Assembly (NCBI RefSeq): GCF_011420305.2
Contig: NZ_CP061769.1
Location: forward strand, 3,521,001-3,585,000
Direction: 5' to 3'
Source: Nocardioides ochotonae
Lineage (GTDB): Bacteria; Actinomycetota; Actinomycetes; Propionibacteriales; Nocardioidaceae
DNA: 64,000 nucleotides
The notes beneath the pieces were generated by a model that was not told the DNA's origin, did not search any database, and saw only the letters and a list, made by a program, of their open reading frames with translations. Made by a program: the position numbers and the translations under genes. Positions 1 through 64,000 of the stretch are shown here, in pieces. How positions within the stretch are numbered: the first letter of the stretch is position 1; the number at the start of each line of letters is the position of its first letter.

Positions 1-1238
1 ACCCGCTCGGTGATGCTGTCCGGCACCCTCGCGTCCTCGCGCAGGGCGTGGTCGACGGCGTCCTTCGCCATCACGCGGTACGTCGTGAGCTTGCCGCCCG
101 CGACCAGGACCAGCCCGGGCACCGGCTCGGCGACGGTGTGCTCGCGGGAGAGCTTGGTGGTCTCGCCCAGGTCGCCCGCCCGGGCCACCGGCTTGAGCAG
201 CGGGCGCAGGCCGGCGTACACGCCGACGACGTCCTCGTGGTCGAGCGGGTCCTTGAGCAGGGTGTTGACGTGGGCCAGCAGGTAGTCGATGTCGGCGCGG
301 CTGGCGGCGGGGTGCGCGAGGTCGAGGTCCCAGGCGGTGTCGGTGGTGCCGATGATCCAGTACAGCCCCCACGGGATCACGAACAGCACCGACTTCTCGG
401 TCTTGGTGATGAAGCCGCACTCCGAGCGGATCCGGTCGCGCGGCACCACGAGGTGCACCCCCTTGGAGGCGTCGACGTCGAGCCGGGCGTCGCCGCCGAG
501 CAGCTCCTGCACCTGGTCGGTCCACACGCCCGCCGCGTTGATCACGGTGCGGGCGCGGATCTCGAGGTCGATGCCGTTCTCGAGGTCGCGCGCGCTCACC
601 CCGACCACCCGCTCGCCCTCGCGCAGGAAGCCGGTGACCTGGGTGCGGGTCGCCACGTGGGCGCCGTTGGCCGCGGCGGTGCGCGCCAGCGTCATCACCA
701 GGCGGGCGTCGTCGACCTGGCAGTCGTAGTAGCGGATCGCGCCGTGCAGGTCCTCGGTCCGCAGGTCCGGCGCCATCCGCGCGACCTGCTTGCGGAACAG
801 GTGCTTGTGCTTGGGCACGCCCATGTCGCGGCGCCCGGACATCGCCATCGCGTCGTACAGCGCGACGCCGGCGCCGACGTAGGGGCGCTCCCACGCGTGG
901 TGCAGCGGGTAGAGGAAGGCGACCGGCCGCACCAGGTGCGGGGCGAGGCGGGTGAGCAGCAGGCTGCGCTCGGCGAGCGCCTCGCGGACCAGGGCGAAGT
1001 CGAGCATCTCCAGGTAGCGCAGCCCGCCGTGGACCAGCTTGCTGGACCGGCTGGAGGTGCCCGAGGCGAGGTCGCGCTGCTCGACCAGGCCCACGGACAG
1101 GCCGCGGGTCACCGCGTCGAGCGCGGCGCCGGTGCCGACCACCCCGCCCCCGACGACCAGCACGTCGAGCTCGGCGGATCCCATCGTCTCCAGTGCGGCG
1201 GTGCGGGACCCGGGACTGAGGGCGATCGGGCGACTCAT
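1..1238 (-). CDS. glpD: Glycerol-3-phosphate dehydrogenase, FAD-dependent (3' end outside window)
   Basis: Oxidises sn-glycerol 3-phosphate to dihydroxyacetone phosphate at the membrane and passes electrons to quinone. The ATG at 1238 opens a frame that stays open to base 1, so about 412 codons are visible and the C-terminus is missing. An FAD Rossmann motif LDVLVVGGGVVGTG lies near residues 22-35, followed by SGTSSRSSKLVHGGLRYLE, which is typical of GlpD. Further on come INAAGVWTDQV and the substrate-site run GTTDTAWD. A GAGACT hexamer 6 nt upstream of the start fits a leaderless promoter. It is separated from the hydrolase gene at 1394 by about 155 bp holding short tandem repeats. Family assignment is firm. 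Confidence 0.95.
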   Translation of the reverse strand, partial: MSRPIALSPGSRTAALETMGSAELDVLVVGGGVVGTGAALDAVTRGLSVGLVEQRDLASGTSSRSSKLVHGGLRYLEMLDFALVREALAERSLLLTRLAPHLVRPVAFLYPLHHAWERPYVGAGVALYDAMAMSGRRDMGVPKHKHLFRKQVARMAPDLRTEDLHGAIRYYDCQVDDARLVMTLARTAAANGAHVATRTQVTGFLREGERVVGVSARDLENGIDLEIRARTVINAAGVWTDQVQELLGGDARLDVDASKGVHLVVPRDRIRSECGFITKTEKSVLFVIPWGLYWIIGTTDTAWDLDLAHPAASRADIDYLLAHVNTLLKDPLDHEDVVGVYAGLRPLLKPVARAGDLGETTKLSREHTVAEPVPGLVLVAGGKLTTYRVMAKDAVDHALREDARVPDSITER

Positions 1239-1295
1239 GCCCCCAGTCTCCCCGGCCGCTGGTCGCTGGTCGCCCACCCACCCCGAGTCGGCTCT

Positions 1296-1393
1296 GTTGC
1301 GCGAGTCGGCGCCAATGGTTGCGCGAGTCGGCCCTCGTGGTGGCGCGCGAGCACGAAGTCTCGACTCGACCGGTCAGAGGTCTCGACTCGACC
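1296..1393. repeat. Two short direct-repeat pairs, both with 22-bp period
   Basis: In the spacer between glpD and the hydrolase gene, GTTGCGCGAGTCGGC occurs at 1296-1310 and again at 1318-1332. TCTCGACTCGACC occurs at 1359-1371 and 1381-1393, the last copy touching the hydrolase stop codon. Both pairs have a 22-bp offset, about two helical turns. A related CCGAGTCGG lies at 1283-1291. No hairpin or coding frame explains them. They could be a regulator site array or a decayed intergenic repeat. Confidence 0.6.
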
Positions 1394-2185
1394 TCAGACG
1401 CGGACGCGGGTGCCGAGCCCGGGGCGGTGGTCGCGGTGCATGGGGTGGGCGGCGCGGGTGGCGGCGACGAGGTCGCGCGAGAGCGTCGCGACGGCGAGGC
1501 CGGGCTCGGTGCCGAGGCGGGCGAGCGGTCGGCCCTCGGGGTCGTAGACCGCCGAGCCGCCGATGAACGACTCCCGGCCGCAGGTGCCGGTGAGCCCGGC
1601 GAAGACCACGAAGAACCCGTTGTCGAGGGCCCGAGCCGGGTAGTAGGTGTCGCGCCGGTGCTCCCCGCCGGGGAAGTACGCCGCGCTGTTGAGGTAGCCG
1701 AGCGCGCCGTCGTCGGCCGCGGCGCGGGCGTGCTCGGGGAAGCAGCCGTCGTAGCAGATCGACAGTCCCAGCTCCCAGCCGTCGACGGTGAGCGAGGCGC
1801 CGTGGTCGCCGGGCGTGAAGTGGTCGTTCTCGTAGCCCGAGAGGTGCTGCTTGTCGTACGCCGCCAGCGTGTGCCCGTCGGGGCGCACCACCACGCTGCT
1901 CAGCGTGCGCCGGGTCCCGCGCTGGAGGGCGGTGCCCAGCACCACCGTGGTGCTGGCGGCGGCCGCGGCGGCCCGCAGCCCGTCGAGCAGCGGGCCTGCG
2001 AGGTCGGCCTCGTCGGGCAGCGGCCCGGCGAAGACAGCCTCGTCGTAGCCGGTCAGGAACGCCTCCGGCAGCACCAGCAGGCGGGCACCGGCGGCGCCGG
2101 CCTGCGCGGTGAGCCGCGCGGCCGTGGCGGCGTTGGCCGGGAGGTCACCGGCGACGGCGACCTCCTGGCCCGCCGCGACGATCAC
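1394..2185 (-). CDS. Carbon-nitrogen hydrolase (nitrilase superfamily)
   Basis: A 263-residue amidohydrolase of the nitrilase/omega-amidase type, expected to be cytoplasmic and to cleave a small amide or carbamoyl substrate; the substrate cannot be told from sequence. The Glu-Lys-Cys triad is visible: E41 in LVLPEAF, K112 in YDKQH and C144 in SICYDGCFPE. The GTG start at 2185 overlaps the guaB3 stop (GTGA), so it is translationally coupled to guaB3. That coupling suggests a role next to purine metabolism, but the link is only positional. Length is normal for a single-domain nitrilase. Confidence 0.88.
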   Translation of the reverse strand: MIVAAGQEVAVAGDLPANAATAARLTAQAGAAGARLLVLPEAFLTGYDEAVFAGPLPDEADLAGPLLDGLRAAAAAASTTVVLGTALQRGTRRTLSSVVVRPDGHTLAAYDKQHLSGYENDHFTPGDHGASLTVDGWELGLSICYDGCFPEHARAAADDGALGYLNSAAYFPGGEHRRDTYYPARALDNGFFVVFAGLTGTCGRESFIGGSAVYDPEGRPLARLGTEPGLAVATLSRDLVAATRAAHPMHRDHRPGLGTRVRV

Positions 2186-3288
2186 CCGAGGACGACCTCG
2201 ACGCGCTGGAACTCCTTGAGCTCGGTGTAGCCGGTGGTGGCCATCGAGCGGCGCAGCGCACCGACGAGGTTCATGGTGCCGTCGGCGACCCGGGAGGGAC
2301 CGAACAGGATCTCCTCCATCGTGCCGACCGGCTCGAAGCCGACGCGCTGGCCGCGCGGCAGCTCGGCGTGGTGGGCCTCGGTGCCCCAGTGGAACCCGCG
2401 ACCGGGCGCGTCGGTGGCCCGCGCCAGCGGCGAGCCGACCATGACCGCGTCGGCGCCGCAGGCGATCGCCTTGGCGAGGTCGCCGGAGGTGCCGATCGAG
2501 CCGTCGGCGATGACGTGGACGTAGCGCCCGCCCGACTCGTCGAGGTAGTCGCGGCGGGCCGCGGCGACGTCGGCGACGGCGGAGGCCATCGGCACCGCGA
2601 TGCCGAGCACGGTGCGCGTCGTGTGGGCGGCGCCGCCGCCGAAGCCGACGAGCACGCCGGCTGCGCCCGTGCGCATCAGGTGCAGCGCGGCCTGGTGGGT
2701 CGCGCAGCCGCCGACGATGACCGGGACGTCGAGCTCGTAGATGAAGTCCTTGAGGTTCAGCGGCTCGGCCTGGCTGGAGACGTGCTCGGCGCTGACGGTG
2801 GTGCCGCGGATGACGAACATGTCGACGCCCGCGTCGACGACCGCCTTGGCGAACTCCTTGGTCCGCTGCGGCGAGAGCGAGCCGGCGACGGTGACCCCGG
2901 CCTCCCGGACCTCGCGCAGCCGCGCGGTGATCAGCTCGGCCTTGACCGGCTCCTGGTAGATCTCCTGCATGCGCCGCGTCGCCTCGGTGCCCTGCAGGCG
3001 CGAGACCTCCTCCAGCAGCGGCTCGGGGTCCTCGTAGCGGGTCCACAGCCCCTCGAGGTTGAGCACGCCGAGCCCGCCGTGGTGGCCGAAGGCGATCGCC
3101 GTGGCCGGCGACATCACCGAGTCCATGGGCGCGCCCAGCACCGGGATCTCGAAGCGGTAGGCGTCGATCTGCCAGGCGACGCTCACCTCCTCGGGGTCGC
3201 GGGTGCGGCGCGAGGGGACGATGGCGATGTCGTCGAAGGCGTAGGCGCGGCGGCCGCGCTTGGCACGGCCGATCTCGATCTCGGTCAC
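2182..3288 (-). CDS. guaB3: GuaB3 family IMP dehydrogenase-like protein
   Basis: A 368-residue TIM-barrel protein of the IMPDH/GMPR superfamily that lacks CBS domains, typical of the second guaB paralogue next to guaB in actinobacteria. Visible features include the N-terminal RAYAFDDIAIVPSRRT, LGAPMDSVMSPATA and the glycine-rich AAGVLVGFGGGAAHTTR. The GTG start at 3288 lies 34 nt downstream of the guaB stop. The family's reaction is not settled for most members; actinobacterial relatives have been studied as GMP reductase-like enzymes, so the dehydrogenase label is family-based. It is followed by the overlapping nitrilase-like gene. Confidence 0.92.
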   Translation of the reverse strand: MTEIEIGRAKRGRRAYAFDDIAIVPSRRTRDPEEVSVAWQIDAYRFEIPVLGAPMDSVMSPATAIAFGHHGGLGVLNLEGLWTRYEDPEPLLEEVSRLQGTEATRRMQEIYQEPVKAELITARLREVREAGVTVAGSLSPQRTKEFAKAVVDAGVDMFVIRGTTVSAEHVSSQAEPLNLKDFIYELDVPVIVGGCATHQAALHLMRTGAAGVLVGFGGGAAHTTRTVLGIAVPMASAVADVAAARRDYLDESGGRYVHVIADGSIGTSGDLAKAIACGADAVMVGSPLARATDAPGRGFHWGTEAHHAELPRGQRVGFEPVGTMEEILFGPSRVADGTMNLVGALRRSMATTGYTELKEFQRVEVVLG

Positions 3289-3322
3289 GGTGGATCCTGT
3301 CTGGCTCGAGGCTCGGAGTGGG

Positions 3323-4837
<1,515 letters not shown>

Positions 4838-4854
4838 GGACGCCCTGCCCGCGA

Positions 4855-5751
4855 TCACCCGAGCGGCGTGAGGTCGCGGACGGGCACCCGCACCATGATC
4901 ACGTCGGAGGTCATCCGGATCCGCCCCCGCAGCCCCGCGGCCAGCACCATGGGCAGCACCGCGCGGTTGTCCGAGCGGGTCGTGAGCACGATCGCCGAGG
5001 CGCCGTGGGTGCGGGCCAGCCGGGCGGCCTCGACCAGCAACCGGGTGCCGATGCCGCACCGCTGCCAGGCCGGGTCCACGCGCAGGGCCACCATCCGGGT
5101 GTCGGGCTCCTCCGGCGCTGCCGGCCCGAGGGTCGCGAGCCCCACCACCAGCCCGTCACGGACCGCGGAGACCGCGTCGGCCTGCACGACGTACCGGGGC
5201 CCGCGGCCGCCGGAGCGCCGCCCCGGGGCACCCTGCGCCCTCCCCCACGTCCCGGTGCGCTGGAGCACGTCGCTGACCAGCTCGGCCATCGACGCGGCCC
5301 GGGCGTGCTCGGTCGCGGTGAACGGCGCGGTACGCCGCAGCTGCACCTGGACCTCGCCGACCCGCACCTCCAGCAGGTCCCGGGGCCGGGTGTCCCCGCC
5401 GACCGGCTCCGCCTCGGCGTCGAAGAGCCGGGCCATCACCTCGGGGAACGACGCGGGCTCGGCCAGCACCGTCCGCGCCGCCTGCACGTAGCGGGTCGGC
5501 TGGTCCACCAGGGCGGCCTCCCCGCACGCCGAGCAGCTCAGCATCGCGCCGCCCGCCTCCTCGATCAGCGCGGCGACGTGGGCGGGGCTCCAGCCCTGCG
5601 GGGTGCGGAGCACCAGCTCGTCGGTGACGCTGCCGAGGTCGGGGAAGATCTGGAGGCTGAGGATGTTCACCTCGGCGTCCCCGCAGGCACGGGCGAGCGC
5701 GGCCAGCGCCCCGGGACGGTCGGGCAGGCGGGTCCGGACTCTCCACAGCAT
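4855..5751 (-). CDS. ACT domain-GNAT acetyltransferase fusion protein
   Basis: A 298-residue protein with two recognisable parts. Residues about 1-75 form an ACT-like ligand-binding domain (LPDRPGALAALARACGDAEVNI), normally an amino-acid sensor. The C-terminal half is a GNAT fold with the acetyl-CoA loop RVDPAWQRCGIGTRLL and a following helix. The middle contains CSACGEAAL, a small cysteine cluster. The layout suggests an acetyltransferase controlled by an amino acid; substrate is unknown. I chose the ATG at 5751 because it starts right at the ACT domain. A longer in-frame extension overlaps the promoter of the divergent glycosyltransferase and looks non-coding. Confidence 0.82.
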   Translation of the reverse strand: MLWRVRTRLPDRPGALAALARACGDAEVNILSLQIFPDLGSVTDELVLRTPQGWSPAHVAALIEEAGGAMLSCSACGEAALVDQPTRYVQAARTVLAEPASFPEVMARLFDAEAEPVGGDTRPRDLLEVRVGEVQVQLRRTAPFTATEHARAASMAELVSDVLQRTGTWGRAQGAPGRRSGGRGPRYVVQADAVSAVRDGLVVGLATLGPAAPEEPDTRMVALRVDPAWQRCGIGTRLLVEAARLARTHGASAIVLTTRSDNRAVLPMVLAAGLRGRIRMTSDVIMVRVPVRDLTPLG

Positions 5752-5863
5752 GGCGCCACCCTCACCCGGACGGGTTGCGCAACGGGGTCGCAGAGGTTTC
5801 GGGGAGGCAACGGCCCGCAGGGCGGACCTGCGCCCATGGGACGGACCTGCCAAGGTGTGGGTC

Positions 5864-7417
5864 GTGACCCAGCGGCTCGCCCAGACCACCACCGGGACCC
5901 GGCCCGGCCCCGTGCCCCGGGCGGCACAGGGCATCACCCGCGCGGTGGAGTCGCGGTGGACGGTCCCGCTGGCCGCGCTCGCGGCGTTCGTCCTGCGCCT
6001 GCCCGGCGTGGGCCGCCCGATCCGGCCCGACGAGGCCGGCTTCACCCTCGTCGCCCGCAGCTGGGCGCCCGAGGCCGACAGCATCTACGGCCACTACTTC
6101 GTGGACCGACCGCCCCTGCTGATCTCGGTCTTCAAGCTGTCCGACGCGATCGGCGGTCCCCTGTTCATCCGGGTGATCGGTGCGCTCGCGTGCACCGTCC
6201 TGGTGCTGCTGGCCGCGCGCACGGCCCGGGTCGTCGCCGGGGACGGCGCCGCGCCGTGGACGGCGATCTGCGTCGCCGCGATCACCTCCAGCCCGCTGAT
6301 CAACCTGGTCGCGGTCAAGGGCGAGCTGCTCGGCCTGCCCTTCGTGATGGCCGCCTGCCTGCTCGCCGTCGTGGCGCTGCGCGACCGCTCGGTGCCGTTG
6401 GCCGCCCTGGCCGGGACGAGCGCCATGGTCGCGGTCGGCTTCAAGCAGAGCCTGCTCGGCGGCCTCGTCTTCGCCGGCACCCTGCTGCTGGTCGCGCTGA
6501 TCACCCGCCGCATCGAGGGGCGGACGTTCCTGCGCCTCGCCGGCGCCGGTCTTGCCGGGGCGGCCGTGCCGGTCGCCGCGACGCTCGCCTGGGCAGCCGT
6601 GGCCGGCGTACGACCGAGCACCCTGTGGTACGCGATCTACGGCTTCCGCGCCGACGCGTCGGCCGTGCTGGCCTCGCACACCTCGAAGGCCGCCGACGAG
6701 CGCGCGGTCACCCTCGTGGTGGTCGCCCTGTGCACGGGGCTGCTGCTGGTGCTGGGCGGCTTCGTGGCCCACCTGCGCAGCGAGCTGCGCGAGGACGCCC
6801 CGCTGGCGGCGGCGGTCGCCGCCATGCTCGTCTACGACGCGTTCGGGATGGTGCTCGGCGGCAGCTTCTGGCCCGACTACCTCTTCGCCCTGGTGCCGTC
6901 CGCAGCCTTGGCCGCGGCGCTGCTGTCACGGCGTCGCTCGGGGCCCGGACGCGTGGTGCGCGCGGTCATCGTGCTCGCGGCGCTGTCCTGCGCGGTGTCG
7001 CTGTGCGTCTGGACGGTCCACAACCTCGCCGGCAACCAGGAGATCGACCAGGCGCGGACCGGCACCGCGATCGGCGACGTGGCCGAGCGGGGCGACACCC
7101 TGACGGTGTTCGGCGGCCGCGCGGACCTGCAGCTGAGCAGCGGGCTGGACTCGCCGTACGAGCACCTGTGGAGCCTGCCGATGCGCACCCTGGATCCCGA
7201 CCTCGCCGACCTGCGGGCGCTCGTCACCGGCCCCGACGCCCCGACCTGGCTGGTCGAGTGGTTCCCGTTCACCTCGTGGGACCTCGAGGCCGGCGAGCTG
7301 CTGCGCCGCGACGTCGAGGAGCGCTACGTCCCCGAGGAGATCACCTGCCGCGACGGCGAGGCGACGATCTGGCGCCGGCGCGACGTGGAGCGGCCGCCGG
7401 CGCAGCCGGACTGCTGA
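5864..7417 (+). CDS. Integral-membrane GT-C type glycosyltransferase
   Basis: A 517-residue polytopic membrane protein, probably transferring a sugar from a polyprenyl-phosphate donor on the outer face of the membrane (ArnT/PMT-like GT-C fold). The first loop carries an acidic RPDEAGFTLVARSW motif after the first membrane helix, the hallmark position of the catalytic acidic residue, and HYFVDRPPLL follows. About ten hydrophobic segments follow between residues 25 and 395, then a soluble C-terminal region. The GTG at 5864 is preceded by CAAGGT and 7 nt, a leaderless layout, so I prefer it to the GTG at 5855. It is a single gene, divergent from the ACT-GNAT gene. Acceptor unknown. Confidence 0.8.
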   Translation: MTQRLAQTTTGTRPGPVPRAAQGITRAVESRWTVPLAALAAFVLRLPGVGRPIRPDEAGFTLVARSWAPEADSIYGHYFVDRPPLLISVFKLSDAIGGPLFIRVIGALACTVLVLLAARTARVVAGDGAAPWTAICVAAITSSPLINLVAVKGELLGLPFVMAACLLAVVALRDRSVPLAALAGTSAMVAVGFKQSLLGGLVFAGTLLLVALITRRIEGRTFLRLAGAGLAGAAVPVAATLAWAAVAGVRPSTLWYAIYGFRADASAVLASHTSKAADERAVTLVVVALCTGLLLVLGGFVAHLRSELREDAPLAAAVAAMLVYDAFGMVLGGSFWPDYLFALVPSAALAAALLSRRRSGPGRVVRAVIVLAALSCAVSLCVWTVHNLAGNQEIDQARTGTAIGDVAERGDTLTVFGGRADLQLSSGLDSPYEHLWSLPMRTLDPDLADLRALVTGPDAPTWLVEWFPFTSWDLEAGELLRRDVEERYVPEEITCRDGEATIWRRRDVERPPAQPDC

Positions 7418-7433
7418 GACCCCCCGGTACGCC

Positions 7434-7469
7434 GACGGCGCCGGCCCCCTCGCGGGGATCGGCGCCGTC
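7434..7469. terminator. Bidirectional hairpin between the GT-C gene and groEL
   Basis: Inverted repeat GACGGCGCCG ... CGGCGCCGTC with a GC-rich loop, sitting 17 nt after the glycosyltransferase stop and 21 nt beyond the convergent groEL stop. There is no U-tract, as is common in high-GC actinobacteria. Confidence 0.6.
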
Positions 7470-7489
7470 GTGCGTGTGGAGCGGTGGGC

Positions 7490-9512
<2,023 letters not shown>

Positions 9513-9617
9513 GATGTCGACCTCCACTTTCTGGCACTTCGTAGCGATGTGTGATGCACGTGGGGTGCCTGTGGACGCGGTACGCCGTCGCGGGTGTCGC
9601 ACCGGTCTTGTCAGGCG

Positions 9618-9644
9618 CTGGCACACTCCAAAGGAGAGTGCCAG
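9618..9644. promoter_or_regulatory. CIRCE-like operator, distal copy
   Basis: Inverted repeat CTGGCACAC / N9 / GAGTGCCAG, matching the 9-9-9 layout of the HrcA operator (core GCACTC ... GAGTGC) with one mismatch in the left arm. It lies 105 nt upstream of the groES start on the minus strand, in the space shared with the divergent methyltransferase gene. Confidence 0.75.
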
Positions 9645-9652
9645 TCAGAAAA

Positions 9653-9679
9653 CTAGCACTCTCCTCGACTGAGTGCCAG
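9653..9679. promoter_or_regulatory. CIRCE operator (HrcA binding site)
   Basis: CTAGCACTC / N9 / GAGTGCCAG, close to the CIRCE consensus TTAGCACTC-N9-GAGTGCTAA. Together with the copy at 9618-9644, only 8 bp away, it forms a tandem operator for heat-inducible repression of groES-groL. Confidence 0.88.
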
Positions 9680-9758
9680 AGCAACCCCGTCGTTCGTCCT
9701 CCCGATCGCACCGGTGCCAGGTGCGTGGCGCCCGGCGTCGACCTGACAGGATCGCGGC

Positions 9759-10928
9759 GTGGACCTCGACGCCTTCCGCTGGCTGCTCACCGACGAGGGG
9801 CAGCGACTGCTGGCCCGCGCCGAGGAGCTCGCCGACCTCGACCCGCTCCGCGCCCAGACGCCGCTGCGCCGCCTCGCCGCCCCCGAGCACGCCGCCGCCG
9901 CGGTCACCCAGGCGGTCCTACGACGCCGCGCGGTCGCGAAGTTCGGCGCCGACGCGGCCCGCATGTACTTCACCCCGGACGGGCTCGAGCAGGCCACCCG
10001 CGCCCCGGTGGCCGCGCACCGGGCGGCGCGCCTCACGGCGTTCGGCGCCCGCACCGTGATCGACCTCGGGTGCGGCATCGGCGGCGACCTGCTCGCCTCC
10101 GCGCGCGCCGGGATGACCGCCGCCGGGGTGGACCTGGACCCGCTGCGCGTCGAGGTCGCCCGCGCCAACCTGGCCGCGCTCGGCCTGGAGGGCGCCGCGA
10201 TGGTCGCCGACGCGACCACCCTCGACACCGCGCCGTTCGACGTGGCGTACGCCGACCCGGCGCGCCGCAGCGCGCGGGGCCGCTCCTTCGACGTCGACGA
10301 CTGGACCCCGCCGTGGTCCTTCGTCGAGCGGCTGCTGGCGCGCGACTCCTGCGTGAAGGTCGCCCCGGGCATCCCGCACGCCCTGGTCCCGGCCGGCGTC
10401 GAGGCCGAGTGGGTGAGCGACCACGGCGAGGTCAAGGAGGCCGCCCTGTGGTCGGGCCGGCTGGCGACCGTGGCGCGTCGCGCGACCGTCATCGCCGAGC
10501 ACGGCCTGGCGACCCTGACCGACGAGGAGGACCCCGGCGCCGCCGCGGTCGGCGTCGGCCCGGTGCAGCGCTACCTCCACGAGCCCGACGGCGCCGTCGT
10601 GCGCGCCGGGCTGGTGACGGCGGTCGCCGCGCTCACCGGCGGCACCCTGATCGACGAGCACATCGCCTACGTGACCTCGCCGGACGCCTCCCCCACGCCG
10701 TACGCGCGCTCGTACGAGGTGCTCGAGGAGCTGCCCTACCGCGAGAAGCCGCTGCGCGCCGCGCTGCGGGCCCGCGGCATCGGCACCCTGACCATCAAGA
10801 AGCGCGGCGTGGACGTCGTGCCCGAGCAGCTGCGCAAGCGGCTGGCCCTGGACGGCGACACGCCGGCGACCCTGGTGATGACGAGGGTCGCCGGCGCGGG
10901 CACGGCACTGCTGGTGCGTCCACTCTGA
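9759..10928 (+). CDS. SAM-dependent methyltransferase with THUMP-like C-terminal domain
   Basis: A 389-residue class I methyltransferase of the family annotated as 'THUMP-like domain-containing'. The SAM-binding motif I is VIDLGCGIGGDLLASARAG near residues 105-123 and VDLDPLRVEVARANL gives motif II. A DPARR motif (VAYADPARRSARG) stands where motif IV is expected. The C-terminal about 70 residues (LTIKKRGVDVVPEQLRKRL) form the THUMP-like part, which suggests an RNA substrate. The GTG at 9759 follows a CAGGAT hexamer by 6 nt. It is monocistronic and divergent from groES. The target nucleotide is not known. Confidence 0.85.
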   Translation: MDLDAFRWLLTDEGQRLLARAEELADLDPLRAQTPLRRLAAPEHAAAAVTQAVLRRRAVAKFGADAARMYFTPDGLEQATRAPVAAHRAARLTAFGARTVIDLGCGIGGDLLASARAGMTAAGVDLDPLRVEVARANLAALGLEGAAMVADATTLDTAPFDVAYADPARRSARGRSFDVDDWTPPWSFVERLLARDSCVKVAPGIPHALVPAGVEAEWVSDHGEVKEAALWSGRLATVARRATVIAEHGLATLTDEEDPGAAAVGVGPVQRYLHEPDGAVVRAGLVTAVAALTGGTLIDEHIAYVTSPDASPTPYARSYEVLEELPYREKPLRAALRARGIGTLTIKKRGVDVVPEQLRKRLALDGDTPATLVMTRVAGAGTALLVRPL

Positions 10929-10947
10929 GCGGACCCACCGGCGCGGG

Positions 10948-11532
10948 TCAGACGGTGGCTGCCACCGGGGCCGACTCCGTCGTACGGGTCCGGCGGGCGT
11001 GCACGAAGCCGAGCGCGGCGAGCACCAGCATCACCGCGGCACCGGCGAACGCGGCGATCGCGGCGTAGCCGGCGATGGTGCCGATCGTGGCGAAGGCGTA
11101 GCCGTAGAGCAGCAGGCCGCGCAGGGTGCTGCCCATGAACAGGCTCTCGCGCAGCCCGGCCATCGCCTGGCCGGCCTCGGAGGCCTTCTCCTCGTCGGTC
11201 ATCGCGTTGTACTCCCCGCTGACCGCCTCGTAGCTGCGCCCGTCGCTGGAGGCGTTCATGTGGGCGAGGATGTAGTGGTCGGCGAAGGCCTTGGCCTTCG
11301 GGCCACTGTCCAGCGGCGTGCCGGCGTACTCCTCGAGCGCGTCACGGTCCTCCGCGGACAGGCTCTCCAGCGCCGGCCCCTCGGGCATCGTGATGTCCTG
11401 CATGGTCAGCTGCTGCTCCACCTGGTCGTCGATGAAGACGTTCGCCCAGGTGAGCAGTCCTCCGGCAGCCAGCAGGACGACGGCGAGCGCCAGTCCGGTC
11501 CAGGAGATGAGCTTGTCGAGCACGGTGCGCAT
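10948..11532 (-). CDS. Small membrane protein of unknown function
   Basis: A 194-residue protein. One N-terminal membrane helix (TGLALAVVLLAAGGLLTW, residues about 12-30) is followed by a roughly 100-residue acidic extracytoplasmic region containing SAEDRDALEEYAG and EYNAMTDEEKASEAG. Two closely spaced C-terminal helices (residues about 138-180) and a basic tail HARRTRTTE complete it. The ATG at 11532 has GGAGCGCCC just upstream. I do not recognise the family. It is convergent with the methyltransferase gene and followed by no obvious partner. Confidence 0.72.
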   Translation of the reverse strand: MRTVLDKLISWTGLALAVVLLAAGGLLTWANVFIDDQVEQQLTMQDITMPEGPALESLSAEDRDALEEYAGTPLDSGPKAKAFADHYILAHMNASSDGRSYEAVSGEYNAMTDEEKASEAGQAMAGLRESLFMGSTLRGLLLYGYAFATIGTIAGYAAIAAFAGAAVMLVLAALGFVHARRTRTTESAPVAATV

Positions 11533-11712
11533 GGGCGCTCCTTCGCGTAGCGTTCCGGGGCGAGGGCCGCCCCCGTCCGCGGCACGCTACAAAGCCGGCC
11601 CGCGTTGCGCGAGGACCCCGCGGGGAACCCGGGCGTGTCCCCCGCCATCGGACGCACCTCACCCGGCAGGGTGAGCCGGCGTCGACCGACCCACCCGCGG
11701 GGTGAGCGGTGC

Positions 11713-12342
11713 TCAGGAGCCGAGCGCGGCCTTCTCGGCACCGATGGTGGTGTCGTCGCCGTGACCGGTGTGCACGACCGTCTCGTCGGGCAGCGCGAAG
11801 AGCCGCTCGCGGATCGAGGAGACGATCACGTCGGCGTCGGAGAACGAGCGCCCGGTCGCGCCGGGACCGCCCTGGAAGAGGGTGTCGCCGGTGAACACGG
11901 CACCCAGCTCCTCGGCGTACAGGCACACCGCGCCGGGCGCGTGACCCGGCGTGTGCAGCACCCGCAGCGTGGTGCCGCCGACCTCGATGGTCGTGCCGTC
12001 GGCGAGGTCGAGGTCCCACAGCTGGGCGTCGACGTCGTCGGGCCCGCCGTGGGTGAGCTCCCAGACCGGCCGGTCGGCGGGGTGCAGCATGATCGGCGCA
12101 CCCACCCGCTCGCGCAGGGCCGGAGCCACCCGGACGTGGTCGTCGTGGGCGTGGGTGCACACGATCGCCTTGACGGTGCGGTCGCCGACGACGGCCAGGA
12201 TGTCCTCGACCGAGTGCGGGGCGTCGATGACCACGCACTCGCGGTCGTCGCCGATCACCCAGATGTTGTTGTCGACGTCGAAGGTCTGCCCGTCGAGGCT
12301 GAAGGTGCCGCTGGAGACGGCATGGTCGACGCGGGCGGTCAC
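11713..12342 (-). CDS. MBL-fold metallo-hydrolase linked to MscR
   Basis: A 209-residue metallo-beta-lactamase fold hydrolase with the zinc motif THAHDDHVR, a downstream metal histidine in LHTPGHAPG and the aspartate in FTGDTLF. The GTG start at 12342 overlaps the mscR stop (GTGA). The same pairing, a mycothiol-dependent formaldehyde dehydrogenase followed by an MBL protein, is conserved in mycobacteria (Rv2259/Rv2260). By analogy with glyoxalase II-like thioesterases it probably hydrolyses S-formylmycothiol or a related thioester, completing formaldehyde oxidation; this is inference. Confidence 0.88.
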
Positions 12343-13442
12343 GGGAGGACCACCACGCTGCGCAGCACCTCGCCGTGGTGCATCTTCTCGAAGGCGGCCT
12401 CGATGTCGCCGATGCCGATCTCCTCGGTCACGAACGCGTCGAGGTCGAGGCGGCCCTGGCGGTAGAGGTCGACCAGCATGGGGAAGTCGCGCGAGGGCAG
12501 GCAGTCGCCGTACCAGCTGGACTTGAGCGCGCCGCCGCGGCCGAACACGTCGATCAGCGGGAGCTCGGGCACCTGCATGTCCGGCGTGGGGACGCCGACC
12601 AGGACGACGGTGCCGGCGAGGTCACGGGCGTAGAACGCCTGCTTCCAGGTCTCCGGGCGCCCCACGGCCTCGATCACCACGTCGGCGCCCTCGGCGCCCT
12701 CGTAGGTCTGCGCGCAGATCCGCTTGATCTCCTCGACCGGGTCGACCTTCGAGGAGTCCACGGTGTGGGTGGCGCCCAGCTCACGGGCCTTCTCGAGCTT
12801 GGCGGCGTCGATGTCGACGGCGATGATCGGGCTCGCGCCGGCGAGCGCGGAGCCGGCGATCGCGGCCACGCCGACGCCGCCGCAGCCGATGACCGCCACC
12901 GACTTGCCGCGGGTCACCGCGCCGGTGTTGATCGCGGCGCCGATGCCGGCCATCACGCCGCAGCCGAGCAGGCCGACGGCCGCCGGACGCGCGTCCTCGT
13001 CGACCTTGGTGCACTGACCGGCGGCGACCAGCGTCTTCTCGGCGAACGCACCGATGCCCAGCGCCGGGCTCAGCTCGGTGCCGTCCTCCAGGGTCATCCT
13101 CTGGGTGGCGTTGTGGGTGTTGAAGCAGTACTGCAGGTCGCCGCGCTTGCAGGCCCGGCACTCCCCGCACACCGCGCGCCAGTTGAGCACCACGAAGTCG
13201 CCCGGGGCGACCTCGGTGACGTCCGGGCCGACGGCCTCCACGACGCCCGCGGCCTCGTGGCCCAGCAGGAAGGGGAACTCGTCGTTGATCCCGCCCTCGC
13301 GGTAGTGCAGGTCGGTGTGGCACACCCCGCAGGCCTGCACCTTCACGACGGCCTCGCCCGGGCCCGGGTCGGGGACGTTGATGGTGACCACCTCGACGGG
13401 GGCCCCCTTGGCCAGAGCGACGACGGCCTTCACCTGCTGCAT
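12339..13442 (-). CDS. mscR: S-(hydroxymethyl)mycothiol dehydrogenase
   Basis: A 367-residue zinc-dependent medium-chain dehydrogenase that oxidises the formaldehyde-mycothiol adduct with NAD+. Catalytic-zinc ligands are in [11 protein letters not shown] and LGHEAAG, and the structural zinc cysteines in [10 protein letters not shown] followed by a further Cys. [15 protein letters not shown] and [14 protein letters not shown] are close to the mycobacterial MscR/AdhE2 sequence as I recall it. The NAD Rossmann motif is [13 protein letters not shown]. The ATG at 13442 has a strong GGAGGAAAC upstream, so a longer frame to 13517 is rejected. It overlaps the MBL gene and implies the host makes mycothiol. 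Confidence 0.92.
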
Positions 13443-13561
13443 GCGTTTCCTCCTGCTAGATCGGTGTGGACCAACCGTACGGAACGGCCCCGACGCCCCC
13501 GCAGGCGCTGCAACCATTTCGACACCGGCTGCGTCTGGGGGGAGACCAGGAAGGGGAGGAC

Positions 13562-14128
13562 ATGCGCGTGATGCAACGAGGCTCGCCCGGCGCCGGGGCC
13601 GCGGACCCCGGCCCCGAGACGCGGCACGCCGAGTTCAGCCAGTACCTCGCCGCGCGCCAGCAGGCGCTGCTGCGCACGGCGTACCTGCTCACCGGCGACC
13701 CCGACCAGGCCGAGGACGTGCTGCAGAACGCGCTGGCCAAGCTCTACCTGTCGTGGGACCGGGTCCGCGACCGGGGCGCCCTCGACGCCTACGTGCGCCG
13801 GATCATCGTCAACGAGAACAACTCGCTGTGGCGCCGCGGATGGAAGCGGCGCGAGCACCCGGCCGAGCGGGTGCCCGAGGCTGCCCGGCTCGACGAGTAC
13901 GACGACGGCAGCGGCGCGGCCCTGTGGGCGGTCGTCCAGACCCTGCCGCGCCGGGCACGCGCGGTGGTCGTGCTGCGCTACTACGAACAGCTCACGGAGG
14001 CGGAGACCGCCGACGTGCTCGGCATCTCGGTCGGGACCGTGAAGTCCCAGACCAGCCGTGCCCTCGCCGCCCTGCGCGAGCGCACACCCCACGAGCTCGA
14101 TCCCCGGGCCGGCGAGGAGGAGCGATGA
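13562..14128 (+). CDS. ECF RNA polymerase sigma factor (SigE-type subfamily)
   Basis: A 188-residue group 4 sigma factor. Region 2 is [20 protein letters not shown] followed by [12 protein letters not shown], and region 4 is [19 protein letters not shown] with the HTH segment [16 protein letters not shown]. The ATG at 13562 is preceded by AGGAAGGGGAGGAC, an excellent ribosome site. Its stop overlaps the start of the next gene (ATGA), so the two are coupled, as for sigma factors with a membrane-bound regulator. It is divergent from mscR with about 120 bp between. Confidence 0.92.
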
Positions 14129-15288
14129 ACGACGAGCAGCTGCTCGCAGAGCTCGGCGCCGAGCTCGACCGGCGTGCCGACCGGCTGCCTCCCGGCCGGC
14201 TCACGCTGGCCGACGTGCAGGCCCGCGCGGGCGCCGTACGCCGTCGGCGTCGCGCCGCCGGTGCGCTGGCGGTGGCGGCCGTGGCCGCGGCGGTCCTGGT
14301 GCCGCTCGGGCTGACCGGGCAGGGCGGCGACCGGGCGGTCGACCCGGCGACCTCGCCCCGCACCGGCGACGCGGTGCTCGCGGGCGACACGCTGCGCCAC
14401 CCCGACGGCACCACCGTCACGCTCCCCCTGGACGCCTCGCAGGTGAGCGAGGTCGGGGTGCTCACCGACGGGCGCGTCGTGGTCATGGCGACGGGGGCGC
14501 GGGTGGTGACCGTGGTCGAGCCGGACGGCACGGTGCAGGCGGAGTACCCCGTCGCCCTCAACGACCTCACGATGGGCCAGGGCGACGACACCGTGGCGTG
14601 GGTCGACGACGAGGGGACGCCGCAGGTGCTGGAGGCCGGGCAGGAGCGTCCGGTCGCGTTCGTCGCGGTCGGCTTCACCTCGGTCCCGGGCGGCGTCGCG
14701 GGCACGAGGGTCGACGCGGTGCTGGGCACGGGGTGCGCCGACGGGGGCTGCGAGGTGCTCGCCGGCCCCGACGACCGCAGCGTGACCAACACCCGCCTCG
14801 CGCTGGAGCGTCCCTCGCTCGTGGGCGGCGGCCATCCTATGGAGGTCACCGACGTGAGCCCGGACGGGCGTCTGTGGGCCGGCGTGCTCGTGCCGGGCCC
14901 GGACGAGCAGTTCGGGTGTGCCGTGCTCTACGACCCCGCCGCGGACCGGGTCACCGCACGCAGCTGCGACACCTCCAACCTCGAGTTCTCCCCCGACGGC
15001 GCCCACGTGCTGGGTTGGCGGGGCGACAACAACATGGTCGGGGAGGCCGTGGCGCTCGACCTCGACCTGCGGGAGGTCCGCTCGGTGGTGCCGGCGCCGC
15101 AGGAGGCGCTCAGCCGGGTCGGGTGGGCCGACTCCGGTGGCCTGCTCGTCGTGCGCACGTCGTACGACGGGCAGGACTGGCGGCTCTCCCGGCTGCCGCT
15201 GGAGGGGCCGGCCAAGGAGGAGCTCATCGCGGGACCGGTCGCCGGGCCGAACCCGGAGCTGGGCACGGCGTACCTGCTCTCGGAGTAG
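14125..15288 (+). CDS. Membrane-anchored beta-propeller-like protein coupled to the ECF sigma factor
   Basis: A 387-residue protein. Residues 1-40 are cytoplasmic and charged, then one membrane helix lies at about 44-64 (GALAVAAVAAAVLVPLGL), followed by a large extracytoplasmic domain. That domain has repeated beta-strand blocks such as VVTVVEPDGTVQAEYPVAL and VALDLDLREVRSVVPAP, suggesting a TolB/WD40-like propeller. It has no HxxxCxxC zinc anti-sigma motif, so direct sigma binding cannot be claimed. Coupling (ATGA) with the sigma gene and the short cytoplasmic head make it a candidate sensor or anti-sigma protein. Confidence 0.78.
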   Translation: MNDEQLLAELGAELDRRADRLPPGRLTLADVQARAGAVRRRRRAAGALAVAAVAAAVLVPLGLTGQGGDRAVDPATSPRTGDAVLAGDTLRHPDGTTVTLPLDASQVSEVGVLTDGRVVVMATGARVVTVVEPDGTVQAEYPVALNDLTMGQGDDTVAWVDDEGTPQVLEAGQERPVAFVAVGFTSVPGGVAGTRVDAVLGTGCADGGCEVLAGPDDRSVTNTRLALERPSLVGGGHPMEVTDVSPDGRLWAGVLVPGPDEQFGCAVLYDPAADRVTARSCDTSNLEFSPDGAHVLGWRGDNNMVGEAVALDLDLREVRSVVPAPQEALSRVGWADSGGLLVVRTSYDGQDWRLSRLPLEGPAKEELIAGPVAGPNPELGTAYLLSE

Positions 15289-15297
15289 GCGCCGGGC

Positions 15298-16353
15298 TCA
15301 GCCCGCGAGCACCTCGGTGACCGGGAGGCTGGAGTCGGCGGGCAGGTCGAGGGAGGACGGGGTGCGGCCGCGGGCGACCATCTCCGCGCCGAGGGCGGCC
15401 ACCATCGCGCCGTTGTCGGTGCACAGCCCCGGGCGCGGGACCCGCACCCGGATGCCGAGCCGCTCGGCGCGCTCCTCGGCGAGGGCCCGCAGGCGGGAGT
15501 TGGCCGCGACGCCGCCGCCGATCAGCAGGTCCTCGATGCCCTCGCTCGAGGCGGCGTCCAGGGCCTTGCGGACGAGCACGTCGCAGACCGCCTCCTGGAA
15601 GCTGGCGGCCACGTCGGCGACCGGCACCGGCTCCCCGGAGCGCTCGCGGGCCTCGACCCAGCGGGCCACGGCCGTCTTGAGCCCGGAGAAGGAGAAGTCG
15701 AAGCGGTGCCGCTCGAGGTCGCGGCGCGAGGTGAGCCCGCGCGGGAAGTCGATGACGACCTGGCCCTCCTCGCGGGCGACCCGGTCGATGTGCGGGCCGC
15801 CGGGGAACGGCAGCCCGAGGCGGCGTGCGACCTTGTCGAAGGCCTCCCCCGCCGCGTCGTCGATCGTCTGGCCCATCGGCTGCACGCCGCGGGTGACGTC
15901 CTCGACGCGCAGCAGGCTGGAGTGCCCGCCGCTGACCAGCATCGCGATGCACGGCTCCGGCAGCGGGCCGTGCTCGAGCTGGTCCACGGCGACGTGGGAG
16001 GCGAGGTGGTTCACGCCGTACAGCGGCTTGCCGAGGCCGAGCGAGAGGGCCTTGGCGGAGGCGACGCCCACGAGCAGCGCGCCGGCGAGGCCGGGGCCGC
16101 TGGTGACCGCGATCGCGTCGACGTCGCTGAGCCGGATCCCGGCGGTCTCGCAGGCCCGCTCGATGGTCGGCACCATCGCCTCGAGGTGGGCGCGGCTGGC
16201 GACCTCGGGCACGACGCCGCCGAAGCGGGCGTGCTCCTCGACGCTGCTCGCGACCGCGTCGGCGAGCAGGGTGTGCCCGCGCACGATGCCGACGCCGGTC
16301 TCATCGCAAGAGGTCTCGATGCCGAGGACGAGCGGTTCGCTGCTGGTGCTCAC
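15298..16353 (-). CDS. tsaD: tRNA N6-adenosine threonylcarbamoyltransferase TsaD
   Basis: The catalytic subunit that transfers threonylcarbamoyl to A37 of ANN-decoding tRNAs. At 351 residues it has [14 protein letters not shown] at the N-terminus, the metal-binding HxxxH in [13 protein letters not shown], and the ASKHA nucleotide motifs [10 protein letters not shown] and [12 protein letters not shown]. The GTG start at 16353 overlaps the rimI stop. It is the last gene of the block that also holds tsaB, rimI and the TsaE fusion, so the t6A machinery apart from TsaC is encoded together. Confidence 0.97.
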
Positions 16354-16805
16354 GGGGCCATTGTCCCCATCAGCTCACGCGCGAGCACGATCGCGGTGGT
16401 GCCGTCGCGGTAGTAGGCGCGTCGGCGGGCCAGCTCGGTGAAGCCGTGGGCGAGGTAGAAGGCCAGTGCGCCGGCGTTGTCCTCGCGGACCTCCAGCACC
16501 ACCCGCTCGACACCGGCGCGCTCGGCGGTGCGCAGCACCTCCGCGAGCAGGGCGGTGGCGACGCCGGTGCGCCGGTGGGTGGCCGCGACCGAGATGCGCT
16601 GGAGCTCGGTCACGTCGACGACGGCCGCGACGGCGTGACCGACGACGGCGCCGGCCTCGTCCTCGGCGACCCACACGTGCAGCGAGGCGTGCTCGTCGGT
16701 GATCGCCTGCTCGATCAGGCCGGGCGACCAGGCGTCCGCGCCGAGGTTGTCGACCTCGAGGTCGGCCACCGCGTCGAGGTCGGCGAGGGTCGCCTCGCGG
16801 ATCAC
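16350..16805 (-). CDS. rimI: RimI-type N-terminal GNAT acetyltransferase
   Basis: A 151-residue GNAT acetyltransferase, normally acetylating the N-terminal alanine of ribosomal protein S18. The acetyl-CoA loop is [17 protein letters not shown] and the C-terminal [19 protein letters not shown] is typical of RimI. I place the start at the GTG (16805) that overlaps the tsaB stop in GTGA; a longer frame upstream is antisense-style shadow over tsaB. Its position between tsaB and tsaD is the usual actinobacterial order. Confidence 0.92.
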
Positions 16806-17434
16806 GAGACCTGCTTGCGCGCGCCCGGCGTCTCGGCGTCGGGGCGGCGCAGGTAGAGCGGCTCGGGGTCGAGCAGCTCGGCGAGCTCCTCGGCCACCGC
16901 GCGGGCCAGCCAGCCGGCGCTGGGGCGCAGCGGGCCGCCGGCGTGCGGGAACGCCTCGGGGTAGAGCGCGCCGCCCTCGCCGACGACCGGGAGGTCGCTG
17001 GCGACCAGCGCCGGCTTCTCGACCACGGGGCCCTCGACCCGGGTGCCGTCGGCGTCGTAGGAGGCCAGGTAGACCTCCTTGCGGCGCGCGTCGGTCGCCA
17101 CCAGGAACGGCGTGCCGAGCGTCGGGGCGGCCTCGAGGGCCAGCACGTCGAGCGAGCACACGCCGTACACGGGGATCTCGAGGACCATGGCCAGGGTGCG
17201 GGCGGTGACCAGCCCGACGCGCAGGCCGGTGAACGGGCCGGGGCCGACGCCCACCGCGAGGGCGGTGAGGTCGTGGCGGGTGATGCCCGCGCGCTCCAGG
17301 CCGGCGGCGATGAGCGGCGCGAGCTGCTCGCCGTGCTTCATCGGCCGCTCGGAGGTCAGCTCCACGACCACGTCCGAGCCGTCGTGCAGGGCGAGGCTCA
17401 CCTGGGGGGTCGCGGTGTCGAAGGCCAGCAGCAC
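16802..17434 (-). CDS. tsaB: t6A synthesis complex dimerisation subunit TsaB
   Basis: A 210-residue ASKHA-fold partner of TsaD. It starts LLAFDTATPQVSLALHDG and has GVGPGPFTGLRVGL and GVCSLDVLALEA, all characteristic. The GTG start at 17434 is preceded by TAGCCT and 6 nt, so this gene may also have its own leaderless promoter inside the operon. It is separated by 71 nt from the TsaE-fusion stop. Confidence 0.95.
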   Translation of the reverse strand: MLLAFDTATPQVSLALHDGSDVVVELTSERPMKHGEQLAPLIAAGLERAGITRHDLTALAVGVGPGPFTGLRVGLVTARTLAMVLEIPVYGVCSLDVLALEAAPTLGTPFLVATDARRKEVYLASYDADGTRVEGPVVEKPALVASDLPVVGEGGALYPEAFPHAGGPLRPSAGWLARAVAEELAELLDPEPLYLRRPDAETPGARKQVS

Positions 17435-17440
17435 GACCCG

Positions 17441-17446
17441 AGGCTA
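17441..17446 (-). promoter_or_regulatory. Candidate internal leaderless -10 of tsaB
   Basis: TAGCCT on the minus strand, 6 nt before the tsaB GTG, within the 71-nt gap after the TsaE-fusion gene. It would give tsaB-rimI-tsaD a second transcription start. Confidence 0.45.
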
Positions 17447-17505
17447 ACCCGGGGCCCACCCCCTCCCCCGAGTCGGGGTTTGTGGTTGCCCGAGGACCGG
17501 TCGGC

Positions 17506-18426
17506 TCAGCCCAGCCCGCGGAACGACAGCGCGTGCCAGCGCGGCCCGACCGGGGTGATCTCCACCCGGCGCGGGTCGAGCTCGTCGTCGGGGTCGGTGG
17601 CGGTGCTGCGCACGATGCGGATCTCCAGGCGCGACTCGGTGAGCCCCTCGGCGAGCCCCTCGCCCCACTCCACCACCGTGACCGCGTGGTCCAGGTCGGT
17701 GTCGAGGTCGAGGTCGTCGAGCTCCTCGATGCCGCCGAGCCGGTAGGCGTCGACGTGCACGAGGTCCGGGCCCTCGACCAGGGACGGGTGCACCCGGGCG
17801 ATCACGAACGTCGGCGAGGTGACGTCGCCGCGCACGTGCAGGCCGGCGCCGATGCCCTGGGTGAGGGTGGTCTTGCCGGCGCCGAGCTCGCCGGAGAGCA
17901 CGATCAGGTCGCCCGGCTGCAGCTGGCCGGCCAGCGAGCGCCCCAGCGCCTGCATCGCGTCGCCGTCCAGGACGTCGAAGACGCAGGTGCGCAGCGGCCG
18001 GCGCATCTCCACCAGCGGCGAGCTGCGGGCGATCTCGCGGAACCCCTGGCGCTCCCAGAAGCGCAGCGTGCGCGGCAGCTCCTCGCGGGCGACGACCGTC
18101 GCGTCGTCGTACCCCTCGGCGGCGTCGACCACGGCGTCGATGAGCTGGCGGGCGATGCCGTGCCCCTGGGCGTCGGGATGTACGCCGAAGCGCCGCAGGT
18201 ACATCGTGCTGCCGACGGGGTCCAGCACGAGCGCGCCAACCGGGCGGCCGTCGAGGCGGGCGAGCAGGCCGCCGTAGCGGCTGAGCATCCCGGCCATCGA
18301 CTCCTCGGTCTCGGCGAGCGCGTCCGCGGGCGGGTCGAGGGGCGGACGGGCGTCGAACGCCGCCCGGACCACCTCGAGCACCTCGGCGGCCGCCTCCGGC
18401 CCGACCCGCTGGACCTCGACGCTCAT
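17506..18426 (-). CDS. tsaE: GNAT acetyltransferase-TsaE ATPase fusion
   Basis: A 306-residue bifunctional protein. Residues about 1-155 are a GNAT domain (FGVHPDAQGHGIARQLIDAV, then LRFWERQGFREIARS). Residues about 160-300 are TsaE, the ATPase of t6A synthesis, with the P-loop SGELGAGKTTLTQGIG, SPTFVIARVHPS and VHVDAYRLGGIEELDDL. There is no stop or start signal between them; DVLDGDAMQALGRSLA bridges directly, so this is one polypeptide. The ATG at 18426 overlaps the stop of the upstream hydrolase gene. TsaE is usually about 150 residues and alone. The substrate of the acetyltransferase half is unknown. Confidence 0.9.
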   Translation of the reverse strand: MSVEVQRVGPEAAAEVLEVVRAAFDARPPLDPPADALAETEESMAGMLSRYGGLLARLDGRPVGALVLDPVGSTMYLRRFGVHPDAQGHGIARQLIDAVVDAAEGYDDATVVAREELPRTLRFWERQGFREIARSSPLVEMRRPLRTCVFDVLDGDAMQALGRSLAGQLQPGDLIVLSGELGAGKTTLTQGIGAGLHVRGDVTSPTFVIARVHPSLVEGPDLVHVDAYRLGGIEELDDLDLDTDLDHAVTVVEWGEGLAEGLTESRLEIRIVRSTATDPDDELDPRRVEITPVGPRWHALSFRGLG

Positions 18427-19472
18427 CGCGTCCCTTCCTGCTCCAGGACGGCCTCGATGAGGCGGTCCAGCTCGGTGTTGACCTGCTCGTGGCGCTCGAG
18501 GATCACCATGTGCCCGGCGCCCTCCAGCTCGACGAGGCGCGAGTTGCGGATGCGCGAGTCCAGCTTGCGGCTGTGCCCGATCGAGGTGACCCGGTCGGCG
18601 GTGCCGCACATGATCAGGGACGGCACGTCGGAGAGCACGTCGACGGCGTGGAACTTGTCCAGGGCACCGAAGCTCGGGAAGAACCCGGCGACCACCTCGA
18701 ACGGCGTCTCCGACAGCATCCGGTCGACGAACTCGACGTAGGAGGGCGGCACCTGGTCGCCGAAGGCGAACAGGTCGGTGGCGACGGTGGCCAGCGAGCG
18801 CCCGGCGCGGCGCAGGCCGTCGACGGTGCCGGCGCGGCGGGCCAGGGTGGCCACGGTGCCGCGCGCGAGGGGCAGCCCGATCTTGGCCGGGACCACCGGC
18901 AGCAGCAGCCGGCCCACGTCGAGCCCGCCGGCGGTGGTGGAGATCAGCGCGGCGCCGGCGACCCGGTCGTGGAAGAGCTGCGGGTACTGCTCGGCGAACG
19001 CGACCACGCTCATGCCGCCCATCGAGTGGCCGACCAGCAGCACCGGCCCGTCGGGGACGACCTCCTCGATCACCCGGCGCAGGTCCACGCCGAGCTGGTC
19101 GATGGTGGCGTTCTCCCGCGACGAGCGCCCCGAGCGGCCGTGCGAGCGCTGGTCGTAGAGCACCGTGCGCACCCGACCGCGCAGCGCGGCACGCTGGAAG
19201 TGCCAGCAGTCCAGGTTGAGGGCGTAGCCGTGGACGAGCACCACCGTGAGCGGCAGGGCGTCCGGCCCGGGCTCGTCGATCTCGACGTGGAGCGGGACCC
19301 CGTCGTCGGCGACGACGGTCAGGGGGTCCGAGCGCAGGGTGCCGAACTCGACGTCCTCGCCCGCGCGCCGGTCCAGCCGCTTGCGCTGCCGCGCGACGCC
19401 GTACGCCGTCCCGGCGAGCGCCAGGCTGGCCGCACCGGCACCGGCGCCGAGGATCCGCTTCCTCAGCCCCAC
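18423..19472 (-). CDS. Alpha/beta-hydrolase with N-terminal membrane anchor
   Basis: A 349-residue serine hydrolase. An N-terminal hydrophobic segment (ILGAGAGAASLALAGTAYGV) and basic flank suggest a membrane anchor or signal. The fold is shown by VVLVHGYALNLDCWHFQ, the nucleophile elbow VGHSMGGMSV, the acid region IMCGTADRVTSI and the histidine in EGAGHMVILERHE. The GTG start at 19472 overlaps the end of alr by 10 nt, and its stop overlaps the TsaE-fusion start. A hydrolase here is common in actinobacterial alr-tsaE clusters; substrate unknown. Confidence 0.9.
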   Translation of the reverse strand: MGLRKRILGAGAGAASLALAGTAYGVARQRKRLDRRAGEDVEFGTLRSDPLTVVADDGVPLHVEIDEPGPDALPLTVVLVHGYALNLDCWHFQRAALRGRVRTVLYDQRSHGRSGRSSRENATIDQLGVDLRRVIEEVVPDGPVLLVGHSMGGMSVVAFAEQYPQLFHDRVAGAALISTTAGGLDVGRLLLPVVPAKIGLPLARGTVATLARRAGTVDGLRRAGRSLATVATDLFAFGDQVPPSYVEFVDRMLSETPFEVVAGFFPSFGALDKFHAVDVLSDVPSLIMCGTADRVTSIGHSRKLDSRIRNSRLVELEGAGHMVILERHEQVNTELDRLIEAVLEQEGTR

Positions 19473-20608
19473 CGGCGCTCCTCGGTGTCGACGTGCCGAC
19501 GGCTCAGGCGGCCACCGATCCGGGTGACGACCTCGTAGCTGATGGTGTCGGCGGCCTCGGCCCAGTCCTGGGCGGTCGGCGCACCGTCGAGCCCGGGGCC
19601 GAACAGCACGACCTCCGCGCCCGCCTCGGGACGGTCCCCCTCGAGGTCGACCACGAACTGGTCCATGCAGATGCGGCCGCGCACCGGGCGGCGCCGGCCC
19701 TCGATCCACACCTCGGCGCGGCTGCTGGCGTGCCGCGGCACCCCGTCGCCGTACCCGCCCGGGACCAGCCCGAGCGTGGTGGCGGCCGGGGCGATCCAGG
19801 TCCGGCCGTAGGAGACCGCGTCGCCCTCGGCGATGTCCTTGACCAGCAGCAGGCTGGCCCGCACGGTCATCGCGGGCACCAGGCCCAGGTCCGGGAGGTG
19901 GCCGGGCGCGGGGTCCAGGCCGTAGGAGGCCAGCCCGCAGCGCACCAGGTCGAAGCGCGAGGAGGGCCGCAGCACGGCCGCCGCGGAGTTCGCGATGTGG
20001 CGCACGTCGGGGCGCAGGCCGGCCTGCTCGGCGACCTTCACCGCCCAGCGCAGCACGTCCTCCTGCGCGGCGTTGGCGGGGTCGTCGGGCTCGTCGCTGG
20101 AGGAGAAGTGCGACCAGATCCCGGTGACGCGCCACAGCCCGTCCTCCTCGCCGCGGCGCGCACGCTCCACGACGCCCGGCCAGTCGGCCTGGGTGGCACC
20201 GCCACGCGACAGGCCGGTGTCGATCTTGAGCTGCACGCGCGCGGGGACGCCGGCCGCGGCCACGGCGGCGGCGATCTCCTCGAGCTGGGCGACCGAGTGG
20301 GCCGTCACGTCGACGTCGGCGCCGATCACCGGGGCGTAGTTCTCCCCCGGCGCGGCCAGCCAGCACAGCACCCGGCCCACGTCGCCGGACTCCCGCAGGG
20401 CGAGCGCCTCCTCGAGGGTGGCCACCCCGAGCCAGTCCGCACCGGCCTCGCGGGCCGCGCGGGCGACCTCGACCATGCCGTGGCCGTAGCCGTCGGCCTT
20501 GACCACGGTCATCATCTGCACCTGGTCGCCGACGAGCTCGCGCAGGCGTCTGACGTTGTGCCTCACGGCCGCGAGGTCGACGACGATCTCGGCTCGCGCG
20601 GCGGTCAT
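19463..20608 (-). CDS. alr: Alanine racemase
   Basis: The 381-residue PLP enzyme making D-alanine for peptidoglycan. The PLP lysine is in VVKADGYGHGMVEVA (about residue 34), the catalytic tyrosine lies in GDAVSYGRTW, and RGRICMDQFVVDL is conserved. The ATG at 20608 has GACAAT 7 nt upstream. It sits between nnrDE and the hydrolase gene in the cell-wall/t6A block. Confidence 0.96.
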   Translation of the reverse strand: MTAARAEIVVDLAAVRHNVRRLRELVGDQVQMMTVVKADGYGHGMVEVARAAREAGADWLGVATLEEALALRESGDVGRVLCWLAAPGENYAPVIGADVDVTAHSVAQLEEIAAAVAAAGVPARVQLKIDTGLSRGGATQADWPGVVERARRGEEDGLWRVTGIWSHFSSSDEPDDPANAAQEDVLRWAVKVAEQAGLRPDVRHIANSAAAVLRPSSRFDLVRCGLASYGLDPAPGHLPDLGLVPAMTVRASLLLVKDIAEGDAVSYGRTWIAPAATTLGLVPGGYGDGVPRHASSRAEVWIEGRRRPVRGRICMDQFVVDLEGDRPEAGAEVVLFGPGLDGAPTAQDWAEAADTISYEVVTRIGGRLSRRHVDTEERRWG

Positions 20609-20646
20609 GGGACCGATTGTCCCATCCCGACTCGCGCCGCGGACGA

Positions 20647-22044
20647 TCAGCCCAGCGGCAGGGTGCGCACCACGCCCGGCAGCGCCCGGGCGACGTCCCC
20701 TGCCACCAGCGGTCCGCCGCCCGAGGCGAGGGTGGCCGCCGCGCCGTGCAGCCAGGACCCGACCGAGGCCGCGTCGAAGGGGTCCAGACCGGCGGCGAGC
20801 AGCGCACCGATCAGCCCGCCGAGCACGTCGCCCGCCCCCGCGGTGGCCAGCCAGGGGGTCCCGGCGGTGGTCACCCGGCCCGGCCCGGTGGGGCCGACGA
20901 TGAGGGTGTGGCGGCCCTTCAGCAGCACGACCGCGTCGTACGTCGTGGCGGCGCGGCGCGCGAAGGCGAGCGGGGCGGCCTCCACCTCGGCGCGCGTGAC
21001 GCCGAGCATCGCGGCCAGCTCGCCGGCGTGCGGCGTCAGCACGGCCGGGACCGGCAGTGGACCGCTCACGTGGGCGAGCGCGTCGGCGTCGACGACCACC
21101 GGGACGCCGTCCCCCGTCGCGGCGGCGAGCGCCTCAGCGGCGGCGTCGTCGGCTCCGGAGCCGACGACCCAGGCCTGCACCCGTCCGTCGCCGACCACCT
21201 CCGGGTGGGCCTCGCGCACCTGCGCGGTGACGGCCGGGTCGCCGACGACGCGCACCATCCCGCACAGCCCGGTCGCAGCCCCGGCGACGCTCAGCACGGC
21301 GGCGCCGGGGTAGCGCGCCGAGCCGGCACGGACGCCGACCACCCCGCGGGCGTACTTCTGCGCGTCGGGGGCGGGTCGCGGCAGCAACCGCGCGACGTCG
21401 TGCGGCTGGAGCGCCTCGAGCACGGGCGCCGGGAGGTCGAGGCCGATGTCGACGAGGTGCAGCACGCCGCAGGCGGCGGCCGCGGGGTCGACGAGGTGGG
21501 CGACCTTGTGGGTGCCGAAGGTGACGGTCAGCGCGGCGCGCACGTGCGGCCCGTCGAGCTCGCCGGTGTCGACGCCGACGCCGGAGGGGACGTCGACCGC
21601 GACCACCGGTACGCCGGCCAGCGCGGCCAGCGCCGCCACCGCCTCGGCCCGCAGCCCCGGCTGCCCGCCGATCCCGACGATGCCGTCGAGGACGACGTCG
21701 GGTCGCTCCGGGCGGCTCGGCGCGTCGGGGACGCCGCGCACCACCCGGCCGCCGGCCGCGCGGAGGGCGGCGAGGCCGCCCTCGTGGGCGCGCGGGGACA
21801 GCAGCCAGGCCTCGACCCGGCAGCCGCGCCGGGCCAGCAGGGCGCCGGCGTGCAGCGCGTCGCCGCCGTTGTCGCCCGAGCCGACCAGCAGCACGACGCG
21901 ACGCCCGTAGCCGCCGTCGAGCAGGTCGAGGACCGCGTGGGCGAGGCCGTGCGCCGCCCGTTGCATCAGCGTGCCCGTGGGGAGCCGCGCCATCAGCTCC
22001 GCCTCGGCCGCCCGGACCTGCTCCACGGTGTGTGCCTGTCTCAT
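20647..22044 (-). CDS. nnrDE: Bifunctional NAD(P)H-hydrate epimerase / ADP-dependent dehydratase
   Basis: Repairs hydrated NAD(P)H. This 465-residue protein has the epimerase domain first (LVGSGDNGGDALHAGALLARRG, then VPSGVGVDTGEL), and the ribokinase-like dehydratase second with TPHAGELAAMLG, LKGRHTLIVGPTG and the catalytic TAGAGDVLGGLIGALL. Both parts look intact. The ATG at 22044 is preceded by TAGCCT and 6 nt. Immediately upstream begins the accessory insert that separates it from acpS and glmS. Confidence 0.95.
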   Translation of the reverse strand: MRQAHTVEQVRAAEAELMARLPTGTLMQRAAHGLAHAVLDLLDGGYGRRVVLLVGSGDNGGDALHAGALLARRGCRVEAWLLSPRAHEGGLAALRAAGGRVVRGVPDAPSRPERPDVVLDGIVGIGGQPGLRAEAVAALAALAGVPVVAVDVPSGVGVDTGELDGPHVRAALTVTFGTHKVAHLVDPAAAACGVLHLVDIGLDLPAPVLEALQPHDVARLLPRPAPDAQKYARGVVGVRAGSARYPGAAVLSVAGAATGLCGMVRVVGDPAVTAQVREAHPEVVGDGRVQAWVVGSGADDAAAEALAAATGDGVPVVVDADALAHVSGPLPVPAVLTPHAGELAAMLGVTRAEVEAAPLAFARRAATTYDAVVLLKGRHTLIVGPTGPGRVTTAGTPWLATAGAGDVLGGLIGALLAAGLDPFDAASVGSWLHGAAATLASGGGPLVAGDVARALPGVVRTLPLG

Positions 22045-22050
22045 CCGCCG

Positions 22051-22056
22051 AGGCTA
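22051..22056 (-). promoter_or_regulatory. Candidate leaderless -10 of nnrDE
   Basis: TAGCCT on the minus strand, 6 nt before the nnrDE ATG. It would drive nnrDE-alr-hydrolase-tsaE independently of the upstream insert. Confidence 0.5.
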
Positions 22057-22098
22057 GCCCCCGAGGGACACCCGTCGGCGCCCTCAGGTCGGAGAAAC

Positions 22099-22130
22099 CG
22101 CAGGCGGACAGGGGTGTGGCCCCGCCTGCG
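22099..22130. terminator. Hairpin downstream of the first DUF222-HNH gene
   Basis: CGCAGGCGG and its reverse complement CCGCCTGCG flank a 14-nt loop, starting 30 nt beyond the minus-strand stop at 22160. It would insulate nnrDE from the insert. Confidence 0.5.
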
Positions 22131-22159
22131 AGGTGCTGGCGGGGTCCGGGGCGGTTGAC

Positions 22160-23461
22160 CTACTCATCGGGCGGGTGCGCGGTGACGAGCCGGGTGGTGC
22201 CGCGGTCCTTCACGAGGTGGAGCCCGTGGGGCGAGCGCCAGAGGTACGTCGCGGCGTCGGCCTTGTCGTAGGTCCAACCCGTGTGGGTCTTGGCCCGGTG
22301 ATGTCGCCGGCAGAGTGGGGCGAGGTTGCAGCTGCACGTCTCGCCACCGTCGCCGTGAGCGGTGACGTGGTCGGTGTCGCAGCGGCGGGCCGGTCTCTCA
22401 CACCACGGAAACGCGCACACCGGCTGGGCCAGACGGGTCTGCTCGACGAGTCGGTCGGGGATCGCGTAGGCGTCGGTGTGGTGATGGGCCTCGAGGTCGA
22501 TGACCGGCTTGATGATCACCTGCGCTTCGCCGGTGCACCAGCCGCGGACCTGGTCGGTCGACACGATGGACCGGGTCTCCTCGACGTGGGCGATGCCGGC
22601 CTCGTCGCGGCTGATCGCGGCGGCGGAGATGTGGACGTGGATGACGACCTGTCGGGGCTTGACCACCGAGGCGGCGCCGTCACCGGCTTCGGCCCGGAGG
22701 TCGAACGCGAGCTGGCGTCGCGCGAGCTCGCCGGCGGCCATCGAGCGGCGCACGTCGAGGGACTCGGTGCTGCCGAGCGCGGCGAGTTCGTCGGCGCCGT
22801 GCCGGATCGCGGTGTCGAGGTCGATCGCGTCGGCGAGGTCGAGGACACCCTCGACGTGGACGGTGCCGTCGTGGGTGGCTTCGCGCGTGTGGACGTCGAA
22901 GCGGCGGCCGTCGGCGGCAGCGAGGCGTTCCTTCTCCGCACCCTCCGGGTCGAAGGCGACGCGGGCCTGGTCGACCAGCCGCTCGATCCCGGCCCAGCTG
23001 ATCTTCCCGACGAAGCCGGCGAGCTGACGGTCCACGAACTCCGCCCCGTCGAACGGCAGGGCGGTCGTCAGCTGGGCGAGTCGCCGAGCCTTCCACAGCG
23101 GCACCTTGCCGGCGCGGACCAGCCTCCAGGTGCGTTTGAGCCGGTGCGCGAGCTCCAGGGCGTCACCGACCAGGGAACGGGCGGAGTCGGTGGACATGCC
23201 GAGCGCGGCGCCGAACTCCATCGGAGCGAACTCCGCCACCAGCGGTGCCCCCTCCCCTGCCAGCGGGACGGCCACCTCCCCGAACACCAGCCCGGTCGTC
23301 GGCGCCACCTCGGCGACCGACTCCTCCGGGTGCATCGACGCCCACACCAGAGCCGCCTCCAGGACGTCGATCTCCGCCCGCTGGGCCACGGCCCGGCGGC
23401 GCTGCGCGAACGCCAGCACGGCGGCTGGGGAGTCGCAGTCGGGGAGCTCGGGGTCGGCCAT
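22160..23461 (-). CDS. DUF222 / HNH endonuclease protein (13E12-type), copy 1
   Basis: A 433-residue member of the DUF222-HNH (REP13E12) family. The N-terminal three-quarters is DUF222 (EFGAALGMSTDSARSLVGDA, VPLWKARRLAQLT). The C-terminus is a Cys-rich HNH motif: CAFPWCERPARRCDTDHV, then CNLAPLCRRHHRAKTH. The ATG at 23461 is chosen because a perfect SOS-type palindrome lies 13 nt upstream and the paralogue at 50142-51443 has exactly the same length and start. By eye the two are nearly identical over most of their length. The molecular function is unproven; relatives are repetitive in mycobacterial genomes and some are LexA-controlled. Confidence 0.9.
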   Translation of the reverse strand: MADPELPDCDSPAAVLAFAQRRRAVAQRAEIDVLEAALVWASMHPEESVAEVAPTTGLVFGEVAVPLAGEGAPLVAEFAPMEFGAALGMSTDSARSLVGDALELAHRLKRTWRLVRAGKVPLWKARRLAQLTTALPFDGAEFVDRQLAGFVGKISWAGIERLVDQARVAFDPEGAEKERLAAADGRRFDVHTREATHDGTVHVEGVLDLADAIDLDTAIRHGADELAALGSTESLDVRRSMAAGELARRQLAFDLRAEAGDGAASVVKPRQVVIHVHISAAAISRDEAGIAHVEETRSIVSTDQVRGWCTGEAQVIIKPVIDLEAHHHTDAYAIPDRLVEQTRLAQPVCAFPWCERPARRCDTDHVTAHGDGGETCSCNLAPLCRRHHRAKTHTGWTYDKADAATYLWRSPHGLHLVKDRGTTRLVTAHPPDE

Positions 23462-23473
23462 GCCCCATCCTAC

Positions 23474-23489
23474 TCGAACGCACGTTCGA
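23474..23489. promoter_or_regulatory. LexA/SOS-type box upstream of DUF222-HNH copy 1
   Basis: TCGAACGCACGTTCGA, a TCGAACG/CGTTCGA inverted repeat matching the actinobacterial LexA site TCGAAC-N4-GTTCGA. It ends 13 nt from the start codon. The same 16 bases at the same spacing occur before copy 2. Confidence 0.82.
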
Positions 23490-23518
23490 CGACAAGAGTC
23501 TTTCCACCACGGTCTCGA

Positions 23519-23815
23519 TGTCATGCCTCAAGACATCGGTGACGGTTCTGTGTCAGGACATCGGTGACACAACTGGGGTGCTTGGTGGTGACACTTCTGG
23601 CTCTCTGGTGCGGTGCCTGCCGCCAATGAGCCTGTCGATCCTCGTGTCCGTCTCGCGATCGTCCAGTGGCCTGAGGATGCGCCACGAGGCGCGTGACCAC
23701 GTTCTGCGAAGAGCATCAGATCTCGCGTAAGACGTTCTACGCGAGCCGTGCCCGGGCGCGTGAGGACGGCGCAGCTGCGGCACTCGAGCCCCGCAGCAGC
23801 AGAACTGTCATGTAA
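23519..23815 (+). pseudogene. Decayed IS481-type transposase 5' remnant
   Basis: Two fragments of one protein are readable on the plus strand. NEPVDPRVRLAIVQWPEDAP is in the frame that ends at a TGA (23694-23696). VTTFCEEHQISRKTFYASRA, continuing to a stop at 23813-23815, is in another frame starting at 23693. Restoring a single G near 23693 joins them into one N-terminal helix-turn-helix region like that of IS481/IS3-class transposases. The catalytic DDE domain is absent. Upstream, GACATCGGTGAC occurs twice (23532-23543 and 23557-23568), which may be the remains of an element end. It marks a past insertion beside the DUF222 gene. Confidence 0.68.
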
Positions 23816-23867
23816 GTCCTGAGACCTCACACCACCGGAGGTCTCCGACCTTCGCGGCCATGGTCTC

Positions 23868-23898
23868 GACGAGCTCGACCAACCGGGTCGAGCTCGTC
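23868..23898. repeat. 13-bp-stem intergenic hairpin
   Basis: GACGAGCTCGACC, loop AACCG, then GGTCGAGCTCGTC. It lies between the IS remnant and the amidase terminator. The sequence resembles GC-rich dispersed intergenic repeats that I recall from Nocardioides-type genomes, but I cannot test this here. Confidence 0.5.
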
Positions 23899-23903
23899 CG
23901 ACG

Positions 23904-23941
23904 GGCCGCCGCTCGGACCGGTCCAGGTCCGAGCGGCGGCC
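23904..23941. terminator. Strong terminator hairpin of the amidase gene
   Basis: A perfect 16-bp stem (outer arm GGCCGCCGCTCGGACC) with a 6-nt loop GGTCCA, beginning 22 nt past the minus-strand amidase stop at 23964. Confidence 0.75.
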
Positions 23942-23963
23942 GTTGACGGCGGTGCGGGTCAGG

Positions 23964-26786
23964 TCAGCGGCGCACCGTGACCGTGGCCGTGCCGCGTGCC
24001 CGGGTGAAGCCCTGGTCCGGGGTGAGGACGACCCGCACCACGCGGGTGCCGGGACGCTTCGACGGCAGGCGCAGGGTCGCCCGGCCGGCCTTCACGGGCA
24101 GCGCCTTCGCGACGACCTTGCCGCCGTAGGTGACCCGCAGGGTGCCGGTCGGCTTCGCGCCGGACGCGGAGAGCTGCACCCGGAGCACCGGACGGGCGGA
24201 CGGTCCCACCTTCGCCGGCGCCGCCACAGTGAGGCGGGTGCGGGCGGCGGCGACCTTGGCGGTGCGGTGCGAGACGGCGGTGCCGGCGGCGTGACCGGCG
24301 CGGGACGCGGTCACCCGGACCGCGAGGCGACGTCCGGCGTCGGCAGGGCGCACCCGGTAGGAGCGGGCGGTGGCGCCGGGGATCGGCGTACCGGCGCGCA
24401 GCCACTCATAGGAGAACCGGGCACCGGCGACGTCCCAGGCCCCGGGGGTCGCCGTGAGCAGCTTGCCGACGGCGGGCTTGCCCGCGATCCGCGGGTCCGT
24501 GGTGGCGACCGGAGCCGCCCCCTCGACGGCGAGGTCCGCCGAGCCGAGGTCGGTGGCGCTGGTCTCGGCCAGCTCGGTGGAGACCTGCTCGACCGCGGAG
24601 GCGAGCACCTCGGTCGCGCCGGCGCCGACGGCGGTGAAGCTCGCCTGCGCCAGGACCACGGTGCCCTCGCTCGCCGGCGAGCCGCCGAGCTCGGTGTGCA
24701 CGACGTGCAGGGTGCCGTCGTCCGCCGCGGCGTACGTCGCCCCGGTGTTGTCGGTGCCGGCGCTGCCCTCGACGTAGGCCAGGACCTCGGGGTCGAAGTC
24801 GAGCGCCAGGTCGTAGGCGTAGAGGTCGCTGGCCGCGTCGGCGGTGACGGTCACGGTGACCGTCTCCCCCACCTCGATCTCGTCGGTCGACGTGGTGACC
24901 CTCCAACCGGGCTCGCCGACGGACGTGGTGACGGGCTCGGCCGGCGCCGCGTCCTCCAGCGGGCCGTAGAGCGCGGGAGCGACCCGGTGCTGGGTGGCCT
25001 GCTCGTAGGCGTAGGCCATGGCGAGCAGCTCGCCCTCGCTGAAGTCGCGACCCAGGAGCTCGAGGTTGACGCCGGCGCCGGTGATCGAGGCGTCGGCCTC
25101 GATCGCCTGCCCCATCGGCACCGTCACCGCGGGCAGCCCGGTGTTGGGGCTCAGGCGCATGTTGGTGCTGTGCGTGCCGTACGGCGTGCCGCTGGGGTAG
25201 ATCAGCGCGTCCAGGTCCTCGGCGTCGAGCGCGCCGGTCACCAGCGTGCCGCCGTTGTCGAGCACCTCGGTGTGGCGCTCCATCCACGCGTCGTACTGCT
25301 CCTCGGTCACCGCGTTGCGGCTCACGAAGGTGCTGCGCCGCGAGGGCACGAACCGGCCCGAGGCGATGATGTCGTCGAGCGTGCGGATGGTGACGTCGTC
25401 GCTGAGGTGGTTCGCCACGTAGTCGGCGAGGTCGTGCTTGAACTCGTTGGTGCTGCCGCTGCCCTCGCTCAGCACCGGGCCGATGCCGTCGATGGTGATC
25501 TCCTCGACGACCGCGCCCTGCGCCTCCAGGTCGGCGACCGCCTGGGTGAACAGCCGCTTGGCCGCCGCGTTGGTCGGCACCATCGAGGCCAGGTAGCCCA
25601 GCCGCTTGCCGGCGAGCGCGTCGGCGTCCAGGCCCGCGGTGTAGGACTCGGGGACCTTGCCGGCCTGCGTGGCGGTCACGGGGTCGGCGGGGTCGATGCC
25701 GACGACGGCGTCGAGGGCGATCGCGGCGTCGGAGACCGTGCGGGCCATCGGGCCGCCGGTGTCCTGGCTGAGCGCGAGCGGCACGATCCCGTCGCGGCTG
25801 GCCAGCCCGACGGTCGGGCGCACGCCGACCAGCTGGTTGTAGCTCGACGGCACCCGGATCGAGCCGCCGGTGTCGGTGCCGAAGCCGATCGCGCCGAGGT
25901 TGGCCGCGATCGAGGCCCCGGTGCCGCCGCTGGAGCCGCCGGCGGTGCGCGCGAGGTTGTAGGGGCTGGCGACGAGCTTGGAGGACCCGACCGGCTGCCC
26001 GGCGCTGAACTCCGAGGCGAAGCCGTAGGCGAACTCGTCCAGGCTGGCCTTCCCGAGCAGGACCGCGCCGGCCTCGCGCAGGCCCTTGACCATGAACGCG
26101 TCGTCCTCGGTGAGGTTGTCCTCCCAGCACGAGCAGCCGGCCGTGGTGGCCATGTCGTGGGTGTCGTAGTTGTCCTTGAGCAGCACCGGGAGGCCGTCGA
26201 GCATGCTGCGCGGCCCGCCGTTCGCGGCCCGGGCGGCGTCGCTGGCCGCGGCCGCCTCGAGCGCCGCCTTGTTGGTGGCGATGATCGAGTTCAGCGCCCG
26301 TCCGGGGGCCGCGGGGTCGGTCTCCTTCGCGTCGTACGCCGCGATCCGCGCGAGGTAGGCCCGGGTGATCTCCACCGAGGTGGTGACGCCGGCGTTCATC
26401 GCGGCCTGCATGTCCAGGGCGCTCGCCTCGACGAGCTCGAACGCGCCGTCGTCGTACACCATCCGCTGGGCGAGGTCCGCGACGTCGCTGAGCTCCACGA
26501 CGCCGTCGGCGTCGAGGTCGCCCGCGGCCACGGCGGCCCAGCCGGCGTCGCCGTCGGCGGTGCCGAGCGCGGCGACCAGCAGGTCGACGTCCTCACGGGT
26601 CACCTGCCTGTCCCCGGTCAGGTCCGCCTCGGTCCAGTACGGCGCGAGGTAGACGGCCCCCGCGGGAGCCGGGTCGATCGTGGGCGCGGCCTGGGCCGGT
26701 GCGCCGAGGGCGCCGCCGGCGAGCACGCTCGCCCCGATCACCGCCGCCGCGGCCAGCGAGGTGCGGGCCCTGGTCTGCTTCTTCAC
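23964..26786 (-). CDS. Secreted multidomain amidase with dockerin-like and cohesin-like modules
   Basis: A 940-residue exported protein. Residues 1-33 are a signal peptide (KKQTRARTS, then a hydrophobic run, then APAQAAP). Residues 53-111 hold two calcium-loop repeats like a type I dockerin: D55, T57, D59, D66 and D90, D92, D94, D101. Residues about 120-610 are an amidase-signature domain with K204 (VLLKDNYDT), S285 (GGSSGGTG) and nucleophile S309 (GTDTGGSIR) at canonical spacing. Residues about 628-745 resemble a cohesin (DLYAYDLALDFDPEVLAYV). Residues 763-846 and 850-940 are two Ig-like domains. It would hydrolyse an amide outside the cell. It lies in an accessory insert between acpS and nnrDE. 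Confidence 0.87.
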   Translation of the reverse strand: MKKQTRARTSLAAAAVIGASVLAGGALGAPAQAAPTIDPAPAGAVYLAPYWTEADLTGDRQVTREDVDLLVAALGTADGDAGWAAVAAGDLDADGVVELSDVADLAQRMVYDDGAFELVEASALDMQAAMNAGVTTSVEITRAYLARIAAYDAKETDPAAPGRALNSIIATNKAALEAAAASDAARAANGGPRSMLDGLPVLLKDNYDTHDMATTAGCSCWEDNLTEDDAFMVKGLREAGAVLLGKASLDEFAYGFASEFSAGQPVGSSKLVASPYNLARTAGGSSGGTGASIAANLGAIGFGTDTGGSIRVPSSYNQLVGVRPTVGLASRDGIVPLALSQDTGGPMARTVSDAAIALDAVVGIDPADPVTATQAGKVPESYTAGLDADALAGKRLGYLASMVPTNAAAKRLFTQAVADLEAQGAVVEEITIDGIGPVLSEGSGSTNEFKHDLADYVANHLSDDVTIRTLDDIIASGRFVPSRRSTFVSRNAVTEEQYDAWMERHTEVLDNGGTLVTGALDAEDLDALIYPSGTPYGTHSTNMRLSPNTGLPAVTVPMGQAIEADASITGAGVNLELLGRDFSEGELLAMAYAYEQATQHRVAPALYGPLEDAAPAEPVTTSVGEPGWRVTTSTDEIEVGETVTVTVTADAASDLYAYDLALDFDPEVLAYVEGSAGTDNTGATYAAADDGTLHVVHTELGGSPASEGTVVLAQASFTAVGAGATEVLASAVEQVSTELAETSATDLGSADLAVEGAAPVATTDPRIAGKPAVGKLLTATPGAWDVAGARFSYEWLRAGTPIPGATARSYRVRPADAGRRLAVRVTASRAGHAAGTAVSHRTAKVAAARTRLTVAAPAKVGPSARPVLRVQLSASGAKPTGTLRVTYGGKVVAKALPVKAGRATLRLPSKRPGTRVVRVVLTPDQGFTRARGTATVTVRR

Positions 26787-26837
26787 GCGCGTCCTTCCGT
26801 CGGTGCTGCTGTGACGGTCCAGACATTAGGAACGCAC

Positions 26838-26867
26838 TGTTTCGCCGCGGTTGCACGCACGAAACAG
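26838..26867. promoter_or_regulatory. Inverted repeat in the amidase promoter region
   Basis: CTGTTTC at 26838-26844 and GAAACAG at 26861-26867, separated by 16 bp, 52-81 nt upstream of the amidase start. It is AT-richer than the surroundings. It may be an operator; no regulator is suggested by the neighbours. Confidence 0.35.
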
Positions 26868-26885
26868 ATAAGGACGTCTTGTTCC

Positions 26886-26904
26886 ACGGAGCGGAAAGCT
26901 CCGT
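26886..26904. terminator. Short hairpin after acpS
   Basis: ACGGAGC, loop GGAAA, GCTCCGT, 41 nt beyond the acpS stop on the minus strand. It would end the glmS-acpS transcript before the amidase gene. The stem is only 7 bp. Confidence 0.4.
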
Positions 26905-26944
26905 CACACGACGACCGCCGGCCGGTCAGGCCGGTCAGGTCGGG

Positions 26945-27298
26945 TCAGGACTCGAGGACGACCATCGCCGAGGCCACCCCGGCGTCGTGGGACAGCGAGA
27001 GGTGCACGTGCTGGGCACCCGCGGCCTCGACCGCGGCCGCGACGGTGCCGCGCAGCGCGAACCGCGGCCGCCCCGAGGACTCGTTGACGATCTCGCAGTC
27101 GTGCCAGGCCATCCCCCGCGGCGCGCCGAGCGCCTTGGCGAGCGCCTCCTTGGCGGCGAACCGGGCGGCGAGCGAGGCGACCGCGCGCGTGCGCTCCGCC
27201 TCGGTGAACAGCCGCACCCGCAGCCCGGGGGTGCGCGCGAGGGAGGCGCCGAAGCGCTCGATGTCGCACACGTCGATGCCGACGCCGATCACCGCCAT
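26945..27298 (-). CDS. acpS: Holo-[acyl-carrier-protein] synthase
   Basis: A 117-residue phosphopantetheinyl transferase that moves 4'-phosphopantetheine from CoA to acyl carrier protein. The family motifs are [12 protein letters not shown] (metal-binding Asp) and [15 protein letters not shown], with [15 protein letters not shown] near the C-terminus. The ATG at 27298 lies 8 nt after the glmS stop, so they are co-transcribed. Length is standard. Confidence 0.95.
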
Positions 27299-27306
27299 CG
27301 CCGGCC

Positions 27307-29151
27307 CTACTCGACGGTGACGGACTTGGCGAGGTTGCGCGGCTGGTCGACGTCGTGGCCCATCGCGGTGGCCAGCTCGCAGGCGAACAGCTGGAGCGGC
27401 ACGACCGCGACCAACGGCTGGAGCAGCACCGGGACGCTGGGCAGGCGCACCAGCACGTCGGCGTACGCCGTGATCGACTCGTCGCCCTCCTCGACCAGGC
27501 AGATGGTGCGGGCCCCGCGGGCCCGGACCTCCTGGATGCCGCTGATCATCTTGTCGCGCAGCTGGTCGCGACCACGGGGCGGTACGACGCACAGCACCGG
27601 CAGCCCGTCGTCGACCAGCGCGATCGGGCCGTGCTTGAGCTCGCCGGCGGCGAAGCCCTCGGCGTGGATGTAGGCCAGCTCCTTGAGCTTGAGGGCTCCC
27701 TCGAGCGCGACCGGGTAGCCGGCGTGGCGGCCCAGGAACAGCACCGAGCCGGCCCCGACGTGCTCGCGGGCGAGCTCATAGATCTGCTCCGCGCCGTCGA
27801 GCACCTGCTGGACCTGGTCGGGGATGGCCTCCAGCTGCTCCATCACCTGGGCGATCTCGTCGCCGTACCGGGTGCCCTTGACCTGGGCGAGGTAGAGCGC
27901 CAGCAGGTAGCAGGCGATGAGCTGGGTCAGGAAGCCCTTGGTGGAGGCGACGCCGATCTCCGGACCGGCGTGGGTGTAGATCACCGCGTCGGACTCGCGC
28001 GGGATCGTGGAGCCGTTGGTGTTGCAGATCGCGAGCACCTTGGAGCGCTGCAGCCGGGCGTGCCGGATCGCCTGGAGGGTGTCGGCGGTCTCGCCGGACT
28101 GGCTGATCGCGACCACCAGGGTGGAGTAGTCGAGGATCGGGTCGCGGTAGCGGAACTCCGAGGCCAGCTCGACCTCGACCGGGATCCGGCACCAGTGCTC
28201 GATGGCGTACTTGGCGACCATGCCGGCGTAGAACGACGTGCCGCACGCGATGATGATGATCTTGTCGATGTCACGCAGCTCCTGGTCGGAGAGGCGCATC
28301 TCGTCGAGCTGGAGCTGACCGGTGCGGGTGTGGCGCCCGAGCAGCGAGTCGGCGACCGCGCGCGGCTGCTCGAAGATCTCCTTGCGCATGAACCAGTCGT
28401 GGCCGTCCTTCTCCGCGGCGGAGAGGTCCCAGTCGACGTGGAAGCGGCGGCCCTCGGCGGGGGTGCCGTCGAAGTCGGTGACCTCGACGTCGTCCGCGGT
28501 GATGGTGACGACCTGGTCCTGGCCGAGCTCGAGCGCCTCGCGGGTGTGCTGGATGAACGCCGCGACGTCGGAGCCGAGGAAGTTCTCGCCCTCACCGATG
28601 CCCACGACCAGCGGGGAGTTGCGGCGGGCCGCGACCACCCGGTCGGGGTCCTGGCCGTCGACCGCCACCAGGGTGAAGGCGCCCTCCAGCTGCTGGCAGA
28701 CGCGCTGCATCGCCAGGGTCAGGTCCACGCCCGACTCGACCTGGAGCTCGAGCAGGTGCGCCGCGACCTCGGTGTCGGTCTCGGAGGCCAGCTCGTGGCC
28801 GTCGGCCTCGAGGCGGGCGCGCAGGTCATCGAAGTTCTCGATGATGCCGTTGTGGACCAGCGCGACCCGGCGACGGGCGCCGAGGTGCGGGTGCGCGTTG
28901 ACGTCGTTCGGCGCGCCGTGGGTCGCCCAGCGGGTGTGGCCGATGCCGGTGTGCGAGGCGGGCAGCGGCGACGTCGCGATCGCCTTCTCGAGGTTGGCGA
29001 GCTTGCCCGCGCGCTTGTCGCTGGCGAGGACGCCGTCGGCGACGAGCGCGATGCCGGCCGAGTCGTAACCGCGGTACTCCAGTCGCCGCAGGCCTTCGAC
29101 GACCACATCCTGAGCCTGCTGGTGGCCGACGTAGCCAACGATGCCGCACAT
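27307..29151 (-). CDS. glmS: Glutamine-fructose-6-phosphate aminotransferase (isomerising)
   Basis: Makes glucosamine 6-phosphate, entry to peptidoglycan precursors. The 614-residue protein begins [15 protein letters not shown], leaving Cys2 as the glutaminase nucleophile, with [18 protein letters not shown] and GIIENFDDL. Two SIS domains follow ([45 protein letters not shown]) and the C-terminus is [15 protein letters not shown] 7 nt upstream of the ATG points to a leaderless transcript. glmM lies 2.9 kb upstream at 32051, so both early amino-sugar steps are nearby. Confidence 0.97.
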
Positions 29152-29158
29152 GGACACC

Positions 29159-29164
29159 ACTCTA
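29159..29164 (-). promoter_or_regulatory. Candidate leaderless -10 of glmS
   Basis: TAGAGT on the minus strand followed by 7 nt and the glmS ATG. There is no Shine-Dalgarno sequence, which fits transcription starting at the A of the ATG. Confidence 0.55.
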
Positions 29165-29267
29165 GATCGCCACCACCCCGCTCCCGCGCACCCACGTCGC
29201 CCCGCGCCGGGGCCTGGTGAGGCGGACGCCACAACGCCTGGCCGCGAATGGCTGCAACAATCCCCTC

Positions 29268-30260
29268 ATGTCTTCTGGCGGTCCCCGGGCCTCGATCACC
29301 GACCCAGGCCGTGACCTCACCCGCGAGGTCTCGCCGTACGTCGAGCTCGACCGCGCGGCGTGGGCGGCGCTCGCCGAGGACAACGCGAACCCGCTGCGCG
29401 AGGACGAGCTGCGCGCCCTGAGCGGCTTCGGCGACGCCCTCGATCTCGACGAGGTGCAGGAGGTCTACCTGCCCCTCAGCCGCCTGCTCAGCCTGTACGT
29501 CAGCGCGGCGGGCGACCTGCACCGCGCCCAGGAGGCATTCCTCCACCAGCGCACTCCCCCGCGCACGCCGTTCGTCATCGGCGTCGCCGGCTCGGTGGCG
29601 GTCGGCAAGTCCACGACCGCCCGGGTGCTCCAGCAGATGCTGGCGCACTGGCCCGAGCACCCCAACGTCGAGCTGGTCACCACCGACGGGTTCCTCTACC
29701 CCAACGCCGAGCTCGCCCGCCGCGGCCTCATGCACCGCAAGGGCTTCCCGGAGTCCTACGACCGCCGCGCGCTGCTGCGCTTCGTCGTCGACATCAAGTC
29801 CGGCAAGGACGAGGTCGAGGCGCCGGTCTACTCCCACCTCACCTACGACGTGGTCCCCGGCGAGCGCGTCGTCATCAAGCGCCCCGACATCGTGATCGTG
29901 GAGGGGCTCAACGTCCTCCAGCCGGCGCGGGCTCGTGAGGACGGCCGGACCGGCCTGGGCCTGAGCGACTTCTTCGACTTCAGCGTCTACGTCGACGCCG
30001 GCACCCGCCACATCCGCGACTGGTACGTCTCGCGCTTCCTCAGCCTGCGGGAGACGGCGTTCCGCGATCCCGACTCCTACTTCGCCAAGTACGCCGCCCT
30101 CAGCCGCGAGGAGGCGGTCGCGGAGGCCGAGCGGATCTGGGACACGATCAACGGCCCGAACCTGGTCGACAACGTGCTGCCGACCCGCTCGCGCGCCACG
30201 CTCGTGCTCCGCAAGGACCGCGACCACTCGGTGCGCTACGTCCGCCTGCGCAAGGTGTGA
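29268..30260 (+). CDS. coaA: Type I pantothenate kinase
   Basis: Phosphorylates pantothenate, first step of coenzyme A synthesis. The 330-residue protein has the P-loop [34 protein letters not shown] with the conserved DGF, and the C-terminal [19 protein letters not shown]. The ATG at 29268 is chosen over the in-frame 29217 start because homologous sequence begins after it. It is divergent from glmS and ends in a strong hairpin. Confidence 0.96.
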
Positions 30261-30296
30261 GATGGGCCCGCCTCACAGGTGAGGCGGGCCCATCTC
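30259..30296. terminator. Bidirectional terminator between coaA and the ABC permease gene
   Basis: A perfect 18-bp inverted repeat (arm GAGATGGGCCCGCCTCAC) with only AG between the arms, starting inside the coaA stop codon and ending 5 nt before the convergent permease stop. Confidence 0.85.
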
Positions 30297-30300
30297 GACC

Positions 30301-31104
30301 TCAGGTGAGGTCGCGGCGCAGGGTGGTGAAGCGGCCGATGACCGCCAGGACGGCGGCGTAGCCGAGCAGCACGGCCAGTCCGCCGGGGCGGGACAGCGAC
30401 GTCGACGCCGCGATCTCCGCATAGAAGCTCGCCCCGATCACCGCGTCCGCGGCGGCGCCGGGCAGGAACCGGGCCACGCCGCTCAGCGCGTCCACCGAGG
30501 ACAACGCCAGCCGGGCGATCGGCTCGACGAGCTGGGTGAAGGCGAGGATGACCACGACCGCGGCGACCTGGTTGGTCACGACGCTGCCGAAGGCGGCACC
30601 GATGAGGGCCCACAGCGCCATCACGACGACGCCCAGGACCAGGATCTGGAGCACCTCGGGATCGGTGAGGAACGCCCCGTCGCCCTGCCAGGCCAGCAAC
30701 GGCGCCGCGGCCCCGACCAGCGAGGCGACGCCGACGACGCCGAAGAGCAGGCCGACCGGCAGCGTCGCGATCAGCTTGGCGCCGAGCACCACCCCGCGCC
30801 GGGGCTCGACCAACTGCGTCTGGGCGATCGTGCGGTGCCGGAACTCGGTGGTCACCGCGAGGCTGCCGATGACCAGCGGGAAGACGTAGCCGATCGAGTT
30901 CACCAGGGAGTACGTCGCGGTCGCGGCGTCCACGCCGCTCAGCACCGGGCCGGCGGCGGCGCCGGCCTCGGTGAGGTCCACGGTGAAGGAGAACGCCATC
31001 ACCAGCCCGATGAAGCCCAGGTAGGCCGCCTGGGCGAGCAGCAGGACCCACCACAGCCGGGTGGTGAGGATCTTGCGCAGCTCGGCGCGGATCGCGGCGC
31101 TCAT
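30301..31104 (-). CDS. ABC transporter permease subunit
   Basis: A 267-residue ABC-2-type membrane protein with about six hydrophobic helices, for example VLLLAQAAYLGFIGLVMAF near residue 25, LLFGVVGVASLVGAAAPLL, and LVLGVVVMALWALIGAAFG. The ATG at 31104 overlaps the ATPase stop. With the upstream ATPase it forms a two-gene exporter. The substrate cannot be predicted; similar pairs export small molecules or peptides or give drug tolerance. Confidence 0.87.
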   Translation of the reverse strand: MSAAIRAELRKILTTRLWWVLLLAQAAYLGFIGLVMAFSFTVDLTEAGAAAGPVLSGVDAATATYSLVNSIGYVFPLVIGSLAVTTEFRHRTIAQTQLVEPRRGVVLGAKLIATLPVGLLFGVVGVASLVGAAAPLLAWQGDGAFLTDPEVLQILVLGVVVMALWALIGAAFGSVVTNQVAAVVVILAFTQLVEPIARLALSSVDALSGVARFLPGAAADAVIGASFYAEIAASTSLSRPGGLAVLLGYAAVLAVIGRFTTLRRDLT

Positions 31105-32027
31105 CGGGCCCCCTCGAGCTCTCGGCCGGCTTGCGCGCCGGGAGCGGTCAGGCGCAGGAAGACCTCTTCGAGGTCGGTGCCGCGGGTGGCGAGCTGGTGC
31201 AGCTCGACCCCGGCGGTGAAGGCGGCGGCGCCGAGCTCCGCGGCGGGCACGCCGCCGACGACCAGGCCGCCGCGCTCCGGACGGGCCGCCCAGCCACGCT
31301 CACGGCACAGGGCCGCGAGCCGCTCGGCGTCCGGCGACACCACCAGCGTGTCCTCGGTGGCCAGGCGGGCTAGGTCGGCCAGCGACGAGGCGTGCGCGAG
31401 CCGGCCGCCGGCGATGATCACGACGTCGTCGACGGTGTGCTGCACCTCGCCGAGCACGTGGCTGGACACCAGCACGGTGCGCCCCTCGGCGGCGAAGGTG
31501 CGCAGCAGCCCGCGCAGCCACACGATCCCCTCGGGGTCCAGGCCGTTGGCGGGCTCGTCCAGGACGATGGCCGGCGGATCGCCCAGCAGCGTCGTGGCCA
31601 GCGCCAGGCGCTGACGCATGCCCAGGGAGTAGCCGCCGACCCTCCGCTCGGCGGCCGCGCTCAGCCCGACCAGGTCGAGCAGGTCGCGGCAGCGCTGCCT
31701 CGACACCCCGACCTGGGGCGCGAAGACCTCGAGGTGGCCCAGCCCGGTGCGTCCGGGGTGGAAGGCGGCCTCCAGCGACGCCCCGACGACGCGCGCCGGC
31801 CGCGGCAGGGCGGCGTACGGCGTGCCGTCGACGAGCGCACGCCCGGCGGTCGGTGCGGTCAGCCCGAGCAGCATCCGCAGCGTCGTCGTCTTGCCCGACC
31901 CGTTGGGTCCGAGGAAGCCGGTGACGGCTCCGGGACGCACGGTGAAGGACAGGTCGTCGACGGCGCGGACCGGGCCGAAGGACTTGCTGAGCCCCTCGAA
32001 GGTCAGGGTGGGTCCGGTGCGGGTCAC
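31101..32027 (-). CDS. ABC transporter ATP-binding subunit
   Basis: A 308-residue ATPase of the drug/multi-substrate exporter class. Walker A is GFLGPNGSGKTTTLRML, the signature is GGYSLGMRQRLALA, Walker B is AIVLDEPANGLDPEG, and the switch histidine is in VLVSSHVLGEV. The C-terminal about 90 residues form an accessory domain. TAGGTT followed by 6 nt precedes the GTG start. It is the first gene of the exporter pair, 23 nt beyond glmM. Confidence 0.92.
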   Translation of the reverse strand: MTRTGPTLTFEGLSKSFGPVRAVDDLSFTVRPGAVTGFLGPNGSGKTTTLRMLLGLTAPTAGRALVDGTPYAALPRPARVVGASLEAAFHPGRTGLGHLEVFAPQVGVSRQRCRDLLDLVGLSAAAERRVGGYSLGMRQRLALATTLLGDPPAIVLDEPANGLDPEGIVWLRGLLRTFAAEGRTVLVSSHVLGEVQHTVDDVVIIAGGRLAHASSLADLARLATEDTLVVSPDAERLAALCRERGWAARPERGGLVVGGVPAAELGAAAFTAGVELHQLATRGTDLEEVFLRLTAPGAQAGRELEGAR

Positions 32028-32033
32028 CGCCGC

Positions 32034-32039
32034 AACCTA
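32034..32039 (-). promoter_or_regulatory. Candidate leaderless -10 of the ABC exporter genes
   Basis: TAGGTT on the minus strand, 6 nt before the ATPase GTG and close to the glmM stop. It indicates that the exporter is transcribed separately from glmM. Confidence 0.55.
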
Positions 32040-32050
32040 TCGGCCCTCGA

Positions 32051-33397
32051 TCAGGCGAGGGCCAATCGCTCCCGGACCACGTCGGCCAGCCGGTCGGCGA
32101 CCGATCGGGCGGTCTCCGAGGTGGGGGCCTCGACCATGACCCGCACCAGCGGCTCGGTGCCCGAGGGACGCAGCAGCACCCGGCCGTCCTCGCCGAGCGC
32201 GCGCTCCTCGGCCTGGACCGCCGCGCGCAGCACCTCGTCGGTGCCGGCGCGGGACTTGTCGACCCCGGGCACGTTGACCAGCACCTGCGGGAACCGGGTC
32301 ATCACGGCGGCCAGCTCGCCCAGCGAGCGGCCGGTGAGCACCATCCGCTCCAGGACGTGCAGCGCGGTCAGCACCCCGTCGCCGGTGGTCGCGTAGGCGC
32401 TCATGATCACGTGCCCGGACTGCTCGCCGCCGAGCGTGTAGCCGGCGCCGTTCATCTCCTCGAGCACGTAGCGGTCGCCGACCTGGGCCTGGCGCACCGC
32501 GATGCCGTGCTCGGTCATGGCCCGGACCAGGCCGAGGTTGCTCATCACGGTGGCCACGAGCGTGTCCTGCGCCAGCTGCCCGGCGTCGCGCATGCTGAGC
32601 GCGAGGATCGCCATGATCTGGTCGCCGTCGACGACGTTGCCGTCGGCGTCCACCGCCAGGCAGCGGTCGGCGTCCCCGTCCAGGGCGAACCCGGCGTCCG
32701 CGCCGTGCTCGAGGACGGCCGCGCGCAGGGGCGAGAGGTGGGTCGAGCCGCACCCGTCGTTGATGTTGAGCCCGTCGGGCTCGGCGTTGATCGCGATGAC
32801 CTCCGCGCCGGCGGCGCGCAGCGCCATCGGACCGGCGACCGAGGCCGCGCCGTGGGCGCAGTCGAGGACGACGCGCAGGCCGGTGAGCGGCTGCGTCGTG
32901 GCGACGAGGTGCTCGACGTACTCCTCGATCGGAGTGGCGTACGGCGTCACGCGGCCGACGTGGGCGCCGCGGGGCGGGTCCCACTCGCTGCCCATGACGG
33001 CCTCGATCTGACGCTCCACGGCGTCGTCGAGCTTGACCCCGCCGCGGGCGAGGAACTTGATGCCGTTGTCGGGCATCGGGTTGTGCGAGGCGCTGATGAC
33101 GACGCCGAGGTCGGCGCCGAGCGCGCCGGTGAGGTAGGCGACCCCCGGCGTCGGGACGACCCGGAGGCGCAGCACGTCACAGCCGGCGGAGGCGAGGCCG
33201 GCGACGACCGCGTGCTCGAGGAACTGCCCCGAGATGCGGGTGTCGCGACCCACGACCGCCAACGGGCGTGGCCCACTGAAGTCCCCTCGGTCGACGAGGA
33301 CCCTGGCTGCTGCAACGGAAAGGTCCAGGGCGAGAGGAGCGGTGAGAACACCGTTCGCCTCGCCCCGGACCCCGTCCGTGCCGAAAAGGCGTGCCAC
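32051..33397 (-). CDS. glmM: Phosphoglucosamine mutase
   Basis: Converts glucosamine 6-phosphate to glucosamine 1-phosphate for UDP-GlcNAc. The 448-residue protein has [14 protein letters not shown], the phosphoserine loop [17 protein letters not shown], the metal-binding DGDADRC and the phosphate-binding [14 protein letters not shown]. The GTG at 33397 is 17 nt after the rpsI stop, so it is the third gene of rplM-rpsI-glmM, the usual actinobacterial order. Confidence 0.97.
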
Positions 33398-33414
33398 GCG
33401 TGTCGCGGTGGCGA

Positions 33415-33912
33415 TCAGCGCTTGCTGAACTGCGGCGCCTTGCGGGCCTTCTTGAGACCAGCCTTCTTGCGCTCGATGACGCGGGCGTCACGAGTCAGCA
33501 GGCCGGCCTTCTTCAGCGTCGGGCGGTTCGCGTCGACGTCGATCGAGTTCAGCGAACGAGCCACGCCGAGACGCAGCGCGCCGGCCTGACCGGTGATGCC
33601 GCCACCGTGGATGCGCGCGATGACGTCGAAGCGACCGTCGAGCTGCAGCGCGGTGAAGGGCTCCTTGACAACCTGCTGGTGCAGCTTGTTCGGGAAGTAG
33701 GAGTCGAGATCGCGACCGTTGATCGTCCACTGGCCGGTGCCGGGGACGATGCGGACGCGGGCGACGGCCTCCTTGCGACGGCCGGTGGCCGCGGCGGGGG
33801 CGATGGTCGCGGGACGCTCGGGGGCGTCGGCGGAAGGGGCGCTCTCCGAGCTGTAGGCGATGCCCTGCTCGTCGGCCTGGAAGGTCTCCTCGACCTCGGT
33901 GGTGTCAGCCAC
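33415..33912 (-). CDS. rpsI: 30S ribosomal protein S9
   Basis: A 165-residue S9. The conserved part runs from [18 protein letters not shown] to the C-terminal [12 protein letters not shown], whose terminal Lys-Arg reaches the P-site tRNA. An acidic, alanine-rich N-terminal extension of about 45 residues precedes it, as in other actinobacteria. I chose the GTG at 33912 ([10 protein letters not shown]) because GAGG lies 6 nt upstream; an alternative GTG lies 4 codons earlier. Confidence 0.95.
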
Positions 33913-33947
33913 TGTATTCCTCACTCAGACTTTCTCGGCGAAAACGA

Positions 33948-34391
33948 TTACTGGGAGATCTGGGTGATCTCGAAGGGGATGGCCTGCTGGGCCTGGTGCG
34001 GGTGCGTGGGACCCGAGTAGACCTTCAGCTTCTTGAGGATCTGACGACCGAGGCGGTTCTTCGGGAGCATGCCCCACACGGCCTTCTCGATGGCCTTGCG
34101 CGCATCCTTCTCCAGCAGCTCACCGATCGGGGTGGCCGAGAGGCCGCCCGGGTAGCCGGAGTGGCGGTAGGCCATCTTCGTCGTCTTCTTGGTGCCGGAC
34201 AGCGCGACCTTCTCCGCGTTCACGATGATGACGAAGTCACCAGCGTCGACGTGCGGGGCGAAGATCGGCTTGTGCTTGCCGCGCAGGAGGTTTGCGGTCT
34301 GGACGGCGAGCTTGCCGAGGACGATGTCGGTGGCGTCGATGACAAGCCAGTCTCGCTGGATGTCACCGGGCTTCGGGCTGTACGTACGCAC
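33948..34391 (-). CDS. rplM: 50S ribosomal protein L13
   Basis: A 147-residue L13, an early assembly protein of the large subunit. It has [33 protein letters not shown] and [20 protein letters not shown]. The GTG start at 34391 encodes [11 protein letters not shown]. First gene of rplM-rpsI-glmM; 35 nt separates it from rpsI. Its promoter lies in the 317-bp space shared with the citrate synthase gene. Confidence 0.97.
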
Positions 34392-34708
34392 GATGTCGAG
34401 CCTTCTTCGTTCGTAGGACCCGACCAGGGAGATCCTGGCGGGTGGTGCTGCGGCGTCCTCTGACGAACAACTGCCCGGACCTTCCCGTCAGGTGGTTGCC
34501 CACCCTGCGGAGTCCGGGGCTGCACCCCGACCGTGCGACAGGTCGAAAGCGCGGCAGGAGACGCGACCACTCAAGATACGGGCACGGCACGGGGAGGGTC
34601 AAAATGCTGCGTCCGCCGACCGCCGCGACCACCGCGTGGACGACCGGACCGCCCGCGACCCGGACACCGCCTACGCACCATCGGGTGTTGAGCGTTAGGT
34701 TGGGCGAC
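34392..34708. other. Divergent promoter region, rplM operon / gltA
   Basis: A 317-bp intergenic space without a credible gene. It must hold the rplM promoter and probable leader on the minus strand and the gltA promoter on the plus strand. Apart from the gltA -10 element I could not place other motifs; short open frames here have no homology or start signals that I recognise. Confidence 0.6.
34696..34701 (+). promoter_or_regulatory. Candidate leaderless -10 of gltA
   Basis: TAGGTT, 7 nt (GGGCGAC), then the gltA GTG. This is the best TANNNT-spacer-start match in the window. Confidence 0.6.
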
Positions 34709-35998
<1,290 letters not shown>

Positions 35999-36017
35999 TC
36001 CTCGCCCCGCACTCCCC

Positions 36018-36060
36018 CGCAGCGACCCCGGACGGCCCCGAGCCCTCCGGGGTCGCTGCG
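36018..36060 (+). terminator. Terminator after gltA
   Basis: CGCAGCGACCCCGGA and its complement TCCGGGGTCGCTGCG form a perfect 15-bp stem around a 13-nt loop, 20 nt past the gltA stop. Confidence 0.8.
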
Positions 36061-36144
36061 TCCGGGGCCGGGGTCGGCGGTTTCTTCACGTGTCCCCAGC
36101 CCGATCTCAGCATCGTCACAGACACGGTGGGCACTCTGGGGGAC

Positions 36145-37452
36145 ATGACCGCCCAGCCTCCCTTCCCGCCCCCCGCCGGTGCCCCGCGTGGACCGGAGTC
36201 CGATGACACCCAGCCGGTCCCCCAGTCCACCGGCCACCCGTTCGGTCAGCCGCTCGGCCCGCCGCCGCCCCCGCTGACCACCCCGATCCCCCCGGCCGCC
36301 GCTGGCGCCCCCACCCCCGCTCCCAGCTCCTCTGGGCGCGGTCGGTTCGCCGCCATGGTCGTGACCGCATCCCTGCTCGTCGGAGGTGCCGCCGGTGTCG
36401 GCGGCGCCGCCGCGTGGAACGCCCTCGACGACGAGCCCACGTCCCCCTCCCCGTCCCGGTCGAGCTTCTCGCCCGCCACGGCCAGCGACGACGCCCCGGC
36501 GGCCGACGGCTCGGTGCAGTCCGTGGCCGACAAGGTGCTGCCCTCCGTCGTCAAGATCGACGTCTCCGGCTCCCAGGGCGCCGGCTCGGGCTCCGGTGTG
36601 GTGATCAGCTCCGACGGCAAGATCCTCACCAACGACCACGTCGTCGACGTCGCCTCCGAGGGCGGCTCCATCTCGGTGTCCTTCAGCGACGGCACCCGCG
36701 CCAAGGCCAAGATCCTCGGCACCGACAGCCTCACCGACCTCGCCGTGATCCAGGCCGAGGACGTCAAGGACCTGACCGCCGCCGAGATCGGCAGCTCCAG
36801 CGACCTCAAGGTCGGCGAGCCCGTCGTCGCGGTGGGCTCCCCGTTCGGCCTCGACGCCACCGTCACCAGCGGCATCGTCAGCGCGCTGAACCGCCCGGTC
36901 GGCGTCGGCAGCGACCAGTCCGGCAACACCACCGCCTACCCCGCGATCCAGACCGACGCGGCCATCAACCCCGGCAACTCCGGTGGCCCGCTGGTGGACA
37001 TGCAGGGCCGCGTCGTGGGCATCAACTCCTCGATCCAGACCACCGGCTCCGCCTCGCCGTTCGGCGGGGAGAGCCAGGGCGGCTCGATCGGGCTGGGCTT
37101 CGCGATCCCGATCGACGCCGCCATGCCGATCGTCGAGCAGATCGTCGACGGCGAGGAGCCGACCCACGCCCGCCTGGGCATCACGGTCTCCAACGTCGCC
37201 AGCGGCGACACCGGCAGCAGCGAGGGCGCCCAGGTGCGCGAGGTGACCCGTGGCTCCGCCGCCGCCGAGGCCGGCCTCGAGTCCGGCGACGTGATCGTCA
37301 AGCTCGACGGTCACCAGATCACCAGCGCGGACTCGCTCATCGCGACGGTCCGGTCCTACCGCCCGGGCGACACCGTCTCGGTGACCTTCCGCCGCGACGG
37401 CGAGGAGCGCACCGCCGACCTGGAGCTGGGCTCGGACGCCGCTGTCAGCTGA
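36145..37452 (+). CDS. HtrA/DegP-like serine protease with PDZ domain
   Basis: A 435-residue membrane-anchored S1C protease for envelope protein quality control. Residues 1-70 are a proline-rich cytoplasmic head (PPPPPLTTPIPPAAAG), and one membrane helix lies at about 71-93. The protease domain has the triad His in ILTNDHVVD, Asp in DSLTDLAVIQ and Ser in NPGNSGGPLVD. The C-terminus is a PDZ domain (VTRGSAAAEAGLESGDVIVKL). The ATG at 36145 is preceded by GGGGGAC; the frame upstream of it crosses the gltA terminator. Single gene with its own terminator. Confidence 0.93.
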   Translation: MTAQPPFPPPAGAPRGPESDDTQPVPQSTGHPFGQPLGPPPPPLTTPIPPAAAGAPTPAPSSSGRGRFAAMVVTASLLVGGAAGVGGAAAWNALDDEPTSPSPSRSSFSPATASDDAPAADGSVQSVADKVLPSVVKIDVSGSQGAGSGSGVVISSDGKILTNDHVVDVASEGGSISVSFSDGTRAKAKILGTDSLTDLAVIQAEDVKDLTAAEIGSSSDLKVGEPVVAVGSPFGLDATVTSGIVSALNRPVGVGSDQSGNTTAYPAIQTDAAINPGNSGGPLVDMQGRVVGINSSIQTTGSASPFGGESQGGSIGLGFAIPIDAAMPIVEQIVDGEEPTHARLGITVSNVASGDTGSSEGAQVREVTRGSAAAEAGLESGDVIVKLDGHQITSADSLIATVRSYRPGDTVSVTFRRDGEERTADLELGSDAAVS

Positions 37453-37471
37453 CGCCACGTCCCGTCCCGGC

Positions 37472-37505
37472 ACGACCCCCGCTGCCCCTCGGCAGCGGGG
37501 GTCGT
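37472..37505. terminator. Bidirectional terminator after the HtrA-like gene
   Basis: A perfect 15-bp stem ACGACCCCCGCTGCC / GGCAGCGGGGGTCGT with loop CCTC, between the protease stop and the convergent GNAT gene stop at 37523. Confidence 0.85.
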
Positions 37506-37522
37506 CCGCGTCCAGGGCCGGC

Positions 37523-38563
37523 TCAGCCCAGCCGCTTCTGGAACTCCCCCAGCCGGGCCGTCGGGCGGAACCCGAGGCGCTCGTTGACGGCCACCATGTG
37601 CGCGTTGACCTCGGCGTTGTAGGTCACCACGTGGTCGATGTCGGGACGCTCGGCCTGGAGCAGGCGCAGGTTGGCCACCTTGACGGCCATCCCGAGCCGG
37701 TGCCCGCGGTGGTCGCGGCGCACGAGGGTGCCCCACTGGTAGGCGCGGCCGGGCTCGTGCACGGTGGTCGCGAGGTCGGAGTAGGCGACCACCTCGCCCG
37801 ACGCGTCGAGCGCCACGGTGTTGAGCTTCGTGCGGCCCTGGAGCGCCTGGAGCGCCTCGGCGTCGCGCACCGCCTCCGTGCTCGCCGACTCGCGCTCGAA
37901 ATCCAGCTCGCCCATCGGCGCCTCGGTCATCAGCGAGGAGGTCAGGTCGGCCCAGCCGACCAGCAGGTCGTCGGGGACCGGGCCCACCCACGAGCGCAGC
38001 GTGTACGCCGCGTGGTGCGGGGCGGCCTCGGCGGCGAGCCGGTCCAGGACGTCCGCGGGGACCGGGAGGTCGAGGATCCGCTGCACGTCGCCGAGCACCA
38101 GCGCGTAGCCACGGGCCCGTGCGAACTCCGGACCGGGCTGCCCGGCGCCGTCGGGGCCGGCGTCGTAGTCGTAGGTCGACTCGGCCCCGAGCACCCGGCG
38201 CCCCTCGGCGGCCGCCATCTCCTCGAGGCGGGCCAGCAGGGCCGTGCCGTGGCCGCGGCGCCGCGCCGCCGGGACGACCTGCACCGCGAGCTCGCAGCGC
38301 TCGAGGTTGTCCAGCAGCGGGACCTGGATCCACCCGGCGGCGACCGTGCGGTCGCCGACCCGGCCGGCCCAGGCGCGCGCCCGGCGACGGATCGAGGGCT
38401 CGGCGAGCATCACCTGCAGCTCGCGCGGCTGCCAGACCGCCGCGGTGCGGCCGCGGCCGTGGCTCTCGGCCTCGGCGTACGCGGCGTACCAGGCGGTGAA
38501 GGCCTGCTCGTCGTGCGGATCCACCTCGGTGATCTCGAGGGCGCCGGTGTCGGTGGTCCTCAT
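37523..38563 (-). CDS. Double-GNAT acetyltransferase
   Basis: A 346-residue protein with two tandem GNAT folds. The first has the acetyl-CoA loop VQVVPAARRRGHGTALL near residue 95. The second has WGTLVRRDHRGHRLGMAVK near residue 280 and ends in NAHMVAVNERLGFRPTARL. The ATG at 38563 overlaps the ABC-F stop by 4 nt, so both are co-transcribed. Two-GNAT proteins of this kind are common in actinobacteria and are related to mycothiol synthase in layout, but I see no specific evidence for that activity. Substrate unknown. Confidence 0.86.
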   Translation of the reverse strand: MRTTDTGALEITEVDPHDEQAFTAWYAAYAEAESHGRGRTAAVWQPRELQVMLAEPSIRRRARAWAGRVGDRTVAAGWIQVPLLDNLERCELAVQVVPAARRRGHGTALLARLEEMAAAEGRRVLGAESTYDYDAGPDGAGQPGPEFARARGYALVLGDVQRILDLPVPADVLDRLAAEAAPHHAAYTLRSWVGPVPDDLLVGWADLTSSLMTEAPMGELDFERESASTEAVRDAEALQALQGRTKLNTVALDASGEVVAYSDLATTVHEPGRAYQWGTLVRRDHRGHRLGMAVKVANLRLLQAERPDIDHVVTYNAEVNAHMVAVNERLGFRPTARLGEFQKRLG

Positions 38564-40257
38564 CGGGCGCGCACGACCCGTCCCTCGTCCCACACGGGCT
38601 CGTCGGACTCATAGACCTCGCCGTCGGAGCCGAAGACCAGGAACCGGTCGAAGCCGCGGGCGAACCAGCGGTCGTGGGTCACCGCGAGCACCGTGCCCTC
38701 GAAGGCCGCCAGGCCGGCCTCGAGCGCCTCGGCGGACTGCACGTCGAGGTTGTCGGTCGGCTCGTCGAGCAGCAGCACCGTGGCCCCGGAGAGCTCGAGC
38801 AGCAGGATCTGGAACCGCGCCTGCTGGCCGCCGGAGAGCGACTCGAAGGTCTGCTCGCCGGCGTGCGCCAGCTCGTAGCGGTCCAGCACCCGGCTGGCCT
38901 GCTCGCGGCCCATGCCGCGGCGCCCGTCGGGGTGCCCGTCGCCGCGGTGCAGGACCTCCAGCAGGGTCCGGCCGACCAGCTCGGGGTGGTCGTGGGTCTG
39001 CACGAACCAGCCCGGGCGCACCCGTGCGCCGAGGCGGGCGCGGCCGGTGTGCGCGACCGGCGCGATGGCGAGCTCGCCGACCGGGCGGTGCTCGACGTCG
39101 GGGTCGGTGCCGCCCGCGGCCAGCAGCCGCAGGAAGTGCGACTTGCCCGAGCCGTTGGAGCCCAGGACCGCCACCCGCTCGCCGTACCAGACCTCGAGGT
39201 CGAAGGGACGCATCAAGCCGGTGAGCTCCAGGTCCTCGCAGACGACCGCGCGCTTGCCGGTGCGACCGCCGGTCAGGCGCATCGTCACCTGCTGCTCGCG
39301 GGGCTGCTCGGTCGGCGGGCCGGCCTCCTCGAACTTGCGCAGCCGCGTCTGGGCGGCGCGGTACTGGCTGGACATGCCGTCGTTGAACTCCGACTTGACC
39401 TTCAGCCGGAGCACCAGCGCCTTGATCTTGGCGTGCTCCTCGTCCCAGCGCCGGCGCAGCTCCTCGAAGCGGGCGAACCGGTCCGTGCGCGCCTCGTGGT
39501 AGGACGCGAAGCCGCCCGGGTGGGTCCACACCGAGTTGCCGACGCCCGGGCCGCCGCTGGCGAGCTCGACGGTGACCACCCGGGTGGCGGTGTTGTTGAG
39601 CAGCTCACGGTCGTGGCTGACCATCAGGATCGTCTTGTCCGACTCGCGCACCCGCTGCTCGAGCCAGATCTTGCCCGGCACGTCGAGGTAGTTGTCGGGC
39701 TCGTCGAGCAGCAGCACCTGGTCGGGCCCGCGCAGCAGGAACTCCAGCACCAGGCGCTTCTGCTCACCGCCCGAGAGCGTGGTCAGGTCGCGGTACTTCA
39801 CCCGGTCGTACGCCGCCCCGAGGGCCGCGGTGGTGCAGACGTCCCAGATCACCTCGAGGTCGTAGCCGCCGGCGTCGGCGTACTCGCCCAGCGCCTCGGC
39901 GTACTTCATCTGGGTGCGCTCGTCGTCGGTGTCCATGAGGGCGGTCTCGAGGCGGTCCACCTCGGCGGCCGCGTCGCGGACGCGCGGGGGCGAGACCGAG
40001 AGCAGCAGCTCGGCGACGGTGGTCGAGCCGGCGGCGACGTGCTGGCGCATCACGCCCAGCCCGCCGGAGCGGGTCACCGAGCCGGCGTGCGGGGTCAGCT
40101 CACCGGTCACGATGCGCAGCAGCGTGGTCTTCCCGGCGCCGTTGGCGCCGACCAGCGCCACCTTGGCGCCCTCGCCGACGCGGAAGGACACATCATCGAG
40201 GAGCACCCGCCCGTCCGGCAGCTCGTAACGGACTCCTGCGACGTCGACGTGTCCCAC
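38560..40257 (-). CDS. ABC-F family ATPase
   Basis: A 565-residue soluble protein with two ABC ATPase domains and no membrane segment, the ABC-F type that acts on ribosomes (translation factor or antibiotic protection). Domain 1 has VGANGAGKTTLLRI and LSGGEQKRLVLEFLL; domain 2 has GSNGSGKSHFLRLL, LSGGQQARFQILLLE and LLDEPTDNLD. The linker between them, about residues 230-320, is highly charged (FEELRRRWDEEHAKIKAL). The GTG at 40257 is preceded by GAGAAT and 7 nt. The much longer open frame upstream is a high-GC artefact. Whether it gives resistance cannot be told. Confidence 0.9.
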   Translation of the reverse strand: MGHVDVAGVRYELPDGRVLLDDVSFRVGEGAKVALVGANGAGKTTLLRIVTGELTPHAGSVTRSGGLGVMRQHVAAGSTTVAELLLSVSPPRVRDAAAEVDRLETALMDTDDERTQMKYAEALGEYADAGGYDLEVIWDVCTTAALGAAYDRVKYRDLTTLSGGEQKRLVLEFLLRGPDQVLLLDEPDNYLDVPGKIWLEQRVRESDKTILMVSHDRELLNNTATRVVTVELASGGPGVGNSVWTHPGGFASYHEARTDRFARFEELRRRWDEEHAKIKALVLRLKVKSEFNDGMSSQYRAAQTRLRKFEEAGPPTEQPREQQVTMRLTGGRTGKRAVVCEDLELTGLMRPFDLEVWYGERVAVLGSNGSGKSHFLRLLAAGGTDPDVEHRPVGELAIAPVAHTGRARLGARVRPGWFVQTHDHPELVGRTLLEVLHRGDGHPDGRRGMGREQASRVLDRYELAHAGEQTFESLSGGQQARFQILLLELSGATVLLLDEPTDNLDVQSAEALEAGLAAFEGTVLAVTHDRWFARGFDRFLVFGSDGEVYESDEPVWDEGRVVRAR

Positions 40258-40362
40258 GGCGCCGATTCTCCGCTGCCGGGCCACCGGGGAGCGAATCCTT
40301 TTGCCACCCGCTCGCCCGACCGCCCACCGGGAGCGACCGTGGACGCCCCGTGCCACCTGTTC

Positions 40363-40368
40363 TACGTT
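40363..40368 (+). promoter_or_regulatory. Candidate leaderless -10 of the KstD-like gene
   Basis: TACGTT followed by 6 nt and the ATG at 40375; no ribosome-binding sequence intervenes. Confidence 0.45.
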
Positions 40369-40374
40369 CCCGCC

Positions 40375-41889
40375 ATGACCCAGGCAGAGCAGTACGACGT
40401 GGTGGTGGTCGGTTCCGGTGGCGGCGCGCTGACGGGGGCGCTCCTCGCCGCCCGCGCGGGCCTGCGCACGGTGGTCGTGGAGAAGACCGAGTACATCGGC
40501 GGCACCTCGGCGTACTCCGGGGGCGCCTGCTGGCTGCCCGGCTCCGACGTGCAGCAGCGCGCCGGTCTGCCGGACTCCACCGAGGGGGCCCGCAGCTACC
40601 TGAACGCGGTGCTCACCGACCCCGACCAGGACAAGCTCGAGGCGTTCGTGGGCCACGCGCCGGCCCTGGTGGCCGAGCTCGAGGCGATGGGCATCGACTT
40701 CGTGCCGGTGCCGTTCCCCGACTACTTCGACGCCCCCGGCCGGGTGCCGGGCGGACGCTCGATCCAGGTGAGCGCCGTCCAGCGTGACGACCTGCCCGCC
40801 GAGGTGGCGCGGCTGGTGCGCCCGCCGGTCGAGCTCGACCGGATCGGCCGGGGCGGGCGCAAGGAGCTCTCCGGCGGCCAGGCCCTGATCGCACGCCTCG
40901 CGGCGGCCTACGTCGAGGCGGGCGGGGAGATCCGCACCCAGCTGCCGGTCACCGGCTACGTCACCGACGACGCGGGCCGGGTGGTCGGCGCCGCCGCGAT
41001 GACCCCCGAGGGTCCGATCGAGCTGCGCGCGGAGCGTGGCGTGCTCGTGGCCGCCGGCGGCTTCGAGCGCAACGACCGCATGCGGACCGAGCACGGTGTC
41101 CCGGGCGACGCCGCCTGGACGATGGCGCCCGCGGGCAGCAACACCGGCGAGCCGATCGAGGCCGCGATCGCGATCGGCGCGGCCTCCGACTTCGGCGGCG
41201 CCGGCTGGTTCTGCCCCGGCCTGGAGCAGCCCTCGGGCGAGGGCTCGTTCACCCTGGGCTTCCGCAGCGGCCTGATGGTCGACGCCACCGGGCACCGCTA
41301 CGCCAACGAGTGCCTGCCCTACGACCGGTTCGGCCGGGAGATGGCGAAGGCGCCGGAGCGGACGCCGTCGTGGTACGTCTTCGACAGCCGCGAGGGCGGC
41401 CAGCTCCCCGCGATCGCGATCCCCCAGGGCGACCCCGCGGAGCACCTCGCCGCGGGCACCTGGGTGCGCGCCGACACGATCGCCGAGCTCGCCGAGGGCG
41501 CCGGACTGCCGGTGGACGCCCTGGTCGAGCAGGTCGAGCGGTTCAACACCTACGCCGAGAAGGGCGAGGACCCCGACTTCGGCCGCGGCCAGGACGAGTA
41601 CGACACCTTCTTCGCGGCCGGCACCGGCCCGAACAAGGCGCTCACGCCCTGCGATCAGGGCCCGTTCTACGCCGCCAGGTTCGTGCTCTCCGACCTCGGC
41701 ACCAAGGGCGGCGTGGTCACCGACGCCGTCGGCCGCGTGCTCCGCGAGGACGGCACCCCGATTCCCGGGCTCTACGCCTCCAGCAACTCCACCGCCTCGA
41801 TGTTCGGTGGGTTCTACCCCGGCCCGGGCGCCCCGCTGGGCAGCGCGATGGTCTTCGCCTCGCTGGCGGTGCGCGACCTGATCGGCTGA
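40375..41889 (+). CDS. FAD-dependent dehydrogenase, 3-ketosteroid delta-1-dehydrogenase-like
   Basis: A 504-residue flavoprotein of the fumarate reductase/KstD superfamily. The FAD motif is YDVVVVGSGGGALTGALLAA at residues 8-27, then EKTEYIGGTSAYSGG. The C-terminal SASMFGG-like run here reads SNSTASMFGGFYPGPGAPLG, as in KstD relatives. The steroid-enzyme label is by overall pattern only; no steroid-catabolic genes are nearby, so the substrate could be another ketone or acid. Monocistronic, followed by a strong terminator. Confidence 0.85.
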   Translation: MTQAEQYDVVVVGSGGGALTGALLAARAGLRTVVVEKTEYIGGTSAYSGGACWLPGSDVQQRAGLPDSTEGARSYLNAVLTDPDQDKLEAFVGHAPALVAELEAMGIDFVPVPFPDYFDAPGRVPGGRSIQVSAVQRDDLPAEVARLVRPPVELDRIGRGGRKELSGGQALIARLAAAYVEAGGEIRTQLPVTGYVTDDAGRVVGAAAMTPEGPIELRAERGVLVAAGGFERNDRMRTEHGVPGDAAWTMAPAGSNTGEPIEAAIAIGAASDFGGAGWFCPGLEQPSGEGSFTLGFRSGLMVDATGHRYANECLPYDRFGREMAKAPERTPSWYVFDSREGGQLPAIAIPQGDPAEHLAAGTWVRADTIAELAEGAGLPVDALVEQVERFNTYAEKGEDPDFGRGQDEYDTFFAAGTGPNKALTPCDQGPFYAARFVLSDLGTKGGVVTDAVGRVLREDGTPIPGLYASSNSTASMFGGFYPGPGAPLGSAMVFASLAVRDLIG

Positions 41890-41913
41890 CCCGCCCGGTC
41901 CCTGCTGACGCAG

Positions 41914-41948
41914 ACCGGCCCGATGACCGTCGCGGTCATCGGGCCGGT
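41914..41948. terminator. Terminator after the KstD-like gene
   Basis: ACCGGCCCGATGACC, loop GTCGC, GGTCATCGGGCCGGT: a perfect 15-bp stem between the flavoprotein stop and the convergent stop at 41969. Confidence 0.85.
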
Positions 41949-41968
41949 GCTCGTCATGGGGTGTGCAG

Positions 41969-42424
41969 TCAGCCTTCCTGGGAGTCCTGGTCGTCCGGGA
42001 GGTCGGGCCGGTCCTGGCCGTCGGGCGGCGTCGGCAGGTCCTGGCCGTCGGTCCGGCCGTCGTCGGGCATGCCCGGGTGGTCGCCGGGCATGCCCGGGTG
42101 ATCGTGGTGGCCGTACCCGCCGTGCTCGCCGTTCTCGTCGCCGCCCGGGCGGCTCCAGTCGCCCTGGGCAGGGCCGGCGGGCGGGCTCTGCGGGCCGTCG
42201 TCGTCGGCGGCGGCGATGCCGATGCCGGCACCGGCGAGGGCGCCGAGCAGCAGGCCGGCGACACCGACACCGATCACCGGGCGCAGGCCGAACGAGCGCT
42301 CACGCCAGGACTTCTGGGGCGCCGGGCCGGCCGCGGTCGGCGGCCCGGCGGGCGGCGGGGTGCTGGGCTGCGGGGACGGGTTCTGGGGGGACGGGTTCTG
42401 GGGGTTCATCTCCTTCGGATCCAT
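41969..42424 (-). CDS. Proline-rich single-pass membrane protein of unknown function
   Basis: A 151-residue protein. The N-terminus is a Pro/Asn/Gln repeat (NPQNPSPQNPSPQPS) and a basic stretch SWRERSFGLRP. One membrane helix follows (VIGVGVAGLLLGALAGAGIG, about residues 50-70). The outer tail is acidic, rich in Gly, His, Pro and Asp, with HPGMPGDHPGMPDDG and several PDGQD-like repeats that might bind metal ions. The ATG at 42424 is chosen because the sequence upstream contains the promoter of the divergent response regulator gene. The head-to-head layout with that two-component system hints at regulation by it. No family recognised. Confidence 0.68.
   Translation of the reverse strand: MDPKEMNPQNPSPQNPSPQPSTPPPAGPPTAAGPAPQKSWRERSFGLRPVIGVGVAGLLLGALAGAGIGIAAADDDGPQSPPAGPAQGDWSRPGGDENGEHGGYGHHDHPGMPGDHPGMPDDGRTDGQDLPTPPDGQDRPDLPDDQDSQEG
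42064..42100. repeat. Duplicated 12-bp palindrome inside the proline-rich gene
   Basis: CGGGCATGCCCGGGTG occurs at 42064-42079 and 42085-42100. Its first 12 bases are a perfect palindrome. They encode the two PGMP units of the outer tail, so selection on the peptide or slippage could explain them. Confidence 0.55.
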
Positions 42425-42554
42425 GTCCACGATGCTCGCCAGCCGGCCTGTGAGCCGGCTGTGCGGCGGCTCAGAGTCCGGCAAGGTTTCCTCGGCCCCG
42501 GCAATCACCCGCCGCCCACAGCCCACGCACAGGAAACACGGGCACGATGGGGGC

Positions 42555-43274
42555 ATGGCGAAGTCCGACCTCACCCGTCCGGACGGCACTCCGGTGCGCG
42601 TCCTCGTCGTCGACGACGAGGCCAACATCGCCGAGCTCATCTCGATGGCGCTGCGCTATGAGGGCTGGACGGTGGAGACCGCCCTCACCGGGCTCGACGC
42701 GGTGCGCATCGCCCGCGACCTGCGACCGGACGCCGTCGTGCTGGACATGATGCTGCCCGACCTCGACGGGTTGGAGGTGCTGAGTCGGATGCGCGCACAC
42801 GACCCCGACGTGCCCGTGGTGTTCCTGACCGCCAAGGACGCCGTCGAGGACCGGATCACCGGTCTCACGGCCGGCGGCGACGACTACGTGACCAAGCCGT
42901 TCTCCCTGGAGGAGCTGGTGGCCCGGCTGCGCGCGCTGATGCGGCGCGCCGGGGCGCAGCAGGCCCAGGAGGGCTCGGTCCTGGTCGTCGGTGATCTCGT
43001 CCTCGACGAGGACAGCCACGAGGTCTTCCGCGACGGCACCGAGATCCACCTCACCGCCACCGAGTTCGAGCTGCTGCGCTACCTGATGCGCAACCCGCGC
43101 CGGGTGCTCAGCAAGGCCCAGATCCTGGACCGCGTCTGGAACTACGACTTCGGCGGCCAGGCCAACGTCGTGGAGCTCTACATCTCCTACCTGCGCAAGA
43201 AGATCGACGCCGGCCGCGCGCCGATGATCCACACGATGCGCGGCGCCGGCTACGTGCTCAAGCCGGCCACATGA
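42555..43274 (+). CDS. OmpR-family response regulator
   Basis: A 239-residue transcription regulator. The receiver domain has VRVLVVDDEANIAELI, the phosphoacceptor in AVVLDMMLPDLDG and the lysine in YVTKPFSLEEL. The C-terminal winged helix includes LTATEFELLRYLMRNPRRVL and VELYISYLRKKIDAG. The ATG at 42555 is preceded by CACGAT and 6 nt. Its stop overlaps the sensor kinase start (ATGA). It resembles the TcrA/TrcR class of actinobacteria. Targets are unknown; the divergent proline-rich gene is a candidate. Confidence 0.94.
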   Translation: MAKSDLTRPDGTPVRVLVVDDEANIAELISMALRYEGWTVETALTGLDAVRIARDLRPDAVVLDMMLPDLDGLEVLSRMRAHDPDVPVVFLTAKDAVEDRITGLTAGGDDYVTKPFSLEELVARLRALMRRAGAQQAQEGSVLVVGDLVLDEDSHEVFRDGTEIHLTATEFELLRYLMRNPRRVLSKAQILDRVWNYDFGGQANVVELYISYLRKKIDAGRAPMIHTMRGAGYVLKPAT

Positions 43275-44665
43275 GGCGGTTCCGCTCGCTCACCGCGCGC
43301 CTGGTGCTGACCGCCGTCGCGCTGGTCGCGGTGGTCACGGCGCTGGTGGCCACGGTGACCACGCTGGCGATGCACGACCGACTCAACGACCAGGTCGACG
43401 CCCAGGTCCGCGAGGCCCTCCTCAGCGCCACCCGGACCCCGCCCGGGGCCCCGCTCGGCATCGACCCGCGCAACCAGGCACCCGGCACCGTCGTCCTGGT
43501 CCTCGCCGACGACGGATCGAGCGAGTCGGCGGTGCTCGGCGACGCACCCGGGACCCGGCGCGAGCTCGACGAGTCCCAGGTCGAGGCGCTCGAGGACGTC
43601 CCGGCCGACGGCCGGCCCCGCGCCGTCGACCTCGGCGGGCTCGGCGGCTACCGGGCGGCCGCGCTGGACCTCGACCGCGGCACCCTGGTGCTCGGCCTGC
43701 CGACCGCCGACGCCGACGACGCGGTCGCCTCGCTGATCGGCTGGGAGGCCGCGCTGGTGCTGCTCGGCGTCGCCGCGGCCGCCGGCGTCGGGCTGGTCGT
43801 CGTACGACGACAGCTGCGCCCCCTGACCGAGGTCGCGCGCACCGCCCACGACGTCGCCGCGCTGCCGCTGGCCTCCGGCGAGGTCGACCTGAGCACCCGT
43901 GTGCCCGCGCGCCTCACCGACGACCAGACCGAGGTCGGCCAGGTCGGCGCCGCGCTCAACACGCTGCTCGCGCACGTCGAGTCGGCGCTGGACGCGCGGC
44001 ACCGCAGCGAGCAGCAGGTCCGCCAGTTCGTGGCCGACGCCTCCCACGAGCTGCGCACCCCGCTGGCCACGATCGCCGGCTACACCGAGCTCGCCCGCCG
44101 CCGACCCGACGACCCCGAGGCGACCCGCACCGCGCTGGCCAAGGTCGAGGAGGAGTCGGCCCGGATGACCGCGCTGGTCGAGGACCTGCTGCTGCTGGCC
44201 CGCCTCGACGCCGGGCGGCCGCTCGAGCGCGAGCGGGTGGACCTCACCCTCCTGCTCCTCGAGGCGGTCTCCGACGCCCGGGTGCTCGCCCCGGACCACC
44301 ACTGGCGCCTGGACCTGCCCGAGGACTCCGTGGAGGTGCTCGGGGACGCCCAGCGGCTGCACCAGGTCGTGACCAACCTGCTCAGCAACGCCCGCACGCA
44401 CACCCCGGCCGGCACGACCGTCACGGTGTCCGCGCGCCCGGACGGCTTCAGCGTGCACGACGACGGACCCGGCTTCGCTCCCGACCTCGCCGAGCACGCC
44501 TTCGAGCGCTTCGTGCGCGGCGACGCCTCGCGCCAGCGCAGCGGCGGCGCGGGGCTGGGCCTGGCGCTGGTGCGCGCGATCCTCGCGGCCCAGGGCGGCA
44601 GCGTCGAGCTGAGCAGCACCCCCGGCGACACCACGCTGCGCGTGACGCTGCGACCCGCCCCCTGA
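43271..44665 (+). CDS. Sensor histidine kinase
   Basis: A 464-residue membrane kinase partnered with the overlapping response regulator gene. Helix 1 is at about residues 13-33, an extracytoplasmic sensor domain at about 34-155, helix 2 at about 157-180 (AALVLLGVAAAAGVGLVVV), then HAMP. The phosphoacceptor histidine is in FVADASHELRTPLATIAGY. ATP-binding boxes are NLLSNARTHTP (N), DDGPGFAPD (G1) and GGAGLGLALVRAI (G2). The signal is unknown. Confidence 0.93.
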   Translation: MRRFRSLTARLVLTAVALVAVVTALVATVTTLAMHDRLNDQVDAQVREALLSATRTPPGAPLGIDPRNQAPGTVVLVLADDGSSESAVLGDAPGTRRELDESQVEALEDVPADGRPRAVDLGGLGGYRAAALDLDRGTLVLGLPTADADDAVASLIGWEAALVLLGVAAAAGVGLVVVRRQLRPLTEVARTAHDVAALPLASGEVDLSTRVPARLTDDQTEVGQVGAALNTLLAHVESALDARHRSEQQVRQFVADASHELRTPLATIAGYTELARRRPDDPEATRTALAKVEEESARMTALVEDLLLLARLDAGRPLERERVDLTLLLLEAVSDARVLAPDHHWRLDLPEDSVEVLGDAQRLHQVVTNLLSNARTHTPAGTTVTVSARPDGFSVHDDGPGFAPDLAEHAFERFVRGDASRQRSGGAGLGLALVRAILAAQGGSVELSSTPGDTTLRVTLRPAP

Positions 44666-44741
44666 CCCAGCCAGGCTGCGCCGCCACCCCGGATGCGCCG
44701 CGCCGGGGACGATCTCGCTCGCCCCCGCGTCGTTCCGGGGT

Positions 44742-44747
44742 TAGGGT
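44742..44747 (+). promoter_or_regulatory. Candidate -10 of the ornithine aminotransferase gene
   Basis: TAGGGT, with a predicted transcription start near 44755. The palindrome at 44758-44770 would then lie just downstream of +1, a position suited to repression. Confidence 0.45.
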
Positions 44748-44757
44748 GGCGCCACAG

Positions 44758-44770
44758 ATTGTCTGACAAT
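44758..44770. promoter_or_regulatory. GntR/FadR-type operator candidate upstream of rocD
   Basis: A perfect inverted repeat ATTGTC-T-GACAAT. It matches the TNGTNNNACNA pattern used by FadR-subfamily GntR repressors such as LldR. It lies 41 nt before the aminotransferase start and is conspicuously AT-rich for this genome. The regulator gene is not in the window. Confidence 0.6.
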
Positions 44771-44810
44771 GTGGTCGGGCAGCGCGCACCACGCGAGGAG
44801 GCGACATCCG

Positions 44811-46067
44811 ATGACCGTCACGACCGGGATCACCACCACCAGCCAGGCCCTCCGGGCGGACCTGGAGACGCCGTCGAGTCGCGAGCTGCGCCGCGCCGAG
44901 GCCCGCACCGCGCACAACTACCACCCGCTGCCGGTGGTCGTGGAGCACGCGGAGGGGGCCTGGATGACCGACGTCGACGGGGCCCGCTACCTCGACATGC
45001 TCGCCGGCTACTCCGCGCTCAACTTCGGCCACGGGCACCCCCGGCTGCTGCACGCCGCGCAGGAGCAGCTGTCCCGTCTCACCCTCACCAGCCGCGCCTT
45101 CGTCCACGACCGCTTCGCGGACTTCTGCGCCGCGCTCGGCGACCTGTGCGGCAAGGACCTCGTGCTGCCGATGAACACCGGTGCGGAGGCCGTGGAGACC
45201 GCGATCAAGGTCGCGCGCAAGTGGGGCTACGAGGTGAAGGGCGTCGCGCCCGGGACCGCCGAGATCATCGTGATGAGCGGCAACTTCCACGGACGCACCA
45301 CCACGATCGTGGGCTTCTCCGACGACCCCGGCGCCCGCGACGGGTTCGGGCCGTTCACCCCCGGCTTCGTCACGGTGCCGTACGGCGACCTCACGGCCCT
45401 GGAGGCCGCAATCACCGAGCGCACCGTGGCCGTGCTCCTCGAGCCGATCCAGGGCGAGGGCGGCGTGATCATCCCGCCGGACGGGTTCCTCGCCGGCGTG
45501 CGCACGCTGTGCACCCGCCACCAGGTGCTGTTCGCCGCCGACGAGATCCAGTCCGGGCTCGGCCGCACCGGCCGCACCTTCGCCTGCGACCACGAGGACG
45601 TCGTCCCCGACCTCTACCTCCTCGGCAAGGCCCTCGGCGGCGGCGTCGTGCCGGTCTCCGCCGTCGTGGCGGACCGCGAGGTGCTCGGCGTGCTGCGCCC
45701 CGGGCAGCACGGCTCCACGTTCGGCGGCAACCCGTTGGCCTGCGCGGTGGGCAGCACCGTGGTGGAGATGCTGGCCACCGGCGAGCACCAGGCCCGCTCC
45801 CGCGACCTCGGCGTGGTGCTGAGCGAGCGGCTCGAGGCGATGATCGGCCACGGCGTGCTCGGCGTCCGCACCCGTGGGCTGTGGGCAGGCATCGACGTGG
45901 ACCCGGCCGTCGGCACCGGCCGCGAGGTGTGTGAGCGGCTGATGGCGCGCGGGGTCCTGGCCAAGGACACCCACGGCTCGACGATCCGCCTCGCTCCCCC
46001 GCTGGTGATCGCCGAGGACGACCTGCTCTGGGGTCTCGAGCAGCTCGCCGCGGTCGTCGGGGGCTGA
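44811..46067 (+). CDS. rocD: Ornithine-oxo-acid aminotransferase (class III)
   Basis: A 418-residue PLP enzyme, best matching ornithine delta-aminotransferase, which converts ornithine and 2-oxoglutarate to glutamate semialdehyde and glutamate. Visible are DMLAGYSALNFGHGHPRLL, MNTGAEAVETAIKVARKWGY, EPIQGEGGVIIPP, DEIQSGLGRTG and the PLP lysine in LLGKALGGGVVPVS. The ATG at 44811 has GAGGAGGCGAC upstream. A substrate other than ornithine within class III is possible, since no other arginine-catabolic genes adjoin it. Regulation by a GntR-type repressor is suggested by the palindrome upstream. Confidence 0.88.
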   Translation: MTVTTGITTTSQALRADLETPSSRELRRAEARTAHNYHPLPVVVEHAEGAWMTDVDGARYLDMLAGYSALNFGHGHPRLLHAAQEQLSRLTLTSRAFVHDRFADFCAALGDLCGKDLVLPMNTGAEAVETAIKVARKWGYEVKGVAPGTAEIIVMSGNFHGRTTTIVGFSDDPGARDGFGPFTPGFVTVPYGDLTALEAAITERTVAVLLEPIQGEGGVIIPPDGFLAGVRTLCTRHQVLFAADEIQSGLGRTGRTFACDHEDVVPDLYLLGKALGGGVVPVSAVVADREVLGVLRPGQHGSTFGGNPLACAVGSTVVEMLATGEHQARSRDLGVVLSERLEAMIGHGVLGVRTRGLWAGIDVDPAVGTGREVCERLMARGVLAKDTHGSTIRLAPPLVIAEDDLLWGLEQLAAVVGG

Positions 46068-46094
46068 TCGCGCCCGTCCGCCGGCCGGGGCCGC

Positions 46095-46100
46095 TACGGT
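46095..46100 (+). promoter_or_regulatory. Candidate leaderless -10 of the SDR gene
   Basis: TACGGT, 7 nt (CGGGCGC), then the ATG at 46108. Confidence 0.55.
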
Positions 46101-46107
46101 CGGGCGC

Positions 46108-46950
46108 ATGAAGACCCTCGACGGCAAGGTGGTCGTGATCACCGGCGCAGCCTCCGGCATCGGCCGGGCGCTCGCCTTGGAGTGCGCGCGCCGGGGAGCG
46201 CTGCTGGCGCTCTCCGACGTCGACGAGGCGGGGCTGGCCGAGACCGTCCGCCGCGCCGGGCAGGCTGGCGCCCGGGAGGTCCGCGCGGACCGCCTCGACG
46301 TGGCCGACCGGGCGGCGTTCGCGGCGTACGCCTCGGCCGTCGCCACGCACTTCGGCCGGGTCAACATGATGGTCAACAACGCCGGGGTCGCGCTGGCCGG
46401 GGACTTCGTCGACCTCGACTACGACGACATCGACTGGATCATGGGCATCAACCTTGGCGGCATGCTCACCGGCAGCAAGGAGTTCCTCCCCCACCTGATC
46501 GCCTCCGGCGACGGGCACCTGGTCAACCTGTCCTCACTCTTCGGGCTGGTCCCGATGCCGGGGCAGAGCGTCTACAACGCCACCAAGTTCGCCGTGCGCG
46601 GCATGACCGAGGCGATCCGCTCCGAGATGATCCGCGCCGGGCACCCGGTCGGCGTGACCTCGGTGCACCCCGGCGGGATCGCCACCGCGATCGCCCGCAG
46701 CGCCCGGGTCTCGCGCCGCGAGGACGCCGCCGCGACCGCGGAGCTCTTCGACACCAAGCTGGCCCGCACCACCCCGGAGAAGGCCGCCAGCGTGATCGTC
46801 GCCGGGGTGCTGCGCGGGAAGGCCCGGGTGCTCGTCGGGCCCGACGCCTACGCCGTGCACCACCTCGGGCAGCTGCTGGGCTCACGGTTCCAGGACGTCG
46901 CGGCGCGGGTGGCGCGCAAGACGCTGCCCGAGCACGTCGAGATCGTCTAG
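46108..46950 (+). CDS. Short-chain dehydrogenase/reductase
   Basis: A 280-residue classical SDR. The cofactor motif is VVVITGAASGIGRALALECA at residues 8-27, then NNAGVALAGD, the catalytic serine region VNLSSLFGLVP and YNATK (Tyr-Lys pair). The acidic residue in LALSDVDEAG after the second strand suggests NAD(H) rather than NADP(H). The C-terminal extension resembles the acyl/lipid-type SDRs of actinobacteria. Substrate unknown. It is probably followed in the same transcript by the DUF402 gene 7 nt later. Confidence 0.9.
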   Translation: MKTLDGKVVVITGAASGIGRALALECARRGALLALSDVDEAGLAETVRRAGQAGAREVRADRLDVADRAAFAAYASAVATHFGRVNMMVNNAGVALAGDFVDLDYDDIDWIMGINLGGMLTGSKEFLPHLIASGDGHLVNLSSLFGLVPMPGQSVYNATKFAVRGMTEAIRSEMIRAGHPVGVTSVHPGGIATAIARSARVSRREDAAATAELFDTKLARTTPEKAASVIVAGVLRGKARVLVGPDAYAVHHLGQLLGSRFQDVAARVARKTLPEHVEIV

Positions 46951-46957
46951 GCCCGCA

Positions 46958-47503
46958 GTGCCCACGGCGACTGGGAGCCCTGGCAGCCCGGTCCGGGTCG
47001 AGATGGCCAAGTGGGGCGGCGGCGCGCACTGGGAGTTCGACGGGGTGCTGCTCGGCAGCGACGAGCACGGTGAGTGGCTCGGCTTCCCCGCCGGCACCCT
47101 GAACGCGCGTCCCGGGGCGCGGTACCTCTCCCAGGTCGACTCGGTGACGCTGGTGAGCCCCACCGCGTGGAGCCTGCCCACCTTCCAGGCCCCGGGCATC
47201 TGGTGCACGGTCTACGTCGACATCGCCTCCCCGCCCCGGTGGGACCGCGAGGGCGAGGTGCCCGTCCTGCGCAGCGTCGACCTGGACCTCGACGTGATCC
47301 GGGGCGACACCGGGCGGGTCTGGATCGACGACGAGGACGAGTTCGCCGCGCACCGGGTCGCGCTCGGCTACCCCGCCGACGTGGTGCGGGCGGCGCTCGC
47401 GGAGTGCGAACGGGTGCACCACGCGGTCGCCTCCGGCCACCCGCCGTACGACGGGACCGCGGAGCGGTGGCTGGCGCAGGTGTCGGGGCTCAGGCCCCGA
47501 TGA
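46958..47503 (+). CDS. DUF402 domain protein
   Basis: A 181-residue protein with the DUF402 barrel, recognisable by WCTVYVDIASPPRW, SVDLDLDVIRGDTGRVWIDDEDEF and the preceding WSLPTF segment. DUF402 relatives include nucleotide/nucleoside di- and triphosphate hydrolases and RNA-associated factors that use acidic metal-binding residues like those in IDDEDEF. The GTG at 46958 lies 7 nt after the SDR stop. Its end overlaps the convergent ThrE gene by 14 bp. Confidence 0.85.
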   Translation: MPTATGSPGSPVRVEMAKWGGGAHWEFDGVLLGSDEHGEWLGFPAGTLNARPGARYLSQVDSVTLVSPTAWSLPTFQAPGIWCTVYVDIASPPRWDREGEVPVLRSVDLDLDVIRGDTGRVWIDDEDEFAAHRVALGYPADVVRAALAECERVHHAVASGHPPYDGTAERWLAQVSGLRPR

Positions 47504-48884
47504 CGGTCCCATCGGTGCCGGTCGGCTCGGGCTCGTCCTTGCCCTCCTCGCGGGCACGCCGGCGCCGGGCGCGCGGACCGAGGTCCCGCATCGGGCCGAC
47601 CAGGCGCGGGCCGGCGAGCCGGGTCTCCAGGCGACGCGCCTCCCGCTTGAGCGGCTGGGCGACGTACTCACCGAGGATCACGCCGGCCGAGAGCGCGATG
47701 GCGACCGATGCGGCGGTGACCATGGCCAGCAGGCCCGCCGAGATGTCCCCCTTGCTGCCCTCGGCGAGCAGCGTCAGGCCGCGGTAGATCGAGAGGCCGG
47801 GGAGCATCGGCACGACCGCGGACACCACGACGACCAGGGGCGGCACGCGCATCCGCCCGGCGACCGAGAACGCGACCAGACCGACGAAGAGCGCGGCGAG
47901 CGCCACCGACCAGGTGCGCCCGATGCCGGGCAGCGCCACCGACTGGCTGATCGCGATCGCGACGGCGGCCACGCCGGCGATCGGGGCGATGATCCGGCCC
48001 GGGGCGTAGGAGGCGTAGGCGAACGCCGCGGCACAGACGGCCGCGCCGGCCACGAGCATGCCGAAGGTCTGCAGGTTGCCGCGCCCGGGATCGATCGGCG
48101 GGATGTCGACGCCGACCATCTGGGCGACGCTGAGACCGCCGCTGACGCCGCCGATGATGCCGGCGGTGGCCAGGATCGCCTCGGTGAGTCGGGCCCCCGC
48201 GGTGACGTAGAAGCCGCTCAGGGCGTCCTGGAGCGCACCCATGAAACCGATGCCGGCGAGCAGCAGGACGATGTTGGCGGTGATGACCAGGGAGACGTTG
48301 ACGTCGACGGGCGCCAGGCCCGCGAGGATGCCGACCGCCGTCGCCACGCCGCCGCCGGCGATCTGCTGGTAGAAGAACGGCAGCCGGGCCCGGGCCATCC
48401 GCTGCTGGAGCCGGTCGATCAGCATCGCCGCGAACGACGCCACGAGCACCACGAACAGGTCGCCGCCGAGCTGGATCGCCACGCCGCCGCACATCGCGCC
48501 CCAGGCGAGGGTGACCTTCCAGCGGGCCCGGATGTGGCCCGAGGAGACGATCCTGGCCAGCGAGGTGCGGGCCTCCTTGAGGTCGATCTGGTCGTGGAGG
48601 ATCGCGCGCACGAGGTGGTCGACCCGGGTGAGGTGCTCATAGTCGATCGTGCGCTGCTTGACCGTGCGGGTCGCGAGGATCGGCTGCTCCTCGGGATCCG
48701 CGTGGTGGCTCATCGAGATCGAGGTGAACGTGACGTCGGTGTCGGCACCACGCAGGCCGAGATGCTGGGCGACGCTCTGCATCGTCGCGGTCACGTCGGC
48801 CGCGCCTGCACCCGAGGCAAGCAGCAGCTCCCCGACTCGGAGGCAGAAGTCGAGGATCTGGTTCACCTGGCGGGGGTCGAGCAC
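47490..48884 (-). CDS. thrE: Threonine/serine exporter ThrE
   Basis: A 464-residue ThrE-type exporter, combining the ThrE and ThrE_2 halves. The N-terminal about 130 residues are soluble (LLASGAGAADVTATMQSVAQHLGL, YEHLTRVDHLVRAILHDQIDL). About ten membrane helices follow to residue 425, and the C-terminus is basic and acidic ([17 protein letters not shown]). I chose the GTG at 48884 because CACCAT and 7 nt precede it, a leaderless layout, and the family alignment begins there; upstream sequence belongs to the divergent gene. It likely exports threonine and serine. Confidence 0.85.
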   Translation of the reverse strand: MLDPRQVNQILDFCLRVGELLLASGAGAADVTATMQSVAQHLGLRGADTDVTFTSISMSHHADPEEQPILATRTVKQRTIDYEHLTRVDHLVRAILHDQIDLKEARTSLARIVSSGHIRARWKVTLAWGAMCGGVAIQLGGDLFVVLVASFAAMLIDRLQQRMARARLPFFYQQIAGGGVATAVGILAGLAPVDVNVSLVITANIVLLLAGIGFMGALQDALSGFYVTAGARLTEAILATAGIIGGVSGGLSVAQMVGVDIPPIDPGRGNLQTFGMLVAGAAVCAAAFAYASYAPGRIIAPIAGVAAVAIAISQSVALPGIGRTWSVALAALFVGLVAFSVAGRMRVPPLVVVVSAVVPMLPGLSIYRGLTLLAEGSKGDISAGLLAMVTAASVAIALSAGVILGEYVAQPLKREARRLETRLAGPRLVGPMRDLGPRARRRRAREEGKDEPEPTGTDGTVIGA

Positions 48885-48891
48885 ACCTGCG

Positions 48892-48897
48892 ATGGTG
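48892..48897 (-). promoter_or_regulatory. Candidate leaderless -10 of thrE
   Basis: CACCAT on the minus strand, 7 nt before the GTG at 48884. It supports that start over upstream alternatives. Confidence 0.4.
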
Positions 48898-48989
48898 CCA
48901 GAGAGCACCGACGTGTCCGGCGCCGCACCGACCCCGCCTCGGGGCACACCGACATGCGATCTCGTGGCCCGCTGTGGTTCGCTGGGCGC

Positions 48990-50123
48990 GTGCGGATCGA
49001 CTTCCACGCCTCCCCGGCCCCGACCATCGGTGTGGAGTGGGAGCTCGCGCTCGTGGACCGCCGCTCCCGCGACCTGCGCAACGACGCCTCGCACCTCTTC
49101 GCGCGTGCCCGGCCGCGGCTCCCGCACCCGGAGCGGTTGCACAAGGAGCTGCTGAAGAACACCGTCGAGATCGTCACCGGCATCTGCGGCACCGTCGGCG
49201 AGGCGATGGACGACCTGCGCGTGACGATGCGCCCGACAATGGCGGCGGCCGACGACCTCGACCTCGACCTGTACGGCGGCGGCACCCACCCCTTCGCCTC
49301 CTGGACCGGCCAGCAGCTCAGCGAGGGTCACCGCTACGAGGAGCTCATCAACCGCACCCAGTGGTGGGGCCGGCAGATGTTGATCTGGGGACTGCACGTC
49401 CACGTCGGGCTGCCCGCGCAGGAGCGGGTGATGCCGATCCTCTCCGCGCTGCTCAACCACTACCCGCACCTGCTGGCGCTCTCGTCGTCCTCGCCGATCT
49501 GGGCCGGCGTCGACACCGGCTACGCCTCCAACCGGGCGCTGATGTTCCAGCAGCTGCCCACCGCGGGGCTGCCCTTCCAGTTCCAGACCTGGTCGGAGTA
49601 CGAGGCCTTCGCCGCCGACCAGGTGACCACCGGCGTGATCGACGATCTCTCCGAGATCCGCTGGGACGTGCGTCCCGCCGCCCACCTCGGCACCATCGAG
49701 AACCGCGTCTGCGACGGCGTCTCCACCTTTGAGGACCTCTCGGGTCTGGTCGCGCTCATGCAGTGCCTGGTCGTCGACCTCGACACCCGCCTCGCCGCCG
49801 GCGAGGAGCTGCCCACCATGCCGCCGTGGCACGTGCAGGAGAACAAGTGGCGCGCGGCCAGGTACGGCCTCGACGCCATCGTCATCCTCGACGCGCAGTC
49901 GCAGGAGCGGCTGATCACCGACGACCTCACCGATCTGCTCGCCCGCCTCGAGCCCACCGCCGCCCGCCTCGGCTGTTCCGACGAGCTCGCGTCGGTCGCC
50001 GAGATCCCCGCGCGGGGCGCGTCGTACCAGCGCCAGCGGGCGGTCGCCGAGCGCACCGGCGGCGACCTGGTCGCCGTGGTCGACTCCGTCGTACGCGAGC
50101 TGCGCGAGAGCCTCGACTCCTAG
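48990..50123 (+). CDS. Carboxylate-amine ligase, glutamate-cysteine ligase family 2 (YbdK-like)
   Basis: A 377-residue ATP-dependent ligase of the GCS2 family. The N-terminus TIGVEWELALVD and the metal/substrate motif MLIWGLHVHVGLP are typical, as is the C-terminal WRAARYGLDAIV. YbdK has weak glutamate-cysteine ligase activity in vitro. The host appears to use mycothiol, so glutathione synthesis is unlikely and an amide-ligase role with another substrate is more plausible. The GTG at 48990 gives the standard length. Divergent from thrE; ends with a small hairpin. Confidence 0.9.
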   Translation: MRIDFHASPAPTIGVEWELALVDRRSRDLRNDASHLFARARPRLPHPERLHKELLKNTVEIVTGICGTVGEAMDDLRVTMRPTMAAADDLDLDLYGGGTHPFASWTGQQLSEGHRYEELINRTQWWGRQMLIWGLHVHVGLPAQERVMPILSALLNHYPHLLALSSSSPIWAGVDTGYASNRALMFQQLPTAGLPFQFQTWSEYEAFAADQVTTGVIDDLSEIRWDVRPAAHLGTIENRVCDGVSTFEDLSGLVALMQCLVVDLDTRLAAGEELPTMPPWHVQENKWRAARYGLDAIVILDAQSQERLITDDLTDLLARLEPTAARLGCSDELASVAEIPARGASYQRQRAVAERTGGDLVAVVDSVVRELRESLDS

Positions 50124-50140
50124 CCGCACGTCGCGTGCGG
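50124..50140. terminator. Short hairpin between the YbdK-like and DUF222 genes
   Basis: CCGCACG, loop TCG, CGTGCGG, directly after the ligase stop and 2 nt before the convergent DUF222 stop. Confidence 0.55.
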
Positions 50141-50141
50141 G

Positions 50142-51443
50142 TCAGTCGTCGGGTGGGTGCGCGGTGACGAGCCGGGTCGTGGCGTGCTCCTTGATCAGGT
50201 GGAGCCCGTGGGGCGAGCGCCAGAGGTAGATGGCGGCGTCGGTCTTGTCGTAGGTCCAAGCGGTGTGGGTCTTGGCCCGGTGATGTCTGCGACAGAGCGG
50301 GGCCAGGTTGCAGGAACACGTCGGGCCACCGTCACCGTGGGCGGTGACGTGGTCGGTGTCGCAGCGGCGCGCCGGACGTTCGCACCACGGGAAGGCGCAC
50401 ATCGGTTGGGTCAGGCGAGTCTGGTCGACGAGCCGGTCCGGCACTGCGTAGGCGTCGGTGTGGTGGTGGGCCTCGAGGTCGATGACCGGCTTGATGACCA
50501 CCTGGGTCTCGGATCCGCACCAGTCGCGGACCTGGTCGGTCGACACGATCGATCGGGTCTCCTCCACGTGGGCGATCCCGGCCTCGTCACGGGAGATCGC
50601 GGCGTGGGAGAGGTGGACGTGGATGACGACCTGTCGCGCCTTCACCACCGACGCTGCACCCTCACCTGCCTCCGCCCGGAGGTCGAACGCGACCTGGCGC
50701 CGGGCCAGCTCACCGGCCGCCATCGAGCGACGCACGTCCACCGACTCGGTGACCCCGAGCGCGGCGAGCTCCTCGGCCCCCTGGGAGATCGCGGTGTCGA
50801 GGTCGATCGCGTCGGCAAGGTCGAGGACCCCCTCGACGTGGACGATGCCCTCGTGGGCGGCTTCGCGGGTGTGGACGTCGAAGCGTCGACCGTCGGCCGC
50901 CTCGCGGCGCTCCTTCTCCGCGCCCTCGGGGTCGAAGGCGACGCGGGCCTGGTCGACGAGGCGCTCGATCCCGGCCCAGCTGATCTTCCCCACGAATGCG
51001 GCGAGCCGGCGGTCCACGAAGTCGGCGCCCTCCATCGGCAGGGAGGTGGTCAGCTGCGCGAGCCGCCGGGCCTTCCACAGCGGCACCTTGCCGGCGCGGA
51101 CCAGGTTCCAGGTGCGCTTGAGCCGGTGCGCCAGCTCGAGTGCGTCTCCGACGAGCGAGCGGGCGGAGTCGGTGGACATGCCCAGGGCGGCACCGAACTC
51201 CATCGGAGCGAACTCCGCCACCAACGGGGCACCTTCGCCGGCCAGCGGCACCGCGAGCTCGCCGAACATCAGTCCGGTCGTCGGCGCCGCGTCGGCGACC
51301 GACTCCTCCGGGTGCATCGACGCCCACACCAGGGCCGCCTCCAAGACGTCGATCTCCGCCCGCTGGGCCACAGCCCGACGGGCCGTCGCGAACGCCAGCA
51401 CAGCGGCTGGGGAATCGCAGTCGGGGAGTTCGGAGGAGGCCAT
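50142..51443 (-). CDS. DUF222 / HNH endonuclease protein (13E12-type), copy 2
   Basis: Also 433 residues, matching copy 1 from PDCDSPAAVLAFA to the C-terminal RLVTAHPPDD with scattered substitutions only. The HNH motif is CAFPWCERPARRCDTDHV and CNLAPLCRRHHRAKTH. The ATG at 51443 lies 13 nt from an SOS-type palindrome identical to that of copy 1. Similarity extends through the start region and the box but fades beyond it, so the duplicated unit looks like box plus gene. DNA-damage induction is inferred. Confidence 0.9.
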   Translation of the reverse strand: MASSELPDCDSPAAVLAFATARRAVAQRAEIDVLEAALVWASMHPEESVADAAPTTGLMFGELAVPLAGEGAPLVAEFAPMEFGAALGMSTDSARSLVGDALELAHRLKRTWNLVRAGKVPLWKARRLAQLTTSLPMEGADFVDRRLAAFVGKISWAGIERLVDQARVAFDPEGAEKERREAADGRRFDVHTREAAHEGIVHVEGVLDLADAIDLDTAISQGAEELAALGVTESVDVRRSMAAGELARRQVAFDLRAEAGEGAASVVKARQVVIHVHLSHAAISRDEAGIAHVEETRSIVSTDQVRDWCGSETQVVIKPVIDLEAHHHTDAYAVPDRLVDQTRLTQPMCAFPWCERPARRCDTDHVTAHGDGGPTCSCNLAPLCRRHHRAKTHTAWTYDKTDAAIYLWRSPHGLHLIKEHATTRLVTAHPPDD

Positions 51444-51455
51444 GCCTCATCTTAG

Positions 51456-51471
51456 TCGAACGCACGTTCGA
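51456..51471. promoter_or_regulatory. LexA/SOS-type box upstream of DUF222-HNH copy 2
   Basis: TCGAACGCACGTTCGA, identical in sequence and in distance to the start codon (13 nt) to the site at 23474-23489. Confidence 0.82.
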
Positions 51472-51584
51472 GATGAAGGGTGTGACGGAATCTCTAGGTA
51501 AAGACTTCGGGCCGCGGCGGCGCGCCCTGAGGTCGGATCTGCCACCGTCGGGTTCCCCACTGGTCGGCGCGAGATACTGCACGC

Positions 51585-52016
51585 ATGGGATACGAGCGCA
51601 TCTGGGAGCGCCTCGTCGAGCACCTCGACGAATTGGGCAACGCCCGAGAGGTGCCAGGTGGCATCGAGGTCACCATCGAGCGCCTTCCAGGCCGCTCGCG
51701 CACCGTCGAGGTGGTGCTGAGCCCCGAGGACTGGGACGACTACCTCAGCACCATGTACGGCGACGGGGACCCGACAGCGACCACCATCAAGGAACGAGTG
51801 CTCGGGACCCCGGAGGGCGTCCGCTTTCTCGTCTACGACGGGACCTACGACTGGACCCCTTCCGAGACACGAGAACTTCCCCCCGAGGAGCCTCAGGACC
51901 TCGAACCCGGGCCAGGACACTGGGTCACCACCGATGACGACGGCAACGTCACCAGCCGGTTCGCCGACTGGGATGGGTCCGCTGGCGACCCTCCGCCGTC
52001 GTCTCAGCGCGGGTAG
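51585..52016 (+). CDS. Small acidic protein of unknown function
   Basis: A 143-residue, strongly acidic soluble protein beginning MGYERIWERLVEHLDELGNA. The middle has alternating strand-like segments (GGIEVTIERLPGRSRTVEVV, VRFLVYDGTYDWTPS). The tail is Pro/Asp/Ser-rich. GATACT and 6 nt precede the ATG. GC is lower than in the neighbours, which suggests transfer. Its last 13 bases overlap the convergent dinB gene. It sits directly upstream of, and divergent from, the second DUF222 gene; a functional link is speculative. I do not recognise the family. Confidence 0.7.
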   Translation: MGYERIWERLVEHLDELGNAREVPGGIEVTIERLPGRSRTVEVVLSPEDWDDYLSTMYGDGDPTATTIKERVLGTPEGVRFLVYDGTYDWTPSETRELPPEEPQDLEPGPGHWVTTDDDGNVTSRFADWDGSAGDPPPSSQRG

Positions 52017-53077
52017 CCGCCCGGCGGCGGCACCATCTCCAGACGCACCCCGAGGAGCCGCACCGCACGCTCGTGGTCGACGCGCTCCAACAGGCTGACG
52101 GCGGCATCGGCGAGCGCGGCGGGGTCGTGGGTGGGCTCGGGCAGGGTGAGGCTGCGGGTCACGGTGATGAACGGCGCGAACCGGATCTTCAGCCCGACCC
52201 TCGCCGCCGGGCGCCCCTCGGCGTCGATGTCGGCGACCACCCGGCGGGTGAGGTCGCGCACCTCCTGCGCGATCCGCTCCCAGTCCTCGAGGTCGGTCTG
52301 GAAGGTGGTCTCGCGGCCGTGCGCGCGGGGCACCCACGGGGTCGCGTCGACCGGGCTGCCGTCCACCCCGCGCCCCAGCCTGCCCAGCCACGGCCCGGTC
52401 TTGGGCCCGAAGGCGGCGGCGAGCTCCGCGGGGTCCGCCGCCGCGAGGTCGGCGACGGTCACGAGCCCGAGGTCGGCGAGCTTGCGCGCGGTCTTGCGCC
52501 CGACGCCCCACAGCGCGTCGGTGGGCCGCTCCCCCATCACCTCCCGCCAGGTCTCGGCGGTGAGCCGGAAGCTGCCGCGCGGCTTGCCCATGTCGGTGGC
52601 GATCTTGGCGCGCAGCTTGTTGTCCCCGGTGCCGACCGAGCAGTGCAGCCCGGTGGCCTCCAGCACGGCGGCGCGGGCCAGGTCGGCGACCGGCTGCGGG
52701 TCGCTGTCCAGCGACGCCGGCGGGTCCGCGGCCACGAACGCCTCGTCCCAGCCCAGCACCTCCACGACGACCGGTGCGCCGTCCCACCTCAGCTCGCGCA
52801 GGGTCGCCATCACCTGCTCGGAGGCGGCGTCGTACGCCGGGTGGTCGACGGGGAGGAACACCGCCTCGGGGCAGCGGCGCGCGGCCACGCGCAACGGCAT
52901 CCCGGAGCCGACCCCGAACGCGCGCGCCTCGTACGACGCGGTGGCGACCACGCCACGCTCGGTCGGGTCGCCCCGCCCGCCGACGACCACGGGTCGCCCC
53001 GCGAGCTCGGGACGGCGCTGCACCTCGACCGCGGCGATGAACTGGTCGAGGTCGACGTGCAGCACCCATCCGGTCAT
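52004..53077 (-). CDS. dinB: DNA polymerase IV (Y family)
   Basis: A 357-residue translesion polymerase. The first metal-binding aspartates are in VLHVDLDQFIAAVEVQ, the second acidic pair in VLGWDEAFVA, and the polymerase palm continues with SVGTGDNKLRAKIATDMGKP. The little-finger domain follows at about residues 240-350. WGVGRKTARKLADLGL is the helix-hairpin-helix. No LexA-type palindrome is seen before its start, so it is probably expressed from upstream, 9 nt after the FUSC-like gene stop. It ends 13 bp inside the small convergent gene. Confidence 0.94.
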   Translation of the reverse strand: MTGWVLHVDLDQFIAAVEVQRRPELAGRPVVVGGRGDPTERGVVATASYEARAFGVGSGMPLRVAARRCPEAVFLPVDHPAYDAASEQVMATLRELRWDGAPVVVEVLGWDEAFVAADPPASLDSDPQPVADLARAAVLEATGLHCSVGTGDNKLRAKIATDMGKPRGSFRLTAETWREVMGERPTDALWGVGRKTARKLADLGLVTVADLAAADPAELAAAFGPKTGPWLGRLGRGVDGSPVDATPWVPRAHGRETTFQTDLEDWERIAQEVRDLTRRVVADIDAEGRPAARVGLKIRFAPFITVTRSLTLPEPTHDPAALADAAVSLLERVDHERAVRLLGVRLEMVPPPGGYPR

Positions 53078-53086
53078 CGGGCGTCC

Positions 53087-54187
53087 TCAGCGAGGGGGCG
53101 GGGGCAGCGCGTCGGTGGACTGGGTCTGGTCGAGACCGGAGAGCAGCAGCAGGTCCACGACGATCGAGCGCAGCTGGGCCAGCACGACCTCCGCGGCGAG
53201 CTCGTCGGTGCGCGGGACCTGTCCGGTGCCGTTGCCGACCGCGACCAGCGCCGGCCGGGCGGCGAAGGCGGTGCGGTCGGCCTGGAGCTCGTCGGCGACC
53301 TTCGTCGCCGCGGCGGCGAGGTCGATCGCGATCCGGGAGTACTCCGACGGGATCGGCTGACGGCGGTACGCCGCGACCGCGACCTGGCGCACCAGCACCC
53401 GGGTGCTGCGCAGCGCGCGGTCCAGGGGGTCGACCAGGTCGGCCATCCGGCGGACCCGGTGGCGGTGCCGGAACCGGAAGGGCGAGGAGGCCACGACCGA
53501 CATGCCCTCGTCGGCGGCGGCCTGGAGCTCCCTGATCAGGTGGTCGGTGGAGCGGGCGTCGGCGAGCAGCTCGAAGGCCCGCTCGACCTCGCCGTCCACC
53601 ATCACCTCCCCCGCAGTGCGCAGCAGGGTGGCGATCTTGCGCATCACCGCGGCTGCCTGCTCGCGCGGGCGTCGCAGCGGTGCCGCCGGCACCACGGTGG
53701 CCGCGACCAGGGCCACCGACCCGCCGATCAGGGCGTCGGTCCAGCGGGTCACGGCCTGCCCGGGCTCGGGCACGAGCGCGCAGACGATGATGCCCTGGAT
53801 CGCCGCCTGGTTGACGAAGAGCTGGCCGCCGTCGAGCAGGAACGCCACCGACATCGAGATGGCGACGATCAACGCGATCTGCCAGCCGCCGGTGCCGAAC
53901 TCCAGCACGAAGAGATCGGCCACGAAGACGCCGATCGCCACGCCGATCATCACCTCAGCGACCCGGCGCAGCCGCTGGCCGTAGGAGGTGCCGAGGCACA
54001 GCATCGCGGAGGTCGCCGCGAGGAACGGCAGCTCGTGGTGGAAGAGGTCCGCGGCGATGAACCAGGCGAGACCCGCCGCGATCGCGGCCTGACCGATCTG
54101 CCAGCGCTTGGAGGACAGCCGCTTGCGGCGGAACCGCAACGAGGTCCGGCCCTTGGTCAGCACCTCGTCGAACGGCCGCGCCTCCAT
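53087..54187 (-). CDS. FUSC-type membrane protein (aromatic acid exporter-like)
   Basis: A 366-residue membrane protein. The first about 170 residues hold five to six helices (IAAGLAWFIAADLFHHELPF, VMIGVAIGVFVADLFVLEF, SVALVAATVVPAA), typical of the FUSC/ArAE family. The rest is a long alpha-helical cytoplasmic region with leucine- and arginine-rich heptads. The ATG at 54187 follows CACGAT and 7 nt. FUSC members are proposed to export aromatic carboxylic acids; substrate here unknown. It shares a transcript with dinB. Confidence 0.82.
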   Translation of the reverse strand: MEARPFDEVLTKGRTSLRFRRKRLSSKRWQIGQAAIAAGLAWFIAADLFHHELPFLAATSAMLCLGTSYGQRLRRVAEVMIGVAIGVFVADLFVLEFGTGGWQIALIVAISMSVAFLLDGGQLFVNQAAIQGIIVCALVPEPGQAVTRWTDALIGGSVALVAATVVPAAPLRRPREQAAAVMRKIATLLRTAGEVMVDGEVERAFELLADARSTDHLIRELQAAADEGMSVVASSPFRFRHRHRVRRMADLVDPLDRALRSTRVLVRQVAVAAYRRQPIPSEYSRIAIDLAAAATKVADELQADRTAFAARPALVAVGNGTGQVPRTDELAAEVVLAQLRSIVVDLLLLSGLDQTQSTDALPPPPR

Positions 54188-54194
54188 GCCCCCG

Positions 54195-54200
54195 ATCGTG
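54195..54200 (-). promoter_or_regulatory. Candidate leaderless -10 of the FUSC-dinB transcript
   Basis: CACGAT on the minus strand, 7 nt before the ATG at 54187. Confidence 0.4.
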
Positions 54201-54240
54201 CCAGAGCGCCGCCCCTCGCCCGGCACGACCCTGGGGGCGC

Positions 54241-54573
54241 TCAGGCGCTGGCGTGGGCCCAGGCGAGCGCCTGCTTGAGATCGCCCAGGTCGCGGTACCA
54301 GGTGCGGACCTCGACGCGGCAGCGCACCCGCTGGATGCGCCGGTCGTACTCGTTGCACTCCGCGCGGGCCTCGGAGTCGGTGGGCGGGAACAGCGAGGTG
54401 CCGTCGTAGCGGTGGATCTCGAACCCGTTGGCGGCGTCGCCGGTGACCTCGACGATGGTGTCGCCGGCAGGTGCGTACGGCGCGCTGTTGGCGGGGCCGA
54501 CCGCGAGGGTGCCGATCACGGCCACGACTGCGGCGGCGGGGACGGCGATAGCGAGGGCGAGACGTTGGTGCAT
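54241..54573 (-). CDS. Small secreted or membrane-tethered protein
   Basis: A 110-residue protein. Residues 1-31 form a signal peptide or uncleaved anchor (HQRLALAIAVPAAAVVAVIG ending at GPANSAPYA). The mature part has ECNEYDRRIQRVRCRVEVRTW with two cysteines that could form a disulphide, and ends in QALAWAHASA. The ATG at 54573 has GGGAG upstream. I do not recognise it. Upstream is a 287-bp space before the divergent WS/DGAT gene in which I see no further gene. Confidence 0.68.
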   Translation of the reverse strand: MHQRLALAIAVPAAAVVAVIGTLAVGPANSAPYAPAGDTIVEVTGDAANGFEIHRYDGTSLFPPTDSEARAECNEYDRRIQRVRCRVEVRTWYRDLGDLKQALAWAHASA

Positions 54574-54860
54574 GGGGACTCCCGATGGTCGGTGGGCGCC
54601 GGTGGACCCCGGCGTGCCGACGACGCTAGGTACGGACGCGGACACCTCCGGCGTGCAGCGACGGGGCCTGGGGACGGCCGTGCCGCACCGTCGACTGTGG
54701 ACGCCCAGCGGCCCGTCGGCGCCCGCCCGGAGAGGCACGGGGCCGACGCCACGCTGCCTCCCCTGACTGGTCCCCCCGACGGACCCCTTGTGGCGTACGT
54801 CACCACACGCCATAGTTCAGGCCTCCCGCCGCTCCGGCGGGCTCGGACGAAGGGGGACCG

Positions 54861-56291
54861 ATGGCCGCGCTCATCGACCCGACCTCGGTGGGGTTCCTGA
54901 CCATCGAGAGCCGCAGCCAGCCGATGCACGTCGGGTCGCTGCAGCTCTTCGAGAACCCCGACGACGCGGGCCCCGACTTCACCCGGCAGATGTACGCCGG
55001 GATGCGGCAGTCGCTGCACACCCGGCCGCTCTTCCTGCGCCATCCGCACCGCTCGCTGGCGACCGGCGGGCAGTTCGTGTGGCGCCCCGACGAGCAGTTC
55101 GACATCGACCACCACGTGCGGCACAGCGCGCTGCCGGCGCCGGGCGATGTCCGCGACCTGCTCGACCTGTGCGGGCGCCTGCACAGCACCCGGCTGGCGA
55201 GGGAGCGGCCGCTGTGGGAGGCGCACGTGATCGAGGGCCTCGGCGACGGCCGGGTCGCGCTCTACACCAAGATCCACCACGCCCTGCTCGACGGCGTCTC
55301 CGCCAGCCGCCTGCTCCAGAGCGTGCTGACCACCGACCCGGACCGCCGGGACATGCCAGCGCCCTGGGACGAGGGCGTGACCGAGCCGGACCCCGTGCCG
55401 GAGGAGGCGGTCGTGGTCGACGCCTCGTCGTCGGCGCTCGGGGTGCCGTTCAGCGAGGTCCCGATCCAGGCGCTGCGCTCGGCGCTCGCGATGGTGTCCG
55501 AGGCGGCCGGGATGCCCTCGGCGCTGCTGCGCACGCTGTCGCGGGCCGCACGCAACGAGGCCTCGGCGATCTCGCTGCAGGCCCCACGGACGATCTTCAA
55601 CCAGCCGATCACCGGCTCGCGCCGCATCGGCGCCCAGGGCTGGCCGGTGGAGCGGCTGCGGATGGTCGGGAAGGCCGGCGACGCGACGATCAACGACGTG
55701 GTGCTCGCCATGTCCGCGGGTGCGGTGCGCCGCTACCTGCTGGAGCTCGACGCGCTGCCGTCCGATCCCCTGGTCGCGATGGTGCCGGTGGGCCTGAAGG
55801 CCCGCGAGTCCCAGCTCGCCTCCGTCGATGGCGGGAACGCCGTCGGCGCGGTCATGTGCCGCCTCGGCACCGACCTCGACGACCCCGCCGAGCGGCTCGA
55901 GACGATCCACCGCTCGATGCGTGCCGGCAAGCAGGCGCTGGCCTCGATGACGCCGCTGCAGATCGTCGCGATGAGTGCACTGGGGCAGATCCCGGCGATC
56001 CTGCCGCCGCTGCTGCGCATGCAGGGCATCGTGCACTCGCCGTACAACCTGATCATCAGCAACGTCCCGGGGCCGAGGACCACCCACTACTGGAACGGCG
56101 CGCGGCTGGTCGGCTCCTACCCGCTGTCGATCCCGATCAACGGCATGGCGCTCAACATCACCTGCACGTCGTACGCCGACACCATGTGCTTCGGGGTGAC
56201 CGGCTGCCGCCGCACCCTGCCGAGCCTGCAGCTGTTGCTCGGCCACCTCGACGCCGAGCTCGACGCCCTCGAGGTGGCGGTGGGCGTCTGA
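54861..56291 (+). CDS. Wax ester synthase / diacylglycerol acyltransferase
   Basis: A 476-residue WS/DGAT enzyme that esterifies diacylglycerol or fatty alcohols with acyl-CoA to store neutral lipid at the membrane. The catalytic HHxxxDG motif is in KIHHALLDGVSASRLL near residue 138. The conserved PLW-type motif appears as RPLWEAHVIEGL, and NISNVPGP appears as LIISNVPGPRTTHYW. The ATG at 54861 has AGGGGGACC upstream. Such genes are typical of triacylglycerol-storing actinobacteria. It ends 6 bp from the convergent methyltransferase gene. Confidence 0.94.
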   Translation: MAALIDPTSVGFLTIESRSQPMHVGSLQLFENPDDAGPDFTRQMYAGMRQSLHTRPLFLRHPHRSLATGGQFVWRPDEQFDIDHHVRHSALPAPGDVRDLLDLCGRLHSTRLARERPLWEAHVIEGLGDGRVALYTKIHHALLDGVSASRLLQSVLTTDPDRRDMPAPWDEGVTEPDPVPEEAVVVDASSSALGVPFSEVPIQALRSALAMVSEAAGMPSALLRTLSRAARNEASAISLQAPRTIFNQPITGSRRIGAQGWPVERLRMVGKAGDATINDVVLAMSAGAVRRYLLELDALPSDPLVAMVPVGLKARESQLASVDGGNAVGAVMCRLGTDLDDPAERLETIHRSMRAGKQALASMTPLQIVAMSALGQIPAILPPLLRMQGIVHSPYNLIISNVPGPRTTHYWNGARLVGSYPLSIPINGMALNITCTSYADTMCFGVTGCRRTLPSLQLLLGHLDAELDALEVAVGV

Positions 56292-56297
56292 GGCCCC

Positions 56298-57470
56298 TCA
56301 GAGCTCGGTGAGCCCGCCCCCGACGGCGTCGGCGACCGCGCGCAGCCGGGCCCGGGTGATGTCGGCGACGGTGGCGTAGCCGGCGAGCTGGGCGTTGGAC
56401 CCGGGACGGGTCGGCTCCGCGCAGTTGATGCTCAGGCAGGTGCGGGTGCCGCCGTCGGCGACGTTCTGCAGCGCCACGGCGTGCCCGGTGGTGCCGCTGC
56501 CGGCGAAGAAGTCGAGCACCCGGGCATCCGGCGGCATCGTCTGGAGCACCCGGCGCAGCAGCGCGGTGGGCTTGGGCGACTCGAAGACGTGGCCGAGCAC
56601 GGCCTTGAGCTCCGCGACCGCGGTGTCGGTGCTGCCGATCTCCTCGTTGAGCCAGATCGTGCGCAGCTTCTTGCGCCGCCCGTCGTGGAGCCAGTCGCGC
56701 TGGAAGATGTCGGCACGCTCCCCCAGGCGGCCCTTGATCCGGCGGCAGACGAGGTCGTCGGGGCGCGCCTCGACCAGGGACCGGCTCCAGCGCCAGACCG
56801 CCGGCCGGGCGTCGCCGAAGATCGGCTCGATGCGGCTCGCGCCCTCGAACTCGGCGGTGCACACGCGCCCACTCTCGGGGTCGCCCCACAGCGGGTAGTG
56901 CAGGGTCGGGGTGGTCGCGGGGTTGAACTTCTTGTTGGTGTTGCGCAGCGGCAGATGGCGGTAGTGGCGCCCATCCGGCGCGACCAGCGGGAAGTCGTCG
57001 GGGTCGACCGTGTCGGGGCTGCTCGCGTCGAGGACGCAGGTGCGCGCGTCCTTGGCGTAGACCAGGAGGTACTCGTGGCTGGTCGCGAAGCCCTTGCCGA
57101 GCTGGCGCCCCTTGGCGTTGAGGTTCACCACCACCTGGGCCAGGAACTGCCGTTCGCCGAACACCTCGTCGAGCAGGATCCGCAGGTGCGCCGCCTCGTT
57201 GTCGTCGATGCTGACGAAGATCGCGGCGCCGGGGCTCATCAGCTCGCGGGCGAGCTCGAGGCGGGGGCGCATCATCGCGACCCAGGCCTGGTGCCGGCTG
57301 GTCGTGCGGTCGCCCTTGATCCGGTCGCTGTAGGCGAAGTCGTTGCCGGTGTTGTACGGCGGGTCGATGTAGACCAGGTCGTACGCCGCGCCCTCGTGAC
57401 GCAGTCGGGCGAGCACCTCGAGGTTGTCCCCCTCGGCGAAGGTGTTCCAAGGCTCGCCGGGCGCGGTCAC
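56298..57470 (-). CDS. Orphan site-specific DNA adenine methyltransferase (beta class)
   Basis: A 390-residue N6-adenine (or N4-cytosine) methyltransferase. Motif IV, VYIDPPYNTGNDFAYSDRIK, comes first (about residue 33), and the SAM-binding motif I, VLDFFAGSGTTGHAVALQN, comes near residue 320, the beta-class order. The region between, about residues 150-290, is the target-recognition domain. It resembles a type III Mod subunit in layout but is shorter, and no restriction subunit lies beside it. The GTG start at 57470 follows TAGTCT and 6 nt. It may be a solitary epigenetic methylase; the recognition site is unknown. Confidence 0.88.
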   Translation of the reverse strand: MTAPGEPWNTFAEGDNLEVLARLRHEGAAYDLVYIDPPYNTGNDFAYSDRIKGDRTTSRHQAWVAMMRPRLELARELMSPGAAIFVSIDDNEAAHLRILLDEVFGERQFLAQVVVNLNAKGRQLGKGFATSHEYLLVYAKDARTCVLDASSPDTVDPDDFPLVAPDGRHYRHLPLRNTNKKFNPATTPTLHYPLWGDPESGRVCTAEFEGASRIEPIFGDARPAVWRWSRSLVEARPDDLVCRRIKGRLGERADIFQRDWLHDGRRKKLRTIWLNEEIGSTDTAVAELKAVLGHVFESPKPTALLRRVLQTMPPDARVLDFFAGSGTTGHAVALQNVADGGTRTCLSINCAEPTRPGSNAQLAGYATVADITRARLRAVADAVGGGLTEL

Positions 57471-57476
57471 GCGGTG

Positions 57477-57482
57477 AGACTA
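57477..57482 (-). promoter_or_regulatory. Candidate leaderless -10 of the DNA methyltransferase
   Basis: TAGTCT on the minus strand, 6 nt before the GTG at 57470. Confidence 0.55.
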
Positions 57483-57500
57483 GGCCATCGGGGGCCGCCG

Positions 57501-58319
57501 TCAGCGATAGCCCGTCAGCGTGGGGGTCGCCGTCACGACGTCGAGGCCAACCGCGACGCCCGGGATCGTCACCGTGCCGGCGACCGGCGCCCACGGCCCG
57601 CCGTTGACCCGGAAGTCGGCCTCGTAGGTGGTGTCCACCGCCGCGGCGACCGCTCCCTTGCGCAGATAGCTGTGGGTGACCTGCAGGTCGGGGTACGGCG
57701 CACCGGGCTCGCTCGTGCGCGAGGTCGTCCCGTCGCCGAAGCGCCACTCGAACGACGCCGGCCAGATCCGCAGGTCGACCCGCTGCCCCAGCAGCCGCAC
57801 GGTCCGCTCGAACTCCTCGGCCCCGGTGTAGAAGTTGGTCTCGAAGTTCACCAGCGTCCGCCCGCCCGGCGGCTGCACCTCGAGCACCGACGCCGGCAGG
57901 TCCACCTGCCGCAGCGCCTGCGCGGCCATCTCCGCGGTTATCACCACGGGCTGCGGTACTGCTTCTTCCTCGGACGGACAGGTGGTCGCGGAGTACAGGA
58001 CTTCTCCGTCCGGCGTTTCAAACCAGTTCGTCATCATCGGTGACCCATCGATGCACGTCGCAAGTTCAGTGCAAAGTGCTGCGCCGCCGAACGCGCAACT
58101 CTGTTGCGAGTGCCATTCCCCGGCGGCCTGAGTTATCGAGCCTGTGATCGCCGGACTGCTTGAACACTCGGCCGTCTGCGCCGACGCGATGAAACCATTA
58201 GCTCCCGGGGTAACGGAACCGCTTGGGCCGCTGCCGCATGCGGTCGCTGAAGTCACTGGGAGAACGTTGAGCGCTGCTACGACAAGCAATAATGCGCAGA
58301 GCCTGACAAGCGTCGTCAT
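57501..58319 (-). CDS. Secreted protein with PKD-like C-terminal domain
   Basis: A 272-residue exported protein. Residues 1-27 are a signal peptide (LVRLCALLLVVAALNVLPV). The next about 70 residues hold cysteines (ACGSGPSG, AECSSS, QQSCAFGGAALCTELATCID) likely to form disulphides. From about residue 180, WPASFEWRFGDGTTSRTSEP is the PKD-fold signature WxFGDG, followed by VTHSYLRKG. The 5' half is about 52-60% GC, far below the 3' half, so the N-terminal part may have been exchanged. The ATG at 58319 overlaps the DUF6318 gene stop. Function unknown; probably surface-exposed or adhesive. Confidence 0.78.
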   Translation of the reverse strand: MTTLVRLCALLLVVAALNVLPVTSATACGSGPSGSVTPGANGFIASAQTAECSSSPAITGSITQAAGEWHSQQSCAFGGAALCTELATCIDGSPMMTNWFETPDGEVLYSATTCPSEEEAVPQPVVITAEMAAQALRQVDLPASVLEVQPPGGRTLVNFETNFYTGAEEFERTVRLLGQRVDLRIWPASFEWRFGDGTTSRTSEPGAPYPDLQVTHSYLRKGAVAAAVDTTYEADFRVNGGPWAPVAGTVTIPGVAVGLDVVTATPTLTGYR

Positions 58320-58560
58320 CCGATCTCCCAGAACTCAGCAAGCCATTTGCCGTCCACTGACCGCACAACGAAGTTGGCCTTGACTGTCCCGCCTGGGAAG
58401 AACTGGTCCTTCTTGGTCCCTGGATCGCGATCGACGTCTTGATCGGTAGTCCGAATGTTCAAACGGACCTGATAGGCGATGTCGCCTGCGACTTTGATCT
58501 TCGTAGTCGAAAGGTTTGATACATCGGTTTCGCCCCCGCGTATCGAGCCCCGACCGTCGT
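57950..58560. other. Low-GC segment spanning the junction of two secreted-protein genes
   Basis: By hand count, six 60-base rows in this stretch range from about 52 to 60% GC against roughly 72% elsewhere. It covers the 5' part of the PKD-like gene and the 3' part of the DUF6318 gene. Both reading frames remain open through it. This fits replacement by recombination with a divergent allele rather than a simple insertion. Confidence 0.65.
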
Positions 58561-58882
58561 AGACCTCCTCCACAAACGCCACCCCTGCGGCACACGGGCG
58601 ACAACCTTCCGCCCCAAGCGCCTTCAACCCGCTCACATCGCCCGTGGCCTGGGCGTAGTCGGCCATCTCCCAGTAGAACCTCACGAACGCCTCCGCGGCC
58701 GCGGCGTCGTCCCCCTCCGCCTCGGGCGGCAGCGTGGGGGCGACCGGTCCGCTGGCCGGGGTGGTGGTGACGGTCGGGGTGGGCGGGTCGGGTGGCGCCA
58801 CCTGGGGATCGGGGTCCTCGCTGCAGGCGGCGGCGCCTGCGACCAGCACGGCGGCCGCGACCACCAGACACACACGTCTCAT
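58316..58882 (-). CDS. DUF6318 family lipoprotein
   Basis: A 188-residue lipoprotein. The signal ends in a lipobox VAGAAACSE with the lipidated cysteine at about residue 20, followed by a Pro/Thr linker (PPDPPTPTVTTTPASGPVAP). The folded part contains FVRFYWEMADYAQATGDVSG and a CRPCAAG pair, both typical of DUF6318. Its 3' half is low in GC, continuing into the next gene. The ATG at 58882 has GGAGGG upstream. It is translationally coupled to the PKD-like gene, so the two probably act together outside the cell. Confidence 0.82.
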   Translation of the reverse strand: MRRVCLVVAAAVLVAGAAACSEDPDPQVAPPDPPTPTVTTTPASGPVAPTLPPEAEGDDAAAAEAFVRFYWEMADYAQATGDVSGLKALGAEGCRPCAAGVAFVEEVYDGRGSIRGGETDVSNLSTTKIKVAGDIAYQVRLNIRTTDQDVDRDPGTKKDQFFPGGTVKANFVVRSVDGKWLAEFWEIG

Positions 58883-58996
58883 CTCAGCCCTCCGAGAGCC
58901 GCGGGGCCCGGAGCAGGGCGCCCACGCGCAACCTACCGGCGCACCGCCCCTGGGGAACCCCCCATTCTGAGCACCTGTGGACAGGCACCCGGCATC

Positions 58997-59935
58997 ATGG
59001 GCGGGGTGGGATTCAGGGAGCGTCGCGAGCAACGGCGATGGGCACGTGAGCTCGACCGCGAGCTCGAGGCGCTCGCCCGGGAGAATCGGGGCGTCGACGA
59101 GGCGATCCGCTCGCTCGGCGACCAGCCGCCGACCCACACCCCCATCCCGCTGCCGGTCCACCAGCGCCGCCACCGCTCCCGCGCCCGCAAGGCCGAGCGG
59201 GCGGCGCGCAAGGAGCGCGGTCCGCTGCTGCCCGGGCTGGTGATCGTCGCGGTGATCATGCTCGGGGTCTTCCTCCTCGACCCCTCCGGCTCCGGGCAGC
59301 GCCTGCGCGAGCTCGTCGGGTTCGACGGGCGGTTGGCCGACGCCGTCGGCATCAGCAGCGACGGCGAGTACGCCTTCGCCGCGACCCAGCCGGACAGCGA
59401 CGACCCGGTCGCCTGGAACCCCTGCCAACCGATCCGCTACGTCGTCAACCCCGCTGGCGCCCCCGACGACTGGGAGCGCCTCGTGGAGGAGTCGGTCGAA
59501 CGGGTCGGCACCCTGAGTGGCTTCGCCTTCGAGGACGAGGGCACCACCGACGACCGGGACTTCACCCGACGCATCAACGGCCTCGGCCGCCCGGCACCCG
59601 TCCTGATCGGCTGGGCCGGCCCCGACGAGGTGCCGCAGCTCGCCGGTGAGGTGGCCGGTCTCGGCGGCAGCACCTACGTCGAGCAGGCCCGGCAGCGCCG
59701 CTACATCACCGGCTCGGTGACCCTCGACGTCGACCTGTACGACGAGCTGGAGCGCCGCCCGGGCGGGGAGGACACGATGCGCGCCATCCTCATGCACGAG
59801 CTGGGCCACGTGCTCGGGCTCGGGCACGTGGGTGACCGCGACGAGCTGATGTACGAGGACAGCCTGGGCCAGGACGACTTCGGCCCCGGCGACCGCGAGG
59901 GCCTCGCCCGCCTCGGCCAAGTGTCCTGCGGCTGA
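58997..59935 (+). CDS. Membrane-anchored metzincin-type zinc metalloprotease
   Basis: A 312-residue protein. The N-terminal 75 residues are cytoplasmic and very charged (FRERREQRRWARELDRELEA), then one helix lies at about 78-97 (LLPGLVIVAVIMLGVFLLD). The outer domain ends in a matrixin-like site: HELGHVLGLGH with a Met-turn in DELMY, giving the three zinc histidines and the catalytic glutamate. YVVNPAGAPDDWERLVEESV is the usual pre-domain. The ATG at 58997 is used; a GTG three codons later (59006) with CATCAT 7 nt upstream is possible. Divergent from the DUF6318 gene. Confidence 0.88.
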   Translation: MGGVGFRERREQRRWARELDRELEALARENRGVDEAIRSLGDQPPTHTPIPLPVHQRRHRSRARKAERAARKERGPLLPGLVIVAVIMLGVFLLDPSGSGQRLRELVGFDGRLADAVGISSDGEYAFAATQPDSDDPVAWNPCQPIRYVVNPAGAPDDWERLVEESVERVGTLSGFAFEDEGTTDDRDFTRRINGLGRPAPVLIGWAGPDEVPQLAGEVAGLGGSTYVEQARQRRYITGSVTLDVDLYDELERRPGGEDTMRAILMHELGHVLGLGHVGDRDELMYEDSLGQDDFGPGDREGLARLGQVSCG

Positions 59936-59974
59936 TCGCGCGGACCCTCCCGGGCCTGGGCCGTGGCGCCGTGG

Positions 59975-59980
59975 CACGCT
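59975..59980 (+). promoter_or_regulatory. Candidate leaderless -10 of mug
   Basis: CACGCT, 7 nt (TCCGCCC), then the GTG at 59988. Confidence 0.4.
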
Positions 59981-59987
59981 TCCGCCC

Positions 59988-60593
59988 GTGAGCGACCGAT
60001 CCGCCCGCCCTGCCCGGACCCGCTTCACCCGCGCCGAGCTGGAGTCCTTCCGCGACGCCGAGGTGCCCGACCTGCTGCCCGAGCCGGGGCGGCTGCGGCT
60101 GCTGTTCGTCGGCATCAACCCGGGCCTGTGGACCGCGGCCACCCGCACCCACTTCGCCCACCCGGTCAACCGCTTCTACCCCGCGCTGCTGCGCGCCGGG
60201 ATCATCGATCACCCCATCGACCCGGCGAACGGCATGACCGAGGAGGACCGCGAGCGACTCCGGGCACGCGGCATCGGGATCACCAACGTCGTGCCCCGGG
60301 CGACCGCGAAGGCCTCCGAGCTCAGCCGCGAGGAGCTGCGCGCGGGCGGCGAGCGCCTGGTGGAGACCATCCAGCGCCACCGCCCCGCCGTCGTCGCGAT
60401 CGCCGGCATCACGGCGTACCGAGCCGCCTTCGGGCTGCCCAAGGCCACGCTCGGTCGCCAGCCGGAGCCGCTCGCGGGCGCCGAGCTCTGGGTGGTGCCG
60501 AACCCCAGCGGCCTCAACGCCCACGCGACCGTCGCCTCGCTCGCCGAGGCCTACGCCGCCCCCGCCCGGGCCGCGGGCGTGCTCCGCGACTGA
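59988..60593 (+). CDS. mug: G/U mismatch-specific DNA glycosylase
   Basis: A 201-residue Mug/TDG-type uracil-DNA glycosylase that removes uracil or ethenocytosine opposite guanine, useful in a high-GC genome prone to cytosine deamination. The active-site motif is VGINPGLWTAATRTHFAHP, with NRFYPALL after it, and the second motif is VVPNPSGLNAHAT. The N-terminus is a short basic arm (RPARTRFTRAELESF). GTG start at 59988. It ends 9 bp from the convergent gene at 60603. Confidence 0.94.
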   Translation: MSDRSARPARTRFTRAELESFRDAEVPDLLPEPGRLRLLFVGINPGLWTAATRTHFAHPVNRFYPALLRAGIIDHPIDPANGMTEEDRERLRARGIGITNVVPRATAKASELSREELRAGGERLVETIQRHRPAVVAIAGITAYRAAFGLPKATLGRQPEPLAGAELWVVPNPSGLNAHATVASLAEAYAAPARAAGVLRD

Positions 60594-60602
60594 GCCCGGG
60601 CG

Positions 60603-61082
60603 TCAGTCGGACTCCTCCGCCACGGGCCGGTGCAGGTCGACGACCTCCGCGGGGCCCGTCCCGCGGCGCGCGTCCTCGACCGCGAAGAGCTCGTCGTCGA
60701 GGACGAGCTCACGCACCCGGCTGTCGGCGACGCACAGCAGCCGCGGCGCGCGCAGGCCGCCGGCGACCAGCACCCGGCCGTCCACCCGGTGGCGACCCAG
60801 GCCCGCCGCCTCGGCCCGCTGCCGGGCGTCGTAGGAACGCGCCGCCACCAGCTCGCGCAGCAGGAACCGCAGCCAGAGCGCCGTCCGCTCCGGCCCGACG
60901 CGCTCGCTCAGCAGCAGGCAGCAGCCCTCGGGGCAGACCGTCCACGGCGAGCGGGCGCCGGGCTGGCCCGGCCAGACCCGCCGGACGGTCGCGGTGGCGA
61001 ACCCGGAGAGCAGGGTGCGCTCGTCGGGCCCGAGGGCGGGGGCGACGCACAGGCGCTGCGGGAGGTCGAAGGGATCGGGCAC
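60603..61082 (-). CDS. Conserved-looking soluble protein of unknown function
   Basis: A 159-residue cytoplasmic protein beginning VPDPFDLPQRLCVAPALGPDE. A notable TVCPEGCCLLLSERVGPERTAL segment holds three close cysteines, and LWLRFLLRELVAARSYDARQ is helical. The C-terminus has strand-like VLVAGGLRAPRLLCVADSRV and an acidic end. The GTG at 61082 is preceded by CAGGAGCC, which decides the start. I do not recognise the family. It is divergent from the EthD-like gene. Confidence 0.68.
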   Translation of the reverse strand: MPDPFDLPQRLCVAPALGPDERTLLSGFATATVRRVWPGQPGARSPWTVCPEGCCLLLSERVGPERTALWLRFLLRELVAARSYDARQRAEAAGLGRHRVDGRVLVAGGLRAPRLLCVADSRVRELVLDDELFAVEDARRGTGPAEVVDLHRPVAEESD

Positions 61083-61183
61083 GGCGGCTCCTGGGTCCGG
61101 CGTCGTCCGAGAGGACGCGGCTCCCCCCAGCCTTCCCGGCCCCGCCAACCGCTGAACCGCCCCGGCGCAGGCTGTGGACGCAC

Positions 61184-61189
61184 TAGGTT
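61184..61189 (+). promoter_or_regulatory. Candidate leaderless -10 of the EthD-like gene
   Basis: TAGGTT, 7 nt (CACCGCC), then the ATG at 61197. Confidence 0.6.
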
Positions 61190-61196
61190 CACCGCC

Positions 61197-61883
61197 ATGA
61201 CCAAGCTGATGTACGCCGTGTGGGGCCGCGACCTGACCTCGGCGCTCCGCGCGCCGCAGCTGCACGCGGAGCTGCGCGGGGCCGGGGTGGACCGGCTCCA
61301 GCTCAACCTCGACGACGAGGGGGTGGTCGAGGCGATGCGGATCGCCTCGGCGGGCGACCACGTGGGCGCAATCGTGAGCGCCTGGGGCGAGGACCCGGAC
61401 GCGGACCGGATCACCCGGTGCCTGGCGGGCCTGGACGGCGTCGAGCGGGTCGACGGCTGGCGGGTGGAGGAGCGGCGCCGGCTCGACCCGCCGGAGACCT
61501 GGGACGGCAGCCGGGTCGACGCGCTCGCCCAGGTGGCGCTGCTGCGCCGTCCCGAGGAGCTGTCGCACGAGGAGTGGCTGCACATCTGGCAGGTCGAGCA
61601 CACCGGGGTCGCGATCCGCACCCAGGCGACGTTCGGCTACGTGCAGAACATCGTGCAGACCCCGCTCACCGCCCGCGGCGAGGACGTCGCGGCGCTCGTG
61701 GAGGAGCTCTTCGTCCCCGCCGCGATCCACGACCGGCACGCCTTCCACGGCAGCGACGGGGACGAGGCGGAGCTCGCGCGCCGCACCCGCGCGCTGATGG
61801 GCTCGGTGCGCCGCATGGGTGCCGACCGCGGGATCGACCTCGTCCCGACCGGGCGTCGTCTCTACGACCTGCGAGACCTCTGA
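61197..61883 (+). CDS. EthD-like (dimeric alpha/beta barrel) protein
   Basis: A 228-residue protein that looks like two ferredoxin-like halves of the EthD/dimeric alpha-beta-barrel type. The second half holds the clearest signature, ALLRRPEELSHEEWLHIWQV followed by EHTGVAIRTQATFGYVQNIV. Members occur in degradation pathways and as small heme- or quinone-handling proteins; the specific role here is unknown. The start is the ATG at 61197 with a leaderless -10. It precedes the fur-katA pair by 90 bp but has its own promoter. Confidence 0.72.
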   Translation: MTKLMYAVWGRDLTSALRAPQLHAELRGAGVDRLQLNLDDEGVVEAMRIASAGDHVGAIVSAWGEDPDADRITRCLAGLDGVERVDGWRVEERRRLDPPETWDGSRVDALAQVALLRRPEELSHEEWLHIWQVEHTGVAIRTQATFGYVQNIVQTPLTARGEDVAALVEELFVPAAIHDRHAFHGSDGDEAELARRTRALMGSVRRMGADRGIDLVPTGRRLYDLRDL

Positions 61884-61942
61884 CCCAGACCTCTGACGGA
61901 GACCTCTGACACAGCCCCCGCGTGACCGCGCGGTCCCCGTGA

Positions 61943-61957
61943 TTGGAGTGATTCCAG
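61943..61957. promoter_or_regulatory. Fur/PerR-type operator candidate before fur-katA
   Basis: TTGGAGT-G-ATTCCAG, an imperfect 7-1-7 palindrome with TGGA/TCCA arms, 16 nt upstream of the Fur-family start. Fur-family peroxide regulators typically bind 7-1-7 sites and control their own catalase operon. Confidence 0.55.
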
Positions 61958-61973
61958 ACGGGTACCCCGAGGC

Positions 61974-62468
61974 ATGGCCCGTTCCGAAGAGCGTCTTCGC
62001 ACCGCAGGACTGCGCGCCACCCGTCCCCGGGTGGCCGTCCTGGACGTGCTCGACGACGCCCGCCGTACCCATGAGCACCTCCTCGTGGCCGAGGTGGCGG
62101 AACGGGCCCGGGCACGGATCGGCAAGGTGTCCACGCAAGGGGTGTACGACTGCCTCGAGGCACTGGTCGGGATCGGCGCCGTACGACGCCTGGACCTCCC
62201 CGGATCCGGCTCCCGCTACGAGAGCCGGGTCGGCGACAACCACCACCACGTGACCTGTCGCGGGTGCGGGGTCCTGGCCGACGTCGACTGCGTGACCGGG
62301 TCGGCCCCGTGCCTGACGCCCGACGACCCGCATGGCTTCGTCCTCGACGAGGCCGAGGTCGTGTTCTGGGGCTGGTGCGCCGACTGCGCGCCCGCCTCCG
62401 CGCGCACGACCACCACGGGCAGCACAACTCCTGCCCGCACCACCAGCGATGGAAGGACGACGCGATGA
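61974..62468 (+). CDS. Fur-family transcriptional repressor (CatR/FurA/PerR-like)
   Basis: A 164-residue metal-dependent repressor. The winged helix includes [19 protein letters not shown] and [19 protein letters not shown]. Metal and dimerisation motifs are [12 protein letters not shown] (regulatory His and first Cys pair) and WCADCAP (second Cys pair, structural zinc). The last about 25 residues are Thr/Arg-rich and unlike the family. The stop overlaps the catalase start (ATGA). In Streptomyces the same arrangement is catR-catA, where the regulator senses peroxide; the same logic is likely here. Confidence 0.92.
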
Positions 62469-64000
62469 GCGACGACCGCAGGCTCACCACCCGACAGGGC
62501 CACCCCGTCTACGACAACCAGAACGAGCGCACCGTCGGGCCCCGCGGGCCCGCGACGCTGGAGAACTACCACTTCTTGGAGAAGGTCTCCCACTTCGACC
62601 GCGAGCGGATCCCCGAGCGGGTCGTCCACGCGCGCGGCGCGGTGGCGTTCGGGCACTTCGAGGCCACCGGTCGCTGGGGCGAGGAGCCCATCGAGCGCTA
62701 CACCCGCGCGAAGGTCTTCCAGCCCGGCAAGCACACCGACCTCGCGATCCGGTTCTCCACCGTGATCGGCGGCCGGGACTCCTCCGAGGCGGCGCGCGAC
62801 CCGCGCGGCTTCGCGGTGAAGTTCTACACCGAGGACGGCAACTGGGACCTCGTCGGCAACAACCTCGGCGTCTTCTTCATCCGCGACGCCATCAAGTTCC
62901 CCGACGTGATCCACTCCCTCAAGCCGGACCCGGTCACCTTCCGCCAGGAGCCGGCCCGGATCTTCGACTTCATGTCGCAGACGCCGGAGTCGATGCACAT
63001 GCTGGTCAACCTGTTCAGCCCGCGCGGCATCCCCGCGGACTACCGCCACATGCAGGGCTTCGGCGTGAACACCTACAAGTGGGTCAACGCCGAGGGCGAG
63101 ACTCACCTGGTGAAGTACCACTGGTACCCCAAGCAGGGCGTGAAGTCCCTGACCGAGGCCGACGCCGCGAACATCCAGGCAGGCGACCTCGGCCACGCCT
63201 CGAAGGACCTCTACGAGGCCATCGAGCGCGGCGACCACCCGCAGTGGGACCTCTACGTGCAGCTGATGGAGGACCACGAGCACCCCGAGCTCGACTTCGA
63301 CCCGCTGGACGACACCAAGGTCTGGCCCGAGGAGCTCTTCGAGCCGAAGTACGTCGGGACGATGACGCTGACCTCCAACGTCAGCGACCACCACAACGAG
63401 AACGAGCAGATCGCGTTCGGCACCGGCGTCCTGGTCGACGGCCTGGACTTCTCCGACGACAAGATGCTGGTCGGTCGCACGTTCTCCTACAGCGACACCC
63501 AGCGCTACCGGGTCGGCCCGAACTACCTGCAGCTGCCGGTGAACTCGCCCAAGAACGCCACCGTCCACACCAACCAGCGCGGCGGCGAGATGAGCTACCG
63601 CGTGGACCTGGCCCCCGGGCAGAACCCGCACGTCAACTACGAGCCGTCGACGATGGGCGGCCTGGAGGAGGCGGAGAAGCCCGGACCCGTCGAGAGCCGC
63701 CACGAGATCAGCGGCCGGCTCACCAGGGCACGGCTCCCGCGGACGAACGACTACCAGCAGGCCGGCCAGCGCTACCAGCTGATGGAGCAGTGGGAGAAGG
63801 ACGACCTGGTGGCCAACCTGGTCGCGAACATCTCCGAGGCCACCCGTGAGGTCCAGGAGCGGATGGTCTGGCACTTCTTCATGTGTGACGACGAGCTCGG
63901 GCAGCGGGTCGGCGATGGCCTCGGCATCGGCGCCGACGACGTCCGCACCCTCCCCCCGCTCGCGACCCAGACCCTCACCGAGGAGGAGCAGGCCCGTGCG
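62465..64000 (+). CDS. katA: Monofunctional heme catalase (3' end outside window)
   Basis: Decomposes hydrogen peroxide. 512 codons are visible and the frame is still open at the right edge. The distal histidine is in [15 protein letters not shown], the asparagine in [20 protein letters not shown], and the region binding the proximal face reads [20 protein letters not shown], with the heme tyrosine in the SYSDTQR motif. [20 protein letters not shown] is conserved. The ATG at 62465 overlaps the Fur-family stop. This is the KatA/KatE-type enzyme rather than a bifunctional KatG. The clade (small or large subunit) cannot be fixed without the C-terminus. Confidence 0.96.

Follow-up and report, generated by a model that had tools for sequence, protein, structure and literature searches.

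A secreted Nocardioides amidase with a dockerin and a cohesin on one chain, the probable fused form of a two-gene actinobacterial system

The window, a 64,000-nucleotide stretch of the Nocardioides ochotonae chromosome, carries a gene on its minus strand (23964..26786; all features below lie on this strand) for a secreted protein of 940 amino acids, organised as dockerin-amidase-cohesin-Ig-Ig according to its open reading frame and Pfam matches. The frame begins with a GTG start codon downstream of a GGAAGGA ribosome-binding site. A Sec-type signal peptide (residues 1-33, 26688..26786) was recognised in the sequence by its basic start and the hydrophobic stretch that follows, is likely cut between A-Q-A and A, and recurs in relatives with a complete 5' end. 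The dockerin (residues 47-112, 26451..26648) comprises two EF-hand loops with helices, and the loops, assigned from sequence and conservation, read DLTGDRQVTRED (residues 55-66, 26589..26624) and DLDADGVVELSD (residues 90-101, 26484..26519). Next come an amidase-signature domain of the peptide-amidase type (residues 116-607, 24966..26441) and a linker (residues 608-625, 24912..24965), whose position is occupied in Nocardioidaceae with split genes by a stop codon and the cohesin gene's signal peptide. The cohesin (residues 626-745, 24552..24911) is followed by two Ig-like repeats. The first (residues 757-845, 24252..24518) is defined by beta strands in the model, and the Pfam search of the window protein gave no match for it; the second (residues 850-938, 23973..24239) is Big_3_5-like in Pfam and in the model, with a match at 856-938 (E 4.3e-5) that lies below the Pfam cut-off. 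Inspection of the C-terminal sequence revealed no LxxTG motif with a hydrophobic segment and basic tail. Approximately 22 bases past the stop codon, a 16-bp perfect inverted repeat (23904..23941) would form, by sequence alone, a terminator-like hairpin without a T run. An HNH-endonuclease-like gene (22160-23524), which reads CDTDHVTAHGDGG...CRRHHRAKTH and had no Pfam match at E 0.001, sits between the amidase gene and an NAD(P)H-hydrate gene.

The Pfam Amidase model matched residues 139-588 (E 7.1e-81). K204, S285, and S309 were invariant in 45 sequences and aligned with the peptide-amidase motifs LLLKDN, CGSS, and GSI. In a structure search with the full chain, which returned amidases only and in which missing cohesin rows are uninformative, the domain was closest to the Stenotrophomonas maltophilia peptide amidase PAM (1m22; Z 47.7, with 38% identity over 467 residues). 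The domain has the amidase fold and the Lys-cisSer-Ser triad of the amidase signature family, and it shares both the domain and these residues with PAM, and C-terminal peptide amides are the first candidate substrates. PAM in its crystallised form lacks dockerin, cohesin, and Ig modules, all of which the window enzyme has.

Dockerin_1 (PF00404) covered residues 55-108 of the window protein at 11.5 bits, against a cut-off of 22.9. The model matched 36 of 40 family members at E <= 0.01 over a homologous region of 105 amino acids and exceeded the cut-off in 16 of 25 relatives in whole-genome searches; through these homologues the module of the window protein is identified as a dockerin. The ligands are D55, T57, D59, and D66 in loop 1 and D90, D92, D94, and D101 in loop 2, and Asp occupies each of positions 1, 5, and 12, in both loops, in no fewer than 78 of 81 sequences. 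In the full-chain model, this region (pLDDT mostly 86-96, helices at 64-72, 83-89, and 99-106) has the structure of a dockerin, namely two 12-residue calcium loops with Asp ligands and a helix after each.

The Pfam Cohesin model (PF00963) matched residues 633-731 in the whole protein (46.4 bits against a cut-off of 24.1, E 5.7e-12), and the module alone scored 51.5 bits (E 1.6e-13). The high-confidence fold is that of a homologous cohesin from Microbacterium sp. 2FI (L074; pLDDT about 97), the window module having been folded within the full chain at lower confidence; the L074 model was built from cohesin rows only and is silent on docking. Its best PDB matches, 2vo8, 2jh2, and 2w1n (Z 17.0-17.2, rmsd 1.9-2.2 A over 128-131 residues), are non-cellulosomal cohesins of Clostridium perfringens, and it also resembles the adhesin Ig-like domain PrgB 8beg (Z 12.1). 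Judged by profile score and by this homologue, the window module is a true cohesin. A preliminary description of the gene had listed a signal peptide, two dockerin-like calcium loops, a complete Lys-Ser-Ser amidase site, a cohesin-like domain near residues 628-745, and two Ig-like repeats. All residues it named proved correct, and its modules were borne out, the dockerin by the two EF-hand loops and homologues that pass Dockerin_1, the amidase site by invariance and motif alignment, and the cohesin by its Pfam score and the Z 17 matches of its homologue. The Pfam check it had proposed succeeded for Amidase and for Cohesin, the latter over its cut-off, whereas Dockerin_1 stayed below its cut-off in the window protein itself.

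The only cohesin over the cut-off in the window genome (4.26 Mb, one contig) is that of the window protein. In the Pfam search of the complete genome no dockerin exceeded the cut-off, and the two weaker dockerin matches, the only ones, correspond to the halves of the window dockerin. In the tree the genome falls among Nocardioides records, which suggests this genus. The earlier observation that nothing else in the window carries either module holds genome-wide, with one cohesin and one recognisable dockerin. Among 25 relatives, the Pfam cohesin model gave a single match in 22 (20 of them above the cut-off) and two in none; the other three had no Pfam match, and their cohesin was detected by a more specific profile. 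Dockerins over the cut-off never exceeded one per genome in these relatives and were located at the cohesin-amidase locus. Neither a multi-cohesin scaffoldin nor a set of many dockerins was found in the window genome and the 25 relatives, and the label of a cellulosome is inapplicable.

Co-occurrence was counted in evenly drawn genomes, the list of the best 80 loci from a scan of bacterial genomes being biased toward loci with both modules; negative genomes were covered by a fast first-look scan that scores the best candidates only. Across 400 Microbacteriaceae genomes, the dockerin-amidase was present in 30 and the cohesin in 29, all within those 30, and in the sole exception (G617) the amidase lies 157 bases from the contig start. 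These counts span 16 genera in one family, and the Fisher p of 3e-43 overstates independence as the genomes are related. In 395 genomes of the class, the cohesin accompanied the full dockerin region in nine of nine cases and occurred alone in one other genome. The remaining weak profile matches in the class cover only the part after the dockerin and represent amidases without this module; genomes with such amidases had no cohesin match, except G029, which has the pair elsewhere. The enzyme was found in 14 of 198 Nocardioidaceae genomes, each time with a cohesin at the same locus (14/14). One genome (G021) has a cohesin-Ig protein without a dockerin-amidase, which counts against a tethering pair. 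Since gene adjacency favours co-inheritance, co-occurrence by itself is no proof of contact.

Most actinobacteria with the enzyme have the modules on two adjacent genes, which encode a monocohesin protein and a dockerin-amidase. Outside Nocardioides, at loci with enough upstream sequence, the separate cohesin gene usually lies directly upstream of the dockerin-amidase gene; the two overlap by ATGA in 25 of 63 cases, and the median gap is 35 bases under a heuristic choice of start codons. The flanking genes differ from genus to genus, so that the cohesin/dockerin-amidase pair is the unit. The separate cohesin protein consists of a signal peptide, one cohesin, a Pro/Ser/Thr-rich stretch, an LAxTG-type motif, a hydrophobic segment, and a basic tail, and 84 of 86 such proteins end in LxxTG and a hydrophobic segment. 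The NCBIfam LAVTG and LAXTG sorting models match 27 and 22 of 45 cohesin proteins, respectively; LAXTG is the signal of class E sortases in actinobacteria (PMC5148588). The two-gene form occurs in many related soil and plant bacteria, whose cohesin is probably anchored at the cell surface and probably keeps the enzyme there. In Nocardioidaceae, the split cohesin gene is located directly downstream and encodes its own signal peptide and Ig-like repeats, with no sorting signal. In two cohesin proteins (L149 and L154, from genomes G690 and G741) the part that follows the cohesin is longer and ends in a membrane segment, with no LxxTG; the amidases of these two loci make up the most divergent branch on the amidase tree. 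Three Cellulomonas genomes were reported in 2013 to contain neither cohesins nor dockerins (PMC3544764); other Cellulomonas species (L033, L036, and L049) carry the pair.

The 14 Nocardioidaceae genomes with the enzyme divide into eight with fused and six with split genes. Fusion in the window order was found in 13 proteins and requires at least two changes on the amidase tree, that is, two fusions or a fusion and a fission. In Nocardioides sp. Root1257, a split pair lies between glmS and an NAD(P)H-hydrate gene, and the fused window gene shares this chromosomal neighbourhood. Fusion in the reverse order was found twice. The L074 protein of Microbacterium sp. 2FI reads signal peptide-cohesin-dockerin-amidase, without an anchor, whereas the second case (L165; G888:C1:999200-1004700, ORF 2076-4697) encodes in a single frame a signal peptide, a cohesin, a linker, LSATG, a membrane segment, a second signal-like segment, a dockerin, and the amidase; cuts by sortase and signal peptidase could free both partners from this one polyprotein. 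A further candidate, L038, was rejected as a frameshift: its apparent linker is read out of frame, and an intact signal peptide comes after it. When two given partners are fused more than once, this is classically taken to mean that they work together, and it would suggest joint function here. In comparisons of the window gene with two close fused relatives, the dockerin had a dN/dS of 0.28-0.29, the cohesin of 0.31-0.33, and the amidase of 0.20-0.26; another group of fused genes, in two comparisons, gave 0.32-0.36 for the dockerin and 0.38-0.47 for the cohesin, and the amidase ranged over 0.05-0.26 across the fused comparisons. Both calcium loops are kept in 12 of the 13 fused proteins, the exception being L008 (N. 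litoris), which has lost the second loop and counts against a tethering pair. The dN/dS values and the kept loops together indicate that both modules are maintained after fusion, less strictly than the catalytic domain.

We consider it likely that the window protein is the fused form of a dedicated two-component actinobacterial cohesin-dockerin system, which in relatives would hold an amidase at the cell surface. The dockerin and the cohesin probably recognise each other, since there is at most one of each per genome, their co-occurrence is nearly perfect, they have been fused repeatedly and in both orders, and both are under purifying selection. The separate genes and the sorting signal of the cohesin in most relatives make surface tethering look like the older role. 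In the mechanism we propose, the N-terminal dockerin of the amidase, with its two calcium EF-hands, would be the specific partner of the one adjacent cohesin. Both proteins would be secreted in the split relatives, and for the separate small cohesin protein of Micrococcales the LAxTG-type signal predicts attachment to the wall by a sortase. The wall cohesin of split relatives would then capture the dockerin-amidase 1:1 in a calcium-dependent manner and so keep the peptide-amidase-like enzyme at the surface of the cell. In Nocardioidaceae, Ig-like repeats stand in place of the sorting signal, and in the window lineage both genes are joined. The fused sequence would permit cis closure, small domain-swapped assemblies, and head-to-tail chains alike. 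We favour cis closure, because the local concentration should be high within one chain: the cohesin would most likely dock its own dockerin in a closed form with the 18-residue linker, or alternatively that of a second copy in small domain-swapped assemblies. Neither the full-chain model (pTM 0.60, few cohesin rows) nor that of the L074 cohesin-dockerin fusion (pTM 0.62, no dockerin rows) gives a confident arrangement of the modules. The basic Ig tail might perhaps provide surface retention, which is a guess. A broader picture, which we put forward tentatively and with some doubt, is that a private one-lock-one-key pair of actinobacteria, unrelated to cellulose, displays one amidase on the cell wall, and that its repeated fusion, in both orders and in some lineages, has yielded a self-docking enzyme switched by calcium among open, closed, and chained states.

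The preliminary description had proposed self-association as the simplest idea and regarded the arrangement as allowing head-to-tail assembly or calcium-controlled intramolecular closure. This proposal stands insofar as the modules are real and probably pair, but a polymer purpose is not supported, as most relatives have adjacent genes with a wall-sorted cohesin and one cohesin or one dockerin per protein, which are unable to polymerise. It is accordingly unlikely that each dockerin binds the cohesin of the next molecule to give calcium-dependent amidase chains or rings at the surface, even though the genome has no cohesin or recognisable dockerin other than the two joined on this chain, and both are under purifying selection in fused genes; local concentration should in addition favour closure unless geometry forbids it. 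We regard as improbable the reading that the EF-hands simply stabilise the amidase with calcium and the cohesin is an Ig-like adhesion module, with no mutual binding. The sub-threshold Dockerin_1 score and the similarity to the PrgB domain would fit it, but in about 1000 genomes one module is almost never present without the other, distant amidase homologues that lack the dockerin have no such cohesin close by, and the top cohesin matches are bona fide cohesins (Z 17). Least credible is that the covalent link has replaced docking in fused lineages and left the dockerin a relic heading for loss, as the missing loop 2 of L008 and the stronger constraint on the amidase might suggest, since 12 of 13 fused proteins retain both loops and the dockerin dN/dS is clearly below 1.

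Lists of non-cellulosomal cohesins and dockerins exist for many genomes, but for most of these modules neither partner nor purpose is known. In the present case genomics alone leaves little ambiguity about the partner, and the cargo is a single enzyme. The cohesins of C. perfringens NagJ/GH84C and the family 33 sialidase share the fold (Z 17, rmsd about 2 A) and likewise occur on secreted enzymes with Ig/FN3-like neighbours. Several different enzymes carry cohesins or dockerins in C. perfringens, in contrast to the present case, in which no genome yielded more than one cohesin, beside one dockerin enzyme, an amidase. The Archaeoglobus fulgidus cohesin 2xdh also matches the fold (Z 14.5). ANME archaea have proteins with one dockerin and several cohesins (PMC9012536), so the earlier statement that the two modules are normally on different proteins is too strict. 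These archaeal systems are similarly unlinked to cellulose breakdown; they differ in organism and in cargo (ABC-transporter binding proteins and S-layer domains), and we found no sortase signal or amidase in their descriptions. As in cellulosome anchoring by SLH or sortase scaffoldins, the wall-anchored cohesin of the split relatives is predicted to hold a dockerin enzyme, but with one cohesin, one enzyme (the amidase), and no scaffoldin repeats. The folds are already known; among the open-access papers listed we found no description of the dedicated pair, that is, a sortase-anchored monocohesin with a dockerin-amidase partner, or of its fusion, nor any link between a dockerin and a peptide amidase, although an earlier mention is possible. 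With natural split, fused, and reverse-fused versions at hand, cohesin-dockerin binding, display at the surface, and the consequences of covalent fusion are open to direct tests, and the pair may serve as a small orthogonal docking pair in protein engineering.

Three further loci were recorded. The orphan cohesin-Ig-Ig gene of the Nocardioidaceae genome without a dockerin-amidase (L116; G021:C7:263500-274500, ORF 4977-6128, minus strand) directly adjoins a gene for a secreted protein whose sequence resembles an M28-type peptidase. In Demequina sediminis (L013, 5818-6267), the cohesin frame stops inside the domain, reflecting an assembly frameshift or a decaying gene, and the neighbouring dockerin-amidase is intact. 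A 3.6 kb contig of Stenotrophomonas maltophilia P13 (L064) carries a Microbacterium-like dockerin-amidase and is probably assembly contamination.

Follow-up and report, generated by a model that had tools for sequence, protein, structure and literature searches.

DUF222-HNH genes of Nocardioides ochotonae as putative members of a dispersed, damage-inducible cassette family

Introduction

DUF222-HNH genes form a very common multi-copy family in the Actinomycetes. The 13E12 genes of the tubercle bacillus belong to it, and 13E12 copies in M. tuberculosis serve as a phage attachment site. In the REPtron of proteobacteria (REP plus RAYT), a gene is flanked by a short intergenic palindrome in inverted orientation, and this palindrome is also found alone. 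Free-standing HNH homing endonucleases are encoded by small nuclease genes that are copied, with sites that are unoccupied in relatives. According to the available extracts of the papers, the LexA regulon of M. tuberculosis includes some 13E12 genes, which are described as having mobile-element traits that are active upon damage (PMC5005354, quoting Davis 2002), REP13E12/HNH/DUF222 is named a repetitive element (PMC10589994), and a function in mismatch repair was proposed for 13E12 HNH genes (PMC4181829). SOS control and apparent mobility of some M. tuberculosis 13E12 genes are already known. The literature found for the term DUF222, of incomplete coverage, did not contain the term in its titles or abstracts, and no tested function for a DUF222-HNH protein was found in the literature searched.

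Here, we analyzed two such genes in a 64,000-nucleotide stretch (the window) that represents positions 3,521,001-3,585,000 of the single-contig 4.26-Mb genome of Nocardioides ochotonae (G000), and compared them with the remaining copies in this genome, in its sister species and in more distant relatives. The two genes had been described in an earlier note as near-identical copies, each with its own SOS box.

Results

Two copies with a shared LexA box in unrelated contexts

The features of the two copies are as follows, with coordinates of the window.

50142..51443, minus strand: copy B (the finding), DUF222-HNH gene of 433 aa, from the ORF, Pfam DUF222 and HNH residues
22160..23461, minus strand: copy A, DUF222-HNH gene of 433 aa, from the ORF
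51456..51471, unstranded: LexA (SOS) box TCGAACGTGCGTTCGA of copy B, from a TCGAAC-type search with the consensus as quoted in an extract of PMC4181829
23474..23489, unstranded: LexA box TCGAACGTGCGTTCGA of copy A, identical to the copy B box, from the same TCGAAC-type search
51449..51454, minus strand: -10 TAAGAT of copy B, 5 nt before the ATG (leaderless transcript predicted), from position and the -10 census
51472..51477, minus strand: -35 position of copy B, TTCATC, with the LexA box in the -35/-10 spacer, from position and the -35 census
23490..23495, minus strand: -35 TTGTCG of copy A, from the -35 census
23467..23472, minus strand: -10 TAGGAT of copy A, from the -10 census
51497..51507, minus strand: AAGTCTTTACC element, class II 5' end of copy B, common to about 10 copies, from similarity to L002
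22120..22144, minus strand: 3' tail hairpin CCCCGCC..GGCGGGG after the stop codon of copy A, conserved among paralogs and missing from copy B
23862..23880, minus strand: REP-like palindrome GGTCGAGCTCGTCGAGACC (gene strand), interpreted as the outer repeat at the left end of copy A, the sole match in the window

Both ORFs run from an equivalent ATG and encode 433 residues, and the same 16-bp box precedes both, as the earlier note had stated. Other values given there needed correction: the box-to-ATG gap is 12 nt rather than 13 nt in both copies, the genes lie 28 kb rather than 27 kb apart from start to start, and the copies are less alike than near-identical, since the 1,326 nt that align without gaps are 87% identical in DNA and the proteins 89% identical. 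Throughout the 64 kb, a search for the TCGAAC-type box (up to 3 mismatches) returned only the copy A and copy B sites, with 0.00 expected from shuffles.

The alignment of the two copies starts with the first base of the 16-bp box and ends with the stop codon, and their flanks do not align beyond either point. The contexts are unrelated, as had been proposed: copy A neighbors NAD(P)H-hydrate dehydratase and amidase genes, and copy B neighbors glutamate-cysteine ligase and Y-family polymerase genes. Because the flanks cannot be aligned, the segmental duplication raised earlier as an alternative is ruled out. With copies that overwrite one another and, in many cases, mirrored palindromes at their borders (see below), the scattered genes resemble a poorly known type of mobile gene more than an ordinary duplication.

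Several other observations were made around these copies. The Y-family (IMS) polymerase gene near copy B occupies positions 52004-53077. Similarity between copy B (L001) and L002 begins 37-38 nt upstream of the box, and AAGTCTTTACC(TTCGA) stands about 36 nt before the box, where about 10 copies have it in the place that the left palindrome would occupy. Between palindrome GGTCGAGCTCGTCGAGACC and the box of copy A lies sequence common to L007 (window 23532-23570; 94% over 157 nt), which we take to resemble an insertion-sequence end and which apparently separates the gene from the left palindrome. The 3' tail hairpin of copy A folded no better than shuffled sequence (z -1.2), and a role as a strong terminator was ruled out on this basis.

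A chromosomal family of about 25-30 loci

A search of the genome with its own copy returned 40 matching stretches. Twenty-two are near-full-length copies (query residue 12 or lower to 431-432), two of which have an internal stop; beyond these, there are two long copies (L023, L024) and fragments. The copy count that the earlier note had called for is about 25-30 loci. The genome of the sister species (G018, taken as Nocardioides sp. zg-DK7169) has 41 matching stretches and roughly as many copies. In a sample of Nocardioides, 77 of 98 genomes matched at E 1e-60, and the copies listed for a genome tend toward like identity to the query. Among Actinomycetes, DUF222 exceeded the cut-off in 140 of the 197 genomes sampled (70 of 90 genera), many of them multi-copy.

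None of 50,697 phage records matched (E 1e-8), one of 72,556 plasmid records did (E 1e-20), and viral contigs contained a single short match, to the HNH part only. On the phage and plasmid counts, carriage by these elements was rejected, and they also speak against the genes being passengers of an ordinary IS or another transposon acting in trans. This explanation draws on the presumed likeness to an IS end upstream of copy A and L007; however, that sequence is found at few copies and the unit contains no second gene, and we regard this explanation as extremely improbable.

Damage-type promoters precede most loci

All 55 of the copies scored in this genome and its sister carry a TCGAA-N6-TTCGA box, which lies exactly 12 nt before the ATGGC start in 52/55. 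The box is placed between a -35-like hexamer, mostly TTGTCN or TTGTTC, and a -10 that is mostly TAGAAT, TAGGAT or TAGACT. Given the 12-nt distance from box to ATGGC, the -10 ends about 5 nt before the ATG, and a leaderless mRNA is predicted. TCGAACGTGCGTTCGA fits the mycobacterial LexA consensus TCGAAC(N)4GTTCGA, as quoted in the available part of PMC4181829, and bound LexA would be expected to cover the -35/-10 spacer.

Relatives without a LexA box mostly have TGTCRGTG, spaced from the -10 as in the RecA-NDp promoter. The consensus of this LexA-independent promoter, which is PafBC-controlled in mycobacteria, is given as tTGTCRgtg-8 nt-TannnT in an extract of PMC5656591. We scored both types with self-chosen limits of up to 1 mismatch for LexA and up to 2 for the PafBC type. 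When the best locus of each of 29 genomes was considered, 9/29 had the LexA type, 18/29 the PafBC type and 24/29 either (hand count), as compared with 1/300 and 2/300, respectively, in control shuffles. Among 74 loci of named relatives, 31 had the LexA type, 38 the PafBC type and 59 either, while control windows gave 0/73 and 2/73; 15 of the 74 loci are from the sister species, and subtraction of these leaves a damage-type promoter in 44 of 59. In 30 genomes across the class, the LexA type was found in 11, the PafBC type in 12 and either in 19, with 0 and 0 of 30 in controls; here the window was placed by the domain match, so that some promoters may fall outside it. In some relatives, the LexA-like sequence TCGAACACATGATCGA shares bases with the start codon, and part of it may be coding.

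Window copies A and B are of the LexA type instead of the PafBC type. The concern that copies elsewhere might lack the box was partly justified: many relatives are without a LexA box, and most of those have the PafBC-type promoter. With one or the other promoter at most loci, damage control is an apparent constant of the family, and it looks as though this control is kept while the regulator switches. In four G014 copies (L113-L116), both the LexA box and a good PafBC motif are missing, and palindromes are absent nearby. We found no literature linking PafBC with 13E12, within incomplete coverage, and in an extract of PMC8151990 the genes that differ with RecA include five putative HNH endonucleases.

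Borders of the unit and orientation of the palindromes

Alignment of flanks, which had been suggested as a check, located the borders of the unit. Similarity between paralogs starts at the -35/box, or further up where the 5' classes agree, and usually stops 40-57 nt past the stop codon, in the hairpin tail; complete pairs extend over this whole range, and the tail is missing from copy B and a few others. The earlier proposal that the similarity comprises box plus gene holds for the A/B alignment, which runs from box to stop, and other pairs add the -35 and the 3' tail.

Outside of the similarity, a palindrome is found beside otherwise unrelated flanks in about half of the copies. Its 19-nt core GGTCGAGCYTGTCGAGACC (up to 1 mismatch) has 22 sites in the genome; 15 are no more than 150 nt away from a DUF222 match and 1 is inside such a match, with 0.23 expected. 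At a self-chosen limit of 6 mismatches, for which random control windows gave 0 (2,000 windows drawn, the number before those adjoining the two copies were skipped), a 24-nt palindrome is present upstream of 28/53 copies of the two sister genomes in one orientation and of 1 in the other. Downstream, it is inverted in 18/53 and in the other orientation in 3. The upstream palindrome most often starts 44-47 nt ahead of the box, and the downstream one 55-59 nt beyond the stop. Both palindromes are kept in 11/53 copies, and copy B has neither. One orientation upstream and the inverse downstream would give the unit inverted-repeat-like ends.

Outside this species pair, the distances of the palindromes differ and their order is kept. 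In G087, the left repeat lies 235-243 nt upstream in 9/10 copies and the right repeat 2-12 nt past the matched end in 9/10; in G054, the left repeat is about 150 nt upstream in 4/5 copies. Copies in G037, G025 and G014 have no palindrome within 200 nt of the gene, and in G037 it is found further upstream in at least 4 of 9. For 56 loci in named relatives, the palindrome was upstream in the expected orientation in 9 and in the opposite orientation in 0, and far windows gave 0.

The palindrome is a general repeat of the genus. Its exact counts per genome, 0 to 123, do not track DUF222 numbers: at a strict cut-off, among the matches listed (up to 17 scored per genome), G043 has 123 palindromes and 1 DUF222 match and G017 has 0 palindromes and 12 DUF222 matches, and in G062 the palindrome is abundant away from the DUF222 gene. 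That palindrome number sets copy number across the genus was rejected, as no relation was visible by eye. The half-palindrome GCTCGACCAACGGA occurs in tandem arrays in the downstream flank of L020 and in L259.

Old sites, unoccupied sites and gene conversion

By flank alignment, 24 of the 28 loci in this genome have a copy at the same place in the sister, and L008 makes this 25/28. The 24 include L005/L119, where the gene is inverted and the left flank alone is common to both genomes. Empty sites in relatives, which had been proposed as a test, are seen directly: the places of L007, L019 and L022 are unoccupied in the sister. With 25/28 sites common to the two species, most dispersal is old and movement rare.

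In nine comparisons of occupied with unoccupied sites, no palindrome (up to 3 mismatches) was present within 250 nt of the junction, and one of the nine unoccupied sites had a match with 4 mismatches. Among the nine occupied counterparts, 6/9 copies kept a palindrome. The only clean unoccupied site is that of L019 as compared with L133, where a small interval divides two convergent genes from stop codon to stop codon; the L019 insert brings a palindrome on its 3' side, which has the minority orientation, and we saw no target duplication at this single site. The missing palindromes at unoccupied junctions favor palindromes that travel with the unit. Alternatively, the genes might home into pre-existing tail-to-tail pairs of palindromes, the palindrome being the target and not the end of the element. 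Many genomes have the palindrome without the gene, and L005 (G000:C1:4125158-4129453) and L119 (G018:C23:280377-285666), which share a left flank and have right flanks that do not match, hold the DUF222 gene in opposite orientations, each between inverted palindromes. Both observations suit homing, and unoccupied sites may have lost their palindrome; yet the nine unoccupied sites show, at best, the one weak match, and we consider homing of this kind decidedly unlikely. At L134 (G000:C1:4025000-4029000), two GTCGTTTGGTCCCCAACGACAAC-like palindromic repeats, at about 1610-1955, take the place of the copy that is present in the sister.

Among 17 positional pairs, the gene was less alike than its flanks in 17/17. 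The best paralog within this genome surpassed the positional partner in 15/17 pairs, a result for which the top value among 23 paralogs was taken, a maximum over numerous comparisons, and positional partners were sisters in the tree in 2/17. For example, L014 and its positional partner have flanks that are 95% alike and genes that are 80% alike, and the L014 gene is 96% identical to that of L015 in the same genome. The latter two are 97-100% identical over approximately the first 900 nt and 82-94% thereafter. Copy B and L002 reach 96-100% identity in a central stretch of 700 nt, and the parts of the gene to both sides of it show 79-89%. In 29/231 pairs, the longest identical run exceeded that in all 200 shuffles, which ignore uneven conservation along the gene. 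Judged by these alignments, the process is interlocus gene conversion of box, gene and 3' tail (or else fixed sites at which copies are replaced repeatedly), and it takes in copy B itself.

The unit of box plus gene proposed in the earlier note is, thus, supported as a converting unit, with the promoter and usually the 3' tail included. Of its suggestion of spread with a damage-responsive switch, the switch stands, as the LexA box travels with the converting unit (55/55 copies), and recent spread is not supported, as 25/28 sites are occupied in the sister. The ongoing process that is visible is gene conversion, not recent spread.

Among 190 pairs of 20 copies, from which two copies with internal stops were excluded, the median dN/dS was 0.20, indicating purifying selection. 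This value, the damage promoters, the old sites common to the sister species and the mismatch-repair proposal for 13E12 HNH genes in the available part of PMC4181829 all suit a host DNA-repair family, that is, an SOS/PafBC nuclease that multiplied long ago and was homogenized by RecA, with the palindromes as unrelated intergenic repeats. The main rival to our reading is this passive version, in which RecA recombines dispersed homologs and the nuclease has its role in repair; it explains conversion, for which nuclease action is then not needed. However, it leaves unexplained the roughly 25-30 copies at unrelated sites, the unoccupied sites in the sister species, and the position and orientation bias of the palindromes, and we consider it unlikely on the whole.

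A predicted ParB/KorB-like domain joined to an HNH nuclease

The protein matches Pfam DUF222 with E 2.8e-10 (40.5 bits, cut-off 24.4) and Pfam HNH with 13.6 bits, under the cut-off of 21.4. The HNH catalytic and zinc residues C-x4-C, DH, N and C-x2-HH-x2-K are present in 22/22 copies listed. No transposase gene lies inside the unit, which has one gene with Pfam DUF222 and weak HNH matches only, and the Pfam search of the protein found no Y1 HUH tyrosine transposase domain.

An AlphaFold model built with 56 sequences had a mean pLDDT of 84, and its C-terminal part matched the HNH of TagI, IscB and McrA with Z of about 7; a profile match to EcoKMcrA had E 0.003. The N-terminal 187 residues modelled alone reached pLDDT 90, with ParB, Spo0J, Noc and KorB in 11 of the best 12 rows (Z 5.1-6.8 over about 100 residues); structural Z values below 8 may reflect a common arrangement. 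Foldseek returned no match at E 0.001 or lower for either model (best N-terminal E 0.12), the N-terminal domain alone gave no sequence-level link to ParB, and the whole-protein profile gave weak matches only, e.g. Spo0J at E 0.043. With modest confidence, the models suggest a ParB/KorB-like HTH domain followed by an HNH nuclease. The DNA-binding domains of ParB, Spo0J, Noc and KorB bind palindromes, and a ParB-like fold would fit a palindrome-reading nuclease.

No PADLOC defence family matched at E 0.1, and a known defence system was ruled out accordingly. A damage-induced self-killing or anti-invader nuclease, multiplied through a benefit of dosage or diversity, would resemble the HNH nuclease MSMEG_1275, which kills M. 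smegmatis when overexpressed, as stated in an extract of PMC9416677 in which its DUF222 content is not given. Nevertheless, this explanation lacks a PADLOC match and does not predict palindromic ends, and it seems to us highly unlikely.

Discussion

Our main reading, to which we assign a probability of roughly 0.5, is that copies A and B are members of a family of chromosomal, damage-inducible nuclease cassettes of about 1.46 kb that are copied by nuclease action. The cassette would begin with palindrome CCGTTGGTCGAGCYTGTCGAGACC and continue with a leaderless promoter whose spacer contains the LexA box, the gene, a hairpin tail and the inverted palindrome, and the product would combine the predicted ParB/KorB-like DNA-binding domain with the C-terminal HNH nuclease. 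We propose that DNA damage turns the genes on via LexA, or PafBC in relatives, that the protein then cuts palindromic or homologous sites or sister cassettes, and that RecA repair copies one cassette over another and, rarely, into a new intergenic site. Copy B would be an old copy without recognizable palindromes. The multiplicity, damage-type promoters, borders, conversion between copies, oriented palindromes and unoccupied sites can be read directly in the DNA; we infer the nuclease-driven spread.

If this reading holds, a nuclease gene is switched on just as recombination is able to copy it, and the REP-like palindromes of these genomes gain a candidate enzyme. Palindromic ends, two independent damage pathways and conversion would together make a nameless repeat a testable system. 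It is conceivable, albeit doubtful, that DUF222-HNH proteins in general drive undescribed actinobacterial mobile elements, in which the ParB-like domain reads a REP-type palindrome, HNH cuts, and SOS/PafBC-induced recombination copies the cassette; solo REP-like palindromes of actinobacteria would then be non-autonomous relatives. Without claiming priority, we regard as new here the orientation-specific palindromes, the PafBC-type promoters in relatives, and the ParB/KorB-like HTH plus HNH model.

The Nocardioides genes resemble 13E12/REP13E12 of M. tuberculosis, as far as the extracts describe the latter, in being DUF222-HNH genes with several dispersed copies, some of which belong to the LexA regulon in M. 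tuberculosis and which carry LexA-type boxes in Nocardioides. On the Nocardioides side, we find about 25-30 copies, a LexA box in the spacer of a predicted leaderless promoter, measured conversion, apparent palindromic inverted ends, sites unoccupied in the sister and PafBC-type promoters in relatives, whereas the M. tuberculosis copies are known to us from descriptions. As in the REPtron, the gene stands, in some copies, between inverted palindromes that also occur alone, although the enzyme is DUF222-HNH and not a Y1 HUH transposase. Like free-standing HNH homing endonucleases, a small nuclease gene is the copied unit and relatives have unoccupied sites; unlike them, this family has many intergenic sites per genome, its own damage switch and apparent palindromic ends, and its cleavage is putative. 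Finally, the C-terminal HNH fold is shared with McrA, TagI and IscB (Z of about 7), from which the protein departs in its N-terminal part in these searches, with no modification-sensing domain reported.
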